A DNA stretch of 64,000 nt from Rhodobacter capsulatus (lineage in GTDB: Bacteria; Pseudomonadota; Alphaproteobacteria; Rhodobacterales; Rhodobacteraceae). The DNA is taken from the NCBI RefSeq assembly GCF_005144475.1, contig NZ_SWJZ01000012.1, positions 1 through 64,000 on the forward strand. Direction: 5' to 3'. A program made the position numbers and the translations under genes. Below the pieces are notes generated by a model. That model was not told where the DNA came from, ran no database searches, and saw only the letters and a list, made by a program, of their open reading frames with translations. Shown here one piece after another: positions 1-64,000 of the stretch. Each line of letters starts with the position of its first letter. Positions within the stretch are counted from its first letter, which is position 1.

Positions 1-369
1 CCCTACGCCCGCCGCGAAGATGGCGACCGCAAACCCTACGCCCCGCGCGATGGCGAGAAAAAGCCCTACGCCCGCCGCGAAGACGGTGACCGCAAGCCCT
101 ACGCCCCGCGCGATGGCGAGAAAAAGCCCTATGCGCGCCGCGAAGATGGCGACCGCAAGCCCTACGCCCCGCGCGATGGCGAGAAGAAACCCTACGCCCG
201 TCGTGACGATGGTGACCGCAAACCCTACGCCCCGCGCGACGGCGAGAAAAAGCCCTACGCCCGCCGCGAAGATGGGGACCGCAAGCCCTACGCCCCGCGC
301 GATGGCGAGAAAAAGCCCTATGCGCGCCGCGAAGACGGCGACCGCAAGCCCTACGCCCCGCGCGATGGC
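1..369 (+). repeat. 63-bp coding tandem repeat, about 6 units
   Basis: Units start at about 1, 64, 127, 190, 253 and 316; the last is cut short at ~369 where GAGGGGGCC replaces the repeat. Each unit has two half-repeats, PYARREDGDRK and PYAPRDGEKK, so the array itself arose by duplication of a ~10-residue basic motif. The array runs out of the left edge of the window, so its total copy number is unknown. Confidence 0.9.
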
Positions 370-540
370 GAGGGGGCCAAATCCTTCGGCCCGCGCGGCG
401 GCAAGCCCGGATTCAAATCCGAAGGCTTCAAGAGCCACGGCGGCAAACCGGGCGGCAAACCGCGCTCGGAAGGGTTCAAGAGCCACGCGGGCGGCGACAA
501 GCGGCCCTTCGGCGGCAAGCCCGGCCCGAAACGCGGCTGA
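1..540 (+). CDS. C-terminal repetitive basic tail, probably of a 23S rRNA pseudouridine synthase (5' end outside window)
   Basis: The reading frame is open from base 1 and stops with TGA at 538-540, so only the last 179 residues are visible. About six 21-residue units (63 bp) follow one another from 1 to ~369, each of the type PYARREDGDRK followed by PYAPRDGEKK. A Gly/Lys-rich end then carries two FKSH(A/G)GG-like segments and ends KPGPKRG. Third-position differences between units with little amino-acid change point to selection on the protein. No catalytic domain is in view. Long Lys/Arg/Gly tails of this style are found on RsuA/RluB pseudouridine synthases of Rhodobacterales, where they are thought to hold rRNA; that identity is inference. 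A DEAD-box helicase tail is the main alternative. Confidence 0.6.
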   Translation, partial: PYARREDGDRKPYAPRDGEKKPYARREDGDRKPYAPRDGEKKPYARREDGDRKPYAPRDGEKKPYARRDDGDRKPYAPRDGEKKPYARREDGDRKPYAPRDGEKKPYARREDGDRKPYAPRDGEGAKSFGPRGGKPGFKSEGFKSHGGKPGGKPRSEGFKSHAGGDKRPFGGKPGPKRG

Positions 541-616
541 TCCCGCGCGGCAAGCCCCTTCAAACCCGGCCCGGTTGCGCCTACCTTGAGCGCAACCGAC
601 CACCCGCGGAGGGCCC

Positions 617-700
617 ATGTCGCACAAGACCATGCAAACCATCGCTTTCGGACTGCTTCTGGCGCTGATCTTCTCGGTCGCGCTGAAAGGCACGGTCTGA
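617..700 (+). CDS. 27-residue single-span membrane peptide
   Basis: ATG at 617 is preceded by GGAGGG (608-613). The peptide starts MSHKTMQ, has one hydrophobic span of about 18 residues (TIAFGLLLALIFSVAL), and stops at 698-700, one base before the ATG of the XpaC-like gene. The good ribosome site and the tight coupling support it as a real small gene or as a translated leader for the next gene. No family is recognised and a non-functional short frame cannot be excluded. Confidence 0.5.
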   Translation: MSHKTMQTIAFGLLLALIFSVALKGTV

Positions 701-701
701 A

Positions 702-1613
702 ATGGCCCGGCGTTTCGGCGGCAAATACTCGCCCCGGCCCGGGGTGCCCGACCAGGGCTTTCCGGGCATAGCCCCCGACCGGCTGCCCGAGACCGCGCCG
801 CGCCACCCGCTGGCAGGCCGCCCGGCTTGGCTGGTCTTCGCCGCTTTCCCTTTTCTTCTCAATGCCTTCGGCGATGGACCCCTGGCGCTGGCGCGCAGTC
901 TCGGCGCCTTTGCCACGATCGGTCTGGCCGCCTTCCTGATGCGCGAAGGGCTGAAGGCCGAAGCCGCCTTTGCGGCGCGCAAGACCGCCCGCCGCCCGGC
1001 CCTGCCGCGCAAGGCTCTGGGGTCGATCCTCCTTGGTGCGGGGCTGGCCGCGGGGGCGCAGGCGCCGGAACTTGGCCTGATCGGCGCGGGGGTCGTGGCC
1101 GCCGTCGGCGCGGCGCTGGGGCTGATCGCCTTTGGCCTTGATCCGATGCGCGACAAGGGGATGGAGGGGATCGACCCGTTTCAGCAAGACCGCGTCGCCA
1201 AGGTGGTGGCCGAGGGCGAAAAGCACCTGACCGCCCTGCGCGCGGCGATCGCGCGGATCGACGACGCCCGCCTGACCGCCCGGACCGAGGCCTTTGCCGC
1301 CTCGGCGCGCGGGCTGTTTCGCGCTGTCGAGGACGACCCGGGCGATCTGACCGCGGCGCGGCGCTACATGACCGTCTATCTGCAGGGCGCCCGCGACGCC
1401 GGGGTGAAATTCGCCGATCTCTGGACCAGCACGCAGGACGCCCGCGCGCGCGCGGAGTTCGAATCGCTTCTGGACGATCTGGAGGCGAATTTCACCGCCC
1501 GCACCCGGACGCTTCTGGACAGCGGCCGCGAGGGGCTGGAGATCGAAATCGAGGTTCTGCGCGACCGGCTGGCCCGCGACGGCGTGATCAGCCCCCCCGA
1601 CAAGACCTTTTGA
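702..1613 (+). CDS. XpaC-like protein (5-bromo-4-chloroindolyl phosphate hydrolysis family)
   Basis: 303 residues. After a polar N-terminus there are hydrophobic spans at about residues 43-60, 65-78 and 105-145, then a long charged helical C-terminal half that begins with DPFQQDRVAKVV. This layout, membrane helices plus a helical cytoplasmic domain, is that of the XpaC family. Despite the family name no enzymatic role is established. In Bacillus xpaC is adjacent to the TelA homologue yaaN, and here telA lies two genes downstream, which supports the call. It probably acts at the inner membrane in envelope stress together with the following genes. Confidence 0.75.
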   Translation: MARRFGGKYSPRPGVPDQGFPGIAPDRLPETAPRHPLAGRPAWLVFAAFPFLLNAFGDGPLALARSLGAFATIGLAAFLMREGLKAEAAFAARKTARRPALPRKALGSILLGAGLAAGAQAPELGLIGAGVVAAVGAALGLIAFGLDPMRDKGMEGIDPFQQDRVAKVVAEGEKHLTALRAAIARIDDARLTARTEAFAASARGLFRAVEDDPGDLTAARRYMTVYLQGARDAGVKFADLWTSTQDARARAEFESLLDDLEANFTARTRTLLDSGREGLEIEIEVLRDRLARDGVISPPDKTF

Positions 1614-1745
1614 GCGGACAGCGTTTCCCGCCCGGAAACACGCCGTTCTTTTCAAACTGCCCATTTTCCCGGCAGTTTCCGCAGCTTGGCCACAAATCGG
1701 CCGCACCGGACGGCGAGTCTGACCGCATCGTGTCAAAGGTGTCCC

Positions 1746-2435
1746 ATGGTCCAGACCGCCGTTCCGCTTCCCGTTCTTGCCGCCGCCCTCGGGCTGGGGG
1801 CGCTGCAGGCGCAGGCCGCCACCGGCGCCGCGTCGCAGGCGCTTGCCCCCCTGACCGAGACGCCCTGGGGCGGGTTTGGCGGGCTGGCCGCGCTTTGCGT
1901 CACGCCGCTTGCCCTTGCGGCGGTGCTGTGTCACCGCAGGCTGATCGGCCATCTGCATGCCGCCACGGTGCAGCTGTCGATCCGCGCCTCGGGGCTGCGC
2001 CGGTCGCCCGGGCCGCGGCAGCCTCTGGCGCCCGCGAAGCAGCTGGCCGAAGGCGGCGATCTGGCCGAGGCGGTGAAGCTGCGCATGACCGAGGTGCACC
2101 GGCAACTGCGCCGCCTTGCGCCGGAACTGCTGCCGGTTTTCGCCGATTGCCGCGCCGCGCAGCTGCGGCTGTTGCATGATCTGCGCCCCCGCCCCGCCGA
2201 GGCCCGGCACGAGGCCGAAACCGCGCTGATCGGCGCGCTTGTGCAGATCGAGGCCGCGACGCGCAAACTTTCGGTTGTCCTTCCCGAGACGACGAAGGAA
2301 TATGCCCTTGGCAGCTATGCCGACACGCTCGAAAAAGTCACGGGCGAGACGCTGGATTGCCTGATTGCGCTGCGTGCCCGGGCGACGGGCGCTCCGCGTG
2401 GGGTGCAGATCGGGGGCGAGGTCGATCCGGCCTGA
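1746..2435 (+). CDS. uncharacterised membrane-anchored protein between xpaC and telA
   Basis: 229 residues. The start at 1746 gives a hydrophobic N-terminus that could be a signal peptide ending near QAQAATGA. A second hydrophobic stretch lies around residues 40-60 (GFGGLAALCVTPLALAAVLC), so it is either anchored or has two spans. The rest is an Arg/Leu/Glu-rich helical domain. I recognise no family. Its place in a cluster of xpaC, telA, lipoprotein, SPFH and zinc-ribbon genes suggests that it works with XpaC and TelA. A 132-bp gap separates it from the XpaC gene; the telA ATG follows 22 bases after its stop. Confidence 0.7.
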   Translation: MVQTAVPLPVLAAALGLGALQAQAATGAASQALAPLTETPWGGFGGLAALCVTPLALAAVLCHRRLIGHLHAATVQLSIRASGLRRSPGPRQPLAPAKQLAEGGDLAEAVKLRMTEVHRQLRRLAPELLPVFADCRAAQLRLLHDLRPRPAEARHEAETALIGALVQIEAATRKLSVVLPETTKEYALGSYADTLEKVTGETLDCLIALRARATGAPRGVQIGGEVDPA

Positions 2436-2457
2436 CACCGCCCCAAGGGGGGTGAGC

Positions 2458-3624
2458 ATGACCGAGACCGTCCGCGCCGAAGCCGCGAAGGCGCTTGCAG
2501 AAATTGAAACCGTGACCGCGACGGCTTTGGCCGCGCCCGCCCCGCCGCCGGCGCCGCTGGCCGAAGCGCCGCCCGCGGTGGCCGAGGCGATCCGGGCGCG
2601 GATGGCGGAAATCGACCTGCGCGACAGCGGCTCGATCACCCAGTTCGGCACCCGGGCGCAGGTCGAATTGCAGGCGATCTCGCAGGAGATGCTGGCCGAT
2701 GTCCGCGCCAAGGATCTGGGCGCGGCGGGCGACAGCCTCTCGGCGCTGGTGACGACGATCCGCGGTTTCTCCGAGGAGGAACTGGATGTCCGCCGCGAAC
2801 GCTCGCTCTGGGACCGGCTGACCGGCCGGGCCGCGCCCTTTGCGAAATTCGTCGCCCGCTACGAAGAGGTGCAGGGCCAGATCGACAGCATCACCGATGC
2901 GCTTTTGGGCCACGAACAGCGGCTTCTGGTCGATATCAAGGCGCTCGATCAGCTTTACGAAAAGACCCTGAACTTCTACGACGAACTGGCGCTTTACATC
3001 GCCGCGGGCGAGGCGAAGATCGCCGAGACCGACCGCGCCGACATCCCCGCCAAGGAAGCCGCGCTGGCCGCCGCCCCCGAGGCCGACAAGATGCTGCGCG
3101 CCCAGGAGCTGCGCGATCTGCGCGCCGCGCGCGATGATCTGGAACGGCGCGTGCATGATCTGAAGCTGACGCGACAAGTGACGATGCAGTCGCTGCCCTC
3201 GATCCGGCTGGTGCAGGAAAACGACAAGAGCCTGATCACCAAGATCAATTCGACGCTCGTCAACACCGTGCCGCTGTGGGAAACGCAGCTGGCGCAGGCG
3301 GTGACGATCCAGCGCTCGGCCGATGCGGCGAAGGCGGTGAAACAGGCGGCCGATCTGACGAACGAGCTGCTGGCGGCGAATGCGAAAACCCTGCGCGAGG
3401 CCAATGCGACGGTGCGTACCGAAATGGAGCGCGGCGTCTTCGACATTGCGGCGATCCGCGGCGCCAATGCCGAGCTGATCGCGACGATCGAGGACAGTCT
3501 GCGCATCGCCGACGAGGGCAAGCGGCATCGCGCCGAGGCCGAGGCGGAACTGGTCACTTTGGAAGCCACCCTGCGCGAGACCCTGTCTTCGGCCCGGGCC
3601 AAGCCGGTGCAGGGCAAGGAATGA
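2458..3624 (+). CDS. telA: TelA-family toxic anion resistance protein
   Basis: 388 residues, normal for TelA/YaaN/KlaA. The start at 2458 (GGGGTGAGC before the ATG) begins MTETVRAEAAKALAEIE. The body is almost entirely helical and coiled-coil, with family-type segments such as SLWDRLTGR, VARYEEVQGQI, LDQLYEKTLNFY and VPLWETQLAQAV. TelA proteins are linked genetically to tellurite resistance and to membrane or envelope stress, though their mechanism is unknown. Its stop overlaps the start of the lipoprotein gene by 4 bases (ATGA), indicating coupled translation. Confidence 0.88.
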   Translation: MTETVRAEAAKALAEIETVTATALAAPAPPPAPLAEAPPAVAEAIRARMAEIDLRDSGSITQFGTRAQVELQAISQEMLADVRAKDLGAAGDSLSALVTTIRGFSEEELDVRRERSLWDRLTGRAAPFAKFVARYEEVQGQIDSITDALLGHEQRLLVDIKALDQLYEKTLNFYDELALYIAAGEAKIAETDRADIPAKEAALAAAPEADKMLRAQELRDLRAARDDLERRVHDLKLTRQVTMQSLPSIRLVQENDKSLITKINSTLVNTVPLWETQLAQAVTIQRSADAAKAVKQAADLTNELLAANAKTLREANATVRTEMERGVFDIAAIRGANAELIATIEDSLRIADEGKRHRAEAEAELVTLEATLRETLSSARAKPVQGKE

Positions 3625-4568
3625 AGCAAGGTCAAAGGCTTGCGGGTATTTTAACGCTCTGCACGGCGCTGTCGGGCTGTTTCGATCCGGACCCGGGGGG
3701 CGGTCTCGACCGATCCCCGCGCCCTGCGCCCGCGCCGCCCGCGCCGGTCTCGGTCAGCCCGCGCAGCCCCGAAAGTCTGGCCGCCGAAGCCTATTACCGT
3801 CAGGTCGCGGCGACGCTGCGCAGCCGCGGGCTGATGCGCGTCGATGTCGCCCCGCGCGATGCGCCCTTTGCCACGCATCAGCTGATCGACAACTTCATTC
3901 ATGTCGCGCTTTACGACGAATATTCGGCCTTCGGCGGCACCTATATCGCGCAGACCCGCGCCTCGCGGCTGCGCCGCTGGGAGATGCCGGTACGGATTTC
4001 GGTCGATTTCGGCGACTCGGTGCCGCTGCCGCAGCGCGCCGAAGACCGGGCGATGATCTCCGCCTATGCCGGGCAACTGGCCGGCGCCACCCGGCACCCG
4101 GTTTCGGTGGTGACGGAGGGGGCGAATTTCGACGTGCTGGTGGTGAACGAGGACGAACGCCGCGCGCTGGCGCCGCGGCTGATGCAGCTGGTGCCGGGGA
4201 TCGACGCCGCCTCGGTCACCGCGATCACCAGCCTTGCGCCCTCGACCTTCTGCGTCGTCTTCGCCTTCTCGGCGGGCGACGCGCCCGCCTACAACCATGC
4301 CGTCGCGGTGATCCGCGCCGAACACCCCGACCTGATGCGGCGCTCCTGCGTGCATGAGGAACTGGCGCAAGGTCTTGGACTTGCGAATGATTATCCGCAT
4401 GCCCGGCCCTCGGTCTTCAACGATGACGAGGAATTCGCGCTGCTGACGCGGCATGACGAGCTGCTGCTGCGGATGCTTTACGACCCGCGCCTGCGCCCCG
4501 GCATGACCGAGGCCGAAGCGCGCCCGATCATCACCGACATCGCCACCGAGCTCACCGGCGGCAGCTAG
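3621..4568 (+). CDS. DUF2927-type lipoprotein
   Basis: 315 residues, start overlapping the telA stop. It has a lipoprotein signal peptide with lipobox LSGC, so Cys20 would be lipidated, followed by a Pro/Arg linker to about residue 45. The globular part contains DNFIHVALYDEY, a central QLVPGIDAAS segment and the HEELAQGLGLANDYP motif typical of the DUF2927 family, whose HEE..Q pattern looks metallopeptidase-like although activity is not shown. Its co-translation with telA suggests an outer or inner membrane lipoprotein partner of the TelA system. Confidence 0.8.
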   Translation: MKQGQRLAGILTLCTALSGCFDPDPGGGLDRSPRPAPAPPAPVSVSPRSPESLAAEAYYRQVAATLRSRGLMRVDVAPRDAPFATHQLIDNFIHVALYDEYSAFGGTYIAQTRASRLRRWEMPVRISVDFGDSVPLPQRAEDRAMISAYAGQLAGATRHPVSVVTEGANFDVLVVNEDERRALAPRLMQLVPGIDAASVTAITSLAPSTFCVVFAFSAGDAPAYNHAVAVIRAEHPDLMRRSCVHEELAQGLGLANDYPHARPSVFNDDEEFALLTRHDELLLRMLYDPRLRPGMTEAEARPIITDIATELTGGS

Positions 4569-4576
4569 GAGACCCC

Positions 4577-5677
4577 ATGGGCATTCTTGATTTCCTGACG
4601 GGCGAATTCATCGACGTGATCCATTGGGTCGATGACACGCGCGATACGATGGTCTGGCGGTTCGAACGCGAGGGGCATGCGATCAAATACGGCGCGAAAC
4701 TGACCGTGCGCGAGGGGCAGGCGGCGGTTTTCGTGCATGAGGGCCAGCTGGCCGATGTCTTCGGGCCCGGGCTTTATCAGCTTGAAACCAACAACATGCC
4801 GATCCTGACGACGCTGCAGCATTGGGACCACGGCTTCCGCTCGCCCTTCAAATCCGAGATCTATTTCCTCAACACCACCCGCTTCACCGATCTGAAATGG
4901 GGCACGAAGAATCCGGTGACCTGCCGCGACCCGGAATTCGGCCCGGTGCGGCTGCGCGCCTTTGGCACCTATGCGATGCGCGTGGTCGATCCGGCTGTTT
5001 TCATGCGGGAAATCGTCGGCACCGATGGCGAATTCACCGCCGACGAGATCAGCTTCCAGATCCGCAACGTGATCGTGCAGGAATTTTCGCGGGTTGTCGC
5101 AGCGGCGAAGATCCCGGTGCTCGACATGGCGGCGAACACGGCCGACCTGGGCAAGCTGGTGGCCGGGGCGATCGATCCGGTGGTCGCGGCCTATGGCCTC
5201 TCGATCCCGGAATTCTATATCGAAAACATCAGCTTGCCCGAGGAAGTCGAAAAGGTTCTGGATCAGCGCACCTCGATGGGGATCGTCGGCGATCTGAACC
5301 GCTACATGCAGTTCAACGCCGCGCAGGCGGTGGCGCAGCCGGGCAACCCGATGGGCACCGCCATGGGCATGGGGATGGGCGCCGGGATGGGGATGGGGAT
5401 GGCCGCCGGGCCGTGGGGGGCCGCGCCCGCCGCCGCCGCAGCGCCGCCCCCTCCGCCGCCGCCGCCCGTCGAACCCGTCTGGCATGTGGCGGCGAACGGC
5501 CAGACCACCGGCCCCTTTGGCCGCGCGCAGCTGGCGGCGATGATCACCGCGGGCGGCTTCAGCCGCGCCAGCCTCGTCTGGGCGCCGGGTCAGGAGGGCT
5601 GGAAAGCCGCCGCCGAGGTGCCGGATCTGGCCGCGCTCTTCGCCACCACCCCGCCGCCGCCGCCGCCCGGGGTGTAA
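4577..5677 (+). CDS. SPFH-domain (virion core protein/YdjI-like) protein with C-terminal GYF_2 domain
   Basis: 366 residues. Residues ~1-245 form an SPFH/band-7-like domain (GILDFLTGEFIDVIHW start, then the FGPGLYQLETNNMPIL and FMREIVGTDGEF segments) of the YdjI class. A Met/Gly-rich linker (about 257-280), an Ala run and a Pro run (about 285-300) lead to a GYF_2-type domain beginning PVWHVAANGQTTGPFG. In Bacillus, YdjI and the zinc-ribbon membrane protein YdjG cooperate with PspA at the membrane; here the YdjG-like gene follows after 3 bases. No pspA gene is present in this cluster. Role by inference: membrane microdomain or stress scaffold. Confidence 0.82.
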   Translation: MGILDFLTGEFIDVIHWVDDTRDTMVWRFEREGHAIKYGAKLTVREGQAAVFVHEGQLADVFGPGLYQLETNNMPILTTLQHWDHGFRSPFKSEIYFLNTTRFTDLKWGTKNPVTCRDPEFGPVRLRAFGTYAMRVVDPAVFMREIVGTDGEFTADEISFQIRNVIVQEFSRVVAAAKIPVLDMAANTADLGKLVAGAIDPVVAAYGLSIPEFYIENISLPEEVEKVLDQRTSMGIVGDLNRYMQFNAAQAVAQPGNPMGTAMGMGMGAGMGMGMAAGPWGAAPAAAAAPPPPPPPPVEPVWHVAANGQTTGPFGRAQLAAMITAGGFSRASLVWAPGQEGWKAAAEVPDLAALFATTPPPPPPGV

Positions 5678-5680
5678 GCC

Positions 5681-6808
5681 ATGGCGCTGCCCAAGGTCTC
5701 TCGCGACAAGACCGAACATCACACGCCTTGCGAAGCCTGCGGCGCCGATCTGCGCTTTGCCCCCGGTCGGGAAAAGCTGGTCTGCGATCATTGCGGCCAT
5801 GAACAGGCGATCCCGCGTGCCCTTGGCCGGGGCCGTTCGGGGCTGGTGGAACTGCCGCTGGCCGCCGGTCTGGCGGCACGTCTGCCCGCCGAGGCGATGC
5901 AGGAAAGCCGGACGCTGACATGTTCGAATTGTGCAGCGCTGATCGAGATCACCGGCGCGAATCATGCGGTGCAATGTCCGTTTTGTGCAACTCCGGTGGT
6001 GATCGACACAGGCCTTTCACGGCAGATCAAGCCGCAGGGCGTGGTGCCTTTCGCCCTGACCGAAGCGCAGGCGCATGCGGCGCTGAGCACCTGGCTGTCC
6101 GGGCTCTGGTTCGCGCCCTCGGGGCTGAGGCAATATGCCCGCAAGGGGCGCAAGATGACCGGCGTCTATGCGCCGTTCTGGACCTTCGACGCCGAGACCC
6201 GCTCGCATTACAGCGGCGCGCGGGGCGATGCCTATTACGAGACCGAGCAGGTTCGGGTCGAGGTGAACGGGAAGATGGAAACCCGCAGCCAGCAGGTGCG
6301 GCATGTGCGCTGGACCCCGGTCGCGGGCCGCGTCGCGCGCGATTTCGACGATGTGGTGATCTATGCCTCGCGTGCGCTGCCGCCCGCCTACATGGCGGCG
6401 CTGCAGCCCTGGGATCTGTCGGCGCTGACGCCCTATCACCCTGATTACCTTTCCGGATTCGAGGCCGAGGGCTATACGGTCGATCTCTCCGACGGGCATG
6501 ATCAGGCGCGCACCGAAATGGCGCGGGTGATCGACATGGATGTGCGGCGCGACATCGGCGGCGACGAGCAGCGCGTGGCCTCGATCGACACCGATTTTTC
6601 GGCCGAGACCTTCAAGCACATCCTGTTGCCGATCTGGACCGCCGCCTACAAGTATCGCGACCGCCCCTATCGCTTCGTCATCAACGCGCAGACCGGGCAG
6701 GTGCGCGGGGATCGGCCCTGGTCGGCCTGGAAGATCGCCTTTGCGGTGCTTCTGGCGGCGATTGCGGTGGGGGTTGGGGTCTGGCTCTACAATATTCAAC
6801 AACGCTGA
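5681..6808 (+). CDS. double zinc-ribbon protein with C-terminal membrane helix (YdjG-like)
   Basis: 375 residues. Two CxxC...CxxC zinc ribbons are visible: CEAC with CDHC (about residues 17-41) and CSNC with CPFC (about 81-106). A middle domain of ~200 residues contains GVYAPFWTFDAETRSHYSG and HILLPIWTAAYKY. The end has a single membrane span (IAFAVLLAAIAVGVGVWLY) close to the C-terminus. It starts 3 bases after the SPFH gene, and the pair resembles Bacillus ydjI/ydjG. Databases often label such proteins primosomal N'-like or TFIIB zinc finger; those names reflect only the ribbons. Confidence 0.8.
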   Translation: MALPKVSRDKTEHHTPCEACGADLRFAPGREKLVCDHCGHEQAIPRALGRGRSGLVELPLAAGLAARLPAEAMQESRTLTCSNCAALIEITGANHAVQCPFCATPVVIDTGLSRQIKPQGVVPFALTEAQAHAALSTWLSGLWFAPSGLRQYARKGRKMTGVYAPFWTFDAETRSHYSGARGDAYYETEQVRVEVNGKMETRSQQVRHVRWTPVAGRVARDFDDVVIYASRALPPAYMAALQPWDLSALTPYHPDYLSGFEAEGYTVDLSDGHDQARTEMARVIDMDVRRDIGGDEQRVASIDTDFSAETFKHILLPIWTAAYKYRDRPYRFVINAQTGQVRGDRPWSAWKIAFAVLLAAIAVGVGVWLYNIQQR

Positions 6809-6862
6809 TTTATTGCGCCCCGCGCCGCCAGGCGCTATGTCTCGCCAAACGGGGAGGGAACG

Positions 6863-7786
6863 ATGATCCTGAGTTGCGGCGAAGCGCTGATCGACATGTT
6901 GCCGCGGCAAAGCCCGGCGGGCGAGGCGGCTTTTGCCCCCCATGCGGGCGGCTCGGTGTTCAACACGGCGATCGCGCTGGGCCGACTGGGCGCGCGCGCC
7001 GGGTTTCTGTCGGGGATCTCGACCGATCTGTTCGGCGCGATGCTGATCGAGACGCTGGCGGCCTCCGGCGTCGATGCCGGGCTCTCGATCCGGTCGGACC
7101 GGCCGACGACCCTGGCCTTTGTCAAGCTTGTGGATGGTCACGCAAGCTACGCATTTTACGACGAAAATACCGCTGGACGGATGATCAGCCCGGAGGATCT
7201 GCCTGCCCTTCCGGCCGAGGTGACGGCGCTTTTCTTCGGTGGCATCTCGTTGCCGGTCGAGCCCTGTGGCAACACCTATGAAGCGCTGATGACGCGCGCG
7301 GCCGCGACCCGGATCACCATGCTCGACCCGAACATCCGCCCGGGCTTCATCCGCGACGCGGCCGCCTATCGCGCCCGGCTGGCCCGGATGATCGCGCTGG
7401 CCGATATCGTGAAACTCTCGGACGAAGACCTGCGCTGGCTGGAAGGTCCGGGCGAGATCGCAGCGCTGGCGCGCGGCCTTCTGGCACGCGGACCGAAGCT
7501 GATCTTCGTCACCGAGGGAAGCAACGGAGCCCATGCCTTCAACGCCGAACTTTCCCTTTTCGAACCCGCGCACCGGGTGCATGTGGTCGATACCGTGGGC
7601 GCGGGCGACACGTTCAACGCCGGTGTTCTGGCGGCGCTCGACCGGGCGGGGAGGCTGACGAAAGCCGGTATCGCCACCGCCGATGCGGCGCTGATGTCTG
7701 CCTGTCTCAAGCTTGGCAATGCCGCGGCCGCGATCACCGTCAGCCGTGCGGGCGCCAACCCACCCTGGGCGGAAGAGCTGAAATGA
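6863..7786 (+). CDS. PfkB-family carbohydrate kinase (fructokinase-like)
   Basis: 307 residues, a ribokinase-fold sugar kinase. The N-terminal [10 protein letters not shown] and [16 protein letters not shown] segments form the substrate side, and the C-terminal [18 protein letters not shown] is the PfkB signature that holds the anion hole and the catalytic Asp (GAGD). It phosphorylates a sugar or sugar-like alcohol with ATP in the cytoplasm; fructose is the closest guess, but the substrate cannot be read from sequence. GGGGAGGGAACG precedes the ATG. Its last 4 bases overlap the dtd start. Confidence 0.85.
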
Positions 7787-8232
7787 GAGCCCTGATCCAG
7801 CGCGTCAGCCGCGCAAAAGTTGAAGTGGATGAGCGGGTTACGGGCGAGATCGGACCGGGCCTCCTGATCCTCGTCTGCGCCATGCAGGGCGATACCGAAA
7901 CCGAGGCGGAGAAACTCGCCGCCCGGATTGCGAAGCTGCGCATCTTCAAGGACGAGGCGGGCAAGATGAACCGCTCGGTCACCGATATCGGCGGCGCCTG
8001 TCTGGTCGTGAGCCAGTTCACCCTGGCCGCCGACACGTCGCGCGGCAACCGCCCGGGCTTTTCAAGCGCCGCCCCGCCGGAAGAGGGCAATCGGCTTTAT
8101 GTGCAGTTTTCGAACAATCTGCGCGACCTCGGCCTTCCGGTGGCGAATGGCGAGTTCGGGGCGGACATGGCGGTCAGTCTGGTCAATGACGGGCCGGTGA
8201 CGATCTGGATGGACAGTGCCGATCGCGCCTGA
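7783..8232 (+). CDS. dtd: D-aminoacyl-tRNA deacylase
   Basis: 149 residues, full length for the family. It removes D-amino acids (and glycine mischarged on tRNA-Ala) from tRNA. Family signatures are intact: the start [15 protein letters not shown], the SQFTLAADT motif and, near the end, the cross-subunit Gly-Pro region [11 protein letters not shown]. It is translationally coupled to the upstream sugar kinase through an ATGA overlap. Confidence 0.95.
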
Positions 8233-8389
8233 TCGATCGGCAGAAATGCGGAAGATTGCGCGGATTGCCTTGACATGCGGGGCCATCGCGCCCATCTGCT
8301 AGGCATCCCGCCCTCGCTGCCGCGTGAGCAGCCGCTTTCATTGCGAAAGCACGACCGGGACAATTGGCCTCACATTCACGCGGGGGGCC

Positions 8390-8408
8390 GGGTGCAACGC
8401 CTTGCACC
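8390..8408 (+). other. hairpin in the helicase leader
   Basis: GGTGCAA (8391-8397), loop CGCC, TTGCACC (8402-8408): a perfect 7-bp stem 72 bases before the proposed TTG start of the DEAD-box gene. The whole gap 8233-8479 has no gene. A TTGACA at 8270 has no convincing -10 at the right distance. A long structured leader would fit the family, since RNA helicase mRNAs are often autoregulated, but this is inference. Confidence 0.35.
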
Positions 8409-8479
8409 GCCCGCCCGCCGCCGCCCCCGACCGGGGGCATGGACCTTTGCGCGCCTATGCGCCACGAAAGACGAACCCT

Positions 8480-9826
8480 TTGGAAACCTTTGAAAACCTC
8501 GGCCTTGCGCCGATGCTGCTGAAAAACCTGGCCGGGCTTGGCCTGACCAAACCGACGCCGATCCAGGCGAAAGCCATCCCGCAGATCGTGCGCGGCCGTG
8601 ACATCCTTGGCCTTGCTCAGACCGGGACCGGCAAGACCGCCGCCTTCGGCCTGCCGATGCTGACCCGAATCCTCGCCTATGGCAAACGCCCGGCGCCGAA
8701 AACCGTGCGCGCCCTGGTGCTGGCGCCGACGCGGGAACTTGCGACGCAGATCCACGACAACCTTGCCGCCTATGCCGAGGGCGCCCCGGTGCGGATCCAG
8801 CGCGTCGTCGGCGGCGCCTCGCTGAACGTGCAGGCGGAAAAACTGTCCAAGGGCTGCGACGTGCTGATCGCCACGCCGGGCCGCCTGATCGACCTGATCG
8901 AGCGCCGCGCGCTGGTGCTGAGCGAGACGAAATATCTGGTGCTCGACGAGGCCGACCAGATGCTCGACATCGGCTTCATCCACGCGCTGCGCCGCATCGC
9001 CAAGCTGATCCCGGCGGAACGGCAGACGCTGCTGTTCTCGGCGACGATGCCGAAGCTGATGGAGGAACTGGCGGCCAGCTACCTGTCCGACCCGATCCGG
9101 GTCGAGGTCGCCACCCCCGGCAAGGCCGCCGAAAAGATCGATCAGGGCGTGCATTTCACCACCCAGGGCGAAAAGGCAGCACTTCTGGCCGAATATATCT
9201 CGCGCCATCCGGGCGAGCTGGCGGTGGTCTTCAACCGCACCAAGCATGGCTCGGACAAGCTGACGAAGCTTCTGGAAAAATGGGGCTTTTCGGTCACCGC
9301 CATCCATGGCAACAAAAGCCAGGGGCAGCGGGAACGGGCGCTGTCCGCATTCCGCGCCAGCGAGGTGCAGGTGCTGGTGGCGACCGACGTGGCGGCGCGC
9401 GGCCTTGATATTCCGCAGGTGGCGCATGTCTACAACTACGACCTGCCGAACGTGCCGGAGAACTACGTGCACCGCATCGGCCGCACCGCGCGGGCCGGGC
9501 GCGATGGCCGCGCCGTGGCCTTCTGCGGACCGCTCGAAATGAGCGATCTGCGCGCGATCGAGGCCGCGATGGGGGCGAAGATCCCGGTCATCGGCGGCGA
9601 GCCCCATGCCGAAGGCGGCAGTCGTCCCGCCCCCGGGCGCAACAGCCAGCCGAAAAAGCAGCACCGCGGTCAGGGGCCGAAACCCGCCCGCGAGGGCGAG
9701 GCGAAACCGGCCCGCAAGCCCGATGCGAAACCGGCGGCGAAACGGGGCGGCCGCGCGGAAGGACATGCCCCGACGGGCGGTCAGGCCGCGCCCAAGCGTC
9801 CGGCGCGGGCGCAACGCGGTCACTGA
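8480..9826 (+). CDS. DEAD-box ATP-dependent RNA helicase (RhlE-like)
   Basis: 448 residues if TTG at 8480 is used, which places the start directly before the conserved ETFENLGLAP block. An in-frame ATG at 8324 would add 52 residues of low-complexity Arg/Pro sequence unlike any helicase. All core motifs are present: Q motif (KPTPIQAKAIP), AQTGTGKT, PTRELA, VLDEADQML, FSAT, and HRIGRTARAG. After the core (about residue 370) comes a basic tail rich in Lys, Ala, Arg and Pro that likely binds RNA. It unwinds RNA in ribosome assembly or mRNA decay; the exact paralogue is uncertain. Confidence 0.9.
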   Translation: METFENLGLAPMLLKNLAGLGLTKPTPIQAKAIPQIVRGRDILGLAQTGTGKTAAFGLPMLTRILAYGKRPAPKTVRALVLAPTRELATQIHDNLAAYAEGAPVRIQRVVGGASLNVQAEKLSKGCDVLIATPGRLIDLIERRALVLSETKYLVLDEADQMLDIGFIHALRRIAKLIPAERQTLLFSATMPKLMEELAASYLSDPIRVEVATPGKAAEKIDQGVHFTTQGEKAALLAEYISRHPGELAVVFNRTKHGSDKLTKLLEKWGFSVTAIHGNKSQGQRERALSAFRASEVQVLVATDVAARGLDIPQVAHVYNYDLPNVPENYVHRIGRTARAGRDGRAVAFCGPLEMSDLRAIEAAMGAKIPVIGGEPHAEGGSRPAPGRNSQPKKQHRGQGPKPAREGEAKPARKPDAKPAAKRGGRAEGHAPTGGQAAPKRPARAQRGH

Positions 9827-9895
9827 GACCCGGCGCGGGGGCCCTGCCCCCGCCTGCCCTCTTGCGCGGCCGACCCGGCTGACGCAGAAGGCGGC

Positions 9896-10486
9896 ATGGC
9901 CAAGCTTTACTTCCATTACTCGACGATGAATGCCGGCAAGAGCACCGCGCTCTTGCAGGCATCCTACAACTACATCGAACGCGGCATGCAGACCTTGCTG
10001 GTCACGGCGCGTCTGGATGACCGCGCCGGTCCCGGAAAGATCGGCAGCCGCATCGGCATCTCGGCCGCGGCGACGTGCTTCTCCCCCCAGACCGACATGT
10101 TCGATTTGTGCAAGAATCGGCTCGACTCAGGCCCCTGCGCCTGTGTTTTTATCGATGAAGCGCAATTTCTGACCGAGGCGCAGGTCTGGCAGCTGGCCCG
10201 GGTCGTGGACGATCTGGGGCTGCCGGTGATGTGTTACGGGCTGCGCGTCGATTTCCGCGGCCAGCTGTTCCCGGGCTCTGCGGCGCTGCTCGCGCTGGCC
10301 GATGAAATGCGCGAGGTCCGCACCATCTGCCATTGCGGCAAGAAGGCGACGATGGTGGTGCGGATGGGCCCCGATGGCCTGGCCCTGCACGAAGGCGCGC
10401 AGGTGCAGATCGGCGGCAACGAGACCTATGTCTCGCTGTGTCGCCGCCACTGGCGCGACGCGATGGGCGACGGCCCGCAGGCGTGA
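9896..10486 (+). CDS. tdk: thymidine kinase
   Basis: 196 residues, class II thymidine kinase. It phosphorylates thymidine to dTMP in nucleoside salvage. The P-loop STMNAGKSTALLQ is near residues 9-21, the DEAQFL motif with the catalytic Glu lies mid-protein, and the zinc-binding cysteines appear as CHCGKKA and near the end CRRHW. The substrate-loop GNETYVSLC is typical. It stands alone between the helicase and trxC, with an AAGGCGGC ribosome site. Confidence 0.93.
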   Translation: MAKLYFHYSTMNAGKSTALLQASYNYIERGMQTLLVTARLDDRAGPGKIGSRIGISAAATCFSPQTDMFDLCKNRLDSGPCACVFIDEAQFLTEAQVWQLARVVDDLGLPVMCYGLRVDFRGQLFPGSAALLALADEMREVRTICHCGKKATMVVRMGPDGLALHEGAQVQIGGNETYVSLCRRHWRDAMGDGPQA

Positions 10487-10568
10487 CCCCGCAACCTTGA
10501 ATCCGCCGTCTTGAAATCGGCCGTCGGCGCCAAATATATTCCACAACGCGCATATGATGGAGATCGAG

Positions 10569-11012
10569 ATGGCGGAAGCGCTGCGACTGACCTGCCTTGC
10601 CTGTGGGCAGGCGAACAAGGTGCCCTCGGACCGGCTGGCGGCGGGGCCGAAATGCGGCATCTGCGGCGCGGCGCTGATCACCGGCAAGGTGGCCGAGATC
10701 GATCCGGCGACGCTGGCCCAGGCCGAGCGCGACGACCTGCCGCTGCTCGTCGATTTCTGGGCGCCCTGGTGCGGCCCGTGCCGCCAGATGGCGCCGCAAT
10801 TTCAATCCGCCGCGGCGACGCTGACGGGTCAGGTGCGGCTGGCGAAGATCGACACCGAGGCCCATCCGGCGGCCGCGCAGCGTCACCGCATCCAGGGCAT
10901 CCCCGCCTTCATCCTGTTTCGCAAGGGCCGCGAGCTGGCGCGGGCCGCCGGTGCCCGGCCCGCAAGCGAGCTGGTGGGCTTCGTCCGCGGCAAGCTGGGG
11001 GCGCGCGCCTGA
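10569..11012 (+). CDS. trxC: thioredoxin 2
   Basis: 147 residues from the ATG at 10569, chosen because GGAG (10559-10562) lies 6 bases upstream; ATGs at 10554 and 10557 overlap that site. The N-terminal zinc ribbon has CLACGQ and CGICGAA, the hallmark of Trx2, and the redox site is [13 protein letters not shown] cis-Pro loop (GIPAF) is present. TrxC is a cytoplasmic disulfide reductase, commonly induced by oxidative stress. Confidence 0.93.
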
Positions 11013-11051
11013 GAAGATGAAAAAATTTGTGCGGGGAGGGGTTTGAGGCGC

Positions 11052-11080
11052 TTGACATTACCCGCGCCTTGGGCGAAATA
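11052..11080 (+). promoter_or_regulatory. probable sigma-70 promoter of tRNA-Ala
   Basis: TTGACA (11052-11057), 17 bases, then GAAATA (11075-11080), 15 bases before the mature tRNA. The -35 is perfect; the -10 is weak. Its downstream part overlaps a copy of the CCTTG.GC..AATA dispersed motif (11067-11087). Confidence 0.5.
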
Positions 11081-11094
11081 CCCCCCCACGGCGA

Positions 11095-11170
11095 GGGGCT
11101 GTAGCTCAGTTGGGAGAGCGCATCGTTCGCAATGATGAGGTCAGGGGTTCGATCCCCCTCAGCTCCACCA
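11095..11170 (+). tRNA. tRNA-Ala (anticodon CGC)
   Basis: 76 nt with encoded CCA. Acceptor GGGGCTG pairs with CAGCTCC and includes the G3:U70 wobble that identifies alanine tRNAs. The anticodon stem CATCG/TGATG closes the 7-base loop TTCGCAA, giving anticodon CGC for GCG codons. The T arm AGGGG-TTCGATC-CCCCT is perfect. A hairpin (GAGGCA at 11195, TGCCTC at 11208) follows, but no T tract is seen. Confidence 0.96.
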
Positions 11171-11318
11171 AGCCGTTCCATTGAAAGTTGACCCGAGGCA
11201 AAGTTTCTGCCTCAAGGGAATTCCGGACAGCCGACCCGGTTTCCGGGCGCGGTGTCTTCATTGACCTTGACCCGGCGCCAGATCCGGCGCGACGCCCTCA
11301 TTTCGGGAGAGAACGGCC

Positions 11319-12350
11319 ATGGCTTCCCGCCTCGACCTGCTTTTGAAACATGTGACCCCGACCGCCTGCGGGATCGAGATTGCCCCCTATTTCAACCCCG
11401 CCCTGCCGAAACGCGCGGGCTGCAACGTGCGGATCTTCGACGTCTTCGACACCGAAACCCTGCGGGCCCGGGCGCGCGAGAACAGCTTCATCCCCGACAG
11501 CCGCATCGCCGAGATCGAAGCGGTCGATTTCGTCGGCGATGCCTGCCGGATCGGTGCGGTGCTGGACCGGGAGGGCCTGCTGGGCAGTTTCGATCACATC
11601 GTCTCGTCGCATAATTTCGAACATCTCGCCAATCCGATCCTGTTCCTGCAGGGCGCGGCGCAGGCGCTGAAACCGGGCGGCGTGCTGAGCATGGCGATTC
11701 CCGATGGCCGCGCCTGTTTCGACCATTTCCGCTTCCCGACCCGGCTGGGCGACTGGCTGCTGGCCTTCCATGAGGACCGCAGCAAACCCGATCCGGTCAC
11801 GCTGTTCGACGCCTACGGCTATCGCGCACTTTACCTGCGCGGCACGGAAACAAGCGAGGCCAGCGGCTTTTTGACCGAGGATCCGGCCCAGTTTCGCCCC
11901 GACGAGACCCTGCAGGCGCAATATGACGCCTTCGTGGCCCGGCTTGCCGCGCCCTATGACTATACCGACGCCCATTGCAGCGTGCTCTTTCCCGAGCTGT
12001 TCGAACTGCATCTGCGCGAGCTGCACCATCTGGGCCTTGTCGACTTCGAGATCCTCGAAATCGCGCCGACGCAGGGGCATGAATTCTTCGTGCATCTGCG
12101 CAAGCCCGTGGCCCCTGCCCCGCGCGACACGGCCGATTTCACCCGCCGCCGCGCCGCGCTGCTGCGCGCCGTGGCGCTGCGGCTGGGCGAAACCCCGTTC
12201 CTGAGCACGCCGCGCTGGGAGATCGCCGAACGCGACGCCGGACATCCGCTGCGCGCGCTGCTACTGAACCCGCGGCAGATGCTGGCGCGGCTGCGGATCT
12301 GGAACCGGCAGCGCCGCCAGCGGCGGCGGGCCCGGCGCGCGGCGCGCTAA
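11319..12350 (+). CDS. class I SAM-dependent methyltransferase-like protein
   Basis: 343 residues. The N-terminus GIEIAPYFNPALPK resembles the SAM-site motif I region of methyltransferases that start GLEIGP, and DHIVSSHNFEHL plus LKPGGVLSMAIPD are motif IV/V-like segments of the Methyltransf_11 fold. Residues ~115-270 are an insertion plus an HEFFVHLRKP strand. The last 45 residues are strongly basic (RQRRQRRRARRAAR). Often such proteins sit with glycosyltransferases; here it is alone. The substrate is unknown. The last 4 bases overlap the end of the convergent GGDEF-EAL gene. Confidence 0.7.
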   Translation: MASRLDLLLKHVTPTACGIEIAPYFNPALPKRAGCNVRIFDVFDTETLRARARENSFIPDSRIAEIEAVDFVGDACRIGAVLDREGLLGSFDHIVSSHNFEHLANPILFLQGAAQALKPGGVLSMAIPDGRACFDHFRFPTRLGDWLLAFHEDRSKPDPVTLFDAYGYRALYLRGTETSEASGFLTEDPAQFRPDETLQAQYDAFVARLAAPYDYTDAHCSVLFPELFELHLRELHHLGLVDFEILEIAPTQGHEFFVHLRKPVAPAPRDTADFTRRRAALLRAVALRLGETPFLSTPRWEIAERDAGHPLRALLLNPRQMLARLRIWNRQRRQRRRARRAAR

Positions 12351-14395
12351 AGCTTGCTGCCCGCGGGCGGCAGCATCGCGAAGGGACGGGCGGGGCCGAA
12401 TCGGAAGCCCTGCCCTTCCAGACAGCCCAGCCCGCGCAGATAGACCGCGGCCTTTTCGGTCTCCACGCCTTCGGCGACGGTTTCCAGGCCAAGCACCGCC
12501 GCCAGATCCAGAATCGCGCGCAAGATCGGGGCGTTGCGGTGATCGGCCGCCAGCCCCATCACGAAGGATTTGTCGAGCTTGATGCGGTCGATCGGCAGAT
12601 CGCGCAGATGCGACAGCGAGGCGAAGCCGGTGCCGAAATCATCCAGCGCAATCCGCATCCCCTGCGCGCGCAGCCGCGTGAAGCCCTGCGCCAGCACCCC
12701 CGCGCGCTGCCCCAGCAGCACGGTTTCGACCACTTCCAGCTCGATCAGGGCGGGCGAAAGCCCGCGCGTCGCGATCAGCGCCAGAATCTGTTCGGCGAAA
12801 TCCATGCCCCGCAGCGAGGCTTCGGAGAAATTGACCCCCACCCGCATCAGCCGCGCCGCATCGCGCGTCAGATCGGCCAGAACCGCATCGAGCACATTGC
12901 CATCAACCAGCCGCGCGCAATCGACATCGTCCAGCGCCGCGCCCCAGAATTCGGGACCGCTGATCGTGCCATCGGCGCCGCGGATCCGCGCCAGCGCCTC
13001 GTAGCCGACGATGCGGCGGCTGTCGAGCCGCACCTTGGGCTGATACCAGGCCAGAATCCGGCCCTCGCGCGCGGCCTCCTGCACGAAGGCGATGGCGGCG
13101 CGGCGGGCCTCGACCCGGTCGCGCAGCGGCCCGCGCAGGAAAGCGGCCGAGCCCGGCCGGACCGTTTTCACCTCGGCCAGGGCCTGACGGGCGCAGCGCA
13201 GCAGCCCCTCGGCATCGGTGGCATCGGCGGGAAAGCTGGCCAGGCCGATGCAGGCCGTCAGCACCGTCGCGGCGACGTCGAAAGGCTGCGCCAGCGCCGC
13301 CAGCGCCGCCTGCGCCAGCCGTTCGGCCGCCGCATCGGCATCGGCCGCGGGCAAAAGCAGGGCGAATTCGTCGCCGCCCAGCCGCGCCGCCAGCCCGGCC
13401 GCGCCGACAAGCCCCGAAAGCCGCACCGCCACCTCGCGCAACAGCGCATCCGCCGCATCGGCGCCCAGAAGATCGTTCACCCCGTTGAAATCATCGAGAT
13501 CGAGCAGCACCAGCGCAAAGCCCCCCCCCTCCAGCGCGCCCTGCAGATGGCGGTGGAACAGGCGGCGATTGGCAAGGCCGGTCAGCTCGTCGATATTGGC
13601 CGCCTGCCAGAGCCGCTGCTGATCCTCGTGCATCCGGGTGATGTCGTGCAGCACCCCGGCGATGCGCGTCATCTGCCCGCCCAGCCATTCCCCCTCGGCC
13701 TGCAGCTGCACACGGCGCAGCGCGCCCGCGGGGGTCGACAGCACCGCCTCGTGCTCGAGCGGCGTCTGGCTGCGCGCAAGCTGCGCCAGATCGTCCCGGA
13801 TCGCCACGCGCACCTTGTCCGAGACGAACCGCGCCAGCAGCTGCTCCAGCGTCAGCCCCGCCGCCGCGGGCAGGCCCAGCATCTCGAACACCCGGTCCGA
13901 GGCCTCGATCTCGCCGGTTTCGGGATCCAGCGCAAAGGCGCCGACCCCGGCCATGCGTTCGATCTGCGCCAGCCAGCGCATGCGCAGCTGCGCCAGCACG
14001 CCCGCGCGCGCCTGATCCTGATCGCGCTGATGCGCCCGCGCCGCATCGAACAGCACGAAGCCGATGCGGCCCCCGTCTTGCGACAGCTGCGCGCTGAGCA
14101 GGCAGTGGCGCAGCCCGCCGCCCGCATCGGGAAAGGGCAGCGTCACCTCGTCCAGATGGCCCTGCGCGCAGAGCTTCGGCCACAGATCCGTCTTCCAGTA
14201 GACCTGCCCCGGCATCGCCAGCAGATGCGCAAAGCCGCGCTGCCCGATCAGCGCCGATGCGGGCTGCCCGAGCCAGCGCAGCAGCGTCGCATTGACGGCG
14301 CGGATGCGCCCCTCCGGATCGGTCAGCAACAGCCCGCAGGGCAGCAGGTCGGCCTCCGGTCCGAAACCATCGCAAGCAAGGGGCGGAAAATCCAT
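12347..14395 (-). CDS. PAS-GGDEF-EAL c-di-GMP protein
   Basis: 682 residues from ATG 14395 (starts MDFPPLACDGF); an in-frame upstream extension is Arg/Pro-rich and unlikely. Two PAS-like segments (about 10-110 and 150-270) precede GGDEF (about 290-440, with intact GGDEFALLLP) and EAL (about 455-675). EAL catalytic residues look intact: YEALARI, VNFSEASL, ELEVVET, ALDDFGTGFASL, IKLDKSF and AEGVET. No membrane span is seen, so it is probably a soluble sensor with possible cyclase and phosphodiesterase activity. It diverges from the FG-GAP/RTX gene, whose product may be under c-di-GMP control (inference). Confidence 0.88.
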   Translation of the reverse strand: MDFPPLACDGFGPEADLLPCGLLLTDPEGRIRAVNATLLRWLGQPASALIGQRGFAHLLAMPGQVYWKTDLWPKLCAQGHLDEVTLPFPDAGGGLRHCLLSAQLSQDGGRIGFVLFDAARAHQRDQDQARAGVLAQLRMRWLAQIERMAGVGAFALDPETGEIEASDRVFEMLGLPAAAGLTLEQLLARFVSDKVRVAIRDDLAQLARSQTPLEHEAVLSTPAGALRRVQLQAEGEWLGGQMTRIAGVLHDITRMHEDQQRLWQAANIDELTGLANRRLFHRHLQGALEGGGFALVLLDLDDFNGVNDLLGADAADALLREVAVRLSGLVGAAGLAARLGGDEFALLLPAADADAAAERLAQAALAALAQPFDVAATVLTACIGLASFPADATDAEGLLRCARQALAEVKTVRPGSAAFLRGPLRDRVEARRAAIAFVQEAAREGRILAWYQPKVRLDSRRIVGYEALARIRGADGTISGPEFWGAALDDVDCARLVDGNVLDAVLADLTRDAARLMRVGVNFSEASLRGMDFAEQILALIATRGLSPALIELEVVETVLLGQRAGVLAQGFTRLRAQGMRIALDDFGTGFASLSHLRDLPIDRIKLDKSFVMGLAADHRNAPILRAILDLAAVLGLETVAEGVETEKAAVYLRGLGCLEGQGFRFGPARPFAMLPPAGSKL

Positions 14396-14785
14396 CACCG
14401 CGCCGCCCCCGCGCCGCGGCGGCCGCAAGACCCGGCCCCGCCCGGCCGGGGCCGGGGCAGGTCGCCCGAATCGACAGCAAGCGATTTCAGCATGCGAGAA
14501 TTCGGCATGCGACAGTCCTCCGCGCGGGGCGCGCGCATCCCGCCCCGTCCTCCCTGAATATACCCGAGTTGCCACCAAAACCTTGATGCAGCCCCAGATT
14601 GTGCAGGACAAGGCCGATCTTGCCGGGCCCTGCGCCTGCCCTGCCCCCTGTCTTTCCGCAGTTCGTTAAATAATCCTTGCCGCAACCGGGGTCGGGGCGC
14701 AGAATTTTCACCGTTGCACCCGACGCCCCCGGTCCGGCGGGCCCCGCGGTGCGGCAGCGCGGACCGGCGCCGCGCGGGAGGGCGG
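14396..14785. promoter_or_regulatory. 390-bp divergent intergenic region with GCATGCGA direct repeat
   Basis: No gene is seen between the divergent GGDEF-EAL and FG-GAP/RTX genes. GCATGCGA occurs at 14490-14497 and again at 14505-14512, 15 bases apart, a possible regulator site. An AT-rich patch GTTAAATAATCC at ~14663 could be part of a promoter for the plus-strand gene. Neither assignment is more than a candidate. Confidence 0.3.
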
Positions 14786-17700
14786 ATGGCGCGAGAAATC
14801 GACCTTTCGGCCCTGACATCGGATCAGGGCTTTGTCCTGCACGACAGCGTGACAGGCGCGGGATTCGGCGTCTGCGTCGCCTCGGCGGGCGACCTCAACG
14901 GCGACGGGCACGACGATCTGATGATCGGGGCGATCGGCGACAGCCGGGGCGGGGCGGATACCGGCGCGGTCTGGGTGATTTTCGGCAGTGCCGGGGGCCC
15001 GACGGGGCCGATCGATCTGGACGCGCTCACCCCGGCGCAGGGGCTGATGATCCGCGGCCCCGAGACGGGCGCAAGGTTCGGCGCCAGCCTGGCCGCGGCG
15101 GGCGACGTGAACGGCGACGGCCTCGACGATATCGTGATCGGCGCGCCGCGCAGCGATGCCGGGGCCACGGATGGCGGCGCGGCCTGGGTGGTCTTCGGCG
15201 CCCCCGATATCGGCGCCGGGGGGCCCCTTGATCTGACCGACAGCCCGGCCGACCGGGCGCTGCGGATCAGCGGCGGCGCCGAGGCCGATCTGGCGGGCAG
15301 CAGCGTCGCGGCGGCGGGGGATCTCGACGGCGACGGTCTGGCCGATCTGCTGATCGGCGTACCGCGCGCCGACGCGGGCGGCACCGATACCGGCGCGGTC
15401 TGGCTGATCCGCGGCGGGGCCGACCTGTCGCGGCTGGGGCAGATCGCGCTGACGGCACTGCCCGCGGGGCTGGGTCAGGCGATCACCGGCCCTTCCGACT
15501 GGGATCTGCTCGGGCTTTCGGTGTCGCAGGCGGGGGATCTGAACGGCGACGGGCTGATGGATCTGATCCTTGCCGCGCCGGGCCGCGATGTTGCGGGCGC
15601 GGGGGCGACGGGCGAGGATGCCGGCACGGCCTGGGTGATCTTCGGCAGCGCCGATCCCGACCGCGGCCCGATCGACCTTGCCGCGCTGACGCCCGGGACC
15701 GGCTTTGCCCTGACCGGCCCCGGCGACGGCGCGGCGGCGGGCTGGTCGGTGGCGGCGCTCGGCGACATCAACGGCGACGGCATCGACGACCTCGCGATCG
15801 GCGCCCCCTATGCGCAGGGCACCGCCCCCTGGAGCGGCGGCGCCTGGGTGATCTTCGGGCGCGACACCGGCGCCGGGGGCCCGCCCTTCGGCGCGCTCGA
15901 TCTGGCGACGCTGGACCCGAGCGAGGGCTTTGCGATCACCGGCGCGGGATCGAATGACGCCCTGGGCTGGGCGGTCTCGGCGGCGGGCGACGTGAACGGC
16001 GACGGGCTGGGCGATCTGGTTCTGGGCGCCCCCGGGCGCGACGGCGGGACCGGCGCCGCCTGGGTGATCTTCGGGCGCAATGTGGCGGCGGGGGCGACGC
16101 CCTTCGGCACGCTCGACCTCGCTGATCTGGACGGGCTTGACGGGCTGGCGCTGATCGGCTGGGCGGGCGCCTCGGCCGGGGTCTCGGTCGCGGCGGCGGG
16201 CGATCTGAACGGCGACGGGCTCGGCGATCTGCTGCTCGGCGCCCCGGGCGCGCAGGGCGATCCGACGGCGGCGGGGGCGGCGGTGGTGCTGTATGGCGGC
16301 AGTTTCGCCAGTAGGCTCTCGGGCAGCATCGGCAATGACACGCTCTCGGGCAGCACCGGCGACGATGCGGTGCTGGGCTTTGCGGGCAACGACCTGCTTT
16401 ACGGCGCGGCGGGGCTGGACGCCCTGCTGGGCGCGGCGGGCAATGACACGCTGGACGGCGGCGCGGGGGCGGACACGCTGCGCGGCGGCGCGGGCGATGA
16501 TACCTATGTCGTCGACAGCGAGACCGACACGGTCTGCGAATTCTGCACCCCCGAGGGCGCCGAGGATGCGGGCGGCGCCGATACGGTTCTGGCCCGGATC
16601 TCTTATGATCTTACGCTTTGCGCGGGCGCCTGCTACGTCGAGACGCTGATCCTGATCGGCACCGGGGCGCTTTCGGCCACCGGCAATGCGCTCGGCAACC
16701 GTCTGACCGGCAACGACAATGCCAATCTTTTGCGCGGTCTGGACGGAGCCGACACGCTGGACGGCGGCGGCGGCGATGACCGGCTGGAAGGCGGCGACGG
16801 CAACGACCGGCTGCAGGGCGGCGCCGGGGCGGATGTGATGCTGGGCGGCGCGGGCAACGATGTCTACACGGTCGACAGCGACGCCGATCAGGTGCTTGAG
16901 ACCCTCTCCGAGACCGACCTGCGCGATGCGGGCGGCATCGACACGGTGCTGACCTCGGTCAGCTACAGTCTGGCGGCGGCGGGCCGCGGCTTTGTCGAGC
17001 GGCTGGTGCTGACCGGCACCGCGGCGCTCAATGCCACCGGCAATGCGCTGGACAACACGCTGACCGGCAACGGCGGGGCGAACCGGCTCAGCGGCGGCGC
17101 GGGGGCGGATGTGATGATCGGCGGCGCGGGCAACGACATCTATTTCGTCGAGCGCGCCAGCGACCGCGTCGTCGAGACGATTTCCGAATCCGATCTGCGC
17201 GACGCGGGCGGCATCGACACGGTGATGACCTCGGTCAGCTACGCTCTGACGGGGGCAACGCGCGCCTTTGTCGAGCGGCTGGTGCTGACCGGCACCGCGG
17301 CGATCAATGCCACCGGCAATGCGCTGGACAACTGGCTGACCGGCAATGGCGGGGCGAACCGGCTTGATGGCGGCGCGGGGAAGGATCTGCTGCTGGGGGG
17401 CGCGGGCAACGACACCTACATCGTCGAGAATGCCGCCGACCGCGTCGTCGAGACGATCTCCGAGACCGACCTGCGCGATGCGGGCGGCATCGACACGGTG
17501 CTGGCCTCGGTCAGCTACAGCCTGACGGGGGCGGCCCGCAGCTTTGTCGAGCGGCTGGTGCTGACCGGCACCGCGGCGATCAGTGGCACCGGCAATGCGG
17601 GGGCGAACCAGATCTCGGGCAATGCGGGGGCGAACCGGCTCTCGGGCGGGCTTGGCCTGGACACGCTCGGCGGCGGCGCCGGGGCGGACAGCTTCGTCTT

Positions 17701-17998
17701 CGACACCGCGCCCGCGCCGGACAATCTGGATCGCATCCTGGATTTCAACCCGCTGGAGGACACGCTGCGGTTCGAGGACGCGGTCTTCGCGGCGCTGGTC
17801 CCGGGGCGGGTGGCGAGCGGCGCCTTCGTGATCAACACGACGGGTCTGGCGCAAGAGGCCGACGACCGGCTGATCTATGAAAGCGACACCGGGCGGCTCT
17901 TCTATGATCCGAACGGCACGGCCGCGGGCGGGCGGGTTCTGGTGGCGATCCTGGCCCCGGATCTGGCTCTGACAAGCGCCGATATCCTGATCTATTGA
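14786..17998 (+). CDS. large secreted protein with FG-GAP repeats and RTX calcium-binding repeats
   Basis: 1070 residues, start at 14786 after GGGAGGGCGG. Residues ~1-510 hold seven FG-GAP/integrin-alpha-like blades, each with a calcium site of the GDxNGDGxxD type and a VWVIFG-like strand. Residues ~515-640 and ~690-980 hold RTX nonapeptides (GGAGADVMLGGAGND). Between RTX clusters lies a 92-residue unit repeated three times. The C-terminus is the acidic, cysteine-free type used by type I secretion (ends SADILIY), and there is no Sec signal peptide. No secretion ABC gene is next to it. It is likely a calcium-dependent adhesin or surface protein; no enzymatic domain is recognised. Confidence 0.88.
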   Translation: MAREIDLSALTSDQGFVLHDSVTGAGFGVCVASAGDLNGDGHDDLMIGAIGDSRGGADTGAVWVIFGSAGGPTGPIDLDALTPAQGLMIRGPETGARFGASLAAAGDVNGDGLDDIVIGAPRSDAGATDGGAAWVVFGAPDIGAGGPLDLTDSPADRALRISGGAEADLAGSSVAAAGDLDGDGLADLLIGVPRADAGGTDTGAVWLIRGGADLSRLGQIALTALPAGLGQAITGPSDWDLLGLSVSQAGDLNGDGLMDLILAAPGRDVAGAGATGEDAGTAWVIFGSADPDRGPIDLAALTPGTGFALTGPGDGAAAGWSVAALGDINGDGIDDLAIGAPYAQGTAPWSGGAWVIFGRDTGAGGPPFGALDLATLDPSEGFAITGAGSNDALGWAVSAAGDVNGDGLGDLVLGAPGRDGGTGAAWVIFGRNVAAGATPFGTLDLADLDGLDGLALIGWAGASAGVSVAAAGDLNGDGLGDLLLGAPGAQGDPTAAGAAVVLYGGSFASRLSGSIGNDTLSGSTGDDAVLGFAGNDLLYGAAGLDALLGAAGNDTLDGGAGADTLRGGAGDDTYVVDSETDTVCEFCTPEGAEDAGGADTVLARISYDLTLCAGACYVETLILIGTGALSATGNALGNRLTGNDNANLLRGLDGADTLDGGGGDDRLEGGDGNDRLQGGAGADVMLGGAGNDVYTVDSDADQVLETLSETDLRDAGGIDTVLTSVSYSLAAAGRGFVERLVLTGTAALNATGNALDNTLTGNGGANRLSGGAGADVMIGGAGNDIYFVERASDRVVETISESDLRDAGGIDTVMTSVSYALTGATRAFVERLVLTGTAAINATGNALDNWLTGNGGANRLDGGAGKDLLLGGAGNDTYIVENAADRVVETISETDLRDAGGIDTVLASVSYSLTGAARSFVERLVLTGTAAISGTGNAGANQISGNAGANRLSGGLGLDTLGGGAGADSFVFDTAPAPDNLDRILDFNPLEDTLRFEDAVFAALVPGRVASGAFVINTTGLAQEADDRLIYESDTGRLFYDPNGTAAGGRVLVAILAPDLALTSADILIY
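16880..17700 (+). repeat. 276-bp coding tandem repeat, 3 copies
   Basis: The anchor GGCGGCATCG recurs at 16931, 17207 and 17483, exactly 276 bases (92 residues) apart. Each unit contains an S.(T/S)DLRDAGGIDTV segment, a RLVLTGTAA segment, then NGGANRL and an RTX run. Near-identical DNA indicates recent duplication within the RTX region. Confidence 0.92.
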
Positions 17999-18003
17999 TC
18001 GGA

Positions 18004-18027
18004 AAAGGGCGCCCGCGGGCGCCCTTT
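18004..18027. terminator. bidirectional terminator between convergent genes
   Basis: AAAGGGCGCC (18004-18013), loop CGCG, GGCGCCCTTT (18018-18027): a perfect 10-bp stem with A and T runs built into its base. It serves the RTX gene (plus) and the ABC binding protein gene (minus), whose stops lie 6 and 15 bases away. Confidence 0.85.
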
Positions 18028-18041
18028 CCGCTTTGTACCGC

Positions 18042-19025
18042 TTATTTCAGCGCTTCGTTGGTGATCTCGAGCGTATAGGCCCCCTCGGGCGCCTTGGTGA
18101 TCACCGGATCCGAACCGCCGCCCATCAGCGTCGCCACGGTGCGCTCGTAATCCGCCACATCCAGCGCCCCGTTCGAACCCGCCGTCAGCTTTGCCACTTC
18201 GCTCATCATGCGCTTCTGATGCGTCTCGGTCTGCGCCCCGGTCTCGTCGTTTTCCAGAACGATCATCGCGGCTTCGTCCGGGTTCGCCTCGGCATATTTC
18301 CAGCCCTTCATCGCGGCGCGGACGAATTTGACCATCGTCGCCTTGAAGGCGGGATCGGCCAGCTTGTCCTCCATCACGTAAAGACCGTCTTCCAGCGTCG
18401 CGACGCCCTCGTCCTCATATTTGAAGGTCACCAGATCCTCGGGCTTGATCCCCGCATCGATCACCTGCCAATATTCGTTGTAGGTCATCGTCGAGATGCA
18501 GGCCGCCTGCTTTTGCAACAGCGGATCGACGTTGAACCCCTGTTTCAGCACCTCGACCCCATCCGCCCCGCCGGTGGTCGGAATGCCCAGCTTCGACATC
18601 CAGTTCAGGAACGGATATTCATTGCCGAAGAACCAGACGCCCAGCGTCTTGCCCTTGAAATCGGCGGTGGTGGCGACGCCCGATTCCTTCAGACAGGTCA
18701 GCATCATGCCCGAATGCTTGAAGGGCTGCGCGATATTGACCAGCTTGAGCCCCTTTTCGCGCGCGGCCAAAGCGGGCGGCATCCAGTCGACGATCACATC
18801 GGCGCCCCCGCCCGCGATCACCTGCTCGGGCGCGATATCGGGGCCACCGGGCAGGATCGTGACATCAAGCCCCTCTTCCTCGAAATAGCCCTTTTCGGCG
18901 GCGACGTAATAGCCCGCGAATTGCGCCTGCGTCACCCATTTCAGCTGCAGCTTGACCTCTTCGGCCGAGGCGGCGCCCGCCATCAGCGCCAGTGCCGCCG
19001 CCCCCAGCATCACCTTTTTCATCAT
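18042..19025 (-). CDS. ABC transporter periplasmic binding protein, NMT1/THI5 family (pyrimidine-type)
   Basis: About 327 residues; two adjacent ATGs (19025, 19022) follow CAGGAG. A Sec signal peptide (MKKVMLGAAALALMAGAASA, cleavage before EEVKLQ) leads to a THI5/NMT1 fold: LKWVTQAQFAGYYVAAEKGYF, GGGADVIVDWMP and KTLGVWFFGNEYPF. This family binds pyrimidine-like ligands such as hydroxymethylpyrimidine, riboflavin precursors or taurine relatives. Being the last gene of an operon with hydantoinase and amidohydrolase, uracil, thymine, a dihydropyrimidine or a hydantoin is a likely ligand (inference). Confidence 0.85.
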   Translation of the reverse strand: MMKKVMLGAAALALMAGAASAEEVKLQLKWVTQAQFAGYYVAAEKGYFEEEGLDVTILPGGPDIAPEQVIAGGGADVIVDWMPPALAAREKGLKLVNIAQPFKHSGMMLTCLKESGVATTADFKGKTLGVWFFGNEYPFLNWMSKLGIPTTGGADGVEVLKQGFNVDPLLQKQAACISTMTYNEYWQVIDAGIKPEDLVTFKYEDEGVATLEDGLYVMEDKLADPAFKATMVKFVRAAMKGWKYAEANPDEAAMIVLENDETGAQTETHQKRMMSEVAKLTAGSNGALDVADYERTVATLMGGGSDPVITKAPEGAYTLEITNEALK

Positions 19026-19069
19026 CGTCTCTCCTGTTGCGTCCGGGACTTGCGCCCGGTTGGTTGAAC

Positions 19070-19918
19070 TCATCTTCCCCGTTGCGACGGGTGCCAGAAG
19101 GTCGCCGCCTTCTCGATCATCGCGATCAGCCCGAACAGGCCCGATCCCGCCAGCGCCGCCACCGCAATCTCGGCCCAGACCAGCGCCAGATCAAGCTGCC
19201 CGACCGAGGTGGAGATGCGAAACCCCATGCCGCGGGTGGGCGAGCCGAAAAACTCGGCAACGATCGCGCCGATCAGCGCCAGCGTGGTGGCGATCTTCAA
19301 ACCGTTGAACAGAAAGGGCAAGGCCGCGGGCAAGCGCATCTTGATCAGGCTTTGGCCATAGCTTGCCGACCAGGTCGCCATCAGATCGCGGCTTAACGCA
19401 TCCGTGGCGGCCAGCCCCGCGACCATGTTCACCAGCACCGGAAAGAACACCATCACGACGACGACGGCGGCCTTTGAGTGCCAGTCGAAGCCGAACCACA
19501 TCACCAGAATCGGCGCGATGCCGACGATGGGCAGGGCGGCGACGAAATTGCCGACCGGCAAAAGCCCGCGCTGCAGGAAGGGCGAGCGGTCAACCGCAAT
19601 CGCCACCAAAATCGCCGCGCCGCAGCCGATCAGATAGCCCGCCAGCGCCCCCTTGAGGATCGTCTGCACGAAATCCCCCCACAAAAGGGGCAGGTTGGCG
19701 GCAATCGCGGCGGCGATGTCGCTCGGCGCGGGCAGGATCACGGGGCTGACATCGAGCCCCCGCACCAGCCCCTGCCACAGCACCAGAAGCGTGACGCCGA
19801 ACAGCGTCGCCACCAGAGCGCGCACCGGACGCGCATTCGGAAACCGCTCCGCCAGAAGGAAGTTGAGCCCCATCGCGACGCCCCAGAACAGGATCGCTCC
19901 CCAGCCGATCGCGCTCAT
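19070..19918 (-). CDS. ABC transporter permease
   Basis: 282 residues with about six membrane spans and a BPD_transp_1 loop near ATWSASYGQSLIKMRLPAAL, where the EAA-type motif contacts the ATPase. It overlaps the start of the binding-protein gene region closely (44 bases from the ATG at 19025) and itself starts inside the end of the other permease (4-base overlap). SsuC/NitT-TauT class. Two different permeases suggest a heterodimeric channel. Confidence 0.88.
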   Translation of the reverse strand: MSAIGWGAILFWGVAMGLNFLLAERFPNARPVRALVATLFGVTLLVLWQGLVRGLDVSPVILPAPSDIAAAIAANLPLLWGDFVQTILKGALAGYLIGCGAAILVAIAVDRSPFLQRGLLPVGNFVAALPIVGIAPILVMWFGFDWHSKAAVVVVMVFFPVLVNMVAGLAATDALSRDLMATWSASYGQSLIKMRLPAALPFLFNGLKIATTLALIGAIVAEFFGSPTRGMGFRISTSVGQLDLALVWAEIAVAALAGSGLFGLIAMIEKAATFWHPSQRGR

Positions 19919-20778
19919 CGCACCATCCCCATGCGTTTGAGAACCCGGCCCTCGATCAGCCCGACGATCAGCACCAGCCCCGCGGCCAGGATCGCGGCCG
20001 CAAACAGCGCCGACCAGATCTGGATCGTCTGGCCGTAATAGCTGCCCGACAGAAGCCGCGCGCCCAGGCCCTGCGACGCCCCCGCAGGCAGTTCGGCGAC
20101 GATCGTGCCCACAAGCGCGGCGGCGACGCCCACTTTCAGCGAGGCGAAAAGATAGGGCATCGAGGACGGCAGCCGCAGCTTCCAGAACGTCTCAGACCCG
20201 CTGGCATTATAGGTGCGCAACAGGTCAAGCTGCATCGCATCGGGCGCGCGCAGCCCCTTGACCATGCCCACCAGCACCGGGAAGAAGCTCAGATAAGCCG
20301 CGATGATCGCCTTTGGAATCAAGCCCTTGATCCCCAAGGATGCCAAGACGACAATGACCATCGGCGCAATCGCCAGGATCGGGATCGTCTGGCTGGCAAT
20401 CGCCCAGGGCATCACGCTCATGTCCATGGCGCGCGAATGCACGATGCCCACCGCCAGCAAGATCCCCGCCGCCGTGCCAAGCGCAAAGCCCGCCATCGTC
20501 GCCGAAAAGGTGATCCAGGAATGCAGCACCAGACTTTTCTTCGAGGTGATCTTCTGCCCTGCGAACCCGTCCCACAGCCCCTTCGCCACCTGATGCGGCG
20601 CGGGCAGGACGGGGCGTTCCTGCATCATCGTATCGGCCAGCATCTGCGCCGTGGTCACCGTCCCCCCGGCGCGCGCGGCCTGATCATAGGTCCATTGCTT
20701 GTTCAGCATCACCGCCGCACCATACCACAGCGCGACAATGGCACTCAGAACCGTCAGGATCGGAAGGATCGATCTCAT
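19915..20778 (-). CDS. ABC transporter permease
   Basis: 287 residues. An N-terminal span (PILTVLSAIVALWYGAAVML) is followed by a periplasmic segment and a five-span BPD_transp_1 domain with the cytoplasmic loop RTYNASGSETFWKLRLPSSM. NitT/TauT class. It is the first of the two permease genes and lies 93 bases after the ATPase stop; that gap carries a copy of the ATATTTGAG dispersed motif with a G/C hairpin. Confidence 0.88.
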   Translation of the reverse strand: MRSILPILTVLSAIVALWYGAAVMLNKQWTYDQAARAGGTVTTAQMLADTMMQERPVLPAPHQVAKGLWDGFAGQKITSKKSLVLHSWITFSATMAGFALGTAAGILLAVGIVHSRAMDMSVMPWAIASQTIPILAIAPMVIVVLASLGIKGLIPKAIIAAYLSFFPVLVGMVKGLRAPDAMQLDLLRTYNASGSETFWKLRLPSSMPYLFASLKVGVAAALVGTIVAELPAGASQGLGARLLSGSYYGQTIQIWSALFAAAILAAGLVLIVGLIEGRVLKRMGMVR

Positions 20779-20798
20779 GCCCGGCCCCCCCTTTTATC

Positions 20799-20843
20799 TT
20801 GCCTCAAATATCCTCGGGGGGCGCGGGGGGCAGACAGCCCCCC
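20799..20843 (-). repeat. dispersed ATATTTGAG motif with adjacent G/C hairpin (copy A)
   Basis: On the minus strand it reads GGATATTTGAGGCAAGATAA, with a hairpin of six G (20825-20830) and six C (20838-20843) next to it. It occupies the ATPase-permease gap of the operon. A sister copy lies at 23152-23197. Confidence 0.7.
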
Positions 20844-20871
20844 GTCCGACAGAAGTCCCGATGCGCGGCGC

Positions 20872-21663
20872 TCAGTCATAGGCATGCCCCGCACGCAGCC
20901 CCTCGCGGACGCGATGGGCGATCTTCAGGAATTCCGCGCTGTCGCGAATATCCAGCGGCCGGTCCTTCGGCAGGGTGCTTTCGATCACATCGGTGATCCG
21001 GCCCGGACGGGGCGACATCACGACGATCTTCGTCGAGAGATACACCGCCTCGGGAATCGAATGGGTGACAAAACCGATGGTCTTGCCGGTCCGCGCCCAA
21101 AGCTTCAGCAACTCCTCGTTCAGCCGGTCGCGCACGATTTCATCGAGCGCGCCGAAGGGCTCGTCCATCAGCAGGATATCCGCATCGAAGGCCAAGGCCC
21201 GCGCGATGCTGGCGCGCTGCTGCATCCCCCCCGAAAGCTGCCAGGGGAACTTCTTCGCAAACCCCTGCAGATCGACAAGCGAGAGCACTTTTTCAACACG
21301 GGCGTCCTGTTCGGCCTTGGTATAGCCCATGATTTCCAGCGGAAGTTTCACATTTCCCGCAATCGTGCGCCACGGGTAAAGCCCCGCCGCCTGAAACACA
21401 TAGCCATAGCTGCGGGCTTTGCGCGCCTCCTCGGGCGGGATCGAATTCACCGTCAGCGTGCCGCTGGTCGGGTGTTCCAGCGCCGCGATGCAGCGCAGGA
21501 AGGTGGTCTTGCCGCAGCCCGAAGGACCGATGAAGCTGACGAAATCGCCCCGCTCGATCGACAGGTTCACGTCTTTCAGCGCCTGAACCGGCCCGTCATT
21601 CGTCTGAAAGACAAGGTTCAGATCCTTGGCAAATATCACGGGGGCTTTCACGTCTTCGGTCAT
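20872..21663 (-). CDS. ABC transporter ATP-binding protein
   Basis: 263 residues, SsuB/TauB class. Walker A is GPSGCGKTTFLR, the signature is LSGGMQQR, Walker B is [12 protein letters not shown], and the switch His is in FVTHSIPEAV. It energises the two permeases encoded downstream. Start 21663 lies 6 bases before the hydantoinase stop, so the genes are one operon. Confidence 0.92.
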   Translation of the reverse strand: MTEDVKAPVIFAKDLNLVFQTNDGPVQALKDVNLSIERGDFVSFIGPSGCGKTTFLRCIAALEHPTSGTLTVNSIPPEEARKARSYGYVFQAAGLYPWRTIAGNVKLPLEIMGYTKAEQDARVEKVLSLVDLQGFAKKFPWQLSGGMQQRASIARALAFDADILLMDEPFGALDEIVRDRLNEELLKLWARTGKTIGFVTHSIPEAVYLSTKIVVMSPRPGRITDVIESTLPKDRPLDIRDSAEFLKIAHRVREGLRAGHAYD

Positions 21664-21669
21664 CCTTGC

Positions 21670-23121
21670 TTACACGCCACTGGCCGGAATGCCCGCCCGA
21701 ACCACCGGACGCGGCGCGGTCAATTCCTTCCAGGTGCTCAGCGCCTTGCTCACCGACCCGTTCGGGTCACGCGCCACGAACTGCCCGTGGCCCTCGCGGC
21801 TTTGCACCTTTCCGTCAGCAACCGCAACCATCCCGCGGCTCAGCGTGTAGCGCGGCAGGCCCTTCACCTCCTTGCCCTCGAAGACGTTGTAATCAATCGC
21901 AGATTGCTGGCTGGTCGCGGAAATCGTCTTGCGCGCTTCGGGGTCCCAGACTACCAGATCGGCATCGGCACCAACCAGCACCGCGCCCTTCTTCGGATAC
22001 ATCCCCATGATCTTGGCGATATTGGTCGAGGTCACGGCGACGAATTCGTTCATCGTGATCCGCCCCGTGTTCACCCCCGCCGACCAGAGCATCGGCAACC
22101 GGTCCTCAAGGCCCCCGGTCCCGTTCGGGATCCTGGTGAAATTGCCGACCCCGAAGCGCTTCTGCTCGGTGGTGAAGGCGCAATGGTCGGTGGCAACGCA
22201 AGAGAGCGTCCCCGCCGCCAGCCCCGCCCAAAGGCTGTCCTGATGGTGCTTCGCCCGGAACGGAGGCGACATCACCCGCCGCGCCGCATGGTCCCAGTCG
22301 GGGTGGAAATATTCGCTTTCATCCAGCGTCAGATGCTGAATGAGCGGCTCGCCCCAGACCCGCTTGCCCTGCATCCGCGCCCGCCGGATCGCCTCATGCG
22401 CCTCCTCGCACGAGGTATGCACGACATAAAGCGGCACGCCCGCCATGTCGGCGATCATGATGGCGCGGTTCGTCGCCTCGCCCTCGACCTGGCTCGGCCG
22501 GGAATAGGCATGCGCCTCGGGGCCCGTATTGCCCTCGGCCAGCAGTTTCGCCGACATTTCCGCAACGATATCGCCGTTTTCCGCATGCACCATCGGGATC
22601 GCCCCGATCTCGGCGCAGCGCTTGAAACTGGCGAAGAGCTCGTCGTCATTCACCATCAAGGCGCCCTTGTAAGCCAGGAAATGCTTGAACGAGGTGATGC
22701 CGCGCTCGACCACTTTCGGCATCTCGTCAAAGACTTGCTGCCCCCACCAGGTCACCGCCATGTGGAAGGAATAGTCGCAATGCGCGCGCTTGGACTTGTT
22801 GTCCCATTGCTGCAGCGCATCCATCAGCCCCTGCCCCGGATTGGGCAGCGCGAAGTCGATCACCATCGTCGTGCCGCCCGCCAGCGCCGCGCGGGTGCCA
22901 GAGTCGAAATCATCGCTCGAATAGGTGCCCATGAAAGGCATTTCCAGATGCGTATGCGGGTCGATCCCGCCCGGCATCACATAGCAGCCGGTGGCATCGA
23001 GCACGGTCTCGCCCGTCAGCCCCTGCCCGATCGCGATGATCTGCCCGCCCTCGATCGCCACATCGGCCCTGTAGGTCAGATCGGCGGTGACGATGGTTCC
23101 GTTCTTGATGACTGTGGTCAT
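21670..23121 (-). CDS. hydA: dihydropyrimidinase / D-hydantoinase
   Basis: 483 residues from ATG 23121 (MTTVIKNGTIVTADL) after CAAGGAGTTGGAC. It opens the ring of 5,6-dihydrouracil/dihydrothymine or hydantoins. Metal ligands are visible: HTH in IDPHTHLEMPF, the Lys expected to be carboxylated in KHFLAYKGAL, and Asp in CVATDHCAF. It sits between the amidohydrolase that would take its N-carbamoyl product and the transporter genes, which supports reductive pyrimidine catabolism; true hydantoin use is the alternative. Confidence 0.93.
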   Translation of the reverse strand: MTTVIKNGTIVTADLTYRADVAIEGGQIIAIGQGLTGETVLDATGCYVMPGGIDPHTHLEMPFMGTYSSDDFDSGTRAALAGGTTMVIDFALPNPGQGLMDALQQWDNKSKRAHCDYSFHMAVTWWGQQVFDEMPKVVERGITSFKHFLAYKGALMVNDDELFASFKRCAEIGAIPMVHAENGDIVAEMSAKLLAEGNTGPEAHAYSRPSQVEGEATNRAIMIADMAGVPLYVVHTSCEEAHEAIRRARMQGKRVWGEPLIQHLTLDESEYFHPDWDHAARRVMSPPFRAKHHQDSLWAGLAAGTLSCVATDHCAFTTEQKRFGVGNFTRIPNGTGGLEDRLPMLWSAGVNTGRITMNEFVAVTSTNIAKIMGMYPKKGAVLVGADADLVVWDPEARKTISATSQQSAIDYNVFEGKEVKGLPRYTLSRGMVAVADGKVQSREGHGQFVARDPNGSVSKALSTWKELTAPRPVVRAGIPASGV

Positions 23122-23151
23122 GTCCAACTCCTTGAAAGCGCCTGCTTTCAC

Positions 23152-23197
23152 CTTGGCTCAAATATCCTGCGGGGGTCCGGGGGCGCAAAGCCCCCGG
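23152..23197 (-). repeat. dispersed ATATTTGAG motif with adjacent hairpin (copy B)
   Basis: The minus strand reads GGATATTTGAGCCAAGGTGA next to a perfect 8-bp hairpin, CCGGGGGC (23177-23184), loop GCAAA, GCCCCCGG (23190-23197). It fills the gap between the amidohydrolase stop and the hydantoinase start in the same operon as copy A. Confidence 0.7.
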
Positions 23198-23204
23198 CGC
23201 GCGG

Positions 23205-24455
23205 TCAGTCTACGACGACGGCGGTTTCCAGAACCGCATGCAATAGCACATCCGCCCCCGCCGCGGCCCATTCGGGCGAAATCTCCTCGGCCTCGTTATG
23301 CGAGAGCCCATCGACACAGGGGCACATCACCATCGTCGTCGGCGCGACTTTCGCGGTCCAGCAGGCGTCATGCCCGGCGCCCGAGATGATGTCGCGATGC
23401 GGATAGCCCAGCTTCTCGGCCGCGGCGCGGACGCGCCCCACCAGTTCGGGCGTGAAGGTGACCGGGTCGAAATGGCCCACCGCCTCAACCGCGCAGCCCA
23501 CTTTCAGATCGTCGCAGATCGCCGCCGCGCGGCGCTCGATCTCGGCCCGCATGCCATCGAGCTTCGCCTGATCGGGGCTGCGGATATCCACTGTGAAAAT
23601 CACCGTCCCGGGCAGGACGTTGCGCGAATTCGGGCTGAAGTTCACCTGACCGACGCCGCCCACGGCATCGGGCTGGGCGGCCATCGCGACCTCCTGCACC
23701 ATCTCGATGATCCGCGCCATCGCAAGGCCCGCATTGACCCGCATCCCCATGGGCGTCGATCCCGTATGCGCCTCTTTCCCGGTCAGGGTGAATTCGAGCC
23801 ACCACAGCCCCTGGCAATGCGTCACCACGCCGATCGTCTTGGCCTCGGCCTCGAGGATCGGGCCCTGTTCGATATGCAGCTCGAAATAGGCCTGCATCTT
23901 GCGCGCGCCCACCTCTTCGTCGCCGACCCAGCCGATCCGCGCCAGTTCTTCGCCGAAGCTCTTGCCCTCCGGATCCTTGCGCGCATAGGCATAGTCTAGG
24001 CTGTGCACGCCCGCAAAGACGCCCGAGGCCAGCATGGCCGGCGCAAACCGCGCCCCTTCCTCGTTCGTCCAGTTCGTCACCACGATCGGGTGTTTCGTGC
24101 GGAGGCCGCGGTCGTTCAGCGTGCGGATGACCTCAAGCCCGCCCAGAACCCCCAGAACGCCATCGTATTTGCCGCCCGTCGGCTGCGTATCCAGATGCGA
24201 GCCGATGTAAACGGGCAGCGCCTGCGCATCGGTGCCTTCGCGGCACATGAACATGTTGCCCATCCGGTCAAGGCCCATCGTCAGCCCCGCCGCATCGCAC
24301 CAGCTCTTGAACAGCGCGCGGCCCTCGGCATCGGCATCGGTCACGGTCTGGCGGTTGTTCCCGCCCGCGATCCCCGGCCCGACCTGCGCCATCTGCATGA
24401 GGCTGTCCCACAGGCGCGCGGAATTGATACGGAGGTTTTCTCCGGGTGATGGCAT
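23205..24455 (-). CDS. M20-family Zn-dependent amidohydrolase (N-carbamoyl-beta-alanine / N-carbamoyl amino acid hydrolase)
   Basis: 416 residues from ATG 24455, which has GGGAGACAG upstream; this is the promoter-proximal gene. It releases ammonia and CO2 from ureidopropionate-type products of the hydantoinase. Metal and catalytic segments of the M20/allantoate amidohydrolase group are present: GSHLDTQPTGGKYDG, NWTNEEGARFAPAM, ELHIEQGPILE and a C-terminal GAGHDACWTAKVAPT. Substrate choice between beta-alanine and alpha-amino acid derivatives cannot be made from sequence. Confidence 0.9.
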   Translation of the reverse strand: MPSPGENLRINSARLWDSLMQMAQVGPGIAGGNNRQTVTDADAEGRALFKSWCDAAGLTMGLDRMGNMFMCREGTDAQALPVYIGSHLDTQPTGGKYDGVLGVLGGLEVIRTLNDRGLRTKHPIVVTNWTNEEGARFAPAMLASGVFAGVHSLDYAYARKDPEGKSFGEELARIGWVGDEEVGARKMQAYFELHIEQGPILEAEAKTIGVVTHCQGLWWLEFTLTGKEAHTGSTPMGMRVNAGLAMARIIEMVQEVAMAAQPDAVGGVGQVNFSPNSRNVLPGTVIFTVDIRSPDQAKLDGMRAEIERRAAAICDDLKVGCAVEAVGHFDPVTFTPELVGRVRAAAEKLGYPHRDIISGAGHDACWTAKVAPTTMVMCPCVDGLSHNEAEEISPEWAAAGADVLLHAVLETAVVVD

Positions 24456-24506
24456 CTGGCTGTCTCCCTGTCGTCTGCGGGGCTTTGCCCTCTTGCGACT
24501 CATTTT

Positions 24507-24522
24507 CTGACCGATTGGTCAG
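24507..24522. promoter_or_regulatory. RutR-like palindromic operator upstream of the pyrimidine operon
   Basis: CTGACC-GATT-GGTCAG is a perfect 6-bp inverted repeat with a 4-base centre, 52 bases upstream of the amidohydrolase ATG. It closely follows the RutR consensus TTGACC-ANNT-GGTCAA; RutR is a TetR-type, uracil-responsive regulator. No tetR-family gene is in this window, so the regulator would be encoded elsewhere. Confidence 0.65.
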
Positions 24523-24661
24523 AGGAAAGAGGCCACGCTTCCCCGCCCCGGTCAATGGGGAATGGGGGGCGGATGCGGCGCCGGGCGCGCAAGACACAAG
24601 CCATTGCCCGAATTTTGGGCGCGGGCAAGCGGCGGCTTGATCGACGGGCGCGATGCGGCTA

Positions 24662-24692
24662 GCCTTTGGTCACCCAAGAAGGCGCCAAAGGC
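24662..24692. promoter_or_regulatory. inverted repeat upstream of the HTH gene
   Basis: GCCTTTGG (24662-24669) and CCAAAGGC (24685-24692), perfect 8-bp arms 15 bases apart, end 65 bases before the ATG of the small HTH gene. Placement suits an autoregulatory operator; function is not shown. Confidence 0.4.
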
Positions 24693-24757
24693 CCCGGGGT
24701 GCGGCTGACAGGGGAAATCCCGCGGCCACAACGAGAGCAGTCAAGGACGAGGCAGGC

Positions 24758-25042
24758 ATGGAAGAGATGGAGAGCGACCTCTGGCAGGCGCTTGAACGCA
24801 GCGCGGCCTTTTTCGAAGGCAGCGCGGCCTTTGAACCGATCCCGCAGGAGCGCATCAACCCGGTCGACTTGCGGCGCAAGATGGGGCTGACCCAGGCGCA
24901 GATGGCGCCGATGATGGGCATGAGCCTGTCGGGCTATCGCAAATGGGAACAGGGCCAGCGCGCGATCAGCGGCCCGGCCGCCGTGCTGTTGCGGGTGATC
25001 GAAACCGCCCCCGAAGCGGTGAAACAGGCGCTGGCGTCGTAA
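24758..25042 (+). CDS. small XRE-type HTH protein (HigA/NadS-like)
   Basis: 94 residues from ATG 24758 after GAGGCAGGC. The C-terminal half is a helix-turn-helix: DLRRKMGLTQAQMAPMMGMS then SGYRKWEQGQRAISGPAAVLLRVIE, a pattern typical of HigA/NadS antitoxin-like regulators. No toxin gene is next to it: the following 270 bases contain only the dispersed element. It may be an orphan antitoxin or a simple repressor. It is convergent with preA and is not obviously part of the pyrimidine genes. Confidence 0.8.
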   Translation: MEEMESDLWQALERSAAFFEGSAAFEPIPQERINPVDLRRKMGLTQAQMAPMMGMSLSGYRKWEQGQRAISGPAAVLLRVIETAPEAVKQALAS

Positions 25043-25060
25043 GAAAATTCCCCGCAAGGG

Positions 25061-25269
25061 TCGGGCGGAACAGGAAAAGCACCGCTTTTCCCCGCCCGCT
25101 GGCGCGCCCGCAGTCACCCGACCGTTTCCCCAAGCGGGACAGAGGGCAGCGCCCGGCCCGGCGGGCGAGAAGCGCCCGCCATGGGCGGGGCGGGCGCTGC
25201 CCGAGTGCCTTGGGGCACTCGGGGGTCACGGGGCTGATGTGTCGCCAGACCTCGGCGATGGCCTCGGTC
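25061..25269 (-). repeat. 209-bp dispersed structured element, copy 1
   Basis: It lies 44 bases downstream of the preA stop (minus strand) and also after the HTH gene. Four hairpins can be drawn. A: CGGGCGG..CCGCCCG around GGAAAAGC-acc-GCTTTTCC. B: GGGCAGCGCCCG..CGGGCGCTGCCC enclosing GGCGGGCG-agaag-CGCCCGCC. C: CCGAGTGCC-ttgg-GGCACTCGG. D: GACC..GGTC, imperfect in this copy. Two sister copies are at 31545 and 56229. Confidence 0.9.
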
Positions 25270-25313
25270 AATCTGGGTGGGCTTCCCGGGCTTCGACCGG
25301 AAAGCCCCTTGCC

Positions 25314-26615
25314 TCACTTCCCGCCGGTGCTCGCCATCGGGTTGTTCGGATGGCCGGTCCAGTTCAGATAGTCGCCGACCGGCTTGGCCGTGCGCTGATC
25401 CAGCTCGCCCTCGGCCAACTCGCGCATGGTGATGCAATTCGTCGGGCAGACCTCGACACACAGGTTGCAGGCCACACATTCCTCCTCTTTCACCGTCACC
25501 GTGCGATCCGCCGCCATCGCGATCGCCTGATGCGAGGTGTCCTCGCAGACGATGTGGCAGCGGCCGCATTTGATGCAATCCTCCTGCGCGATGCTGGCCT
25601 TGGTGGTGTAGTTCAGGTTCAGATACTGCCAATCCGTCACCTTCGGCACGGCGCGGCCGACGATTTCCCGCGTCTCGGTCAGGCCCTTGCGGTCCATGTA
25701 GTCGGACAGGCCCGAGATCATCTCCTCGACGATCTTGAAGCCATAGGTCATCACCGCGGTGCAGACCTGCACGTTATGCGCGCCCAAGGCCATGAACTCG
25801 GCCGCATCGCGCCAGGTGGTGACGCCGCCGATGCCGGAAATCGGCAGACCATGCGTGGCGGGGTTGCGGGCGATCTCGGCCACCATGTTCAGCGCGATCG
25901 GTTTCACCGCCGGGCCGCAATAGCCGCCATGGGTGCCGAACCCGTCAATCGTCGGCTGCGGCGCAAACAGATCCAGATCGACCGAGGTGATCGAATTGAT
26001 CGTGTTGATCAGCGAGACCGCATCCGCGCCGCCGCGTTTCGCCGCTTCGGCCGGTTTGCGGATGTCCGAGATGTTGGGCGTCAGCTTGACGATGCAGGGC
26101 ATGCGCGAATGTTGCTTCACCCAGCGCGTCACCATTTCCACATATTCGGGCACCTGCCCCACCGCCGCGCCCATGCCGCGTTCGGCCATGCCATGCGGAC
26201 AGCCGAAGTTCAGCTCGACCCCGTCGGCCTCGGTCTCCTCGACCCGGGCCAGGATCGCTTTCCAGCTGTCCTCGTCGCAGGGCACCATCAGCGACACGAC
26301 GAGCGCCCGATCCGGGTAATCGCGCTTGACCGATTTGATCTCGCGCAGGTTCACCTCCAAGGGCCGGTCGGTGATCAGCTCGATGTTGTTGAGCCCCAGA
26401 AGCGTGCCATCGGGCCCGTGAATCGCGCCATAGCGCGGCCCGGACACGTTCACCACCGGCGGGCCATCAAGGCCAAGCGTCTTCCAGACGACGCCGCCCC
26501 AACCGGCCTCGAAGGCGCGGCGGACGTTCACTTCCTTGTCGGTCGGCGGCGCCGAGGCGAGCCAGAACGGATTGGGCGATTTGATGCCGAGAAAGGTCGA
26601 GGAAAGGTTCGCCAT
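25314..26615 (-). CDS. preA: NAD-dependent dihydropyrimidine dehydrogenase subunit PreA
   Basis: 433 residues. It reduces uracil and thymine to their 5,6-dihydro forms with PreT. Residues ~1-320 are an FMN barrel of the dihydroorotate dehydrogenase family, with the active-site segment NFGCPHGMAERGMG (catalytic Cys). The C-terminus carries two [4Fe-4S] motifs, CIKCGRCHIVC and CVACNLCVEVCPTNC. It follows preT after one base. Together with hydantoinase and amidohydrolase the window encodes the whole reductive pyrimidine pathway. Confidence 0.95.
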   Translation of the reverse strand: MANLSSTFLGIKSPNPFWLASAPPTDKEVNVRRAFEAGWGGVVWKTLGLDGPPVVNVSGPRYGAIHGPDGTLLGLNNIELITDRPLEVNLREIKSVKRDYPDRALVVSLMVPCDEDSWKAILARVEETEADGVELNFGCPHGMAERGMGAAVGQVPEYVEMVTRWVKQHSRMPCIVKLTPNISDIRKPAEAAKRGGADAVSLINTINSITSVDLDLFAPQPTIDGFGTHGGYCGPAVKPIALNMVAEIARNPATHGLPISGIGGVTTWRDAAEFMALGAHNVQVCTAVMTYGFKIVEEMISGLSDYMDRKGLTETREIVGRAVPKVTDWQYLNLNYTTKASIAQEDCIKCGRCHIVCEDTSHQAIAMAADRTVTVKEEECVACNLCVEVCPTNCITMRELAEGELDQRTAKPVGDYLNWTGHPNNPMASTGGK

Positions 26616-26616
26616 C

Positions 26617-27948
26617 TCAGGCCCCCATCAGAAAAGCGTGGATGTCTTCGGCCGCATCGCGACCCTGCGCGACGGCGGTCACCGTCAGATCTTCGCCGCC
26701 ACTGGCGCAATCGCCGCCCGCCCAGACATGGGAAAGCCCGGTGCGCCCCCGCGCGTCGATCTCGATCTTGCCGCCCGAAATCGTCAGGCCTTCAGGCACC
26801 GGCCCCAAAGTCTGGCCGATCGCGGTGAAGATCTGATCCGCCTTGATGCGAAGCGTGTCCTCAAGCTGCACCAGCTTGCCGTCGCGCGTCTCGGTGCGGG
26901 CGAATTCGACCTCATAGCCCTGATCATCCTTGCGGATCGCCACGGGCGCGGCATTCGGCACGATCCGCACGCCGTTCTTTTGCGCATGTTCCTGTTCGTG
27001 CGCCGAGGCGGGCATCTCGGCCTGCGACCGGCGATAGACGATACTCGCGGTTTCCGCGCCCAGCAGTTTCGCCTGCACCGCCGCATCGACCGCGGTCATG
27101 CCGCCGCCGATCACCACGACGCGGCGACCGACCGGAACCAGTGCCAGATCCTCGGCCTGACGCAGATGCGCGATGAAGTCTGTCGCGGGCGTGGCAAATT
27201 CCGCCCCGGGGATCGTCAGCGCATTCACCCCGGCAAGCCCCATGCCCAGAAACACCGCGTCATGGTCCGCCAGCAGATCCGCCACCGACCCGTTGCGGCC
27301 CAGTTTCCAGTTCTCCAGCACCGCGATGCCGCCGATCTGCAACAGCCAGGCCACTTCTTTGGCCGCGAACCCGCCCGGCGCCTTGTAGGCGGCGATGCCA
27401 TATTCGTTCAGCCCGCCCGGTTTCAACCGCGCGTCATAGACGGTGACCTCGTGGCCCAGCATCGCCAGCCGATGCGCGCAGGCCAGACCCGCAGGCCCCG
27501 CCCCCACGACGGCCACGTTTTTCCCGGTGCGCGGCGCGCGCGCAAAGGGATGCACGCCCGAAGCCTGCAGCCGGTCGGTGGCGAACCGCTGCAAGGCGCC
27601 GATCTCGACCGGCTTGCCCTCGGCCGCCTCGCGCACGCAGGCGCCCTCGCACAGGGTTTCGGTCGGACAGACCCGGGCGCACATGCCGCCCAGGATGTTT
27701 TGCGACAGGATCGTCTGCGCTGCGGCCTCGGGCGTGCCGGTCAGGATCTGCCGGATGAACAGCGGCACGTCGATATCGGACGGACAGGCCGTGGTGCAGG
27801 GCGCCTCGGCGCAGAAATAGCAGCGCGCGGCCGCCACCTGCGCCTGATGCGCCGTCAAAGGTGGCGCGACATCGGCAAAGGCCGTGCAATATTCCTCGGG
27901 CGGAAGACGCCCCGGGTGCACCCCGGGTCGAAACTGGCTTGTGGTCAC
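26617..27948 (-). CDS. preT: dihydropyrimidine dehydrogenase subunit PreT (GltD-like flavoprotein)
   Basis: 443 residues from GTG 27948, chosen for GGGAGGTCACC just upstream. An N-terminal cysteine-rich Fe-S domain (CYFCAEAPCTTACPS, CARVCPTETLCEGAC) precedes an FAD site (VVGAGPAGLACAHRL) and an NAD(P) site (VVIGGGMTAVDAAV). It passes electrons from NADH to PreA. Being first in the preTA operon, it is close to a 20-bp palindrome at 27998. Confidence 0.93.
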   Translation of the reverse strand: MTTSQFRPGVHPGRLPPEEYCTAFADVAPPLTAHQAQVAAARCYFCAEAPCTTACPSDIDVPLFIRQILTGTPEAAAQTILSQNILGGMCARVCPTETLCEGACVREAAEGKPVEIGALQRFATDRLQASGVHPFARAPRTGKNVAVVGAGPAGLACAHRLAMLGHEVTVYDARLKPGGLNEYGIAAYKAPGGFAAKEVAWLLQIGGIAVLENWKLGRNGSVADLLADHDAVFLGMGLAGVNALTIPGAEFATPATDFIAHLRQAEDLALVPVGRRVVVIGGGMTAVDAAVQAKLLGAETASIVYRRSQAEMPASAHEQEHAQKNGVRIVPNAAPVAIRKDDQGYEVEFARTETRDGKLVQLEDTLRIKADQIFTAIGQTLGPVPEGLTISGGKIEIDARGRTGLSHVWAGGDCASGGEDLTVTAVAQGRDAAEDIHAFLMGA

Positions 27949-27997
27949 GGTGACCTCCCTGGCTTTGTTATTGCCTTCGAGGCTGCCATGATCCGAA

Positions 27998-28017
27998 ATT
28001 TTATCAATAGGTAAAAT
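27998..28017. promoter_or_regulatory. AT-rich palindrome upstream of preT
   Basis: ATTTTATCAA and TAGGTAAAAT form an imperfect inverted repeat (ATTTTAYCWA, 8 of 10 positions symmetric) 50 bases upstream of the GTG of preT. It is strikingly AT-rich in a GC-rich genome and well placed for an operator. It is not the RutR-like sequence found at the other pyrimidine operon. Confidence 0.45.
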
Positions 28018-28359
28018 ACTGGCGGACAGGCATTGGCGCATCGCAGCCGGGCATCTGCCCAAGGAATGGGCTGATGCGGGGAAAATTGCGGTCAGAGATT
28101 CGGGAAGACGGCGCAAATCGGCGGCGACGACCACGGATTCGGCATGGAGTCGGCGCAGCTTCGGCCCAGAATCACGCCCGAGCCTGCGACATTCATGTCA
28201 ATCACGCGACTTGGGAAGCCGTCAGAACGGTTTCAAGCCCTCGCGGCGGAGAAATTCGGCGCGACAATTCGACCTGAAAATTCCGGTTGCCTGCGACAGG
28301 CCGTCCGGGCCCGGTCGCCGGGGCAACCGGCCGATCTGCGACAGGCTAACGCAGTTTAT
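28018..28359. other. intergenic DNA between preT and the puc control region
   Basis: About 340 bases with no convincing gene on either strand. Short open frames here have poor ribosome sites and Arg/Pro-rich composition. The AT-richer sequence nearer 28220-28300 may belong to the extended upstream region of puc. Confidence 0.4.
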
Positions 28360-28377
28360 TGTACATCCGCGACGACA
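28360..28377. promoter_or_regulatory. distal CrtJ/PpsR-type site of puc
   Basis: TGT-N12-ACA at 28360-28377 is the consensus for the aerobic photosynthesis repressor CrtJ (PpsR). It lies 254 bases upstream of the second site at 28614. Cooperative binding of CrtJ to two puc sites about 240 bp apart has been described for R. capsulatus, and this spacing fits. Confidence 0.75.
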
Positions 28378-28613
28378 GGTTGACCCGAAGGCCGGTTTCG
28401 CACCCCCCGCAAGGCGCCCGAAAGGCGGCCGCCGCGCGGCGGTCGCGAGGCGCAAACCCCCTTTACAACATGGCTCTTGCGCCCTGTCGCACCCCCCTGC
28501 CGCAGGCCCCGCGCGGGCCCGCGGACCGGCCCTGGAATCAGCCAAAGATACCTCTGGAACACCTGTTTTCACTGGGGTTTTGCGTCCCCGGGGGGTGGCC
28601 GAATTTGCCGCAG

Positions 28614-28631
28614 TGTCAGCCCGACTTTACA
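28614..28631. promoter_or_regulatory. proximal CrtJ/PpsR-type site of puc
   Basis: TGT-N12-ACA ends one base before the putative -35 of the puc promoter, so bound repressor would block RNA polymerase under oxygen. Confidence 0.8.
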
Positions 28632-28632
28632 C

Positions 28633-28661
28633 TTGATCGCCGACACTCGGGCTCCCATAGT
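28633..28661 (+). promoter_or_regulatory. puc promoter (-35 TTGATC, -10 CATAGT)
   Basis: TTGATC (28633-28638), 17 bases, CATAGT (28656-28661). The start would be near 28668, about 117 bases before pucB, matching the long leader known for the puc transcript. Placement right after the proximal CrtJ site supports it. Confidence 0.65.
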
Positions 28662-28784
28662 GCGTCTCACGAGGTCGGATCACAGACGGTCCGGCAGCGG
28701 GGGGGCGCTGAGACGGGGCTCGAACTTAACCGAGAGAGCTTCATCAACGTCCTCAATGATCCCAGTTTTGGAGGATTCGGGACA

Positions 28785-28934
28785 ATGACTGACGATAAAG
28801 CTGGGCCGAGCGGCCTGTCGCTGAAAGAAGCTGAAGAAATCCACAGCTACCTGATCGATGGCACCCGTGTGTTCGGGGCGATGGCGCTTGTTGCGCACAT
28901 CCTCTCGGCCATCGCCACGCCGTGGCTCGGGTAA
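28785..28934 (+). CDS. pucB: LH2 (B800-850) light-harvesting beta polypeptide
   Basis: 49 residues, as in R. capsulatus LH2 beta. One membrane span carries the bacteriochlorophyll-liganding His in [15 protein letters not shown]; the N-terminus [20 protein letters not shown] is cytoplasmic. GGAGG lies upstream with a long 9- to 10-base spacer. With PucA it forms the peripheral antenna ring in the intracytoplasmic membrane. Expression is expected to be repressed by oxygen through CrtJ. Confidence 0.98.
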
Positions 28935-28954
28935 TCGGGTAGAGGAGAAATACA

Positions 28955-29137
28955 ATGAACAACGCCAAAATCTGGACCGTCGTCAAGCCCTCGACCGGTA
29001 TCCCGCTGATCCTCGGCGCCGTTGCGGTCGCCGCTCTGATCGTGCACGCCGGCCTGCTGACCAACACGACCTGGTTCGCGAACTACTGGAACGGCAACCC
29101 GATGGCGACCGTCGTCGCTGTTGCGCCGGCTCAGTAA
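28955..29137 (+). CDS. pucA: LH2 (B800-850) light-harvesting alpha polypeptide
   Basis: 60 residues, as in R. capsulatus LH2 alpha. Starts [18 protein letters not shown]; the B850 ligand is the His in [10 protein letters not shown], and the C-terminal WFANYW supplies the Tyr/Trp contacts of B850. AGAGGAGAAATACA precedes the ATG, a stronger site than that of pucB. It is 20 bases after pucB. Confidence 0.98.
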
Positions 29138-29149
29138 TCTGCTGACCTT

Positions 29150-29179
29150 TGGGCCCACCGGCACCTGTCGGTGGGCCCA
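29150..29179 (+). terminator. pucA-pucC intercistronic hairpin
   Basis: TGGGCCCACCG (29150-29160) and CGGTGGGCCCA (29169-29179) form a perfect 11-bp stem with an 8-base loop, 12 bases after the pucA stop. There is no U tract, so it most likely stabilises the short pucBA mRNA against 3' decay or partly terminates, which would explain high antenna versus low PucC expression. Confidence 0.85.
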
Positions 29180-29233
29180 TTCCCTCCGGGGCTGAGCCCC
29201 TCGCACTTTCTCTCTCCGACGGGCGGCTGGACT

Positions 29234-30622
29234 ATGGGCTACCGTGCTTTTGCTCTGAAGAACCTGGCGCGGCACGCTCCGAAGTACCTGCCATTCGCCG
29301 ACGTGGCCAGTGAAGAGGTTCCGCTCTCGCGGTTGCTGCGACTGTCGCTCTTTCAGATCACCGTCGGGATGACCTTGACGCTGCTCGCGGGCACCCTCAA
29401 CCGGGTGATGATCGTCGAGCTGGCGGTTCCGGCCTCGCTCGTCTCCGTGATGCTGGCGATGCCGATGCTGTTCGCGCCCTTCCGCACGCTGATCGGCTTC
29501 AAGTCCGACACGCACAAGTCGGCTCTCGGGCTGCGTCGCGCGCCCTGGATCTGGAAGGGAACGATTTATCAATTCGGCGGCTTCGCCATCATGCCCTTCG
29601 CGCTTCTGGTGCTGTCGGGGTTCGGTGAATCCGTGGATGCGCCGCGTTGGATCGGCATGAGCGCGGCTGCCCTTGCCTTCCTCCTCGTGGGGGCCGGTGT
29701 GCATATCGTCCAGACCGCGGGTCTGGCCCTGGCCACCGACCTCGTCGAGGAGGAAGACCAACCGAAGGTTGTCGGCCTCATGTATGTGATGCTGCTCTTC
29801 GGCATGGTGATCAGCGCGCTCGTCTACGGGGCGTTGCTGGCGGATTACACGCCCGGCCGCCTGATCCAGGTGATCCAGGGCACTGCGTTGATGAGTGTCG
29901 TGTTGAACATGGCCGCGATGTGGAAGCAGGAGGCCGTCAGCCGGGACCGTGCCCGGCAGATGGAAACCGCCGTGCACCCGACCTTCAAGGAGGCCTTCGG
30001 CCTGCTGATGGGCCGTCCGGGGATGCTGGCGCTGCTGACCGTGATTGCGCTGGGGACCTTCGGCTTCGGTATGGCCGATGTGCTTTTGGAACCCTACGGC
30101 GGACAGGCGCTGCACCTGACCGTCGGGGAGACGACGAAACTGACCGCGCTCTTTGCGCTGGGGACGCTTGCCGGTTTCGGCACTGCGTCCCGTGTGCTGG
30201 GGAACGGGGCAAGGCCGATGCCGCTGGCGGTGCTGGGTGCACTGATCGGGGTTCCCGGGTTTGCTGCCATCATTCTGTCCTCGCTGATCAGCCAAGACGG
30301 TATCTGGCTGTTCCTTGTGGGCACCTTCGCTGTCGGGCTCGGCATCGGTCTTTTTGGCCATGCCACGCTGACGGCGACCATGCGGACCGCGCCCGCCGAT
30401 CGGATCGGGCTGGCGCTGGGCGCGTGGGGGGCGGTGCAGGCGACGGCCGCCGGTCTGGGGGTCGCGCTTGCGGGGGTGGTTCGGGACGGTTTGGTTGCCC
30501 TGCCGGGGACTTTCGGGTCCGGTGTGGCCGGGCCTTATAATACGGTGTTCGCCATCGAGGCGCTGATCTTGATCGTGGCCATCGCCTTCGCGGTTCCGCT
30601 TGTGCGGCGGGGAGGCCGATGA
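29234..30622 (+). CDS. pucC: PucC, LH2 assembly protein (BCD/LhaA family)
   Basis: About 462 residues from ATG 29234 (MGYRAFALKNLARH). A polytopic membrane protein of about 12 spans in the major-facilitator fold, with the family segment FKSDTHKSALGLRRAPWIWKG compressed between spans 2 and 3. PucC is required for LH2 formation and probably delivers bacteriochlorophyll or assembles the complex. The ribosome site is weak, and the gene follows the strong pucA hairpin, in keeping with low-level synthesis. Confidence 0.96.
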   Translation: MGYRAFALKNLARHAPKYLPFADVASEEVPLSRLLRLSLFQITVGMTLTLLAGTLNRVMIVELAVPASLVSVMLAMPMLFAPFRTLIGFKSDTHKSALGLRRAPWIWKGTIYQFGGFAIMPFALLVLSGFGESVDAPRWIGMSAAALAFLLVGAGVHIVQTAGLALATDLVEEEDQPKVVGLMYVMLLFGMVISALVYGALLADYTPGRLIQVIQGTALMSVVLNMAAMWKQEAVSRDRARQMETAVHPTFKEAFGLLMGRPGMLALLTVIALGTFGFGMADVLLEPYGGQALHLTVGETTKLTALFALGTLAGFGTASRVLGNGARPMPLAVLGALIGVPGFAAIILSSLISQDGIWLFLVGTFAVGLGIGLFGHATLTATMRTAPADRIGLALGAWGAVQATAAGLGVALAGVVRDGLVALPGTFGSGVAGPYNTVFAIEALILIVAIAFAVPLVRRGGR

Positions 30623-30684
30623 CGCGAGGCCCGGCGGGACACCTGGACGTGACTGAAGAATGCCCTTGAACCCGAGGAGGACGC

Positions 30685-31383
30685 ATGACGACGGTGATCA
30701 CACGGCTTTATGCCGATGAAGAAACGGCTTGCGACATCGCAAGACAACTGAAAAGCGAAGGTATTCCGAAACGCGCTCTGAAGGTCGTCGTCGCCGACGG
30801 CAAGAAGGGCGCTGCCTTGGCCGAAGCCCTCAAGTCCGCCGGCGTGCATCCCAGCGCGGCTGCGGGCTATGCCGAACGTGTCGCCGGCGGCGCTGCCGCG
30901 CTCGTGGCGAAAGTCAACTACAAGCCGCTCGGCGCGGCGAAACTCGTGCGCGCCATCACTGCTCGCGCAGCGGTGGTCGCGGTCGAGAACGCAACCGAAG
31001 AGTTCACCTGTGAGGACGCATCTGAAATGACTGACAACATCATGAAAGACCACCGGCACATCTTCCTGCCGCAACCCGTCAAGGCCGACGAAAAGCCCGG
31101 CGCCTTCTCGGAGCGCTTTGGCTGGAAACTTCTGCTCGACACCCCGCGCAAGAAGAACGTCTACGAAGGCACCAAGTTCATGTCGCAAGACTTCTGGCCG
31201 ACGCCGCTGGTGAAAACCACCGCGCCGAAGGTCAAGCTGCTGCCGGCTGACGCCCCGCCGCAATCGGCGAAGTTCTGGAAAGCCCCGCTGCTGAAAGACA
31301 CGCCGCGTCAATCGAACGTGATCCCGGGCGACTTCCTGCCCTTCTCGAACACCTTCGGCCTGGCGACCATTCAGCGTCGCTGA
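30685..31383 (+). CDS. pucD: PucD-PucE continuous reading frame
   Basis: 232 residues from ATG 30685 after GAGGAGG. Residues 1-~105 (starts MTTVITRLYADEETACDIAR) form the PucD part, of unknown role but needed with PucE for stable LH2 in R. capsulatus. Residues 115-232 are PucE, the 14-kDa gamma subunit of LH2. The two genes were described separately, yet here they share one frame with no stop between them. A 62-base gap separates it from pucC. Confidence 0.85.
   Translation: MTTVITRLYADEETACDIARQLKSEGIPKRALKVVVADGKKGAALAEALKSAGVHPSAAAGYAERVAGGAAALVAKVNYKPLGAAKLVRAITARAAVVAVENATEEFTCEDASEMTDNIMKDHRHIFLPQPVKADEKPGAFSERFGWKLLLDTPRKKNVYEGTKFMSQDFWPTPLVKTTAPKVKLLPADAPPQSAKFWKAPLLKDTPRQSNVIPGDFLPFSNTFGLATIQRR
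31027..31383 (+). CDS. pucE: PucE, LH2 14-kDa gamma subunit (internal start)
   Basis: 118 residues from the in-frame ATG at 31027 (starts MTDNIMKDHRH), preceded by GAGGA 11 bases upstream. The size (~13-14 kDa) fits the known gamma subunit. The protein is hydrophilic with repeated K(L/F)W.(T/A)P-like segments and is peripheral to the antenna. Whether PucE arises by this internal start or by processing of the longer product cannot be decided here. Confidence 0.7.
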   Translation: MTDNIMKDHRHIFLPQPVKADEKPGAFSERFGWKLLLDTPRKKNVYEGTKFMSQDFWPTPLVKTTAPKVKLLPADAPPQSAKFWKAPLLKDTPRQSNVIPGDFLPFSNTFGLATIQRR

Positions 31384-31393
31384 TCCCTGACAA

Positions 31394-31413
31394 GGGGCGG
31401 CATTGACCGCCCC
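31394..31413 (+). terminator. hairpin directly after pucE
   Basis: GGGGCGG, loop CATTGA, CCGCCCC, 10 bases after the pucE stop. There is no T run, so it may protect the 3' end; the second hairpin at 31432 looks like the true terminator. Confidence 0.6.
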
Positions 31414-31431
31414 TGCACTCCTCGGGTTTGC

Positions 31432-31485
31432 GCCCGTCTGTCCGCCCTTCCCCGGAAGGTCCGAACAGGCGGGCGCCTTTTATTT
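31432..31485 (+). terminator. puc operon terminator
   Basis: A long imperfect stem (GCCCG..CGGGC outside, CCTTCC..GGAAGG inside, 31432-31474) is followed by CGCCTTTTATTT, the only T-rich tail in this gap. Confidence 0.7.
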
Positions 31486-31544
31486 GGCCCCCCCTGCCCT
31501 GCCCGCGGGTCTTGGCCGCCGGTCTTGGCCCTCCGAACGGCGCG

Positions 31545-31752
31545 TCGGGCGAAGAGGAAAACGCATCGCGTTTTCCCGCCCGTTGCGGGCCGGTCGGCAC
31601 AGGACCGCAGTCCCAGGCGTGACAGAGGGCGGCGCCCGTCCCGGCGGGCGAGAAGCGCCCGCCGGGGGCGGGGCGGGCGCTGCCCGAGGGCCTTTGGGCC
31701 CTCGGGGGGCATCGGACCAATGATCCGCAAGGCCAAGGCGATGGCCTTGGCC
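31545..31752 (-). repeat. 208-bp dispersed structured element, copy 2
   Basis: It begins 9 bases after the cysA stop on the minus strand. Hairpins: A, CGGGCG..CGCCCG around GGAAAACGC-atc-GCGTTTTCC. B, GGGCGGCGCCCG..CGGGCGCTGCCC with one G:U pair, around GGCGGGCG-agaag-CGCCCGCC. C, CCGAGGGCC-tttg-GGCCCTCGG. D, GGCCAAGGC-gatg-GCCTTGGCC. Confidence 0.92.
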
Positions 31753-31761
31753 AGACGGAGG

Positions 31762-32481
31762 TCAAGCCGTGATGAAATCGCGCACGAAACTGCTGGCCGG
31801 GCGGGCGCGGATGTCGTTCGGGCGGCCGATCTGCTCGATCCGGCCCATCGACATCACCACCACCATGTCGGCCAGCTCCATCGCCTCTTCCTGATCATGG
31901 GTCACGAAGACCGTGGTCAGGCCGGTCGCGTCGTGAATGTCGCGCAGCCCCTGGCGCAGTTCCTTGCGGACCTTGGCATCCAGCGCGCCGAAGGGCTCGT
32001 CCAGAAGCAGCATCCGCGGCTCGATCGCCAGAGCCCGGGCGAGCGCCACGCGCTGCCGTTGCCCGCCCGACAGCTGGCTCGGATAGCGCGATCCGATGTC
32101 GGGCAGCTGGATCAGCTCCAGAAGCCGCGCCACCCGGCGGGCGATCTCCAGCTTCGGCGGCCGCTCTGCCCGCGGCCGGGCGCGCAGCCCATAGGCGATG
32201 TTTTCAAACACCGTCATGTGCCGGAACAAAGCATAGCTTTGGAACACGAAGCCCGCGCGGCGATCCTGCACCCGGATGTCGGTGGCGTCCTGGCCGTCGA
32301 ACAGCACCCGCCCCGAGGTCGGGAATTCCAGCCCCCCCAGGATCCGCAACAGCGTCGTCTTGCCCGAGCCCGAGGGGCCGAGCAGCGCCACCAGCGCCCC
32401 CGAGGGGATCGCCAGCGACACCGGATGCAGCGCCGCCGTGGTGCCGAACAGCTTCGAGATCTCTTGAATGTCGATATCCAT
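31762..32481 (-). CDS. cysA: sulfate/thiosulfate ABC transporter ATP-binding protein (short form)
   Basis: 239 residues from ATG 32481, the second of two adjacent ATGs and the better spaced from GAGGG. Walker [13 protein letters not shown], signature LSGGQRQR, Walker [12 protein letters not shown] and switch [11 protein letters not shown] are intact. Typical CysA proteins are ~330-360 residues with a C-terminal regulatory (TOBE-like) domain; here the protein ends right after the ATPase domain ([10 protein letters not shown]). It may therefore lack the usual C-terminal control. It follows cysW after 8 bases. Confidence 0.88.
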
Positions 32482-32489
32482 CATGTCCC

Positions 32490-33353
32490 TCAATGGCGGT
32501 GGGTGGCGGCGATTTCGTCGGCGTGGCGCAGCTCCAGCACGGTCTTGAGAAGCAGCGTGACCAGCGCGAGCGCGGTGAGCAACCCGGCCAGCGAAAACGC
32601 CGCGACCGAGAGATATTCGTTGTAAAGCATCTCGATGGTGATCGGCATCGTCGCGGTCTGGCCGCGGATCTTGCCCGAGACGACGGCGACGGCGCCGAAT
32701 TCCCCCATCGCGCGGGCGTTGCACAAAAGCACGCCATAAAGCAGCGCCCAGCGGATCTTCGGCAGCGTCACCGTGGTGAAGACCCGCCAGCCCGAGGCGC
32801 CCAGCGTCAGCGCCGCCTCTTCCTCCTGGCAGCCCTGCTCGATCATCACCGGAATGAGCTCGCGCGCGACAAAGGGGAAGGTGACGAACATCGTCGCCAG
32901 CACGATCCCGGGCAGGGCGAAGACGATCGGGTAGCCCTGCGCGACAAGCCAGCCGCCGACCGCGGAATTCGCCCCGAACATCAAGACGATGCACAGCCCC
33001 GCCACGACCGGCGAGACGGAAAACGGCAGGTCGATCAGGGTGATCAGGAAGGCCTTGCCCCGAAACTCGAAGCGGGTGATGAACCAGGCCGCCGCAATCC
33101 CGAAGACGGCGTTGAGCGGCACCGACAGGGCGGCGATCGTCAGCGTCAACCGGATCGCCGAAAGCGCATCGGGGTTGCCCAGGCTTTTCAGCGCGGCAAA
33201 CCAGCCCTTCGCCAGCGCCTCGACAAAGACGGTCAGCAGCGGCGCCGCGACCAGAAGCGCCATCCCGGCCACGGCGGCCAGGATCAGAAGGCCCCGCACC
33301 AGCGGCGTCTCATCGGTGGCGGATCGCCAGTTGCGTTCGGCTGCGTCAGACAT
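32490..33353 (-). CDS. cysW: sulfate/thiosulfate ABC transporter permease CysW
   Basis: 287 residues from ATG 33353, 6 bases after GGAGGA; a TTG two codons upstream is a poorer choice. Six spans with CysW-type segments: [28 protein letters not shown], and the EAA-like cytoplasmic loop [25 protein letters not shown] preceding [12 protein letters not shown]. It overlaps the end of cysT by 8 bases. Confidence 0.93.
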
Positions 33354-34182
33354 CGCCAATCCTCCGGCGGCTCCAGATCTGGATGAGGTTGATCGACAGC
33401 AGCATCGCGAAGCTGATCGCCAGCATGGCGATGCCGATCGCGGCGGCGCCGTCGTAGTTGAATTCTTCCAGCTGGATCACGATCAAGAGCGGCGCGATCT
33501 CGGTTTTCAGCGGGATGTTTCCGGCGATGAAGATCACCGAACCGTATTCGCCCACCGCCCGCGCCAGGGACAGCGCAAAGCCGGTCAGCGCGGCGGGCAG
33601 CAGCATCGGCGCGATGATCCGGCGCAAGGTGGTGAAGCGCGTCGCCCCCAGCGTCGCCGAGGCCTCCTCGACCTCGCGGTCGATTTCCTCGATCACCGGC
33701 TGCACGGTGCGGGTGACGAAGGGCAGGCCGACGAAGATCAGCGCCAGAAAGATCCCCCATTGCGTATAGGCGATCTTCAGCCCGATATCCTTGGCCAGCG
33801 CGCCAAAGACCCCGTTCGGCGCGTAAAGCGTGGTCAGCGCGATACCCGCGACGGCGGTGGGCAGGGCGAAGGGCAGATCGACGGCGGCATCGACCAGACG
33901 GCGGCCGGGAAAGTCGTAGCGCACCAGCACCCAGGCCAGAACGACGCCGAAGACCAGATTGAACAGCGCCGCGAAGAACGAGAGCCGGAACGACAGTTCC
34001 AGCGCCGCCCAGACCCTTTCGCGGTTCACCGTGGCCCAGATGCCGTCAAGCCCGTAGCTGGCACCCTGCGCCAGAAGCGCGCCGATCGGGCCCAGCACCA
34101 CCAGCGACAGCATCGTCAGCGTGATCCCCATCGAAAGCCCCAGCCCCGGCATCGGCGAGCGGTTGATCAGCGGGCGCGGCAT
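33346..34182 (-). CDS. cysT: sulfate/thiosulfate ABC transporter permease CysT
   Basis: 278 residues from ATG 34182, chosen for GGAAGGGG upstream. CysT-type segments: [29 protein letters not shown], and [16 protein letters not shown]. With CysW it forms the channel that imports sulfate or thiosulfate. This is the first gene of the operon; no periplasmic sulfate-binding protein gene (sbp/cysP) is on either side, so it must be elsewhere. Confidence 0.93.
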
Positions 34183-34284
34183 GGCGGACCCCTTCCTTGC
34201 AGTGAGCATCGTCATTTTCAGAAATATCCACTGTGTCAGTCGAGATTGAAAGGGATAAATCTCGCCATTGTTGGTCGTGAATAT

Positions 34285-34297
34285 AGAATTTTATTCT
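34285..34297. promoter_or_regulatory. AT-rich palindrome upstream of cysT
   Basis: AGAAT-TTT-ATTCT, perfect 5-bp arms, in the cysT leader (103 bases before the ATG). AT-richness contrasts with the surroundings, so it may be a promoter element or LysR-type site. Low certainty. Confidence 0.3.
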
Positions 34298-34325
34298 CTG
34301 CCCTTCCGCGCGAGTCGGCAGATGA

Positions 34326-34351
34326 AAAGGCCCCGCCGGGGCGGGGCCTTT
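34326..34351 (-). terminator. cysK terminator
   Basis: AAAGGCCCCGCC and GGCGGGGCCTTT (34326-34337, 34340-34351), a perfect 12-bp stem with A and T at its base, 20 bases after the cysK stop. It also separates cysK from the cysT promoter region. Confidence 0.85.
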
Positions 34352-34371
34352 GAAACCAGCGGCAAGGCGGA

Positions 34372-35346
<975 letters not shown>

Positions 35347-35568
35347 CTGCCTCTCCCCGATTGGTTCTGCCCCTTTCGAGCATGCCCGGCCGCGCTTGAA
35401 AAGGGGCTAAAACCCGCCTTCCGGAAAGCGGCCGAACTTTGGGAGAATGGTGTTTTCGGCATGGCCCGAAAAAGCACAAAATTCTGTTCCGTGCCCGACC
35501 GGCGCGGGAAATCCGGGCCGAACACCGGCACGCCCCCCCGGTTCAGAGAATAAAATCCGCAAACTTGC

Positions 35569-35586
35569 CCCGGGCGAAAGCCCGGG
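35569..35586 (-). terminator. hairpin after trpB
   Basis: CCCGGGC, loop GAAA, GCCCGGG, 58 bases downstream of the trpB stop, followed on the minus strand by AAGTTTGCGG. A further G/C hairpin, CCCCG at 35592, lies between. Probable trpB terminator region; the rest of 35347-35643 has no gene. Confidence 0.5.
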
Positions 35587-35643
35587 ATTCGCCCCGCCCG
35601 GGGCGCGCCGCGCGCCGGGATCAGGCCCCGGCGCGCGCCTGCC

Positions 35644-36852
35644 TCACAGATCGGTGCCGAAGCCGTAAGTCTGGGTGACGTAATCGATGTCCTTGTCGCC
35701 CCGGCCCGACAGGTTGATCAGGATCGACTTGCCGGGATGGGCCGCCGCCTCGCGCATCGCGAAGGCCACGGCATGCGCGCTTTCAAGCGCGGGAATGATC
35801 CCCTCGTGCCGCGACAGCGCGAAAAAGGCCTTCAGCGCCTCCTTGTCATCGGCGGTGGTGTAATGCACCCGGCCGATCTTGTGCAGATGCGCGTGCTCCG
35901 GGCCGACGCCGGGATAATCCAGCCCCGAGGCGACGGTGTGCACCGGCGCGGGCTCGCCGTTCGCATCCTTGAGCACAAGGGTGCGGAAGCCGTGAATGTC
36001 GCCATCCTCGCCAAAGGAAATCGTCGCCGCGTGATCGCCCAGATTCGAGGAGGTGCCGAGCGGCTCGACGCCGTAAAGACCGACCGAGGCATCGTCGATG
36101 AAGCCCGAGAAAATCCCCATCGCATTCGAGCCGCCACCGACGCAGGCCGCCACCATGTCGGGCAATTCCCCGGTCATTTCAAGGAACTGGTCCCGCGCTT
36201 CCACGCCGATGACATGCTGGAAGTCACGCACCATCCGCGGGAACGGATGCGGCCCGACGACCGAGCCGATGGCGAACAGCGCGGTGTCGGCCTGGGCGAT
36301 GTAGCTCTGGAAGCAGCTGTCCACCGCCTCTTTCAGCGAGCGCCCGCCAAACGAGACCGGCACCACCGTCGCGCCGAGCAACTTCATCCGGGTGACGTTC
36401 GGCGCTTCCTTGGCGATGTCGATCTCGCCCATGTGGATTTCGCACTCCATCCCGAAATAGGCCGCCGCCGTGGCCAGCGCGACCCCGTGCTGCCCCGCCC
36501 CGGTTTCCGCCATGAGCTTGGTCTTGCCCATGAATTTCGCCAGCAAGCCCTCGGCCATGCAATGGTTGAGCTTATGCGCGCCGGTATGGTTGAGATCCTC
36601 GCGCTTGGCATAGATCTGTGCGCCGCCGCACAGCGCCGAGAGGTTCTTCAGATAGGAAACGGGCGTGGGCCGGCCCTGGAAATGCTTGCGGATCTGGCGC
36701 AGCTCGGCAATGAAATCGGCCGATTTCGAGATCTTCGCATAAGCCTCGCGGATCTCCTTGAAATGCGGCTCGAGCGGCGGCGGCAGCATCGCCCCGCCGT
36801 AAGTGCCAAACCACCCGTCCTTGTCCGGTGTCGTCTTGAGATAGGATGTCAT
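35644..36852 (-). CDS. trpB: tryptophan synthase beta chain (stand-alone TrpB)
   Basis: 402 residues from ATG 36852. It joins indole and serine to give tryptophan. The PLP Lys is K94 in [29 protein letters not shown] and SGRGDKD are present. Several usually invariant positions differ (HKLNH for [16 protein letters not shown] for ATATVAALFGL), so this may be a divergent paralogue. No trpA or trpF is adjacent; the neighbours are cysK and a GGDEF-EAL gene. A role as indole scavenger or in specialised serine-indole chemistry is possible. Confidence 0.85.
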
Positions 36853-36978
36853 CCTCGGTCCTTCCACGGTCGTTCCGGCCGGGATTTGACGCCGAACGAC
36901 GCGGCACGGCAAGGCGCGAAAGCGCCACAGTCCCGACCGGGGCCGGTTTTTTCGCGCGTCGCCGCGCGGCGGCCGGGG

Positions 36979-38943
36979 TCAGCCGCTGCGGCGGGCGTTC
37001 CAGACCAGGAACCGGGCGAAGTCGGCCGCATCCATCGGGCTCGACCACAGGAAGCCCTGCCCGACATCGATGCCCAGATCGACCAGCACCGCCCGTTGCG
37101 CCTCGTCCTCCACCCCCTCGGCGACCGATCGGATGCCCATGCCGCGGGCGATTTCGGCGATCGCGGCGACGATGGCGCGATCCTCGCGGCGAAAGCACAG
37201 ACCGGCGATGAAACTGCGGTCGATCTTCAATTCCGCCACCGGCACCTTTTTCAGATCGCCCAGCGACGCATGGCCGGTGCCGAAATCGTCCAGCGACAGC
37301 TCGTAGCCGCGGTCGGCCAGCGAATCGAGCAGGCTGATCGCCATGTCGGTGCCGCGCCCGACAAAGCAGCCCTCGGTGATTTCGAGCAGCAGATCGCGGC
37401 CATCGATCCCGGCCCTCTCGAACATGGTGATGGTATCCAGCAGCAATTCGGGCGATTTGATGTCGTCGGGATGGATGTTCAGCGCGATCTTGCCCGGAAG
37501 CAACCCGGCGTCGCGCCAGCCCAGCAGGTTCGCGGCCACGGTCTCGGCGATCCGGCGCGACAGGTTCGGCAGCAGACCGCGTTCGGCCGCGATGGTCAGG
37601 AAACTGTCGGGGGCGACGGCAGAGCCGTCGGGCCTGCGCCAGCGCACCAGCGCCTCGGCCCCCAGCAGGCGGCCATCGGTCAGCGCGATCTTCGGCTGAT
37701 ACTGCACATAAAGCTGCTCTCCCTCCAGCGCCTCGCGCAGCCCGGCCTCGATCCGGTCGCTTTCGATCACCCGCCGGCGCAGCTGTTCGTCGAATTGCAG
37801 GCACTGGCCGCGGCCGCTTTCCTTGGCGCGGTTCAGCGCCAGATCGGCCTTGAGCAGCAGTTCGACCGGATCGGCGCCATCGTCGGGGCAGATCACCGCG
37901 CCGATCGAGGCGCCCGGATGCACCCGCCGTCCGGCCAGATGCGCGGGCGGTTCGAAGGCCGCCAGCAGGCGCTCGGCGATCGGGCGGATCTGCGCCGCCG
38001 CGCTCACCTCGGCCAGGATCACGGCGAATTCATCCCCGCCGAGCCGGGCGATCACATCGCCCTCGGGCAGGTTGGCGCGCAGGCGGCGGGCGATCTCGGT
38101 CAGCAATTCATCGCCGACGCCATGGCCGAACAGGTCGTTGACGTTCTTGAACCGGTCAAGATCCATCAGCAGCAGCGCAAAGCCCCGGCCGCTGCGGCGC
38201 TGCCGCGCCACCGCCTCGGCCAGGCGGGCGTTGAAGGCCTTGCGGTTCAGAAGCCCGGTGGTGTCGTCGATATTGGCCAGAAGATAGTTTTCGTCGCGGG
38301 CCTGGCGCAGGCTGTCGACGGCCCGCGACAGCGCCGCGACGGAATCGTCGCGCTGACGGGCCGTTTCGCCGGTGCGATAGGAAAAATAGGCCAGAAACGC
38401 GCCGTAAAGCAGCGCATAAAGCGTCACCGACCAGGCCTGCGCCCAGCCGCCCAGGTGAAACGACAAGATCACTGCAGCCAGGATCGTCGACTGGAAGGTC
38501 AGGGCGGCGACGAAGGCGCGGTGCAGCATGAAGACACCGCCCGCCAGCATGCCGGTGCTGACGAGCAGCACCACCAGAGGTTCGCCGGTCTGATGCAGGC
38601 CGATCACATGCAAAGGCAGCACCGCCCAGGGCGCGGCAAACAGCACCGAGGTCAGGATCAGCCGCCGCGCCGCCCGCGCGGAGACCCGCTCGACCCGGCG
38701 CCCGGCGGCACGGCGCGACATCCGGCTGAGCGCACCGCCCAGCGCAAGGATCGAGCCGAGCCAGAAGACGACGAAGCTGCGGTCATCATGGCGCAGCGAT
38801 TCCAGCACGTAGATCATCGCGTTCAGCGCGGTCACCGAAACCCCGACCGACGTCCCCTGCACGACGCTGGCAACGTCTTCCGGGCTGGGATGCTTCGTCA
38901 GCACCGCCCGGATCCGGGTCAACAGGAGAGGCACCAGGGGCAA
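36979..38943 (-). CDS. membrane GGDEF-EAL c-di-GMP protein
   Basis: 654 residues. Residues ~30-205 contain about six hydrophobic spans (a MASE-like integral sensor: LNAMIYVLESL, FWLGSILALGG, LILTSVLFAAPWAVLPLHVI and others). GGDEF (about 220-385) is intact (RLGGDEFAVIL), and EAL (about 400-645) has AEALVRW, ALNIHPDD, LLEITEG, LDDFGTGHASL, LKIDRSF and AEGVED. It could both make and degrade c-di-GMP, or use one domain as regulator. It lies 104 bases downstream of the next c-di-GMP gene in the same orientation. Confidence 0.9.
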   Translation of the reverse strand: MPLVPLLLTRIRAVLTKHPSPEDVASVVQGTSVGVSVTALNAMIYVLESLRHDDRSFVVFWLGSILALGGALSRMSRRAAGRRVERVSARAARRLILTSVLFAAPWAVLPLHVIGLHQTGEPLVVLLVSTGMLAGGVFMLHRAFVAALTFQSTILAAVILSFHLGGWAQAWSVTLYALLYGAFLAYFSYRTGETARQRDDSVAALSRAVDSLRQARDENYLLANIDDTTGLLNRKAFNARLAEAVARQRRSGRGFALLLMDLDRFKNVNDLFGHGVGDELLTEIARRLRANLPEGDVIARLGGDEFAVILAEVSAAAQIRPIAERLLAAFEPPAHLAGRRVHPGASIGAVICPDDGADPVELLLKADLALNRAKESGRGQCLQFDEQLRRRVIESDRIEAGLREALEGEQLYVQYQPKIALTDGRLLGAEALVRWRRPDGSAVAPDSFLTIAAERGLLPNLSRRIAETVAANLLGWRDAGLLPGKIALNIHPDDIKSPELLLDTITMFERAGIDGRDLLLEITEGCFVGRGTDMAISLLDSLADRGYELSLDDFGTGHASLGDLKKVPVAELKIDRSFIAGLCFRREDRAIVAAIAEIARGMGIRSVAEGVEDEAQRAVLVDLGIDVGQGFLWSSPMDAADFARFLVWNARRSG

Positions 38944-39047
38944 ATGTCAGTCTTTCATCGGAGACGCGCGCCTTGATCATGGCGGCAAATGGTAACCAGC
39001 GCCTGAAGGCGCAGCGAAAAAATCCCGTCCAGGGCGAAATGCCCCCC

Positions 39048-41804
39048 TCAGCCGAGCGCGACACTGCCCGCCCGCAGCGCGTCGGGCTGCAGAAATTCGT
39101 ATAGAAAATCCATGGCGGGCAGGGGTTTGGCGAAATGATAGCCCTGCCCCAGATCGCAGCCATGCTGGCGCAGCCAGACCACCTGCGCGGGTGTGTCGAT
39201 GCCTTCGGCGACGGTGCGCAGCCCCAGCGCCGCCGCCATCGCCAGGGTCGCGCGCACGATCGCATCGGAGGCCCCGTCATCCAGCGCGATGCGCGAGACG
39301 AAACTGCGGTCGATCTTCAATTCCTTCAGCTGCAGCTTCTGCAGATAGCTGAGCGAGGAATAGCCGGTGCCGAAATCATCGGCCGACAGCTCGAACCCGG
39401 CCGCCAGAAGCGCCTCGATGCTGTCGCGCGCCTCCGAATTCAGATCGACCACCGCGCCCTCGGTGATCTCGAAAAGCACATCCTCGGGGCCAAGCCCCGC
39501 CGCCTGCAGATGCGCCAGCACCGCCTGCCCGAACCGGACCCGGCGCAGGCTTTCGGGCGAGAGGTTGATCGAGATGCACAGCTGCTGGCCGCGCGCGCGC
39601 AGCGTCGCGACGAAGGCGCCGACCAGATCGATCATCAAAAGGTCGATGTCGCGCACGAGGCCGGTCTTTTCCGCGATCGGCATGAAGATGTCGGGGCCGA
39701 TCCCCGCCAGCGCCGGATCGGTGCAGCGCACCAGCGCCTCGGCCCCGGCCAGGCTGCCGTGATCGAGCAGATTGATCTTCGGCTGCAGATAAAGCGCAAA
39801 GGCGCCGTCGCGGATCGCGCGTTGCAGCGATTGGCCGATCGTCGCCTCGCGCGCGAGCCGGTCGCGCAGCTTTGGCGTGAAGCGCACGGCGCGGTTGCCG
39901 CCCAGCGCCTTGGCCTCGTACATCGCCAGATCGGCGTTCAGCCACATTTCCTCGGGGCTGTGCGCGTCCATCGGAAACAGGCTCATCCCCATCGAGGCGG
40001 ACAGATAAAGCGGCTGGCCGTCAATCTCGAAAGGTTCGGCAAAAGCCTGCGCCAGTGCCGCGGTCGCCGCCTCGGGTTCCTCGGCAAGGCGGCCGCGGCT
40101 GAGGAAGGTGAACTCCTCGGCCCCGGCCCGGGCCAGCAGCTGATCGGGTTCGCGCAGCGCCTCCAGCCGTTCGGCGACCTTGCAGATCACCCGGTCGCCC
40201 AGCTGCGGGCCGAAACGGTCCTTGATCTGCTGAAACTGGTCGATCGACAGGAAGACCTGCTGCAACAGCTCGCCCGTGCCGCGCGCCCGCGCCTGCGCGG
40301 GGCCGACCTGCGCGCGAAAGGATTCGCGGTTCGGCAGCCCGGTCAGCGCATCATGCGTCGCGGCATGGCTGGCCTCTTCGGCGGCCTGCGCCAGACGCCG
40401 CTCGTCCATCAGCCTTTGCGTGATGTCGGAGACCGAGCAGACCACCTGCACCGGCCCGCCGCGCGCTTCCATCGGCGCCGCATTGACCGAGATCACCCGG
40501 TCCGTTCCGTCCGATCGCGGCAGGGTCAGGCGCAGATCGTTCAGCGTCTCGCCCCCCTGCGCGACGCGGTCGAAGGGAAAGCCCCGCCCCGCCCCGGAGC
40601 CGTCGCGGTGGCCGTAAAGCCAGCCCAGCGCCGCATGGCCGCGCCCGACCAGCCCCGCCCCGGTGGTGTCAAGGATCTGTTCCGCCTCCATGTTGGCAAA
40701 GACGATCACCCCCGAGGGATCGAAAGCCAGGATGCCCGAGACCGAGGTTTCGGTCAGCCGTTGCAGGAAGTCGTTCTTCGCGATCAGCTCGGCTTCCAGC
40801 TGCTTGCGGCGCGAAATGTCGACATGCACCCCCGAGAGCACCAGCGCCTCGCCGGTGGCGGACATCTCGACGGCGCGGCCGCGCGACAGGATCCAGACCC
40901 AGTGCCCCTCGGCGTGGCGCATGCGGAATTCTTCGGTGAAGAAATAGTCCCGGCTGCGGAATTTCGGCGCCTGGGCGGTGTTCAGCCGCACCATGTCCTC
41001 GGGATGGACCAGCGCGCGCCAGTCGTCGATCATCAGCGGCGCGGGCAGGTCTTCGGGGCTGTGGCCGATGATCTCGGCCCAGCGGTCGTTGATGACCAGC
41101 CGGTTCGTGCGCAGATCGTGCCGCCAGGTGCCCACCTGCCCCCCGGCGATGACATCGGCAAGGCCGCGGATCGCCTCCTGCTGGTCGTGCACGTCCAGGG
41201 CGAAGCCGAACAGCCTGCCGCAGGGATCGCGCAGGGCGCTGTCGACATCGGTCACCACCTTGATCCAGCGGTAGTCGCCGTCAAGGTCGCGGATCCGGTG
41301 CACATGCGGCGGGATCGGCACCCGCTTGCCGGCGAAAATCTCGCGGTGCAGCGCCATATGGGCGCTGAAGCTGTCCATGTCGTCGGGATGGACCAGCGCG
41401 CGCAGCGCCGTCGTCGGCCGCGCCTCCCCGTCAGTCCAGCCGATCCTGCCGGCCAGCACGCCCGCGGCGCGCAGCCACAAGACCCCCTGCCGGTCGACGA
41501 AACTTTCCCAGTCGCAGCCCCCCGCCGCATCCAGCGCCCCGCGCAGCCGGTCCTCGGCCTGCGAGACCGCCGCGAGAGAGTTTTGAAGTCGCGCCAGCGC
41601 GCCGCGCAGGACCGCCCAGAGCGCCAGCGAGGTCACGGCGATGAAAGCCCAGCCCTTGAAGGTCTGATAGGATTGATAATGCTGATAATCCCCGGAAATC
41701 ACCGTCAGCATCCGGTCACTGGTCAGGATGTAGAGCACGCCGACCAGCGCATAGGCCGCAGCAACCCGGAACGCAGTGAAATGGTGAACCAGTCTGGCAG
41801 GCAT
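39048..41804 (-). CDS. PAS-containing EAL phosphodiesterase with degenerate GGDEF
   Basis: 918 residues. Two N-terminal spans (about 10-27 and 47-65), then three PAS/PAC segments (about 90-330, FRMRHAEGHWVWILSRGRA being PAC-like; a third at 340-450), a GGDEF-like domain (about 475-635) and EAL (about 645-905). The cyclase motif reads AGAEEF in place of GGDEF, so cyclase activity is unlikely. EAL residues look intact: GAEALVRC, SINLSPESL, FEITEG, SADDFGTGYSSL, LKIDRSFV. Likely a phosphodiesterase tuned by PAS ligands or redox. Confidence 0.9.
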   Translation of the reverse strand: MPARLVHHFTAFRVAAAYALVGVLYILTSDRMLTVISGDYQHYQSYQTFKGWAFIAVTSLALWAVLRGALARLQNSLAAVSQAEDRLRGALDAAGGCDWESFVDRQGVLWLRAAGVLAGRIGWTDGEARPTTALRALVHPDDMDSFSAHMALHREIFAGKRVPIPPHVHRIRDLDGDYRWIKVVTDVDSALRDPCGRLFGFALDVHDQQEAIRGLADVIAGGQVGTWRHDLRTNRLVINDRWAEIIGHSPEDLPAPLMIDDWRALVHPEDMVRLNTAQAPKFRSRDYFFTEEFRMRHAEGHWVWILSRGRAVEMSATGEALVLSGVHVDISRRKQLEAELIAKNDFLQRLTETSVSGILAFDPSGVIVFANMEAEQILDTTGAGLVGRGHAALGWLYGHRDGSGAGRGFPFDRVAQGGETLNDLRLTLPRSDGTDRVISVNAAPMEARGGPVQVVCSVSDITQRLMDERRLAQAAEEASHAATHDALTGLPNRESFRAQVGPAQARARGTGELLQQVFLSIDQFQQIKDRFGPQLGDRVICKVAERLEALREPDQLLARAGAEEFTFLSRGRLAEEPEAATAALAQAFAEPFEIDGQPLYLSASMGMSLFPMDAHSPEEMWLNADLAMYEAKALGGNRAVRFTPKLRDRLAREATIGQSLQRAIRDGAFALYLQPKINLLDHGSLAGAEALVRCTDPALAGIGPDIFMPIAEKTGLVRDIDLLMIDLVGAFVATLRARGQQLCISINLSPESLRRVRFGQAVLAHLQAAGLGPEDVLFEITEGAVVDLNSEARDSIEALLAAGFELSADDFGTGYSSLSYLQKLQLKELKIDRSFVSRIALDDGASDAIVRATLAMAAALGLRTVAEGIDTPAQVVWLRQHGCDLGQGYHFAKPLPAMDFLYEFLQPDALRAGSVALG

Positions 41805-42002
41805 GGCGGGCTTTTCGCGTGTGTTCCGGGGTCAGAGCAAGTCGGACACGAACGCGGACGATGTGTCAATCGTCGTGAAGGGCCCGCCTGAAATACTCCG
41901 GCAGCCTGCACCGAAAGCGGTGAAGCAATTCTTGCGATTTTACGATTCGGCTTCGAATTTCGAAGACATTTTAACGAATGACGGCGCGCCCTCGGCGCCG
42001 CA

Positions 42003-42031
42003 AAGGCCGACGGTCCGGGACCGTCGGCCTT
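42003..42031 (-). terminator. fruA operon terminator
   Basis: AAGGCCGACGGTCC and GGACCGTCGGCCTT flank a single central base: a 14-bp perfect arm pair 20 bases after the fruA stop, followed on the minus strand by TTGCGG. The rest of 41805-42051 holds no gene. Confidence 0.85.
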
Positions 42032-42051
42032 GATCTTGCCGCCTTGCCCGA

Positions 42052-43788
42052 TCAGGCGCGGGCGCTGTCCTCGGCCGGGATCGGCTTTTTCAGCGCGATC
42101 AGCAGGCCCGTCGTCACCAGCGTGCCGACAACGATCGAGAGCGCATAAAGCCCGAGGTTGGTCACCGCATGCGGGATCGCCAGCACGAAGATCCCGCCAT
42201 GCGGCGCGACCAGCAGGCAGCCCAGCGCCATCGACAGCGCCCCGGTGATCGCCGAACCGACGATGATCGAGGGGATCACCCGGGCCGGGTCTTTCGCGGC
42301 AAAGGGGATCGCGCCTTCGGTGATGAAGGACAGGCCCAGCACCGCGGCGGCGCCCCCGGCCTCACGCTCTTCGGCGGTGAAGCGGTTCTTCGCCACAAGC
42401 GTCGCCAAGGCCAGACCCAGCGGCGGCGTCATCCCCGCGGCCATCACGGCCGCCATCGGCGCATAGGTGCTCGAGGTCAAGAGGCCGACGGCGAAGGTAT
42501 AGGCGGCCTTGTTGATCGGCCCCCCCATGTCGACGGCCATCATGCCGCCCAGGATCAGGCCAAGAACGACGGCGTTGGTGGTGCCCAGCCCCTGCAGGAA
42601 GGCGGTCATCGCGGCCAGAAGCGCCGCGACCGGCGTGCCGACGACATAGACCATGATCAGCCCGGTGATCGCGGTCGAGAGCAGCGGCAGGATCAGCACG
42701 GGCTTGAGCCCCTCAAGCGTGCGCGGCAGCTTGATCGCATCGCGCAGCCAGCGCGCCACATAGCCCGCCAGGAACCCCGCGACGATGCCGCCCAGGAAGC
42801 CTGCGTTCAGGTTCACCGCCAGCATGCCGCCGATCAGACCGGGGGTCAGGCCGGGACGGTCGGCAATCGAATAGGCGATGAAGCCCGCCAGAACCGGCAC
42901 CATCAGCTTGAAGGCCGCGCCGCCACCGATCGCCATCAGCGCCGCGGGCAGCGTGCCCTCGACCTCGAAGGCCTTGATGCCGAAAACGAACGAAAGCGCG
43001 ATCAGCAGACCGCCCGCCACCACCAGCGGCAGCATGTAGGACACGCCCGTCAGCAGATGCATGTAGGGGCCCGAGCGGGTCGCGGCGCGCTGCGCCTTGA
43101 GCGCATCGACCGTGTCGGCCAGATTGGTGCCCAGCACCACGCCCTCGGCCAGGGCCGCATCCAGCACCTTCGCCGCGCCCTTCACCGCCGCGCCGACCGA
43201 GGTCTTGTAGACCTTTTTCCCGGCAAAGCGGCTGTCATCGACATGGGTGTCGGCCGCGATCACCACCAGATCGGCGGCCTGGATCTGCGCCGCGCTCAGC
43301 GCGTTTTGCGAGCCCACCGAGCCCTGGGTCTCGACCGCGATCTCCCAGCCGCGGGCGGCGGCGGTCTTCTTCAGCGCATCGGCCGCCATGAACGTATGGG
43401 CAATGCCGGTCGGACAGGAGGTGATCGCCACCACCCTGAGCGGCCTTTGGCCTGTATCTGTCGTCATTTGCGGGGTCTCCTCTCCGGTCAGGGCAAGGGC
43501 CTCGGCCAGCACCGCCGCCGTCTGGGTGACGGCGCGGGCAGTCGAGGTCCGGTAAACGGGTTTCGTGACGAAGCGGACATCCTCGACACGGATGTCGGCG
43601 GCGATCAGCACCACATCGGCGGCGGCGATCTCGGCCACCTGCAGCGGGGCTTCGACGCCCTCGGCGGATTGGCGTTCGACACGGATGTCATGGCCCATCT
43701 GCACGGCGGTCGCCGTCAGCGCCTCGGCGGCCATGTGGGTATGCGCGATGCCCGTGGAACAGGCGGTCACGGCAACGATCTTCGACAT
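42052..43788 (-). CDS. fruA: fructose PTS permease EIIBC
   Basis: 578 residues, the size of R. capsulatus FruA. Two EIIB-type domains lie at the N-terminus: [16 protein letters not shown] (Cys10) and [16 protein letters not shown] (Cys about 124), followed by EIIC (about 235-570) with eight or more spans and [19 protein letters not shown]. Phosphate passes FruB to EIIB Cys to fructose, releasing fructose 1-phosphate inside. Last gene of fruBKA, 18 bases after fruK. Confidence 0.97.
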
Positions 43789-43806
43789 GGGTTCCTCCCC
43801 TTCGGC

Positions 43807-44757
43807 TCAGACGGGGCCAAGCGGTTTGACGGTGACGGTGCGGGCCAGCTGGGTGATGCGGTCCATCGGCGGCAGATGCGGGCCGATTTCCCCCAGCGCG
43901 CCCAGCGAAAAGGCGGTGGCCAGACGGGCGGTGTCGGGCAGGCACAGGCCAAGGGTGGCGGCATGGATCAGCCCCGCCACCATCGCGTCGCCCGCCCCGA
44001 CGGTCGAGGCGATCCGGGTCGCGGGCGGGATCGCCAGCACCGCCTCGGCGCCGCGCACCAGCACCGCGCCCGCTGCCCCCATCGAGACGGCGACCAGCCC
44101 GACGCCCGAGGCCGCCAGATCGCGCGCGGCCTCGCAGACGGTCTCAGGCCCGGTCAGGCGGCGGCCCAGATGCGCGCCCAGTTCCGCGACATTGGGTTTG
44201 ACGATGTCGGGCCGCGCCGCCAGCGCCAGCCCCAGCGCGGGCCCCGAAGTGTCCAGCGCCACCCGCGCCCCGCCCTTGCGGGCAAGGACGGCCAGATCGG
44301 CATAGGCCTCGGCGCCGATCCCGGCGGGCAGGCTGCCGCAAAGCGCCACCCAATCCAGACCCTGCGCCAGAAGCTCGGTCAGGGTCGCGGCCACGGCCTC
44401 GACATCGGCAGGCCCCGCCGCGATGCCCGGAAAGTTCAGATCGGTGACCTGATCTTGCAACGGATCGACGATCTTCACATTCGTCCGCGTCGCGCCGGGC
44501 AGGCGCTGGCAGGCATCGACCAGCCCCGTCGCCGCGAAATGGCGCGCGAACAGCGCCGCATTCTCGGCGCCAAGCAGCCCGGTGACCGCGACCCCGTGCC
44601 CCGCATGGGCCAGGAACGAGGCCACATTGACCCCCTTGCCGCCCGCATCGATGCGCGAGGCGGCGACCCGGTTCACCGCATCGGCGGTGAAGCCCGGCAC
44701 GGTCACCGTCTGATCGACGGCGGAATTGAGCGAAACCGTGGCGATGCGCAGCGTCAT
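43807..44757 (-). CDS. fruK: 1-phosphofructokinase
   Basis: 316 residues, the size known from R. capsulatus. PfkB family: the N-terminal GGKGVNVASFLAHAGH and C-terminal STVGAGDAMVAGLIHA signatures hold the catalytic Asp. It converts fructose 1-phosphate to fructose 1,6-bisphosphate. Its ATG overlaps the fruB stop by 4 bases. Confidence 0.96.
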   Translation of the reverse strand: MTLRIATVSLNSAVDQTVTVPGFTADAVNRVAASRIDAGGKGVNVASFLAHAGHGVAVTGLLGAENAALFARHFAATGLVDACQRLPGATRTNVKIVDPLQDQVTDLNFPGIAAGPADVEAVAATLTELLAQGLDWVALCGSLPAGIGAEAYADLAVLARKGGARVALDTSGPALGLALAARPDIVKPNVAELGAHLGRRLTGPETVCEAARDLAASGVGLVAVSMGAAGAVLVRGAEAVLAIPPATRIASTVGAGDAMVAGLIHAATLGLCLPDTARLATAFSLGALGEIGPHLPPMDRITQLARTVTVKPLGPV

Positions 44758-47237
44758 TTCAGCCCCCGCACGTCGGCCGCGGTCGTGCAGGCCAGCGCCC
44801 GCGCCGCCAGATCCCGGTTTTCCGCCATCGCAGAGCGGCGCAGCTGCGCCTTGATCCCCGCCACCGCCGGGATCGACACGGACAATTCCCGCACCCCCAG
44901 CCCGGACAGCACCGCGGCCCCGATCGGATCGCCCGCAATGCCGCCACAGGCGCCGACCCAGATCCCCGCGGCCTCGGCCGCGCGCACGGTGCTGTCGATC
45001 AGCCGCAGCACCGCCGGATGCAGCCCGTCGGCCTGTTTCGCCAGCACCGGATGCATCCGGTCCATCGCCAGCGCATATTGCGTCAGGTCATTCGTCCCGA
45101 TCGAGAAGAAATCGACCCGTTTGGCCAGTTCCGGCGCCATCATCACGGCCGAGGGGATCTCGATCATGATGCCGATCTCGACCGGCGCGGCGCCGACCTC
45201 CAGCCGGACCTCCTCGGCGATGCGGCGGGCGGTTTCCAGCTCCTCGATCATCGCGATCATCGGGAACATGATGCGGACCTGACCCTTGGCCGCGGCCCGG
45301 TAGATCGCCCGCAGCTGGGTGCGGAAAAGATCCTCGTGGGACAGGCAAAAGCGGATGCCGCGCTCGCCCAGAAACGGGTTTTGTTCAACGGGCATGCGCA
45401 GATAGGGGATTTCCTTGTCGCCGCCGACATCCAGCGTGCGGATGATGATCGGCAGACCGTTCAGCGCCTCGAGCATGGCGGCATAGATCGCCAGCTGTTC
45501 GTCCTCGCCGGGCGGCGCCTCGCGGTTGACGAACAGGAATTCGGTGCGCAAAAGCCCCACGCCCTCGGCCCCCGCCTCGACCGAGGCGATGGCCTCGGCC
45601 ACGTCCGAGATATTGGCGACCACCTCGATGCGCGCGCCATCAAGCGTCAGCGCGGGCATGTAGCGTTCGCGCGCCTCGGCCTCGCGTTGCGCCGTCAGCG
45701 CCGCCATCGCGGCCTCGGCCCGGGCCTTGTCGGCCGCGGTCGGGGCAACGACGATCACCCCCGCGCCGCCATCCAGCAGAACCGGCGTGCCGCTGGCCAG
45801 ATCAAGGAGCCGCGGCCCGACCCCCGCCACCGCCGGAATATCCAGCGCGCGCGCAATGATCGAGGTATGCGAGGTCGGCCCGCCCTGCGCCGTGGCAAGG
45901 CCCCGCACCAGCGCAGGATCAAGCCGCGCGGTATCGGAGGGCGTCAGGTCATCGGCCAGCAGGATGCAGGGCGCGGTGGGCAGATGCGTCTCGCCCGTCC
46001 GCACCCGGCCCAGATGCTGCAGCACGCGCTGCCCCGCATCGCGCAGATCGATGGCGCGGCCCGACAGCACCGCATCCTTCATCGCGCCCAGCAGGTCGGC
46101 GCGGTCGCTGAACACCCGATGCCAGGCGAACCCGGCCGAGCGGCCCTGCCCGATCAGCGCCTTCGCCTCGGCGACCATTTCGGGGTCGTGCAGGAATTCT
46201 TGATGCGCGCGGAAGATCGCGGCGCGGGCGGGGCCGGATTTTTTCCAGACCTCGTCGTGAAGTTCCTCCAGCTCGTGCCAGGCGGTCTGCAGGGCGGTGT
46301 CGAGCCGGTCGGTTTCAACGGCCGCATCCGCGGCGTCGGTGTCAAAAACCACCTCGTCGCGGGCAAAGCGGAAGACGGGGGCAAGCGCGTAACCCGGCGA
46401 GGAGGAGATGCCATGAAGGGTGCGCCCCTCGTAGCAGGCCATCGACGCCCCCGCCCCCGTCAGACCGGGCGTCGCGGCTTCGGGGGCCGCCGCACCGGTA
46501 TCTTCTTCGTCCTCAAGCCCGGCCGCAAAGGCCGCGGCAATGGCTGCCAAAGCAGCGGTCGCATCCGCCCCCTCGGCGCTGATGCGCAGCGCAGCCCCCT
46601 GCGCCGCCCCCAGATTGAGCAGCGAAATCAGGCTTTTGCCATTCGCCACCTTGGCGCCGTTGCGCACACGGATTTCCGCGGCAAAGCCCTTGGCCAGATC
46701 GACAAGCCGGGTCGCGGGCCGGGCATGCAGCCCATGCGCGCCGCTGACGACAACATCGACCCCCTGCGCGAAATCGGCGGGCGCCTCGGCCGGGGCCGCC
46801 ACGGGCGCCGCGGCGCCGGTCAGCCGCGCCACGATCACCGCCGCATCCGTCGTCGTCGCCAAGCGTTCGGCCTCGGCCTCGTCGGCCAGAACATCGGTCA
46901 GATTGCTCAGAACCTGCAGGTGCTCATCCGATTTCGCGGCGATCGCGACGACCAGACGCGCGGTGTCGCCCGGCGCCCATGCGACCCCCGCGGGCAGCTG
47001 CACCACCGCAATCGCCGTGTCGTGGATCAGGTCGCGGTCCTGCGGCAGACCATGCGGAATCGCGATGCCATTGCCCAGAAAGGTGTTCGCGACGGCCTCG
47101 CGCCCCATCATGCTTTGGCCGTAACGCGGGTCGATCTTGCCCGCCGCGGTCAAAAGATCCACGGCCTGCGCGATCGCATCGGCCTTGTCGGTGGCCGTCT
47201 TGCCGATGGCCACAAGTTCGCTGGTCAGGGGTATCAC
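44754..47237 (-). CDS. fruB: multiphosphoryl transfer protein FruB (EIIA-HPr-EI)
   Basis: 827 residues from GTG 47237 (GGAGGAACC upstream), exactly the size of R. capsulatus FruB. Three phosphocarrier modules: EIIA with His62 in AIPHGLPQ, HPr with His about 170 in GLHARPATRL, and enzyme I with the active His near 455 in GGPTSHTSIIARAL. Phosphoenolpyruvate phosphorylates EI, then HPr, then EIIA. It is the first gene of the fru operon and lies only 67 bases from a divergent solute-binding gene. Confidence 0.97.
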   Translation of the reverse strand: MIPLTSELVAIGKTATDKADAIAQAVDLLTAAGKIDPRYGQSMMGREAVANTFLGNGIAIPHGLPQDRDLIHDTAIAVVQLPAGVAWAPGDTARLVVAIAAKSDEHLQVLSNLTDVLADEAEAERLATTTDAAVIVARLTGAAAPVAAPAEAPADFAQGVDVVVSGAHGLHARPATRLVDLAKGFAAEIRVRNGAKVANGKSLISLLNLGAAQGAALRISAEGADATAALAAIAAAFAAGLEDEEDTGAAAPEAATPGLTGAGASMACYEGRTLHGISSSPGYALAPVFRFARDEVVFDTDAADAAVETDRLDTALQTAWHELEELHDEVWKKSGPARAAIFRAHQEFLHDPEMVAEAKALIGQGRSAGFAWHRVFSDRADLLGAMKDAVLSGRAIDLRDAGQRVLQHLGRVRTGETHLPTAPCILLADDLTPSDTARLDPALVRGLATAQGGPTSHTSIIARALDIPAVAGVGPRLLDLASGTPVLLDGGAGVIVVAPTAADKARAEAAMAALTAQREAEARERYMPALTLDGARIEVVANISDVAEAIASVEAGAEGVGLLRTEFLFVNREAPPGEDEQLAIYAAMLEALNGLPIIIRTLDVGGDKEIPYLRMPVEQNPFLGERGIRFCLSHEDLFRTQLRAIYRAAAKGQVRIMFPMIAMIEELETARRIAEEVRLEVGAAPVEIGIMIEIPSAVMMAPELAKRVDFFSIGTNDLTQYALAMDRMHPVLAKQADGLHPAVLRLIDSTVRAAEAAGIWVGACGGIAGDPIGAAVLSGLGVRELSVSIPAVAGIKAQLRRSAMAENRDLAARALACTTAADVRGLK

Positions 47238-47249
47238 GGTTCCTCCTCG

Positions 47250-47267
47250 GCATCGGATGTGCGATGC
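47250..47267. promoter_or_regulatory. palindrome in the fruB / solute-binding divergent gap
   Basis: GCATCG-GATGTG-CGATGC, perfect 6-bp arms, begins 13 bases before the fruB GTG. In this 67-base gap it is the only strong inverted repeat, and could be an operator shared by both directions or a leader hairpin. Confidence 0.45.
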
Positions 47268-47304
47268 TCTTGAGGGGACGAAGCGCCCCGCAGATGAATG
47301 GAGT

Positions 47305-48720
47305 ATGTCGCCCGTGACGGCCCGGCTTGTAACAATTGTCATCTTGGCGCTGAGCCTTGGCCGGGCCGAGGCGCTCGAGGTGCTGACCCGCGACGGCGGC
47401 CCGATCGCGGGGCCGGCCATCGCGCATGGGGCGGAGTTTGCACGCGAAACCGGCGTCGCGGTGCAGGTGACGCCCCGCCCCTTCGATGCGCTTTACGGCG
47501 CGGTGATGATGGGGTTCGTCACCGGCCGTGCGCCCGCCGATGTGCTGATCCTGCCCGCCGACTGGCTGCCCGATGTCGCGCCTTACCTCATGCCGGTGCC
47601 GCGCGGCCTGGTGGAAAGCCCGCTGGTGCAGGGCATCCACCCCGCCTATCGCGACCGGCAGATGCGCTGGCGGGGCCAGTGGCTGGCGGTGACGCTGGAT
47701 GGCGATCTGCACATGGGCGCGTATCGGCGCGATCTGTTCGAGGATCCGGCAACGCGGGCGGCCTATCAGGCGCAGACCGGCCAGGCGCTGGAGCCGCCGC
47801 GCAGCTGGGACGACTACGCCCGCATCGCCGCCTTTTTCCACGCCCGCGGCATTTCGGGCACGCTCGAAGCCTCGGCCGAGAACGGCCAGCGGCTCTGGTC
47901 GCTGTTCTCGCATGCCGCCGCCTATACCGCCCATCCCGACCATCCGGGGCATTTCTTCTTCGACCCCGAGACGATGGCGCCCGAGATCGACAACCCGGCC
48001 TGGATCCGGGCGCTGCACGATTATCTGGCGGCGCTGGCCACCGCGCCCGGGGCGCCGCTGCCCAGTCACGCGGTGCGGACGGAATTTGCCGCGGGCCGGG
48101 CGGCGATGGCGCTGGACTGGTCCGACATCGGCACGGTGGCGACCGATCCGGTGAGTTCGAAAATCCGCGACCGGGTCGGGTTCTTTGCTCTGCCCGGCGC
48201 CGATCAGGTCTGGAACCCGGTCGCGAAGCGCTGGGACCGGCTGGCGGCGCCGCGCCCGGTGCCGTTCCTCGCCTTTGGCGGCTGGATCGCCGTCGTGCCG
48301 CGCGGCGCCGCCGATCCGAACGCCGCCTGGGATTACATCGCTTTCCTCGCCGATCCGGCGCGGGCGGCGCAGGATGTCATGTCGGGCGCTTCGGGGTTCA
48401 ACCCCTACCGGCTCGCGCAGCTGGACGACACCGCGGGCTGGGCGCGGCTGATGGGGCCGCAGGCGGCCCGGGATTATCTGTCGGTGCTGCGCGAAAGCCT
48501 TGCGGCGCCGCAGACCGCGCCGGATTTGCGCCTGCCGGGATATCCCGCCTACATGGCCGCGCTGGATGCCAAGCTGGGCCGGGTGCTTTCGGGCGAGATC
48601 ACCCCCGAAGCGGCGCTTGCGGCGGCGGCCACCGACTGGGACCGGATCACCGACCGGCTTGGCCGCGCCAGCCAGCGCCGCCACTACCGCGAGGCGATGG
48701 GGCTGGAGGCCGCGCCATGA
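47305..48720 (+). CDS. periplasmic solute-binding protein (sugar type) of a three-gene sensor system
   Basis: 471 residues from ATG 47305; a GTG at 47314 is also possible since GGAG lies only one base before the ATG. A signal peptide (LVTIVILALSLGRAEA) precedes an SBP_bac_1-type fold: EVLTRDGGPIAG, ADVLILPADWLPD, GISGTLEASAENGQRLWSLF, FAAGRAAMALDWSDIGTV and FLAFGGWIAVVPRGAADPNAAWDYIAF. It is not followed by transporter genes: it overlaps by 4 bases a hybrid histidine kinase gene, so it probably presents a ligand, perhaps fructose, to the kinase. Confidence 0.8.
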   Translation: MSPVTARLVTIVILALSLGRAEALEVLTRDGGPIAGPAIAHGAEFARETGVAVQVTPRPFDALYGAVMMGFVTGRAPADVLILPADWLPDVAPYLMPVPRGLVESPLVQGIHPAYRDRQMRWRGQWLAVTLDGDLHMGAYRRDLFEDPATRAAYQAQTGQALEPPRSWDDYARIAAFFHARGISGTLEASAENGQRLWSLFSHAAAYTAHPDHPGHFFFDPETMAPEIDNPAWIRALHDYLAALATAPGAPLPSHAVRTEFAAGRAAMALDWSDIGTVATDPVSSKIRDRVGFFALPGADQVWNPVAKRWDRLAAPRPVPFLAFGGWIAVVPRGAADPNAAWDYIAFLADPARAAQDVMSGASGFNPYRLAQLDDTAGWARLMGPQAARDYLSVLRESLAAPQTAPDLRLPGYPAYMAALDAKLGRVLSGEITPEAALAAAATDWDRITDRLGRASQRRHYREAMGLEAAP

Positions 48721-51395
48721 GCCTGTGGCGCGGCATTCAGGGACGGCTTTTGCTGATCGTCGCGCTGTCGACGCTGGCGATGGCGCTGGCGGGGGTTGCC
48801 GCGATCCGGGCGCTGGATCAGATCGGCGAGGCGGCGGAAACGGTGACCGGCCGCGATGTCCCCGCGATGGCGGCGGCTTTGCGGCTGGCGCGGATCGGCG
48901 ACCGGCTGCAAAGCCGCGGCGCCAGCCTGATGGCCGCCAGCACCGCCGAAGCGCTGAGCGAGGCGCAGCGCGCCATCGATGCCGATCTGGCCGCCTTTGC
49001 CGAACAGGCCCGGGTGCTGCGGGCGGCGGCGCCCCTGCCGGGCTCGGATCAGATCGCCACGCTTTCGGCCGATCTGGCGGCACGGCTGCGCGCGCTCTCC
49101 GCCGATCTGGACCGGCTGCGCGGCCTTGCGACCCTGCGCGCGGCGGAGCGGGCGAAGATGCTGGCCGAACAGGATTTTCTGCGCCAGCTGCTGGGGCCCT
49201 CGATCCTTGCGGTCGAGGCGATCACCGCGGGCGCCACCCTGCCCGACCCGGACATCTACCGCACCGCCGTGCGGTCGCAGGCGCCGCTTCTGGCGGCGGA
49301 ACGGCTGACTGACCGGGCGATGTCGGATCTGCTGCTGGCGGGCGACGCCCGTGACGCGCCGACGCTGGAGGCTGGCCGCGCCGCCTATCGACGCACGCTG
49401 GCGCAGCTTGACGCCACCGGGGCGGCGCTGCCCGCGGGCTTGCGCGCCGATTTCGCCCGCGCGCTCTCGGCCTTTCGCGCGCAGGCCGACCCGGGCGGGA
49501 TCTTCGATCTGCAGGCAAGGGACATGTCCGCCCGCGCCCAGGCCGAGGCCGATCTGCGCGGTGCGGCGGCGCGGGCCGCGGATCTGAAGGCCGCGGTCGA
49601 TGGCCGGGTGCTGGCCGCAAGCACCACCACCGCCGAGGTGACCGAAAGCCTGCGCCGCACGATCCTTGAACGCACGGCGCAATTCGCGGCGATCGGCCTT
49701 GCGGTGATCCTGATCGCCGGGGGGCTGTCCTATGGTCTGGTGATCGGGCCGCTGTCGCGCAATCTGCGCGAGGTGACGGCGGCGATGGTGCGCCTTGCCG
49801 CGGGCGCGCGCGACGCCACCGTGCCCGGCGCCAACCGCGCCGACGAGATCGGCGATCTCGCCCGTGCCTTCACCGTCTTTCGCGAAAACTCGGCGCAGGT
49901 GGAAAAGCTTGACCGCGAACTGGCGGAACGCTCAAGCCTGCTTCTGGCCACCTTCGAGACGATGAAGGACGGGTTTTCGGTTGTCGACAGCGACCGGCGG
50001 CTGGTGGCCTGCAACCCGCAATATCTGGCGCTGCATGATTTCACCGCAAAGGAGGTCGCCACCGCCCCCTCGATCACCGAGATCAACCGGATGCTGACGG
50101 CGCGCGGGGTGCAGGCCAGCCTGCCCGACGGCACGCCGGTCGATCTGGACGATCTGGTGCCGCGGCGGCTGGCCGGGCCGACGCGGATCGAGATGCGCTT
50201 TCCCTCGGGGCGGGTGCTGGAGCTGCGCTCGAACCCGATCCCGATGGGCGGCTTTGCGACGATCCACATGGATGTGACCGAAAGCCGGGCGACGCAAAGC
50301 CAGCTGCTTCATGCGCAAAAGCTGGAGACGGTGGGCCAGCTGACGGGGGGGATCGCGCATGATTTCAACAACATCCTGGCGGTGATCATCGGCAATCTGA
50401 ACATCCTGGCGCGGGAACTGACCGCCAGCCCGGCGCTGAAGGCGCGGGCCGAGCGTGGGCTTTCCGCCGCCAACCGCGCCGCCGGGCTGATCAACCGGCT
50501 GCTGACCTTTTCGCGCCGCCAGCGCCTTGCGCCCGAAAATGTCGATCTGAACGGCCTCGTGCACGGCATGCTCGATCTCTTGCAGTCAAGCCTTGGGTCG
50601 GGGGTGCGGATCCGCCCGGATCTCGCCGCGGATCTGCCGCGGGTGCGGGTCGATCCGGGACAGCTGGAAAACGCGCTGATGAACCTGGCGGTGAATGCCC
50701 GCGACGCGATGGAGGGGGCCGGAGAGATCACCGTCACCACCCGCCGCGCCGCGGATGGCTTTGTCGAGCTGGCCGTTTCCGACACCGGCACGGGCATCCC
50801 GCCCGACCTTCTGGATCAGGTCTTCGAGCCCTTCTTCACCACGAAACCCGTCGGCAAGGGCAGCGGGTTGGGGCTGTCCATGGTCTATGGTTTCGTGCGC
50901 CAATCGGGCGGCACGGTGGCGATCGACAGCGCCCCGGGGGCGGGCACCCGCGTCAGCCTGCGCCTGCCCGAGAGCACCGCGCCCGAGGCCCCCGCGCGCC
51001 CCGAAGGGCTGGACACGGCCGAGGCCTGCATTCTGGCCGTCGATGACGATGCCGACCTGCTCGAGATCACCGCCGATCAGCTGCGCCGTCTGGGCCATGC
51101 CGTCGTCACCGCGCCCGACGGGCTGACCGCCTTGGAAATGCTGCAGGAAATCCCCGAAATCGACCTGCTTTACACCGATCTGGCGATGCCCGGGCTGGAC
51201 GGGCGGACGCTGGCCGACAAGGCGCAGGCGCTGCGCCCGGGTCTGCCGGTGCTCTTCACCTCGGGCGCGCCGGGCAAGGCGGGGGCGGATCTGCCGAACC
51301 TGCTGCGCAAACCCGTCCCCGAGGAGGTTCTGGCCGCCGCGATCCGCCTGACGCTGGAAGATCAGAGCCGCCGCACCTCGGCATCGAGCACATAG
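48717..51395 (+). CDS. hybrid sensor histidine kinase (TorS-like architecture)
   Basis: 892 residues. Span 1 (about 9-33) and span 2 (about 322-343) enclose a ~285-residue helical periplasmic domain of the TorS type. Then HAMP (~345-400), PAS (~415-520), HisKA with GGIAHDFNN (His about 547), HATPase_c (DTGTGIPPDLL, GKGSGLGLSMVYGF), and a C-terminal receiver with acidic ILAVDDDAD, phospho-Asp in LLYTDLAMPG and Lys in LRKPVP. It overlaps the solute-binding gene (ATGA) and converges with the response regulator gene, overlapping it by 34 bases. Confidence 0.9.
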   Translation: MSLWRGIQGRLLLIVALSTLAMALAGVAAIRALDQIGEAAETVTGRDVPAMAAALRLARIGDRLQSRGASLMAASTAEALSEAQRAIDADLAAFAEQARVLRAAAPLPGSDQIATLSADLAARLRALSADLDRLRGLATLRAAERAKMLAEQDFLRQLLGPSILAVEAITAGATLPDPDIYRTAVRSQAPLLAAERLTDRAMSDLLLAGDARDAPTLEAGRAAYRRTLAQLDATGAALPAGLRADFARALSAFRAQADPGGIFDLQARDMSARAQAEADLRGAAARAADLKAAVDGRVLAASTTTAEVTESLRRTILERTAQFAAIGLAVILIAGGLSYGLVIGPLSRNLREVTAAMVRLAAGARDATVPGANRADEIGDLARAFTVFRENSAQVEKLDRELAERSSLLLATFETMKDGFSVVDSDRRLVACNPQYLALHDFTAKEVATAPSITEINRMLTARGVQASLPDGTPVDLDDLVPRRLAGPTRIEMRFPSGRVLELRSNPIPMGGFATIHMDVTESRATQSQLLHAQKLETVGQLTGGIAHDFNNILAVIIGNLNILARELTASPALKARAERGLSAANRAAGLINRLLTFSRRQRLAPENVDLNGLVHGMLDLLQSSLGSGVRIRPDLAADLPRVRVDPGQLENALMNLAVNARDAMEGAGEITVTTRRAADGFVELAVSDTGTGIPPDLLDQVFEPFFTTKPVGKGSGLGLSMVYGFVRQSGGTVAIDSAPGAGTRVSLRLPESTAPEAPARPEGLDTAEACILAVDDDADLLEITADQLRRLGHAVVTAPDGLTALEMLQEIPEIDLLYTDLAMPGLDGRTLADKAQALRPGLPVLFTSGAPGKAGADLPNLLRKPVPEEVLAAAIRLTLEDQSRRTSASST

Positions 51396-52072
51396 CCCGC
51401 GCCGCGTTCGGTGCGGATCAGCTGCGGCGCGCGCGGGTTGGGCTCGATCTTGCGCCGCAGCCGCAAGATCAGCACGTCGATGGTGCGGTCAAACACCTCG
51501 CCGCCATCGGCGCGGGTGCGTTCGAGGAGCTGATCGCGGCTGAGCACGCAGCGCGGCGCGCGGACAAAGGCCTCGAGCAACAGGAATTCCGCATTGGTCA
51601 GCGCGACCGCCTGCCCCGCGGGGGTTTCCAGCACCCGCGCCGTCAGGTCGATCACCCAGCCCGCGAAGCTGCGCCGGTCATGTTCAGTCAGCTCGACCGG
51701 CACCGCGGCGGCGCCCGACCGGCGCAGCACCGCCTTGATCCGCGCCACCAATTCGCGCGGATTGAAGGGTTTCACCACGTAATCATCGGCGCCCATTTCA
51801 AGGCCGACGATCCGGTCGACATCGCCGCCAAGCCCGGTCAGCATGATGATCGGAACGGCAGACCCGGCCCGCAACCGGGCGGCCAGCGTCAGCCCGTCCT
51901 GATCGGGCAGGCGCAGGTCGAGCAAGATCAGATCGGGCGCCGCCGCCGCCAGCGCGGGCGCCACCTCGGCGGCGGTGGCCGCTTCGGTCACCTCCCAGTC
52001 GCGCGATTCCAGCTCGTAGCGCACAAGCTCGCGCACATCCGGGTCGTCATCGACGATCAGAATCCTCACCAT
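51362..52072 (-). CDS. OmpR-family response regulator
   Basis: 236 residues. Receiver: acidic VDDDPD, phospho-Asp in LILLDLRLPDQDG, Thr in IIMLTGLG, Lys in VVKPFNP. Winged helix: ALTNAEFLLLEAFVRAPRCVLSRDQLLE and DRTIDVLILRLRRKIEPN. It is likely the output of the adjacent hybrid kinase. Convergent with the kinase and overlapping its last 34 bases, an arrangement that puts the two on separate transcripts. Confidence 0.9.
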   Translation of the reverse strand: MVRILIVDDDPDVRELVRYELESRDWEVTEAATAAEVAPALAAAAPDLILLDLRLPDQDGLTLAARLRAGSAVPIIMLTGLGGDVDRIVGLEMGADDYVVKPFNPRELVARIKAVLRRSGAAAVPVELTEHDRRSFAGWVIDLTARVLETPAGQAVALTNAEFLLLEAFVRAPRCVLSRDQLLERTRADGGEVFDRTIDVLILRLRRKIEPNPRAPQLIRTERGAGYVLDAEVRRL

Positions 52073-52165
52073 GCCGCAGGCCTCCCCGGCCTCACCATAA
52101 AAGGGGATCGCCCCGCCCGCCAGCCTGCAGGCGGTCAGGAACGCGGGCGGTCAGGGTTGGGGCGG

Positions 52166-52339
52166 TCAGGAGTGCGGGCCGACGGGGTCTTCGGCCGGGC
52201 TTTCGTCTTCCTCGGCAAGATCGCCCGGAATGACGTAGCTGCCATTCAGCCAGCGCGCCAGATCAAGATCGGCGCAGCGCTTCGAGCAGAAGGGGCGGTA
52301 TTTCGCCGCCGTCTCCTTGCCGCAGATCGGGCAGCTCAT
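52166..52339 (-). CDS. yacG: DNA gyrase inhibitor YacG
   Basis: 57 residues. Zinc-finger cysteines C3, C6, C18 and C22 (SCPICGK, PFCSKRC) followed by DLARWLNGSYVIPG, the typical YacG sequence. It binds and inhibits gyrase. Its ATG overlaps the RNase gene stop (ATGA). The acidic C-terminus is normal for the family. Three copies of GCGGTCAGG (52131, 52147, 52162) sit at its 3' end. Confidence 0.93.
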   Translation of the reverse strand: MSCPICGKETAAKYRPFCSKRCADLDLARWLNGSYVIPGDLAEEDESPAEDPVGPHS

Positions 52340-53376
52340 GTCCGCCCCGCAAGCAGGACTGCCAGCGCCGCCCGGTCGCGCTTGCGCACCAGTTCGTAAA
52401 GCCCAAGCGGCGTCCAGCCCGCCAGGCTGGTTTCCGCCGCCTCGGTCTTGAAAGCCGCGCGCAGCTGCTGTTCCAGCACCAGACGGTCTTTCTTCGGCAT
52501 CGGCGCGAAATCGACCACGACCTGACCGCCCAGACCCCGCAGCCGCAGCTGCCGCGGCAGATCGCGGGCGGCGGCGATATTGGCTTTCAACGCCGCGGCG
52601 GGCGAGGTGTCGGCGCCGGTGTTCACGTCAACGGCGACCAGCGCGCGCGTCGGCTCGATCATCATGTGACCGCCGCCCGGCAGCGCCACGCGGGGGCTCA
52701 GCACCGCGTCGATCGCTTCCAGAACGCCGTGATCTTCAAAACCCTCCACCACCTCGTCGGGGGCGGGATCGGCCCATTCGCGCCAGGCTTCATCGTGCGG
52801 GGCGGGGGCATCGACCAGCAATTCCGGCGCGCCCTCGACATCGGCCAGAACCGCCTCGGCCAGCTCGCGCAGACCGGCCAGATCCTCGACGATCTCGCCC
52901 TCCTCGGCGCCCTCGCAGGCCGAGCGCAGGATCAGGCCCATCTCGGAGCCCTCCATCACCACGGCCGCAAGCGCCTGCAGACCTTCGCGCGTGTCTTCCT
53001 CGCGGATGCGGCGCGAAACATTCAGCCCCGGCGCGCCGGGCGTGACGATGCCGTAACGGCCCTTGAACAAGAGCCGCAGCGTCACCGGCAAGGCCTTGCC
53101 GGGTTCCGCCCCGCCCGAGACCTGCACCAGAACCGATTGCCCCGGCGAAAGCCCCTTGGCGTCTTTCAAAAAGCCCTTTTCGGCCCCCGGAAGCGCCACG
53201 AACAGACCGCCCTGCCCTTTCATCGGGCGTTCGATCTTCGCGCGGCAGATCGCGCCGGGTGCCAGCGCCATCGCGTCCGAGACATCGACAAGCAGGTCTT
53301 CGAGCTGCCCATCGACCATCAGCGCGGCGGCTTCAAGCCCGCCGACCGCGCCCAGAACCACGATCCGACCCTTCAT
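52336..53376 (-). CDS. ribonuclease E/G family protein
   Basis: 346 residues. Metal-binding segments of the catalytic domain are present: [10 protein letters not shown] and [13 protein letters not shown], each with the expected Asp. It is shorter than RNase G (~490) and lacks the zinc-link and C-terminal small domain; the N-terminal S1-like part ([12 protein letters not shown] and [13 protein letters not shown]) remains. It probably cuts rRNA or mRNA. In alphaproteobacteria it is regularly encoded with maf, infA and yacG, as here, with 4-base overlaps. Confidence 0.88.
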
Positions 53377-53948
53377 GCGCCCTCTCCCATGGCAAGGCCC
53401 GCCGCGCGCAACAGCACGGCGGTCTCGGCCAGCGGCAGGCCGACGACGCCGGTGAACGACCCCTGAATCCAGGGAATGAAGGCCCCGGCCAGGCCTTGAA
53501 TCGCGTAGCCGCCCGCCTTGCCCTGCCATTCACCGCTGGCAAGATAGCCGTTCACTTCGGTGTTCGAGAGCGGGCGGAATTTCACCACCGTATCCACCAG
53601 CCGTTCGCGCAGCCCGGCACTTGTCCGCACGGCAACGGCGGTCAGCACATGGTGGCGACGGCCCGAGAGCAGCCACAGAAACTCGGCCGCTTCCTTTTCA
53701 TCGGCGGGCTTGCCCAGGATCCGGCGCCCGCAGGTGACGGTGGTGTCCGCGGTCAGGATCACCTCATCGCCCGCACACTCGAGCACCGCCGCCTTTTCGC
53801 GGGCCATGCGCGCGACATAGGCGCGGGCGTCCTCGCCGCGCTCCGGGGTTTCGTCGATGTCGGGGATACGCACCTCGGCCGGGGTCAGACCCAGCTGACC
53901 CAGAAGCTCGCGTCGCCGCGGGCTGGCCGATCCGAGGATGAGCTTCAC
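53373..53948 (-). CDS. maf: Maf-type nucleoside triphosphate pyrophosphatase
   Basis: 191 residues, GTG start at 53948 overlapping the infA stop. [12 protein letters not shown] is the Maf signature, with further catalytic residues in [11 protein letters not shown] and [16 protein letters not shown]. It hydrolyses non-canonical or modified NTPs. It overlaps the RNase gene start by 4 bases. Confidence 0.94.
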
Positions 53949-54163
53949 TTGAAGCGGTAGTTGATGCGACCCTTGGTCAGGTCATAGGTGTTCATTTCCA
54001 CCTGCACCCGGTCGCCTGCCAGAACACGGATGCGGTTCTTCCGCATCTTGCCTGCCATATGCGCGATGATCTCATGGCCGTTTTCCAGCTCGACCTTGAA
54101 CGTCGCGTTCGGCAGGAGTTCCTTCACGACGCCGGGGAATTCGAGCATTTCTTCCTTGGCCAT
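53945..54163 (-). CDS. infA: translation initiation factor IF-1
   Basis: 72 residues, one S1/OB fold: [19 protein letters not shown], then [20 protein letters not shown] and a [13 protein letters not shown] end. Binds the ribosomal A site during initiation. First gene of infA-maf-RNase-yacG. The gap to the CN-hydrolase gene is 83 bases and probably holds its promoter. Confidence 0.97.
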
Positions 54164-54246
54164 GGTCACTCCATTGGGGGATACCCGCACGGATGCGGCG
54201 GGCGCGCTTTCTTTGCGCCCGCTAAAGGCAGAATTCAAGGGCAATG

Positions 54247-55149
54247 TCAAGATTTGCGAGGGGATTCGGCCACGGTGCGGATCTGCACCGCCTGCAAGGG
54301 CTGCTCCGACCAGTGCTGAAAGAGCAGCACCGAGCCGTCGCGGCGACTGTGTGTCACACGGTCCAGATCGACCGTGGCGACGACCCAGCCGGGTTCGTCA
54401 TAGCCCCCGATCGCCAGCACGCCATCGTCCGGCCAGCCCGCGTCGGGCGGCCCGTAGATCCCTGCGGCGCCGTGATTTTCATCGACCGCGGGGCACCAGG
54501 GCGCAAGGCCCACGACCGGTGCCTGCACGGTCACGCACTGGTTTTCAAGCGCCCGCGCCTGCGCCCCGATCCGCACCCGGTTGTAGCCCGCGGCGGCATC
54601 GGTGCAGCTGGGCGCCAGCAGGATCTCTGCCCCCGCCTCGCACAAGGCCCGCGACAAAAGCGGAAATTCGCTGTCATAGCAGATCACGATGCCGATCTTG
54701 CCGATGCCTGTATCAAAGAGGGTGAGTCCCCGGCCCGGGCCGATGGTCCAGTCCTCGCGCTCGAAGCGGGTCATGATCGCCTTGTCCTGATGGCCGATCC
54801 GCCCCGACGGCCCGAACAGCACGGCGCGGTTGCGCAGATCGTAGCCGTCCTGCGCCGGGCCCGAGGGGGCAAGGATGTAAAGCCCGAATTCGATCGCGAG
54901 ACCCTCGAAATGACGCTCCATCGCGGCGCGGTGGTGCAGCACCTCGGCCACGGCGCGGCTCAGATCGGCGGCAACCTCGGCGCCGCCAAGGCTGGCCAGC
55001 TCCATCGCCGCATATTCGGGAAAGACCAGCAGATCGGCCTTTTTCAACGCCGCCATCTGCACCCAGGCGCGGGTCTTCGCCGCATAGGCGGCCCAGTCCC
55101 CGGCCCAGTCGAGCGGATAGGCCGCCGCGGCGATGGTGACATGTCTCAC
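54247..55149 (-). CDS. carbon-nitrogen hydrolase (nitrilase superfamily)
   Basis: 300 residues from GTG 55149, which overlaps the GNAT stop by 4 bases. The Glu-Lys-Cys triad is visible: [14 protein letters not shown] (Glu), [12 protein letters not shown] (Lys), and [13 protein letters not shown] (Cys). It hydrolyses an amide or nitrile; the substrate is unknown. It forms an operon with the acetyltransferase and the NTF2-like gene upstream. Confidence 0.9.
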
Positions 55150-55727
55150 AGCGGCTTCCCCCAGAATTGCAGCGGTTTCACAGTCTCGCCCGCGGCGCCA
55201 AGATCCGTCCAGCGGAAATGCGCGATCACGCCGGGCAGGGGCGCATAGCCGCGCTTTTGCCAAAACCCGTCAAGCGGGCGGTAAGTGTCTGGTTTCAGGG
55301 GATGATCCTTGGGACGGATCACCGCGCAAAAGGCGCTGAAGCGGCGGCCCAGCGCCCTTGCATGGGTCTCGCGCGCGTCGAAGAAGGCGTGGCCAAGGCC
55401 CTGCCCGCGATAGTCGGGCAAAAGCACCGACTCGGCGCAGTAAAAGACCGTCTCGAGCGGCAGGCCGGTCGCGGCGAAGGGGGCGGCGAAATCTTCCGCA
55501 TGGTCTTCGAGCGGCGTGCCGGTGGCGGCGCCGACCAGCCGCGGCCCGTCAAAGGCGCCGACGACGACGGCGCCCGAAGAGCTGCGGTAGCTCTCCAGAT
55601 AGCGGCGTTCGTAATCGAGCGCGCCGTCATACAGATAGGGCCAGTCGCGAAAGACCGCGATGCGCAGCGCCGCGACATCGTCGAGCGCGGCATCCAGCGC
55701 GGCGCCGGTCAGAACCCGGGTCTGCAT
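55146..55727 (-). CDS. GNAT-family N-acetyltransferase
   Basis: 193 residues. The acetyl-CoA loop is LLPDYRGQGLGHAFFDARE (the RGQGLG form of R/Q-x-x-G-x-G/A), with a GAVVVGAFDGPRLVGAAT strand pair before it. The substrate is unknown. Its start and the stop of the preceding NTF2-like gene share one base. Confidence 0.85.
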   Translation of the reverse strand: MQTRVLTGAALDAALDDVAALRIAVFRDWPYLYDGALDYERRYLESYRSSSGAVVVGAFDGPRLVGAATGTPLEDHAEDFAAPFAATGLPLETVFYCAESVLLPDYRGQGLGHAFFDARETHARALGRRFSAFCAVIRPKDHPLKPDTYRPLDGFWQKRGYAPLPGVIAHFRWTDLGAAGETVKPLQFWGKPL

Positions 55728-56134
55728 CAGCGGACCTGACGGATCCAGTCGGCGAGGTTGTAATAGGTGGTGACGCGCTGGATCCGGTCGCCGCGCAGGG
55801 TGAAGAAGCTGCCCGCGGGCAGGATGTAGCTTTGGCCGCGCGCTTCGGGCAGGCCCGTGTCGGTGGCGACATAGGTGCCGTGGACGACAAATTCCGCCGC
55901 CGCGCGGCTGCCCGCGTCAGTCGCCATCACCACGATGTCGGTCAGCTTTTCGCGATAGCAGCGGGACATGTGGGCATTGAAATCGCGGAACTTTTCGACG
56001 CCGCGGCGGATCTGGCCCTCGTTGACGTGATGTTCGAAATCGTCAGTCAGAAGCGCCTCCATCGCCGAGGTATCGCCCCGGTTGAAGGCGTCGTAATAGG
56101 CGGAAATCACGGCAAGGGCGGCGGCGCGGGGCAT
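55727..56134 (-). CDS. SnoaL/NTF2-like small protein (ketosteroid isomerase-related)
   Basis: 135 residues from ATG 56134, with AAGGAGG 5 bases upstream; an earlier in-frame ATG at 56179 is less likely. Fold cues: AYYDAFNRGDTSAMEALLTD at the N-terminus, then DFEHHVNEGQIRRGVEKFRDF and TLRGDRIQRVTTYYN at the end. The hydrophobic pocket could bind a small ligand; no catalytic call is safe. First gene of a three-gene operon with the GNAT and CN hydrolase. Confidence 0.82.
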   Translation of the reverse strand: MPRAAALAVISAYYDAFNRGDTSAMEALLTDDFEHHVNEGQIRRGVEKFRDFNAHMSRCYREKLTDIVVMATDAGSRAAAEFVVHGTYVATDTGLPEARGQSYILPAGSFFTLRGDRIQRVTTYYNLADWIRQVR

Positions 56135-56228
56135 CGGATCCTCCTTCTGAGGCCCCATCTGTGGCATGGGCCGGGGCATTGGTCAAACCTTGGAACCGGC
56201 AGGGCATGGGGCAAAAGCGGCATGGGGT

Positions 56229-56437
56229 TCGGGCGGAACAGGAAACGCGACCCGCGTTTCCCCGCCCGCAGCGCCCGGTTGCGGCATGACCGTTTCAACC
56301 CGCAAGACAGAGGGCAGCGCCCGGCCCGGCGGGCGAGAAGCGCCCGCCATGGGCGGGGCGGGCGCTGCCCGAGGGCCTCTGGGCCCTCGGGGGTCACGGG
56401 GCTTCTGTCGCGCAGGGCCAAGGCGATGGCCTTGGCC
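56229..56437 (-). repeat. 209-bp dispersed structured element, copy 3
   Basis: It starts 8 bases after the stop of the QorB-like gene (minus strand). Hairpins: A, CGGGCGG..CCGCCCG around GGAAACGCG-acc-CGCGTTTCC. B, GGGCAGCGCCCG..CGGGCGCTGCCC around GGCGGGCG-agaag-CGCCCGCC. C, CCGAGGGCC-tctg-GGCCCTCGG. D, GGCCAAGGC-gatg-GCCTTGGCC. It fills most of the 311-base gap 56135-56445. Confidence 0.92.
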
Positions 56438-56445
56438 AAGGCCGC

Positions 56446-57279
56446 TCACGCCAGCGCCGCGCGCACGGTTTCCGCCACCGGCACCGTCGGCCGCCCGATC
56501 AGCCGCGAGAGCGTGTGGCTGTCGTCGTAAAGCGCCCCGGCCGTGCCCGTCACCGCATCGGATTCGGCCAGCGTCGCCGCAAAGGCGGCAGGCAGGCCGA
56601 AGCCCTCCAGCGCCTTGGCATAGTCCGCCTGCGTCATGTTCACATAGGCCACCGGCTTGCCCACCTGCGCCGAAACCTCGGCCGCCAGTTCCGCCATGGT
56701 GAAGGCCGTGTCGCCCGCCAGCTCGTAGACCTGCCCCTCATGGCCCGGCTCCAGCGCCACCACCGCCGCCGCTTCGGCGTAATCGGCCCGCGGCGCGGTC
56801 GAGAACTTGCCCTCGCCCGCCGCCCCGATCAGCGCCCCATGCGCCAGCGCCGCGCCCAGATTGCCGGTCAGGTTTTCCGTGTACCAGCCGTTGCGCAGGA
56901 TCGAATAAGCCACGCCCGAGGCCTTCAGCGCGGCTTCCGTCGCGATGTGATCAGCGGCCAGCAGAGTCATCGGCGAGGCGTCACCCTTGAGCAGCGACGT
57001 ATAGACGATCCGCCCCACGCCCGCGGCCTTCGCGGCGGCAATGGCGCGGGCGTGCTGCCCGGCGCGGTCGTTGAAATCATTGCTGGAAATCAGGATCAGC
57101 ACCGAAACCCCGGCCAGCGCCGCCGCATCGGGGGCGGTGTAGTCGAAGGCCCGGGCCTCGTATCCCACGATGCGCGAGGGCGTGCGGGCAAGGGCTACGG
57201 GATCGGCCCCCCGGGCTTTCAGCGCGGCAAGGACAAGCGTCCCCAGTTGGCCGGTGGCGGCAGAGACGGCGATGGTCAT
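56446..57279 (-). CDS. NAD(P)H:quinone oxidoreductase, QorB/NmrA-like
   Basis: 277 residues from ATG 57279 with GGAG 6 bases upstream. The Rossmann start is IAVSAATGQLGTLVLAALK, and ILRNGWYTENLTGNL is the characteristic segment of QorB (YtfG). It reduces quinones with NADPH. It is divergent from an HxlR-type regulator gene, the same pair as ytfG/ytfH in enterobacteria. Confidence 0.88.
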   Translation of the reverse strand: MTIAVSAATGQLGTLVLAALKARGADPVALARTPSRIVGYEARAFDYTAPDAAALAGVSVLILISSNDFNDRAGQHARAIAAAKAAGVGRIVYTSLLKGDASPMTLLAADHIATEAALKASGVAYSILRNGWYTENLTGNLGAALAHGALIGAAGEGKFSTAPRADYAEAAAVVALEPGHEGQVYELAGDTAFTMAELAAEVSAQVGKPVAYVNMTQADYAKALEGFGLPAAFAATLAESDAVTGTAGALYDDSHTLSRLIGRPTVPVAETVRAALA

Positions 57280-57331
57280 GGCAAACTCCATTCGTTGACT
57301 TGCCCGATCTGGCCACAGGTGCTATCAAAAC

Positions 57332-57356
57332 GTAAGTACCCACATTTCTGTAAGTA
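57332..57356. promoter_or_regulatory. GTAAGTA direct repeat in the qorB/hxlR gap
   Basis: GTAAGTA at 57332-57338 and again at 57350-57356, 18 bases start to start, in the 87-base gap between divergent genes. Candidate operator of the HxlR-type regulator. Confidence 0.5.
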
Positions 57357-57366
57357 TCCGGAAAAG

Positions 57367-57759
57367 ATGCACAGCCCCCCCGCCGTCCTTGCAGAGCTGC
57401 CGCGTGGCGATGTTCTGGCCCCCGACTGCCCGTCGCGGCAGATCCTGCAGCATGTCACCTCGCGCTGGGGCGGGCTTGTGATGATCGCGCTTGGCCGCGA
57501 GACGCTGCGATTCGCGCAGCTGCGCCGCAAGATCGGCGGGATTTCCGAACGGATGCTGGCGCAGACGCTGCAGGTGCTGGAGGCCGACGGTCTGGTGGCG
57601 CGGCACGATCACGGCGAAGTGCCGCCGCGCGTCGATTACCGCCTGACCCCCGCGGGTTGGGAAATCGCGACGCGGGTCTTTGCGCTGACCGACTGGATCG
57701 AGACGCATCTGCCGGAGCTGCTGGCAGAGCGGGCGGCACCGGCTCAGGCCTTGGGCTGA
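57367..57759 (+). CDS. HxlR-family transcriptional regulator (QorR/YtfH-like)
   Basis: 130 residues. The HxlR core is DCPSRQILQHVTSRWGGLVM followed by LRFAQLRRKIGGISERMLAQTL and VDYRLTPAGWE. The Cys in APDCPSR sits where QorR-type members carry a redox-sensing Cys, so it may respond to disulfide or quinone stress and control the divergent QorB gene. Its 3' end overlaps the convergent phosphatase gene by 16 bases. Confidence 0.9.
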   Translation: MHSPPAVLAELPRGDVLAPDCPSRQILQHVTSRWGGLVMIALGRETLRFAQLRRKIGGISERMLAQTLQVLEADGLVARHDHGEVPPRVDYRLTPAGWEIATRVFALTDWIETHLPELLAERAAPAQALG

Positions 57760-58196
57760 CCGAAGCGTTCAAGGATATGATCGCGGATCTGGTCGCGGGT
57801 CTGGCGGTAGTAATGCAGCCGCGCCTCGCGCCCCTCGCCCAGCCCGGTCGGGTCCATGATCGCCCAGTGCACGACCTCGATATGGTAGAAGCGCGTCAGA
57901 TCGAGCGCCTGATGGTAAGACGCGGGGGAGAGCGCGATGACCAGATCAAAGGCCCCCAGATCGTCGCCCATCTCCTTGAGTTCATGGAAACTTCTGGCCT
58001 GATGCCGTTCCAGGTCGACGCCGATTTCCGCACAGACAGCAATCGCGAAGCCATCGGTGTCCAGATCGGCCTTGACCCCCACCGACTGCACATAGACCTC
58101 GCGGCCGTAGAACTGCTTCATCATCCCTTCGGCCATCGGCGAGCGCGTCGCGTTATGGTCGCAGCAGAACAGGACGGCGTTGGGAAGCTTGCCCAT
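57744..58196 (-). CDS. low-molecular-weight phosphotyrosine phosphatase-like protein
   Basis: 150 residues from ATG 58196, which shares a base with the UPF0262 stop. The P-loop reads FCCDHNATRSPMAEG, i.e. a C-x5-R site in a non-standard CDHNATR form, and DPTGLGEG near the end corresponds to the general-acid region. Such proteins are encoded next to UPF0262 and hisD in alphaproteobacteria. The target is unknown. Confidence 0.88.
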   Translation of the reverse strand: MGKLPNAVLFCCDHNATRSPMAEGMMKQFYGREVYVQSVGVKADLDTDGFAIAVCAEIGVDLERHQARSFHELKEMGDDLGAFDLVIALSPASYHQALDLTRFYHIEVVHWAIMDPTGLGEGREARLHYYRQTRDQIRDHILERFGQPKA

Positions 58197-58675
58197 CAGC
58201 TCACCGGGGTCAGCACGCAAACAAGGGTGAAGAGCCGCCGGGCGGTGTCGATGTCGATCTCGGCCTTGCCGGTCAGACGTTCCTGCAGCACCCGCGCGCC
58301 CTCGTTGTGGATGCCGCGCCGGGCCATGTCCACCGCCTCGATCTGGCTGGGCGGCAGTTTCTTCACCGCCTCGAAATAGCTTTCGCAGATCTGGAAATAA
58401 TCCTTCACCACCTGCCGGAACGGGCCGAAGGACAGATGGAACTCGGCCACCTTGGCGCCGGTTTCCAGACAGGTGTCGAACACGAGCCGCCCGTCGCGCA
58501 CCGACAACGTCAGCGCAAAGGGCCCCTCGGGCGCGGCGCCGCCCTCGCGGCCGGGGATCACCCAGCTGTTGTCCTCGAGCAGGTCGAAAACCGCGACGCG
58601 GCGTTCCTGCTCGATCTCGGGCGTCGGCGCGGGCAGGCCCGAATCGTCGATCTCAAGGCGGGTGATGCGGCTCAT
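58196..58675 (-). CDS. UPF0262 family protein
   Basis: 159 residues: FDLLEDNSWVIPG, FALTLSVRDGRLVFD and SQIEAVDMARRGIHNEGARVL are typical of UPF0262, a family restricted mainly to alphaproteobacteria with no known function. Translationally coupled to hisD (4-base overlap) and to the phosphatase. Confidence 0.9.
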   Translation of the reverse strand: MSRITRLEIDDSGLPAPTPEIEQERRVAVFDLLEDNSWVIPGREGGAAPEGPFALTLSVRDGRLVFDTCLETGAKVAEFHLSFGPFRQVVKDYFQICESYFEAVKKLPPSQIEAVDMARRGIHNEGARVLQERLTGKAEIDIDTARRLFTLVCVLTPVS

Positions 58676-59988
58676 TCTGTCGCCTTTTCGTTCAATGCAT
58701 CAAGACGCGCGCGGACGGACAACCCATGCGCCTGCAGGCTTTCCGAAATGGCGAGCGTTTCCGCCGCCGGGCCGATCGCACGCAAGGCCTCGGGCGTCAT
58801 TTTCGCCAGCGTCGTGCGCTTGAGGAAATCCATCACCGAAAGCCCCGAGGAAAACCGCGCCGAGCGCGCCGTGGGCAGAACATGGTTCGGCCCGCCAACG
58901 TAATCGCCGATCGCCTCGGGCGTCCATTGGCCGAGGAAAATCGCGCCCGCATGGGTGATCTGACCTGCGAGCGCCTCGGGGTCGGCGACGCACAGCTCAA
59001 GGTGTTCGGGGGCAACCCGGTTCGAGAGCATCGCCGCCTCGGCCAGATCGCGGGTGACGATCACCGCGCCGAAATCGCGCCAGCTGGCCCCGGCAATGTC
59101 GCGCCGCTCCAGCGTCTCAAGCCGCTTTTCCACCGCCGCCGTCACGGCTTTGGCAAAACCGGCATCGGGGGTCAGGATCAGCGCCTGCGCCGATTGGTCG
59201 TGTTCGGCCTGGCTCAGCAGATCCAGCGCCACCCAGTCGGGGTTCGCCGTCTCGTCCGCGATCACCAGAATTTCCGAAGGCCCGGCGATCATGTCGATGC
59301 CGACGCGGCCAAAGACCCGCCGCTTCGCCGCCGCCACGAAGGCATTGCCCGGCCCGGTGATCTTGTCGACCGGCGCGATCGTCGCCGTGCCATAGGCCAA
59401 AGCCGCCACCGCCTGCGCGCCGCCGATGCGGTAGACCGTGTCCACCCCGGCGATCTCGGCGGCCAGAAGCACCAGCGGATTGACCACGCCCCCGGGCGTC
59501 GGGCAGACGACAACAAGCCGCTCCACCCCCGCCACCTTGGCCGGGATCGCATTCATCAAGACGGACGAGGGATAGGAGGCGAGCCCCCCCGGCACATAAA
59601 GCCCGGCGGCCGAGACGGGCGACCAGCGCCAGCCCAGCTCCGCCCCGGTGGCCTCGGTCCAGCGTTCTTCCATCACCGGCATCTGCCGGGCGTGATAGGC
59701 CCGGATACGCTCGGCCGCGAGTTCGAGCGCCGCGCGCTCGGCCGCGGGCACCTTGGCGATTTCCGCCGCAATCTCGGCCTTCGAAAAGGCGAGCGTCTCG
59801 GGTGTCAGATCGAGCCGGTCGAATTTCGACGTGTAGTCGATCACCGCCGCATCGCCGCGCGCACGCACCTCGGCGATGATCGCCGCCACCGTCGCATCGA
59901 CATCGGGGCTGTCCTCGCGCTTCATCCCCAGAAGGGCGGTGAAACGGGTCTCGAAATCATCGGCATCGGTGGTCAGGAAATGCGGCAT
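58672..59988 (-). CDS. hisD: histidinol dehydrogenase
   Basis: 438 residues from ATG 59988 with AAGGAG 6 bases upstream. It carries out the last two oxidations of histidine synthesis. Signatures: VCPTPGGVVNPLVLLAAEIAG in part, IDMIAGPSEILVIAD, the catalytic-type LSQAEHDQSAQ, and near the end APEHLELCV. Other his genes are not in the window. A 55-base hairpin lies in its leader region. Confidence 0.96.
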   Translation of the reverse strand: MPHFLTTDADDFETRFTALLGMKREDSPDVDATVAAIIAEVRARGDAAVIDYTSKFDRLDLTPETLAFSKAEIAAEIAKVPAAERAALELAAERIRAYHARQMPVMEERWTEATGAELGWRWSPVSAAGLYVPGGLASYPSSVLMNAIPAKVAGVERLVVVCPTPGGVVNPLVLLAAEIAGVDTVYRIGGAQAVAALAYGTATIAPVDKITGPGNAFVAAAKRRVFGRVGIDMIAGPSEILVIADETANPDWVALDLLSQAEHDQSAQALILTPDAGFAKAVTAAVEKRLETLERRDIAGASWRDFGAVIVTRDLAEAAMLSNRVAPEHLELCVADPEALAGQITHAGAIFLGQWTPEAIGDYVGGPNHVLPTARSARFSSGLSVMDFLKRTTLAKMTPEALRAIGPAAETLAISESLQAHGLSVRARLDALNEKATE

Positions 59989-60080
59989 CGGAGGCTCCTT
60001 CTTGACCAAGGGGATAGAGCGAAGCGGGACGCGGGGCAAGCTTCGCGCGCGGCCGCGCCCTGCGGCATCCGTCGCGAAAG

Positions 60081-60135
60081 GGCGTATTTCGGCCAAGAAG
60101 AAACCCATACCGTTTCTTCTTGGCGCAAATACGCC
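60081..60135. repeat. very long inverted repeat between the GNAT and hisD genes
   Basis: GGCGTATTT (60081-60089) pairs with AAATACGCC (60127-60135), and GCCAAGAAGAAAC (60092-60104) pairs with GTTTCTTCTTGGC (60112-60124): 22 paired positions, a 2x2 internal loop and a 7-base apical loop. Each arm is itself a copy of the dispersed (G/A)TATTTG.GCCAAGA motif, so two copies face each other. It may end the upstream transcript or act as a leader structure for hisD. Confidence 0.85.
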
Positions 60136-60162
60136 TCTGCCTTGCGGGCCGGGCGCGGCGTT

Positions 60163-60639
60163 TCAGATCAGGCGCTTGTGCAGGGGATGGCCAAGCAGCC
60201 AGCCGCCACCGCCGCCGCGGTCATCCATCTGCCAGCCCTGACGGCGATAAAAGCCAAGCGCGGTGTTGGTCGCGGTCAGCCGCGCCTCGACGCGGCCATG
60301 GGCGCGCAATTCCTCTTCCAGCGCCGCCAGCAGGGCGCGGCCGCAGCCCTTGCCCTGCGCCTCCGGCGCGGCAAAGAGCAGCCGGATCCGGCCCTCCCCG
60401 TCGGGCTGATGGCGCCAGTCGATCGCGCCCACGGCGACGATGCCCTCGGGTTCCGCGACGAACAGCCGCTGCTCGGGGTCGTGCAGGATCGAGGCGAGCG
60501 CCTTCGGGCTGTTCGAGGCGACCCAGGGCCGGATGCGCTCGGGGTCGTCCCGGTGATCGGCGCGGCACAAAGCGGTGATCGACGCGCCGATCACCGCCGA
60601 CAGGACGGGCAGTTCCTCGGATCGGGCAGGACGGATCAT
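60163..60639 (-). CDS. GNAT-family N-acetyltransferase
   Basis: 158 residues. Acetyl-CoA site APEAQGKGCGRALLAALEEEL, later NTALGFYRRQGWQ, both typical of GNATs. A run of five Gly near the C-terminus (DDRGGGGGWLLGHPL). The substrate is unknown. It lies between the DUF2948 gene (13 bases upstream) and hisD. Confidence 0.87.
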   Translation of the reverse strand: MIRPARSEELPVLSAVIGASITALCRADHRDDPERIRPWVASNSPKALASILHDPEQRLFVAEPEGIVAVGAIDWRHQPDGEGRIRLLFAAPEAQGKGCGRALLAALEEELRAHGRVEARLTATNTALGFYRRQGWQMDDRGGGGGWLLGHPLHKRLI

Positions 60640-60652
60640 GATCTTCGACCTT

Positions 60653-61132
60653 CTATTCCGGGTGGGTCGGCGCCTGGCCCGAAACGGCCCGATAGGGCCG
60701 CGTCACATCCCGCAGATCGACGGACAGGCATTCGACCCCGGCGGCAATCGCCCCATCCCCCGCAAGGGTGATCACCACGCGCCCTGCCCCCTCGGCCCCC
60801 GGCTCGAAGGTGATGTCGAGCGCCGAGAGCACCAGATCCGGGTCCTTGCGGTCAAACCCCTGCGAGGCGACCTGGGTCACGTCGGAGAGCACCAGAAGCG
60901 ATTGCACCCGCTCGTAGGGGCGACGCTCGGCCTCGGCCGCCGCCTTGTCCTCCCAGCGGAAGCGGTTGAGCAGCATCGAGAGCCGCCGGGCCTTCGGCTC
61001 GTAGCGGATTTCAGTCACCGGCAGGACGGCATCCTGCACCAGCGCCGCCAGCACGCCCAGATCCACCGCGCTTTCGGCGCGCAGGGTCAGCGGCCCTTCG
61101 GCCCCGTCGTCAAACCGTGCATCCCGGCTCAT
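60653..61132 (-). CDS. DUF2948 family protein
   Basis: 159 residues: [20 protein letters not shown] at the N-terminus, [20 protein letters not shown], and near the end [14 protein letters not shown] match the DUF2948 pattern; the family regularly follows murA in Rhodobacterales. No function is known. Its start overlaps the murA stop by 4 bases. Confidence 0.85.
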
Positions 61133-62397
61133 TCGCCCTTCACCCGTTCGATATGCGCCCCGACGGCGCGCAGCTTTTCTTCTACCCGTTCGTAGCCGCG
61201 ATCAAGGTGGTAAACTCGGCTGACCACCGTCTCGCCTTCGGCGGCCAGACCGGCCAGAATCAAGGAAACCGAGGCCCGCAAATCAGTTGCCATGACCCGC
61301 GCGCCTTTCAGACGGTCGACGCCATGCACTTTTGCAACACCGCCATGCACCTCGATCCGCGCTCCCATCCGCGCCAGTTCGGGCGCATGCATGAAGCGAT
61401 TCTCGAAAATCCGCTCTTCCAGCACGGAGGTTCCCTCGGCCGTGCAAAGCAAAGCCATCATCTGCGCCTGCAGGTCGGTCGGAAAGCCGGGGAAAGGCTC
61501 GGTCACCACATCGACGGCGCGGATGCGGCCGTTCTTGCGTTTGACCTTGAGGCCGCGCGCGGTTTCCTCGACCGAGATCCCCGCCGCATCCAGTTTCTCG
61601 CAGAAGCTTGCGACCAGCTCGATCCGGCCGCCCAGGCATTCCACCTCGCCGCCGCAGATCGCGGGCGCCAGCATGTAGGTGCCCAGCTCGATCCGGTCGG
61701 TGACGACGGGATGCGTCGCCCCGTGCAGCCGATCGACGCCCTGAATGGTGATCGTCGCCGTCCCCTCGCCCTCGATTTGCGCCCCCATCGCCCGCAGGCA
61801 GCGCGCCAGATCAACGATTTCGGGCTCCCGCGCGGCGTTTTTCAGCACCGAGGTGCCCTTGGCCAGCACCGCCGCCATCAGGAAATTCTCGGTCGCGCCG
61901 ACCGAGGCAAAGCGCATCTCATGCACTGCGCCCTTCAGCCCGCCGCGCGCATTGGCGTGCAGATAGCCTTCCTTCAGCTCGATCTCGGCCCCCAAGGCGG
62001 TCAGCGCATCGATGTGAATGTCCATCGGCCGCGCCCCGATCGCACAGCCGCCCGGCAGCGACACGACCGCATGGCCAAGCCGCGCCAGAAGCGGGCCCAG
62101 CACCAGATTCGAGGCCCGCATCTTCCGCACGATGTCATAATCGGCGACCGGGTTGATCTCGCCGTGGCACGAGGTGGCCAGCACCTTGCCGTCTTGCAGC
62201 GCGGTGACCTCGGCGCCGAGGCTGGCCAGCAGCTGCGTCATCGTGCGGATGTCGGAAAGCCGCGGCGCATTGGTCAGCGTCAGCGGTTCTTCGGACAGCA
62301 GGGTGGCGGGCATCAGCGCCAGACAGGCATTCTTGGCGCCCGCAATCGGGATCTGCCCGGAAAGCGGCCCGTTGCCGCGCACAAGGATACTGTCCAC
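61129..62397 (-). CDS. murA: UDP-N-acetylglucosamine 1-carboxyvinyltransferase
   Basis: 422 residues from GTG 62397, with GGAGGAG provided by the end of the upstream small gene. The first committed step of peptidoglycan synthesis. The PEP/fosfomycin Cys is Cys118 in [24 protein letters not shown] and the C-terminal [19 protein letters not shown] are typical. It is intact. Confidence 0.97.
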
Positions 62398-62401
62398 TCG
62401 C

Positions 62402-62566
62402 TCACTCCTCCGGGCCGGTTTCGGCCGTCTCGTTGTTGTTTTCCTCGGCGGACCGCGCCCGCGCCTGCGCCTTGCGCCGCGTCAGATTGGCGCGCAGGGC
62501 GGCGGCCAGACGCGCGTCGCGCGTGGCGTCAGAGGCGGTTTTCCGGCTGGGGGTGTCCTTTGTCAT
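62402..62566 (-). CDS. 54-residue charged small protein upstream of murA
   Basis: Starts [20 protein letters not shown] and continues as an Arg/Ala helix ([20 protein letters not shown]) with an acidic C-terminus ([14 protein letters not shown]). The stop is 4 bases before the murA GTG, and its last codons GAGGAG form the murA ribosome site, so the two are coupled. Small proteins of this type precede murA in related genomes (from memory). Function unknown. Confidence 0.75.
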
Positions 62567-62619
62567 GCGCCCTTTTAGCGAGGCCGATGAAATGTGTCGA
62601 GAGAGGGTGAATATTTGGC

Positions 62620-62648
62620 TTGCGCACCCCGCCCGAGTCGTCTAAATC
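62620..62648 (+). promoter_or_regulatory. probable promoter of tRNA-Thr
   Basis: TTGCGC (62620-62625), then TAAATC (62643-62648) with a 17-base spacer, 40 bases before the tRNA. Also CTAAAT with 16. Weak but well placed. Confidence 0.4.
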
Positions 62649-62688
62649 CCCGCCACGGTCAACGAAGACCAGCGCGAAAGCGTCGGAT

Positions 62689-62763
<75 letters not shown>

Positions 62764-62814
62764 TAAATCTTCAGAAAAACAGGTAGTTCGGCAGGTCGGG
62801 CGGCAGTCGACCCC

Positions 62815-62834
62815 GTTACCCCAAGTTACCCCAA
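62815..62834. repeat. tandem 10-bp repeat GTTACCCCAA
   Basis: Two abutting perfect copies (62815-62824, 62825-62834) 52 bases after tRNA-Thr, in otherwise gene-free sequence. Could be a recombinase or regulator site at the edge of the island. Confidence 0.55.
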
Positions 62835-62935
62835 GCCCAGTTTTGCCGCATTTTGTGTTGCGCGAATTGGCGCGGATTCAGGCCGCGATTAGCGCAATCG
62901 CTAGAAGAACCCCCATCACAGAAGACTCCGCTCAC

Positions 62936-62954
62936 GACAGGTGCTGTGCCTGTC
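62936..62954 (+). other. hairpin before the first island gene
   Basis: GACAGG, loop TGCTGTG, CCTGTC, ending just before GAGAGGAG, the ribosome site of the gene at 62970. It could influence ribosome access. Confidence 0.4.
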
Positions 62955-62969
62955 TGAGAGGAGTAGACC

Positions 62970-63335
62970 ATGGAAGACAAGATCAACTGCTTCGACGCAA
63001 AGTCGGCGAAGCGCATCAAGAAGAACGTGGTGGGTAGCCCGCATTCGGCCTTTGCCGATGCCTTGGGAAACATCTGCCTGCTGGGGCGCGGTCGCCTGTC
63101 GGGCGGCGGCGTGGCCTTCAACAAGGGGGCGCTGGCTTGGCTGGGGGAACAGGACGGTGGGCGGTTCATCCGCGCAATCAACTTGACCACCGGCTTCGAC
63201 CGTCTTGCCGCGCTTGACGACCTGCCAAACGACCAGAACCACGACCAGCGCGACTACATCGTGCTCGACCCCGAGGATTTTGAGGAGGAGCGGTTCCCGC
63301 CTCTCTCCACCTTGGACAACGATGCGCCGTTCTGA
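62970..63335 (+). CDS. hypothetical protein in the tRNA-Thr island
   Basis: 121 residues from ATG 62970 after GAGAGGAGTAGACC. The N-terminus MEDKINCFDAKSAKRIKKNV is basic; the last third is acidic (DQRDYIVLDPEDFEEERF). No family recognised; no signal peptide or membrane span. Codon use has fewer GC-ending codons than the core genes. It precedes another orphan by 17 bases, so the two probably form a transcription unit. Confidence 0.7.
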   Translation: MEDKINCFDAKSAKRIKKNVVGSPHSAFADALGNICLLGRGRLSGGGVAFNKGALAWLGEQDGGRFIRAINLTTGFDRLAALDDLPNDQNHDQRDYIVLDPEDFEEERFPPLSTLDNDAPF

Positions 63336-63352
63336 GGAAAGGGAAAAAACAC

Positions 63353-63721
63353 ATGCCCACATACTTCAAGCACGGCGACGGCAAGACGACCATCGAGACG
63401 GTCGCCCGCTGGCTGATTCAGGAAGCTGCGTTTCGGGGTTGGTCGCTGCACGACTATGTCGAAGAAAGGTGCAGTCTGACCGATCTTGGCGTCACCGCCG
63501 AAAACGTGATCGCCACCCTCAAGCCGCTGATCCCCGACGCCCACCTGCACTACAACCGCGACGCCCCGAGGGGCAAGCGGTTCGACACATGGGAGGCTTG
63601 GTTCCAGCATCGTCTGCGCAACCGCATCTACTATTTCTTCCACCGCCACGCCGAAGGCGGCGGATTGCGCCGTTGCTGGGCTGAATGGCCGGTTCAAATA
63701 CCGCTCCCATCCAAGAATTGA
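63353..63721 (+). CDS. hypothetical protein in the tRNA-Thr island
   Basis: 122 residues. Starts MPTYFKHGDGKTTIETVARW and contains GWSLHDYVEER, HYNRDAPRGKRFDTWEAWFQ and RLRNRIYYFFHRHAEGGG, a Trp/Tyr/Arg-rich end that might contact nucleic acid. GAGGAAAGGGAAAAAAC precedes the ATG. No family recognised. It converges with the methyltransferase gene, whose end is 44 bases away. Confidence 0.7.
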   Translation: MPTYFKHGDGKTTIETVARWLIQEAAFRGWSLHDYVEERCSLTDLGVTAENVIATLKPLIPDAHLHYNRDAPRGKRFDTWEAWFQHRLRNRIYYFFHRHAEGGGLRRCWAEWPVQIPLPSKN

Positions 63722-63765
63722 AGAAACATAGTGCCGCGCCAATCTACAAAGGCGAGGCACAACTC

Positions 63766-64000
63766 TTATGCTGCGATACGTTTCTCTGAATGCAAGTCAA
63801 GTATTGAATAGACCTCTTGCGCGATTGACTTCGCAAGAAGAGGCGGAACGGCATTTCCAATCATCTGAGAAACGGGATTGACCAGAGGGGGAAAAACAAA
63901 GGAGTCATCAAAGCTCTGGAGACGCGCCGCTTCGCGCATTGTCAAACCCCTATCTGCAACAGGGTGCGCGAAACGTCCCGAGCCCACATGGTAAACCCAT
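63766..64000 (-). CDS. DNA (cytosine-5-)-methyltransferase, C-terminal part (continues beyond the window)
   Basis: The frame is open from the right edge to the stop at 63766; 77 residues are visible. GSGRFAHPVADRGLTMREAARLQSF (positions ~63985-63911) is the motif IX/target end region and IGNAVPPLLAKSIA is motif X of C5 methyltransferases. The catalytic PCQ and ENV motifs would lie outside the window. AT content is higher than in the core genome. It could belong to a restriction-modification or other defence set; no nuclease is visible. Confidence 0.85.
   Translation of the reverse strand, partial: WVYHVGSGRFAHPVADRGLTMREAARLQSFDDSFVFPPLVNPVSQMIGNAVPPLLAKSIAQEVYSILDLHSEKRIAA

What the first reader, a model, noticed from the sequence alone, without database searches (positions are those of the whole stretch)
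25061..25269. Three-copy 209-bp structured element with compensatory base changes (copy 1 and overview)
Sequence shows three near-equal-length copies (209, 208, 209 bases at 25061, 31545, 56229), all in the same orientation and each downstream of a minus-strand gene. Four hairpins can be drawn in every copy, one of them (D) only partly in this copy. Hairpin C is CCGAGTGCC/GGCACTCGG here but CCGAGGGCC/GGCCCTCGG in the others: a reciprocal T:A to G:C change. Hairpin A differs in all three (GGAAAAGC, GGAAAACGC, GGAAACGCG) and is always self-complementary. Conserved pairing with changing sequence argues that the structure itself is selected, in RNA or in cruciform DNA. Known REP/BIME or MITE families could be analogues; I know of no described family that matches.
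Basis: partly seen in the sequence, partly recalled or inferred. Interest (0 to 1): 0.8.

Follow-up and report, generated by a model that had tools for sequence, protein, structure and literature searches.

The report
Four-hairpin repeat between converging genes
A roughly 210-letter DNA repeat that folds into four hairpins sits between the ends of facing genes at dozens of places in the genomes of Rhodobacter capsulatus and its close relatives, and in different species the same place often holds an unrelated copy pointing the other way, a turnover pattern that I found no report of.

Summary
The window's three copies belong to an unnamed family of about 210 bp: 38 model hits (the scoring cap) in the window's genome, and 38, 38 and 32 in three close relatives. 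In 107 copies the four-hairpin structure covaries strongly: 218 double-changed cells against 63 +/- 11 in shuffles. No Rfam, phage or paper match was found (15, 48-52, 54); the one plasmid hit is core-only. 71 of the 82 loci scorable on both sides lie between convergent genes (161 examined).

Unexpected result: at 45 loci shared by at least two of four genomes, orientation agrees in 99 pairs and is inverted in 95. Most same-orientation copies are orthologous (means 83-90% identical). Inverted copies are no more alike than unrelated ones (77% against 76%), and none of 99 copies has an inverted partner as nearest neighbour. Flank beyond about 20-50 nt is unaffected. So orientation changes by replacement, not by inversion in place.

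Likely function (inferred): orientation-indifferent 3'-end or insulator element between convergent genes, BIME-like but not a BIME. No RAYT/IS200 transposase in 13 genus genomes.

The parts
25058..25272 (+). copy 1 of the four-hairpin repeat (A-to-D orientation on +), between two convergent genes
   Evidence: BLAST family, covariance-model hit 211.9 bits (the copy is also in the model's own alignment), gene context
25062..25098 (+). hairpin A of copy 1 (outer 7-bp stem, 4-nt bulge, inner 8-bp stem)
   Evidence: sequence; helices 1 and 2, 97.9% and 99.1% of cells paired
25144..25202 (+). hairpin B of copy 1, the long core hairpin; B-like hairpins occur as few copies in other genera of the family
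   Evidence: helices 3 and 4, 97.7% and 94.4% paired
   Evidence: helix 5, 5 of 7 pairs with changes on both sides, 89.7% paired
25248..25269 (+). hairpin D of copy 1, with the common TC/TC internal mismatch
   Evidence: helix 6, 82.7% paired
24653..25042 (+). helix-turn-helix gene whose stop codon ends 18 nt before position 25061
   Evidence: Pfam HTH_3, E 2.9e-08
25314..26615 (-). dihydroorotate-dehydrogenase-like gene with 4Fe-4S domain, converging on copy 1 (about 43 nt from it)
   Evidence: Pfam DHO_dh E 2e-31, Fer4_21
31542..31755 (+). copy 2 of the repeat
   Evidence: 197.1 bits
31762..32994 (-). ABC-transporter ATPase gene whose 3' end abuts copy 2 (about 6 nt); the gene on the other side was not resolved
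   Evidence: Pfam ABC_tran E 1e-35
56226..56440 (+). copy 3 of the repeat
   Evidence: 203.3 bits
56446..57291 (-). NmrA-like gene whose 3' end abuts copy 3; the next gene (SnoaL-like, 55727-56179, -) runs the same way, so this site is co-directional
   Evidence: Pfam

Best explanation
SHOWN: The element is a family of about 210-bp, four-hairpin intergenic repeats (A - linker - B - C - linker - D) in the Rhodobacter capsulatus / R. viridis clade, with 32 to at least 48 copies found per genome. The structure is kept by compensatory change. Copies fill the short gap next to gene 3' ends, usually those of two convergent genes, about 10 nt from the stop codons. None of the fetched loci holds two full copies in one gap. 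Between species most loci stay occupied, but at 35 of 45 loci some species hold a copy in one orientation and others hold an unrelated copy in the opposite orientation. Segments are also exchanged between copies (mosaics).

INFERRED: (1) It works in the transcripts. As the 3' end of each converging gene it forms stable hairpins that end or protect the messenger and stop the two transcripts running into each other. A and B would serve the RNA entering from the A side, D and C the RNA entering from the D side. Orientation is indifferent because the context is symmetric. (2) A second copy can arise next to a resident. A direct pair is collapsed by homologous recombination into one same-orientation mosaic. 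An inverted pair cannot collapse that way, so one member is simply lost. That would give replacement by an unrelated inverted copy, with one copy per locus. What places new copies is unknown.
For: Family size and clade: (38, 38, 38 and 32 model hits in G000, G010, G012 and G009, where 38 is the scoring cap; 0 in 13 other genomes of the genus, 1 in G005); 48 occupied loci fetched from G010. Structure. Strand sign of wobble pairs: helix B has 98 G-T against 10 A-C cells on the A-to-D strand, helix C has 1 against 48, as expected if B is used in one transcript and C in the other. Context: of 161 loci 82 were scored on both sides: 71 convergent, 10 with one 3' end, 1 divergent; 188 of 198 stop codons found within 60 nt lie within 25 nt, median 10. 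Orientation: 99 same and 95 inverted pairs, no locus inconsistent. Identity: same 89.3% (41 pairs), inverted 77.2% (43), unrelated 76.4% (3795). Against the 95th percentile of unrelated pairs (82.95%), 45 of 45 inverted and 7 of 44 same-orientation pairs of the three close genomes fall below. Nearest neighbour: the same-orientation partner for 71 of 98 copies that have one, an inverted partner for 0 of 99 that have one. Replacement reaches only the first 20-50 nt of flank. Mosaics. At one locus (L118) a 16-nt exact remnant of the other orientation's A end lies beside the resident copy. At one locus empty in G000, a GC hairpin flanked by AAAA and TT takes its place (L154).
Against: No expression data were available, so termination or stabilisation is untested. 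Copy 1 has no U tract after its hairpins: 0 terminator-like sites in 24900-25400. At one empty site in G000 only 5 nt separate the two stop codons (L148), so the element is dispensable there. No extant inverted doublet was seen: one match per locus in 80 of 80 stretches, and no second full copy in a gap in 89 more. Remnants are not generally enriched: 3 of 239 flanks score 13 or more, against 12 of 714 background windows. With the more distant G009 the rule is less clean: 12 of 34 same-orientation pairs lie at the unrelated level. At some split loci one orientation class is not its own best match (L004 rank 4, L019 rank 27 of 27, L005 rank 22 of 40). The wobble asymmetry rests on few columns in related sequences. 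Random orientation between the two closest species means either turnover after their split or old alleles being shared; my data do not choose.
Confidence: 0.5

Rival explanations
1. A selfish non-autonomous mobile element that survives where insertion is harmless (between 3' ends) and has no host function; hairpins are needed for its own movement.
For: Repeat family, mosaics, seven empty sites of ten tested in G000, cross-locus pairs up to 93.8% identical, no U tract in copy 1.
Against: G010 is occupied at 38 of 38 two-flank G000 loci and G012 at 36 of 38, so new sites seem rare while residents turn over; no terminal inverted repeat seen by eye, no Y1 transposase in 13 genomes of the genus; same-orientation copies (89%) are nearly as conserved as flanking DNA (about 92%).
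Confidence: 0.25
2. A DNA-level site, like gyrase- or IHF-binding BIMEs (recalled), that relieves supercoils between convergent genes or extrudes as a cruciform.
For: Convergent context, indifference to orientation, near-perfect palindromes.
Against: Wobble pairs show opposite strand signs in B and C, not expected for DNA hairpins; no protein-binding data.
Confidence: 0.2
3. The compensatory changes are not selected: template switching between hairpin arms and ectopic gene conversion keep the palindromes alike.
For: Ectopic conversion between copies is visible as mosaics, and related copies inflate cell counts.
Against: The TC/TC mismatch in D persists in 78-79 of 107 copies, so arms are not corrected freely; the strand-signed G-T/A-C pattern is not predicted; both A stems and the outer B stem pair in over 97% of cells while linkers diverge.
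Confidence: 0.12
4. In-place inversion of each element by a site-specific recombinase (phase variation).
For: Orientation is split about 1:1 between species at shared loci.
Against: Inverted pairs are at or near random identity in every sub-region and in spacers and are nearest neighbours in 0 of 99 cases; no inverted repeats seen at the ends (by eye).
Confidence: 0.02

Closest known systems
BIME / REP elements of enterobacteria and pseudomonads (PMC3733652: passages read)
   Same: Repeated hairpin DNA in intergenic space, mostly between convergent or unidirectional genes; proposed roles in termination, mRNA stability and supercoiling.
   Different: REPs are 20-40 bp units, most with a GTAG or CGTC tag; here the unit is about 210 bp with four different hairpins, one per gap; no Y1 (RAYT-type) transposase in the 13 genus genomes searched.
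MITEs and PATE-like (IS200/IS605-derived) elements (features recalled)
   Same: Short, non-coding, dispersed, structured, with occupied and empty sites.
   Different: No terminal inverted repeat seen, no Y1 transposase found, few new sites, replacement at old sites.
Intergenic repeats of alphaproteobacteria such as Caulobacter CIR repeats (recalled; nothing read)
   Same: Long intergenic repeats with inverted-repeat organisation.
   Different: No sequence comparison was made; a relationship is neither shown nor excluded.
B-like hairpins of other Rhodobacteraceae genera (G018, G020, G021, G022) and a longer variant in G045
   Same: Core hairpin B; in the two G045 copies examined all four hairpins.
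   Different: Few copies found; in G020 three copies have the arms of B parted by roughly 70-95 nt; in G045 the two copies align over about 310-340 nt.

Membership tests
REP/BIME | 20-40 bp palindromic unit, combined into mosaics | tested here: not met
   Unit is 195-225 bp in 108 of 120 fetched copies; the other 12 are shorter or interrupted.
REP/BIME | intergenic, at 3' ends, convergent or unidirectional context | tested here: met
   71 of 82 loci scored on both sides are convergent, 10 have one 3' end; 79 of 161 could not be scored on both sides.
REP with RAYT | Y1 tyrosine transposase (PF01797) in the genome | tested here: not met
   0 of 13 genomes of the genus, including all four with many copies; 3 of 21 genomes searched in all. 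Assemblies may be incomplete.
MITE | terminal inverted repeats | tested here: not met
   Ends gtttCGGGCGG and GGTCAgatc share no clear inverted repeat (by eye).
MITE | target-site duplication and clean empty sites | tested here: inconclusive
   Seven empty sites found, but the spacers are also replaced, so no duplication can be read.
Rfam RNA families | covariance-model score at or above the gathering cut-off | tested here: not met
   No hit at any of the three copies (whole window); relaxed search at copy 1 best E 0.68, 14.4 bits against a cut-off of 49.5.
Intrinsic terminator | GC hairpin followed by a T run | tested here: not met
   0 sites in 24900-25400, copy 1 only.

The most novel reading that the evidence does not exclude
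At each convergent-gene locus there are two lineages of element, one per orientation, and related species carry one or the other but not both. This would be a genome-wide, orientation-coupled replacement process in which a functional 3'-end element is swapped whole, stop codon to stop codon, for an unrelated copy facing the other way.
Probability: 0.45. Interest if true: 0.75.

Novelty: new variant of a known kind. Interest (0 to 1): 0.6.

Why it matters
R. capsulatus is a laboratory model, and dozens of its gene ends carry this unnamed structured element. If it ends or insulates converging transcripts, it shows how a GC-rich alphaproteobacterium can manage without U-tract terminators at those places. 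The orientation-coupled turnover is a clean natural experiment: it keeps position and structure and changes everything else, which makes the claim that structure alone is selected directly testable, and it calls for a mechanism that the repeat families I know of do not offer.

Tried and rejected
In-place inversion was my first reading of the orientation flips; rejected it. Transfer of divergent alleles with long flanks: an early flank measure seemed lower at inverted loci, but the profile by distance shows no difference beyond 50 nt, so I dropped it. Chromosome-strand bias of orientation in G010: looked at by eye from the coordinates; both strands occur throughout; no formal test. Known RNAs: no Rfam hit at the element in the window or in the eight B-like loci of relatives. 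RAYT or IS200 mobiliser: none in 13 genomes of the genus. Carriage on plasmids or phages: one B-like hit on a Leisingera plasmid, no phage. An automatic gene-context score (80 convergent, 34 co-directional, 5 divergent of 119) misjudged window copy 3, so I replaced it by a stricter one. RNAalifold on its own gave a poorer structure (33 pairs, 8 with double changes) than the named one, which I derived from the consensus of these same sequences; slid controls favour such a structure for that reason alone.

Literature: ten searches (listings seen) and passages of PMC3733652, PMC12306157 and PMC2267715 (the word Rhodobacter occurs in the main text of none of the three). The 1997 paper on a 189-kb R. 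capsulatus segment (recalled) is not held. No report of this repeat was found there; most subscription papers are not in that library.

Full report
Observation. The three copies exist at the stated coordinates, are colinear and carry the four hairpins described. BLAST of copy 1 against the window's own genome (G000, 4.22 Mb, 170 contigs) gives 41 matches, the best at another locus with E 3.1e-65; I aligned 38 of them, most over the whole element. With a covariance model the counts are 38, 32, 38 and 38 hits for G000, G009, G010 and G012, where 38 is the scoring cap. Thirteen other genomes of the genus have none and one (G005) has a single copy. Of 61 genomes searched, 12 have any match. One other genus (G045) has all four hairpins in the two copies examined, within a longer repeat. 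Few-copy B-like hairpins occur in other genera.

Structure. On 107 copies (one full-length copy, L039, left out by oversight; 12 of 120 copies, shorter or interrupted, not aligned) a named structure of 49 pairs has 93.6% of cells paired. Sixteen pairs and 218 cells show changes on both sides; 500 shuffles gave 10.6 +/- 1.2 and 63 +/- 11, never reaching the observed values, and slid structures gave 9 to 19 such cells. The clearest cases are the A inner stem (G-C 72, C-G 22, A-U 11), B (C-G 72, G-C 23), C (five pairs with 7-25 double-changed cells) and D (A-U 51, G-C 45). Sequences are related and exchange segments, so these counts are not independent events. Wobble pairs differ by strand: helix B 98 G-T against 10 A-C, helix C 1 against 48. 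A·C on one strand is G·T on the other. This is what one would expect if B is used in A-to-D transcripts and C in D-to-A transcripts, but it rests mainly on four columns in B and two in C.

Place. Of 161 fetched loci of four genomes (orthologous loci counted separately), 82 could be scored on both sides and 79 could not. Of the 82, 71 lie between convergent genes, 10 have one 3' end and 1 is divergent. Of 198 stop codons found within 60 nt, 188 are within 25 nt of the element, median 10. In the window, copy 1 is convergent, copy 3 is co-directional and copy 2 has an unresolved left side.

Turnover. Comparing flanks in three genomes (40 copies each, the scoring cap for G010 and G012) showed occupied orthologous sites almost everywhere but inverted orientation in about half. 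A joined-flank search in G012 with 15 G000 loci found 14 occupied by gap length and one with a single flank. In G010, 8 of 8 further loci were occupied. With G009 added, there are 45 loci in two or more genomes, 99 same and 95 inverted pairs, and 35 loci with both orientations; all loci were internally consistent. G010 is occupied at 38 of 38 G000 loci with two usable flanks and G012 at 36 of 38. Conversely, of 10 loci occupied in G010 or G012 and not yet matched in G000, 7 are empty in G000, 1 holds a reduced copy, 1 is occupied and 1 was not found.

Replacement, not inversion. In the three close genomes same-orientation pairs average 89.3% identity (41 pairs, one of them a neighbouring-locus artefact), inverted pairs 77.2% (43) and non-orthologous copies 76.4% (3795). 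Each of six sub-regions of inverted pairs is at or near the random level; D is 86.0 against 82.0 with standard error 2.3. The 12-nt spacers of inverted pairs match at 0.30-0.33, as random ones do (0.28-0.30), against 0.61-0.72 in same-orientation pairs. Flank identity differs strongly only in the first 20 nt and is alike from 50 nt outward. The nearest neighbour is the same-orientation partner for 71 of 98 copies that have one and an inverted partner for 0 of 99 copies that have one. If replacement took either orientation at random, same-orientation pairs at the unrelated level should be as common as inverted ones. Below the 95th percentile of unrelated pairs there are 7 of 44 same-orientation and 45 of 45 inverted pairs among the close three; with G009 it is 12 of 34 and 25 of 26, so the rule is weaker at that distance. 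Several of the seven are mosaics with orthologous ends (L016/L094, L025/L092). At loci split two against two across the species, both orientation classes are in some cases best matches in two species (L011: 85.3% and 88.3%, both rank 1), so both lineages can be older than the species. Other such loci are less clear (L004 rank 4, L019 rank 27 of 27).

How it may happen. Same-orientation pairs include mosaics: L016/L094 have identical A and D regions around a non-orthologous interior, and L085/L142 are identical in five regions but 76% in B. Recombination between copies is therefore active. In L118 the 16 nt CTGATCCGCCCGAAAC, an exact A end of the opposite orientation, lies 9-11 nt beyond the resident copy, where G010's inverted copy has its A end. 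This is the only flank score above all 714 background windows. L101 shows a weaker 11-nt trace, within the background range, and L043 a similar one by eye. Over all flanks there is no enrichment (3 of 239 against 12 of 714). No extant doublet was found: one model match in each of 80 stretches from G009, G010 and G012, and none in one gap in 89 stretches from G000 and G010. I infer, with moderate confidence, that a second copy arises beside a resident, that direct pairs collapse by recombination, and that inverted pairs lose one member. Old alleles exchanged between species are not excluded; one pair (L079/L122) is 99.1% identical within 92% identical flanks.

Function. No expression data could be used. 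Position, symmetry of context, indifference to orientation and conserved pairing point to a 3'-end role in RNA or a topological role in DNA. Copy 1 lacks a T run. At one site G000 has a GC hairpin flanked by AAAA and TT in its place, and at another it has only 5 nt between the stops. So the role is at most helpful at single loci.

Comparison. It works like BIMEs and REPs, as described in PMC3733652 (passages read), but fails their size and transposase features. It reaches no Rfam cut-off and was not found in print in the searches listed. I file it as a new variant of a known kind, a BIME-like repeat whose orientation-coupled turnover is the unusual part.

Noticed in passing
L055, L059, L063 (genome G020), around position 1501: Three copies in which the two arms of a B-like hairpin are held apart by roughly 70-95 nt (by eye) of unrelated sequence and are followed by an AT-rich inverted pair; they look like a terminal-inverted-repeat element with variable interior.
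   Followed up: no
L174 and L175 (genome G045): The two copies in another genus share sequence beyond both ends of the Rhodobacter element (about 310-340 nt aligned at 77%), suggesting a longer ancestral or variant form; L175 has about 26 extra nt in the loop of B.
   Followed up: partly
L155 (G000, C159:17800-18650): A reduced copy that keeps hairpins C and D but has lost A and most of B, at a locus where G010 and G012 have full copies.
   Followed up: partly
L079 and L122: Copies in two species are 99.1% identical while their 1.1-kb flanks are about 92% identical, which suggests recent exchange confined to the element.
   Followed up: no
NZ_CP041156.1, 167422-167489: A B-like hairpin on a Leisingera plasmid, in a stretch without a listed gene.
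   Followed up: no
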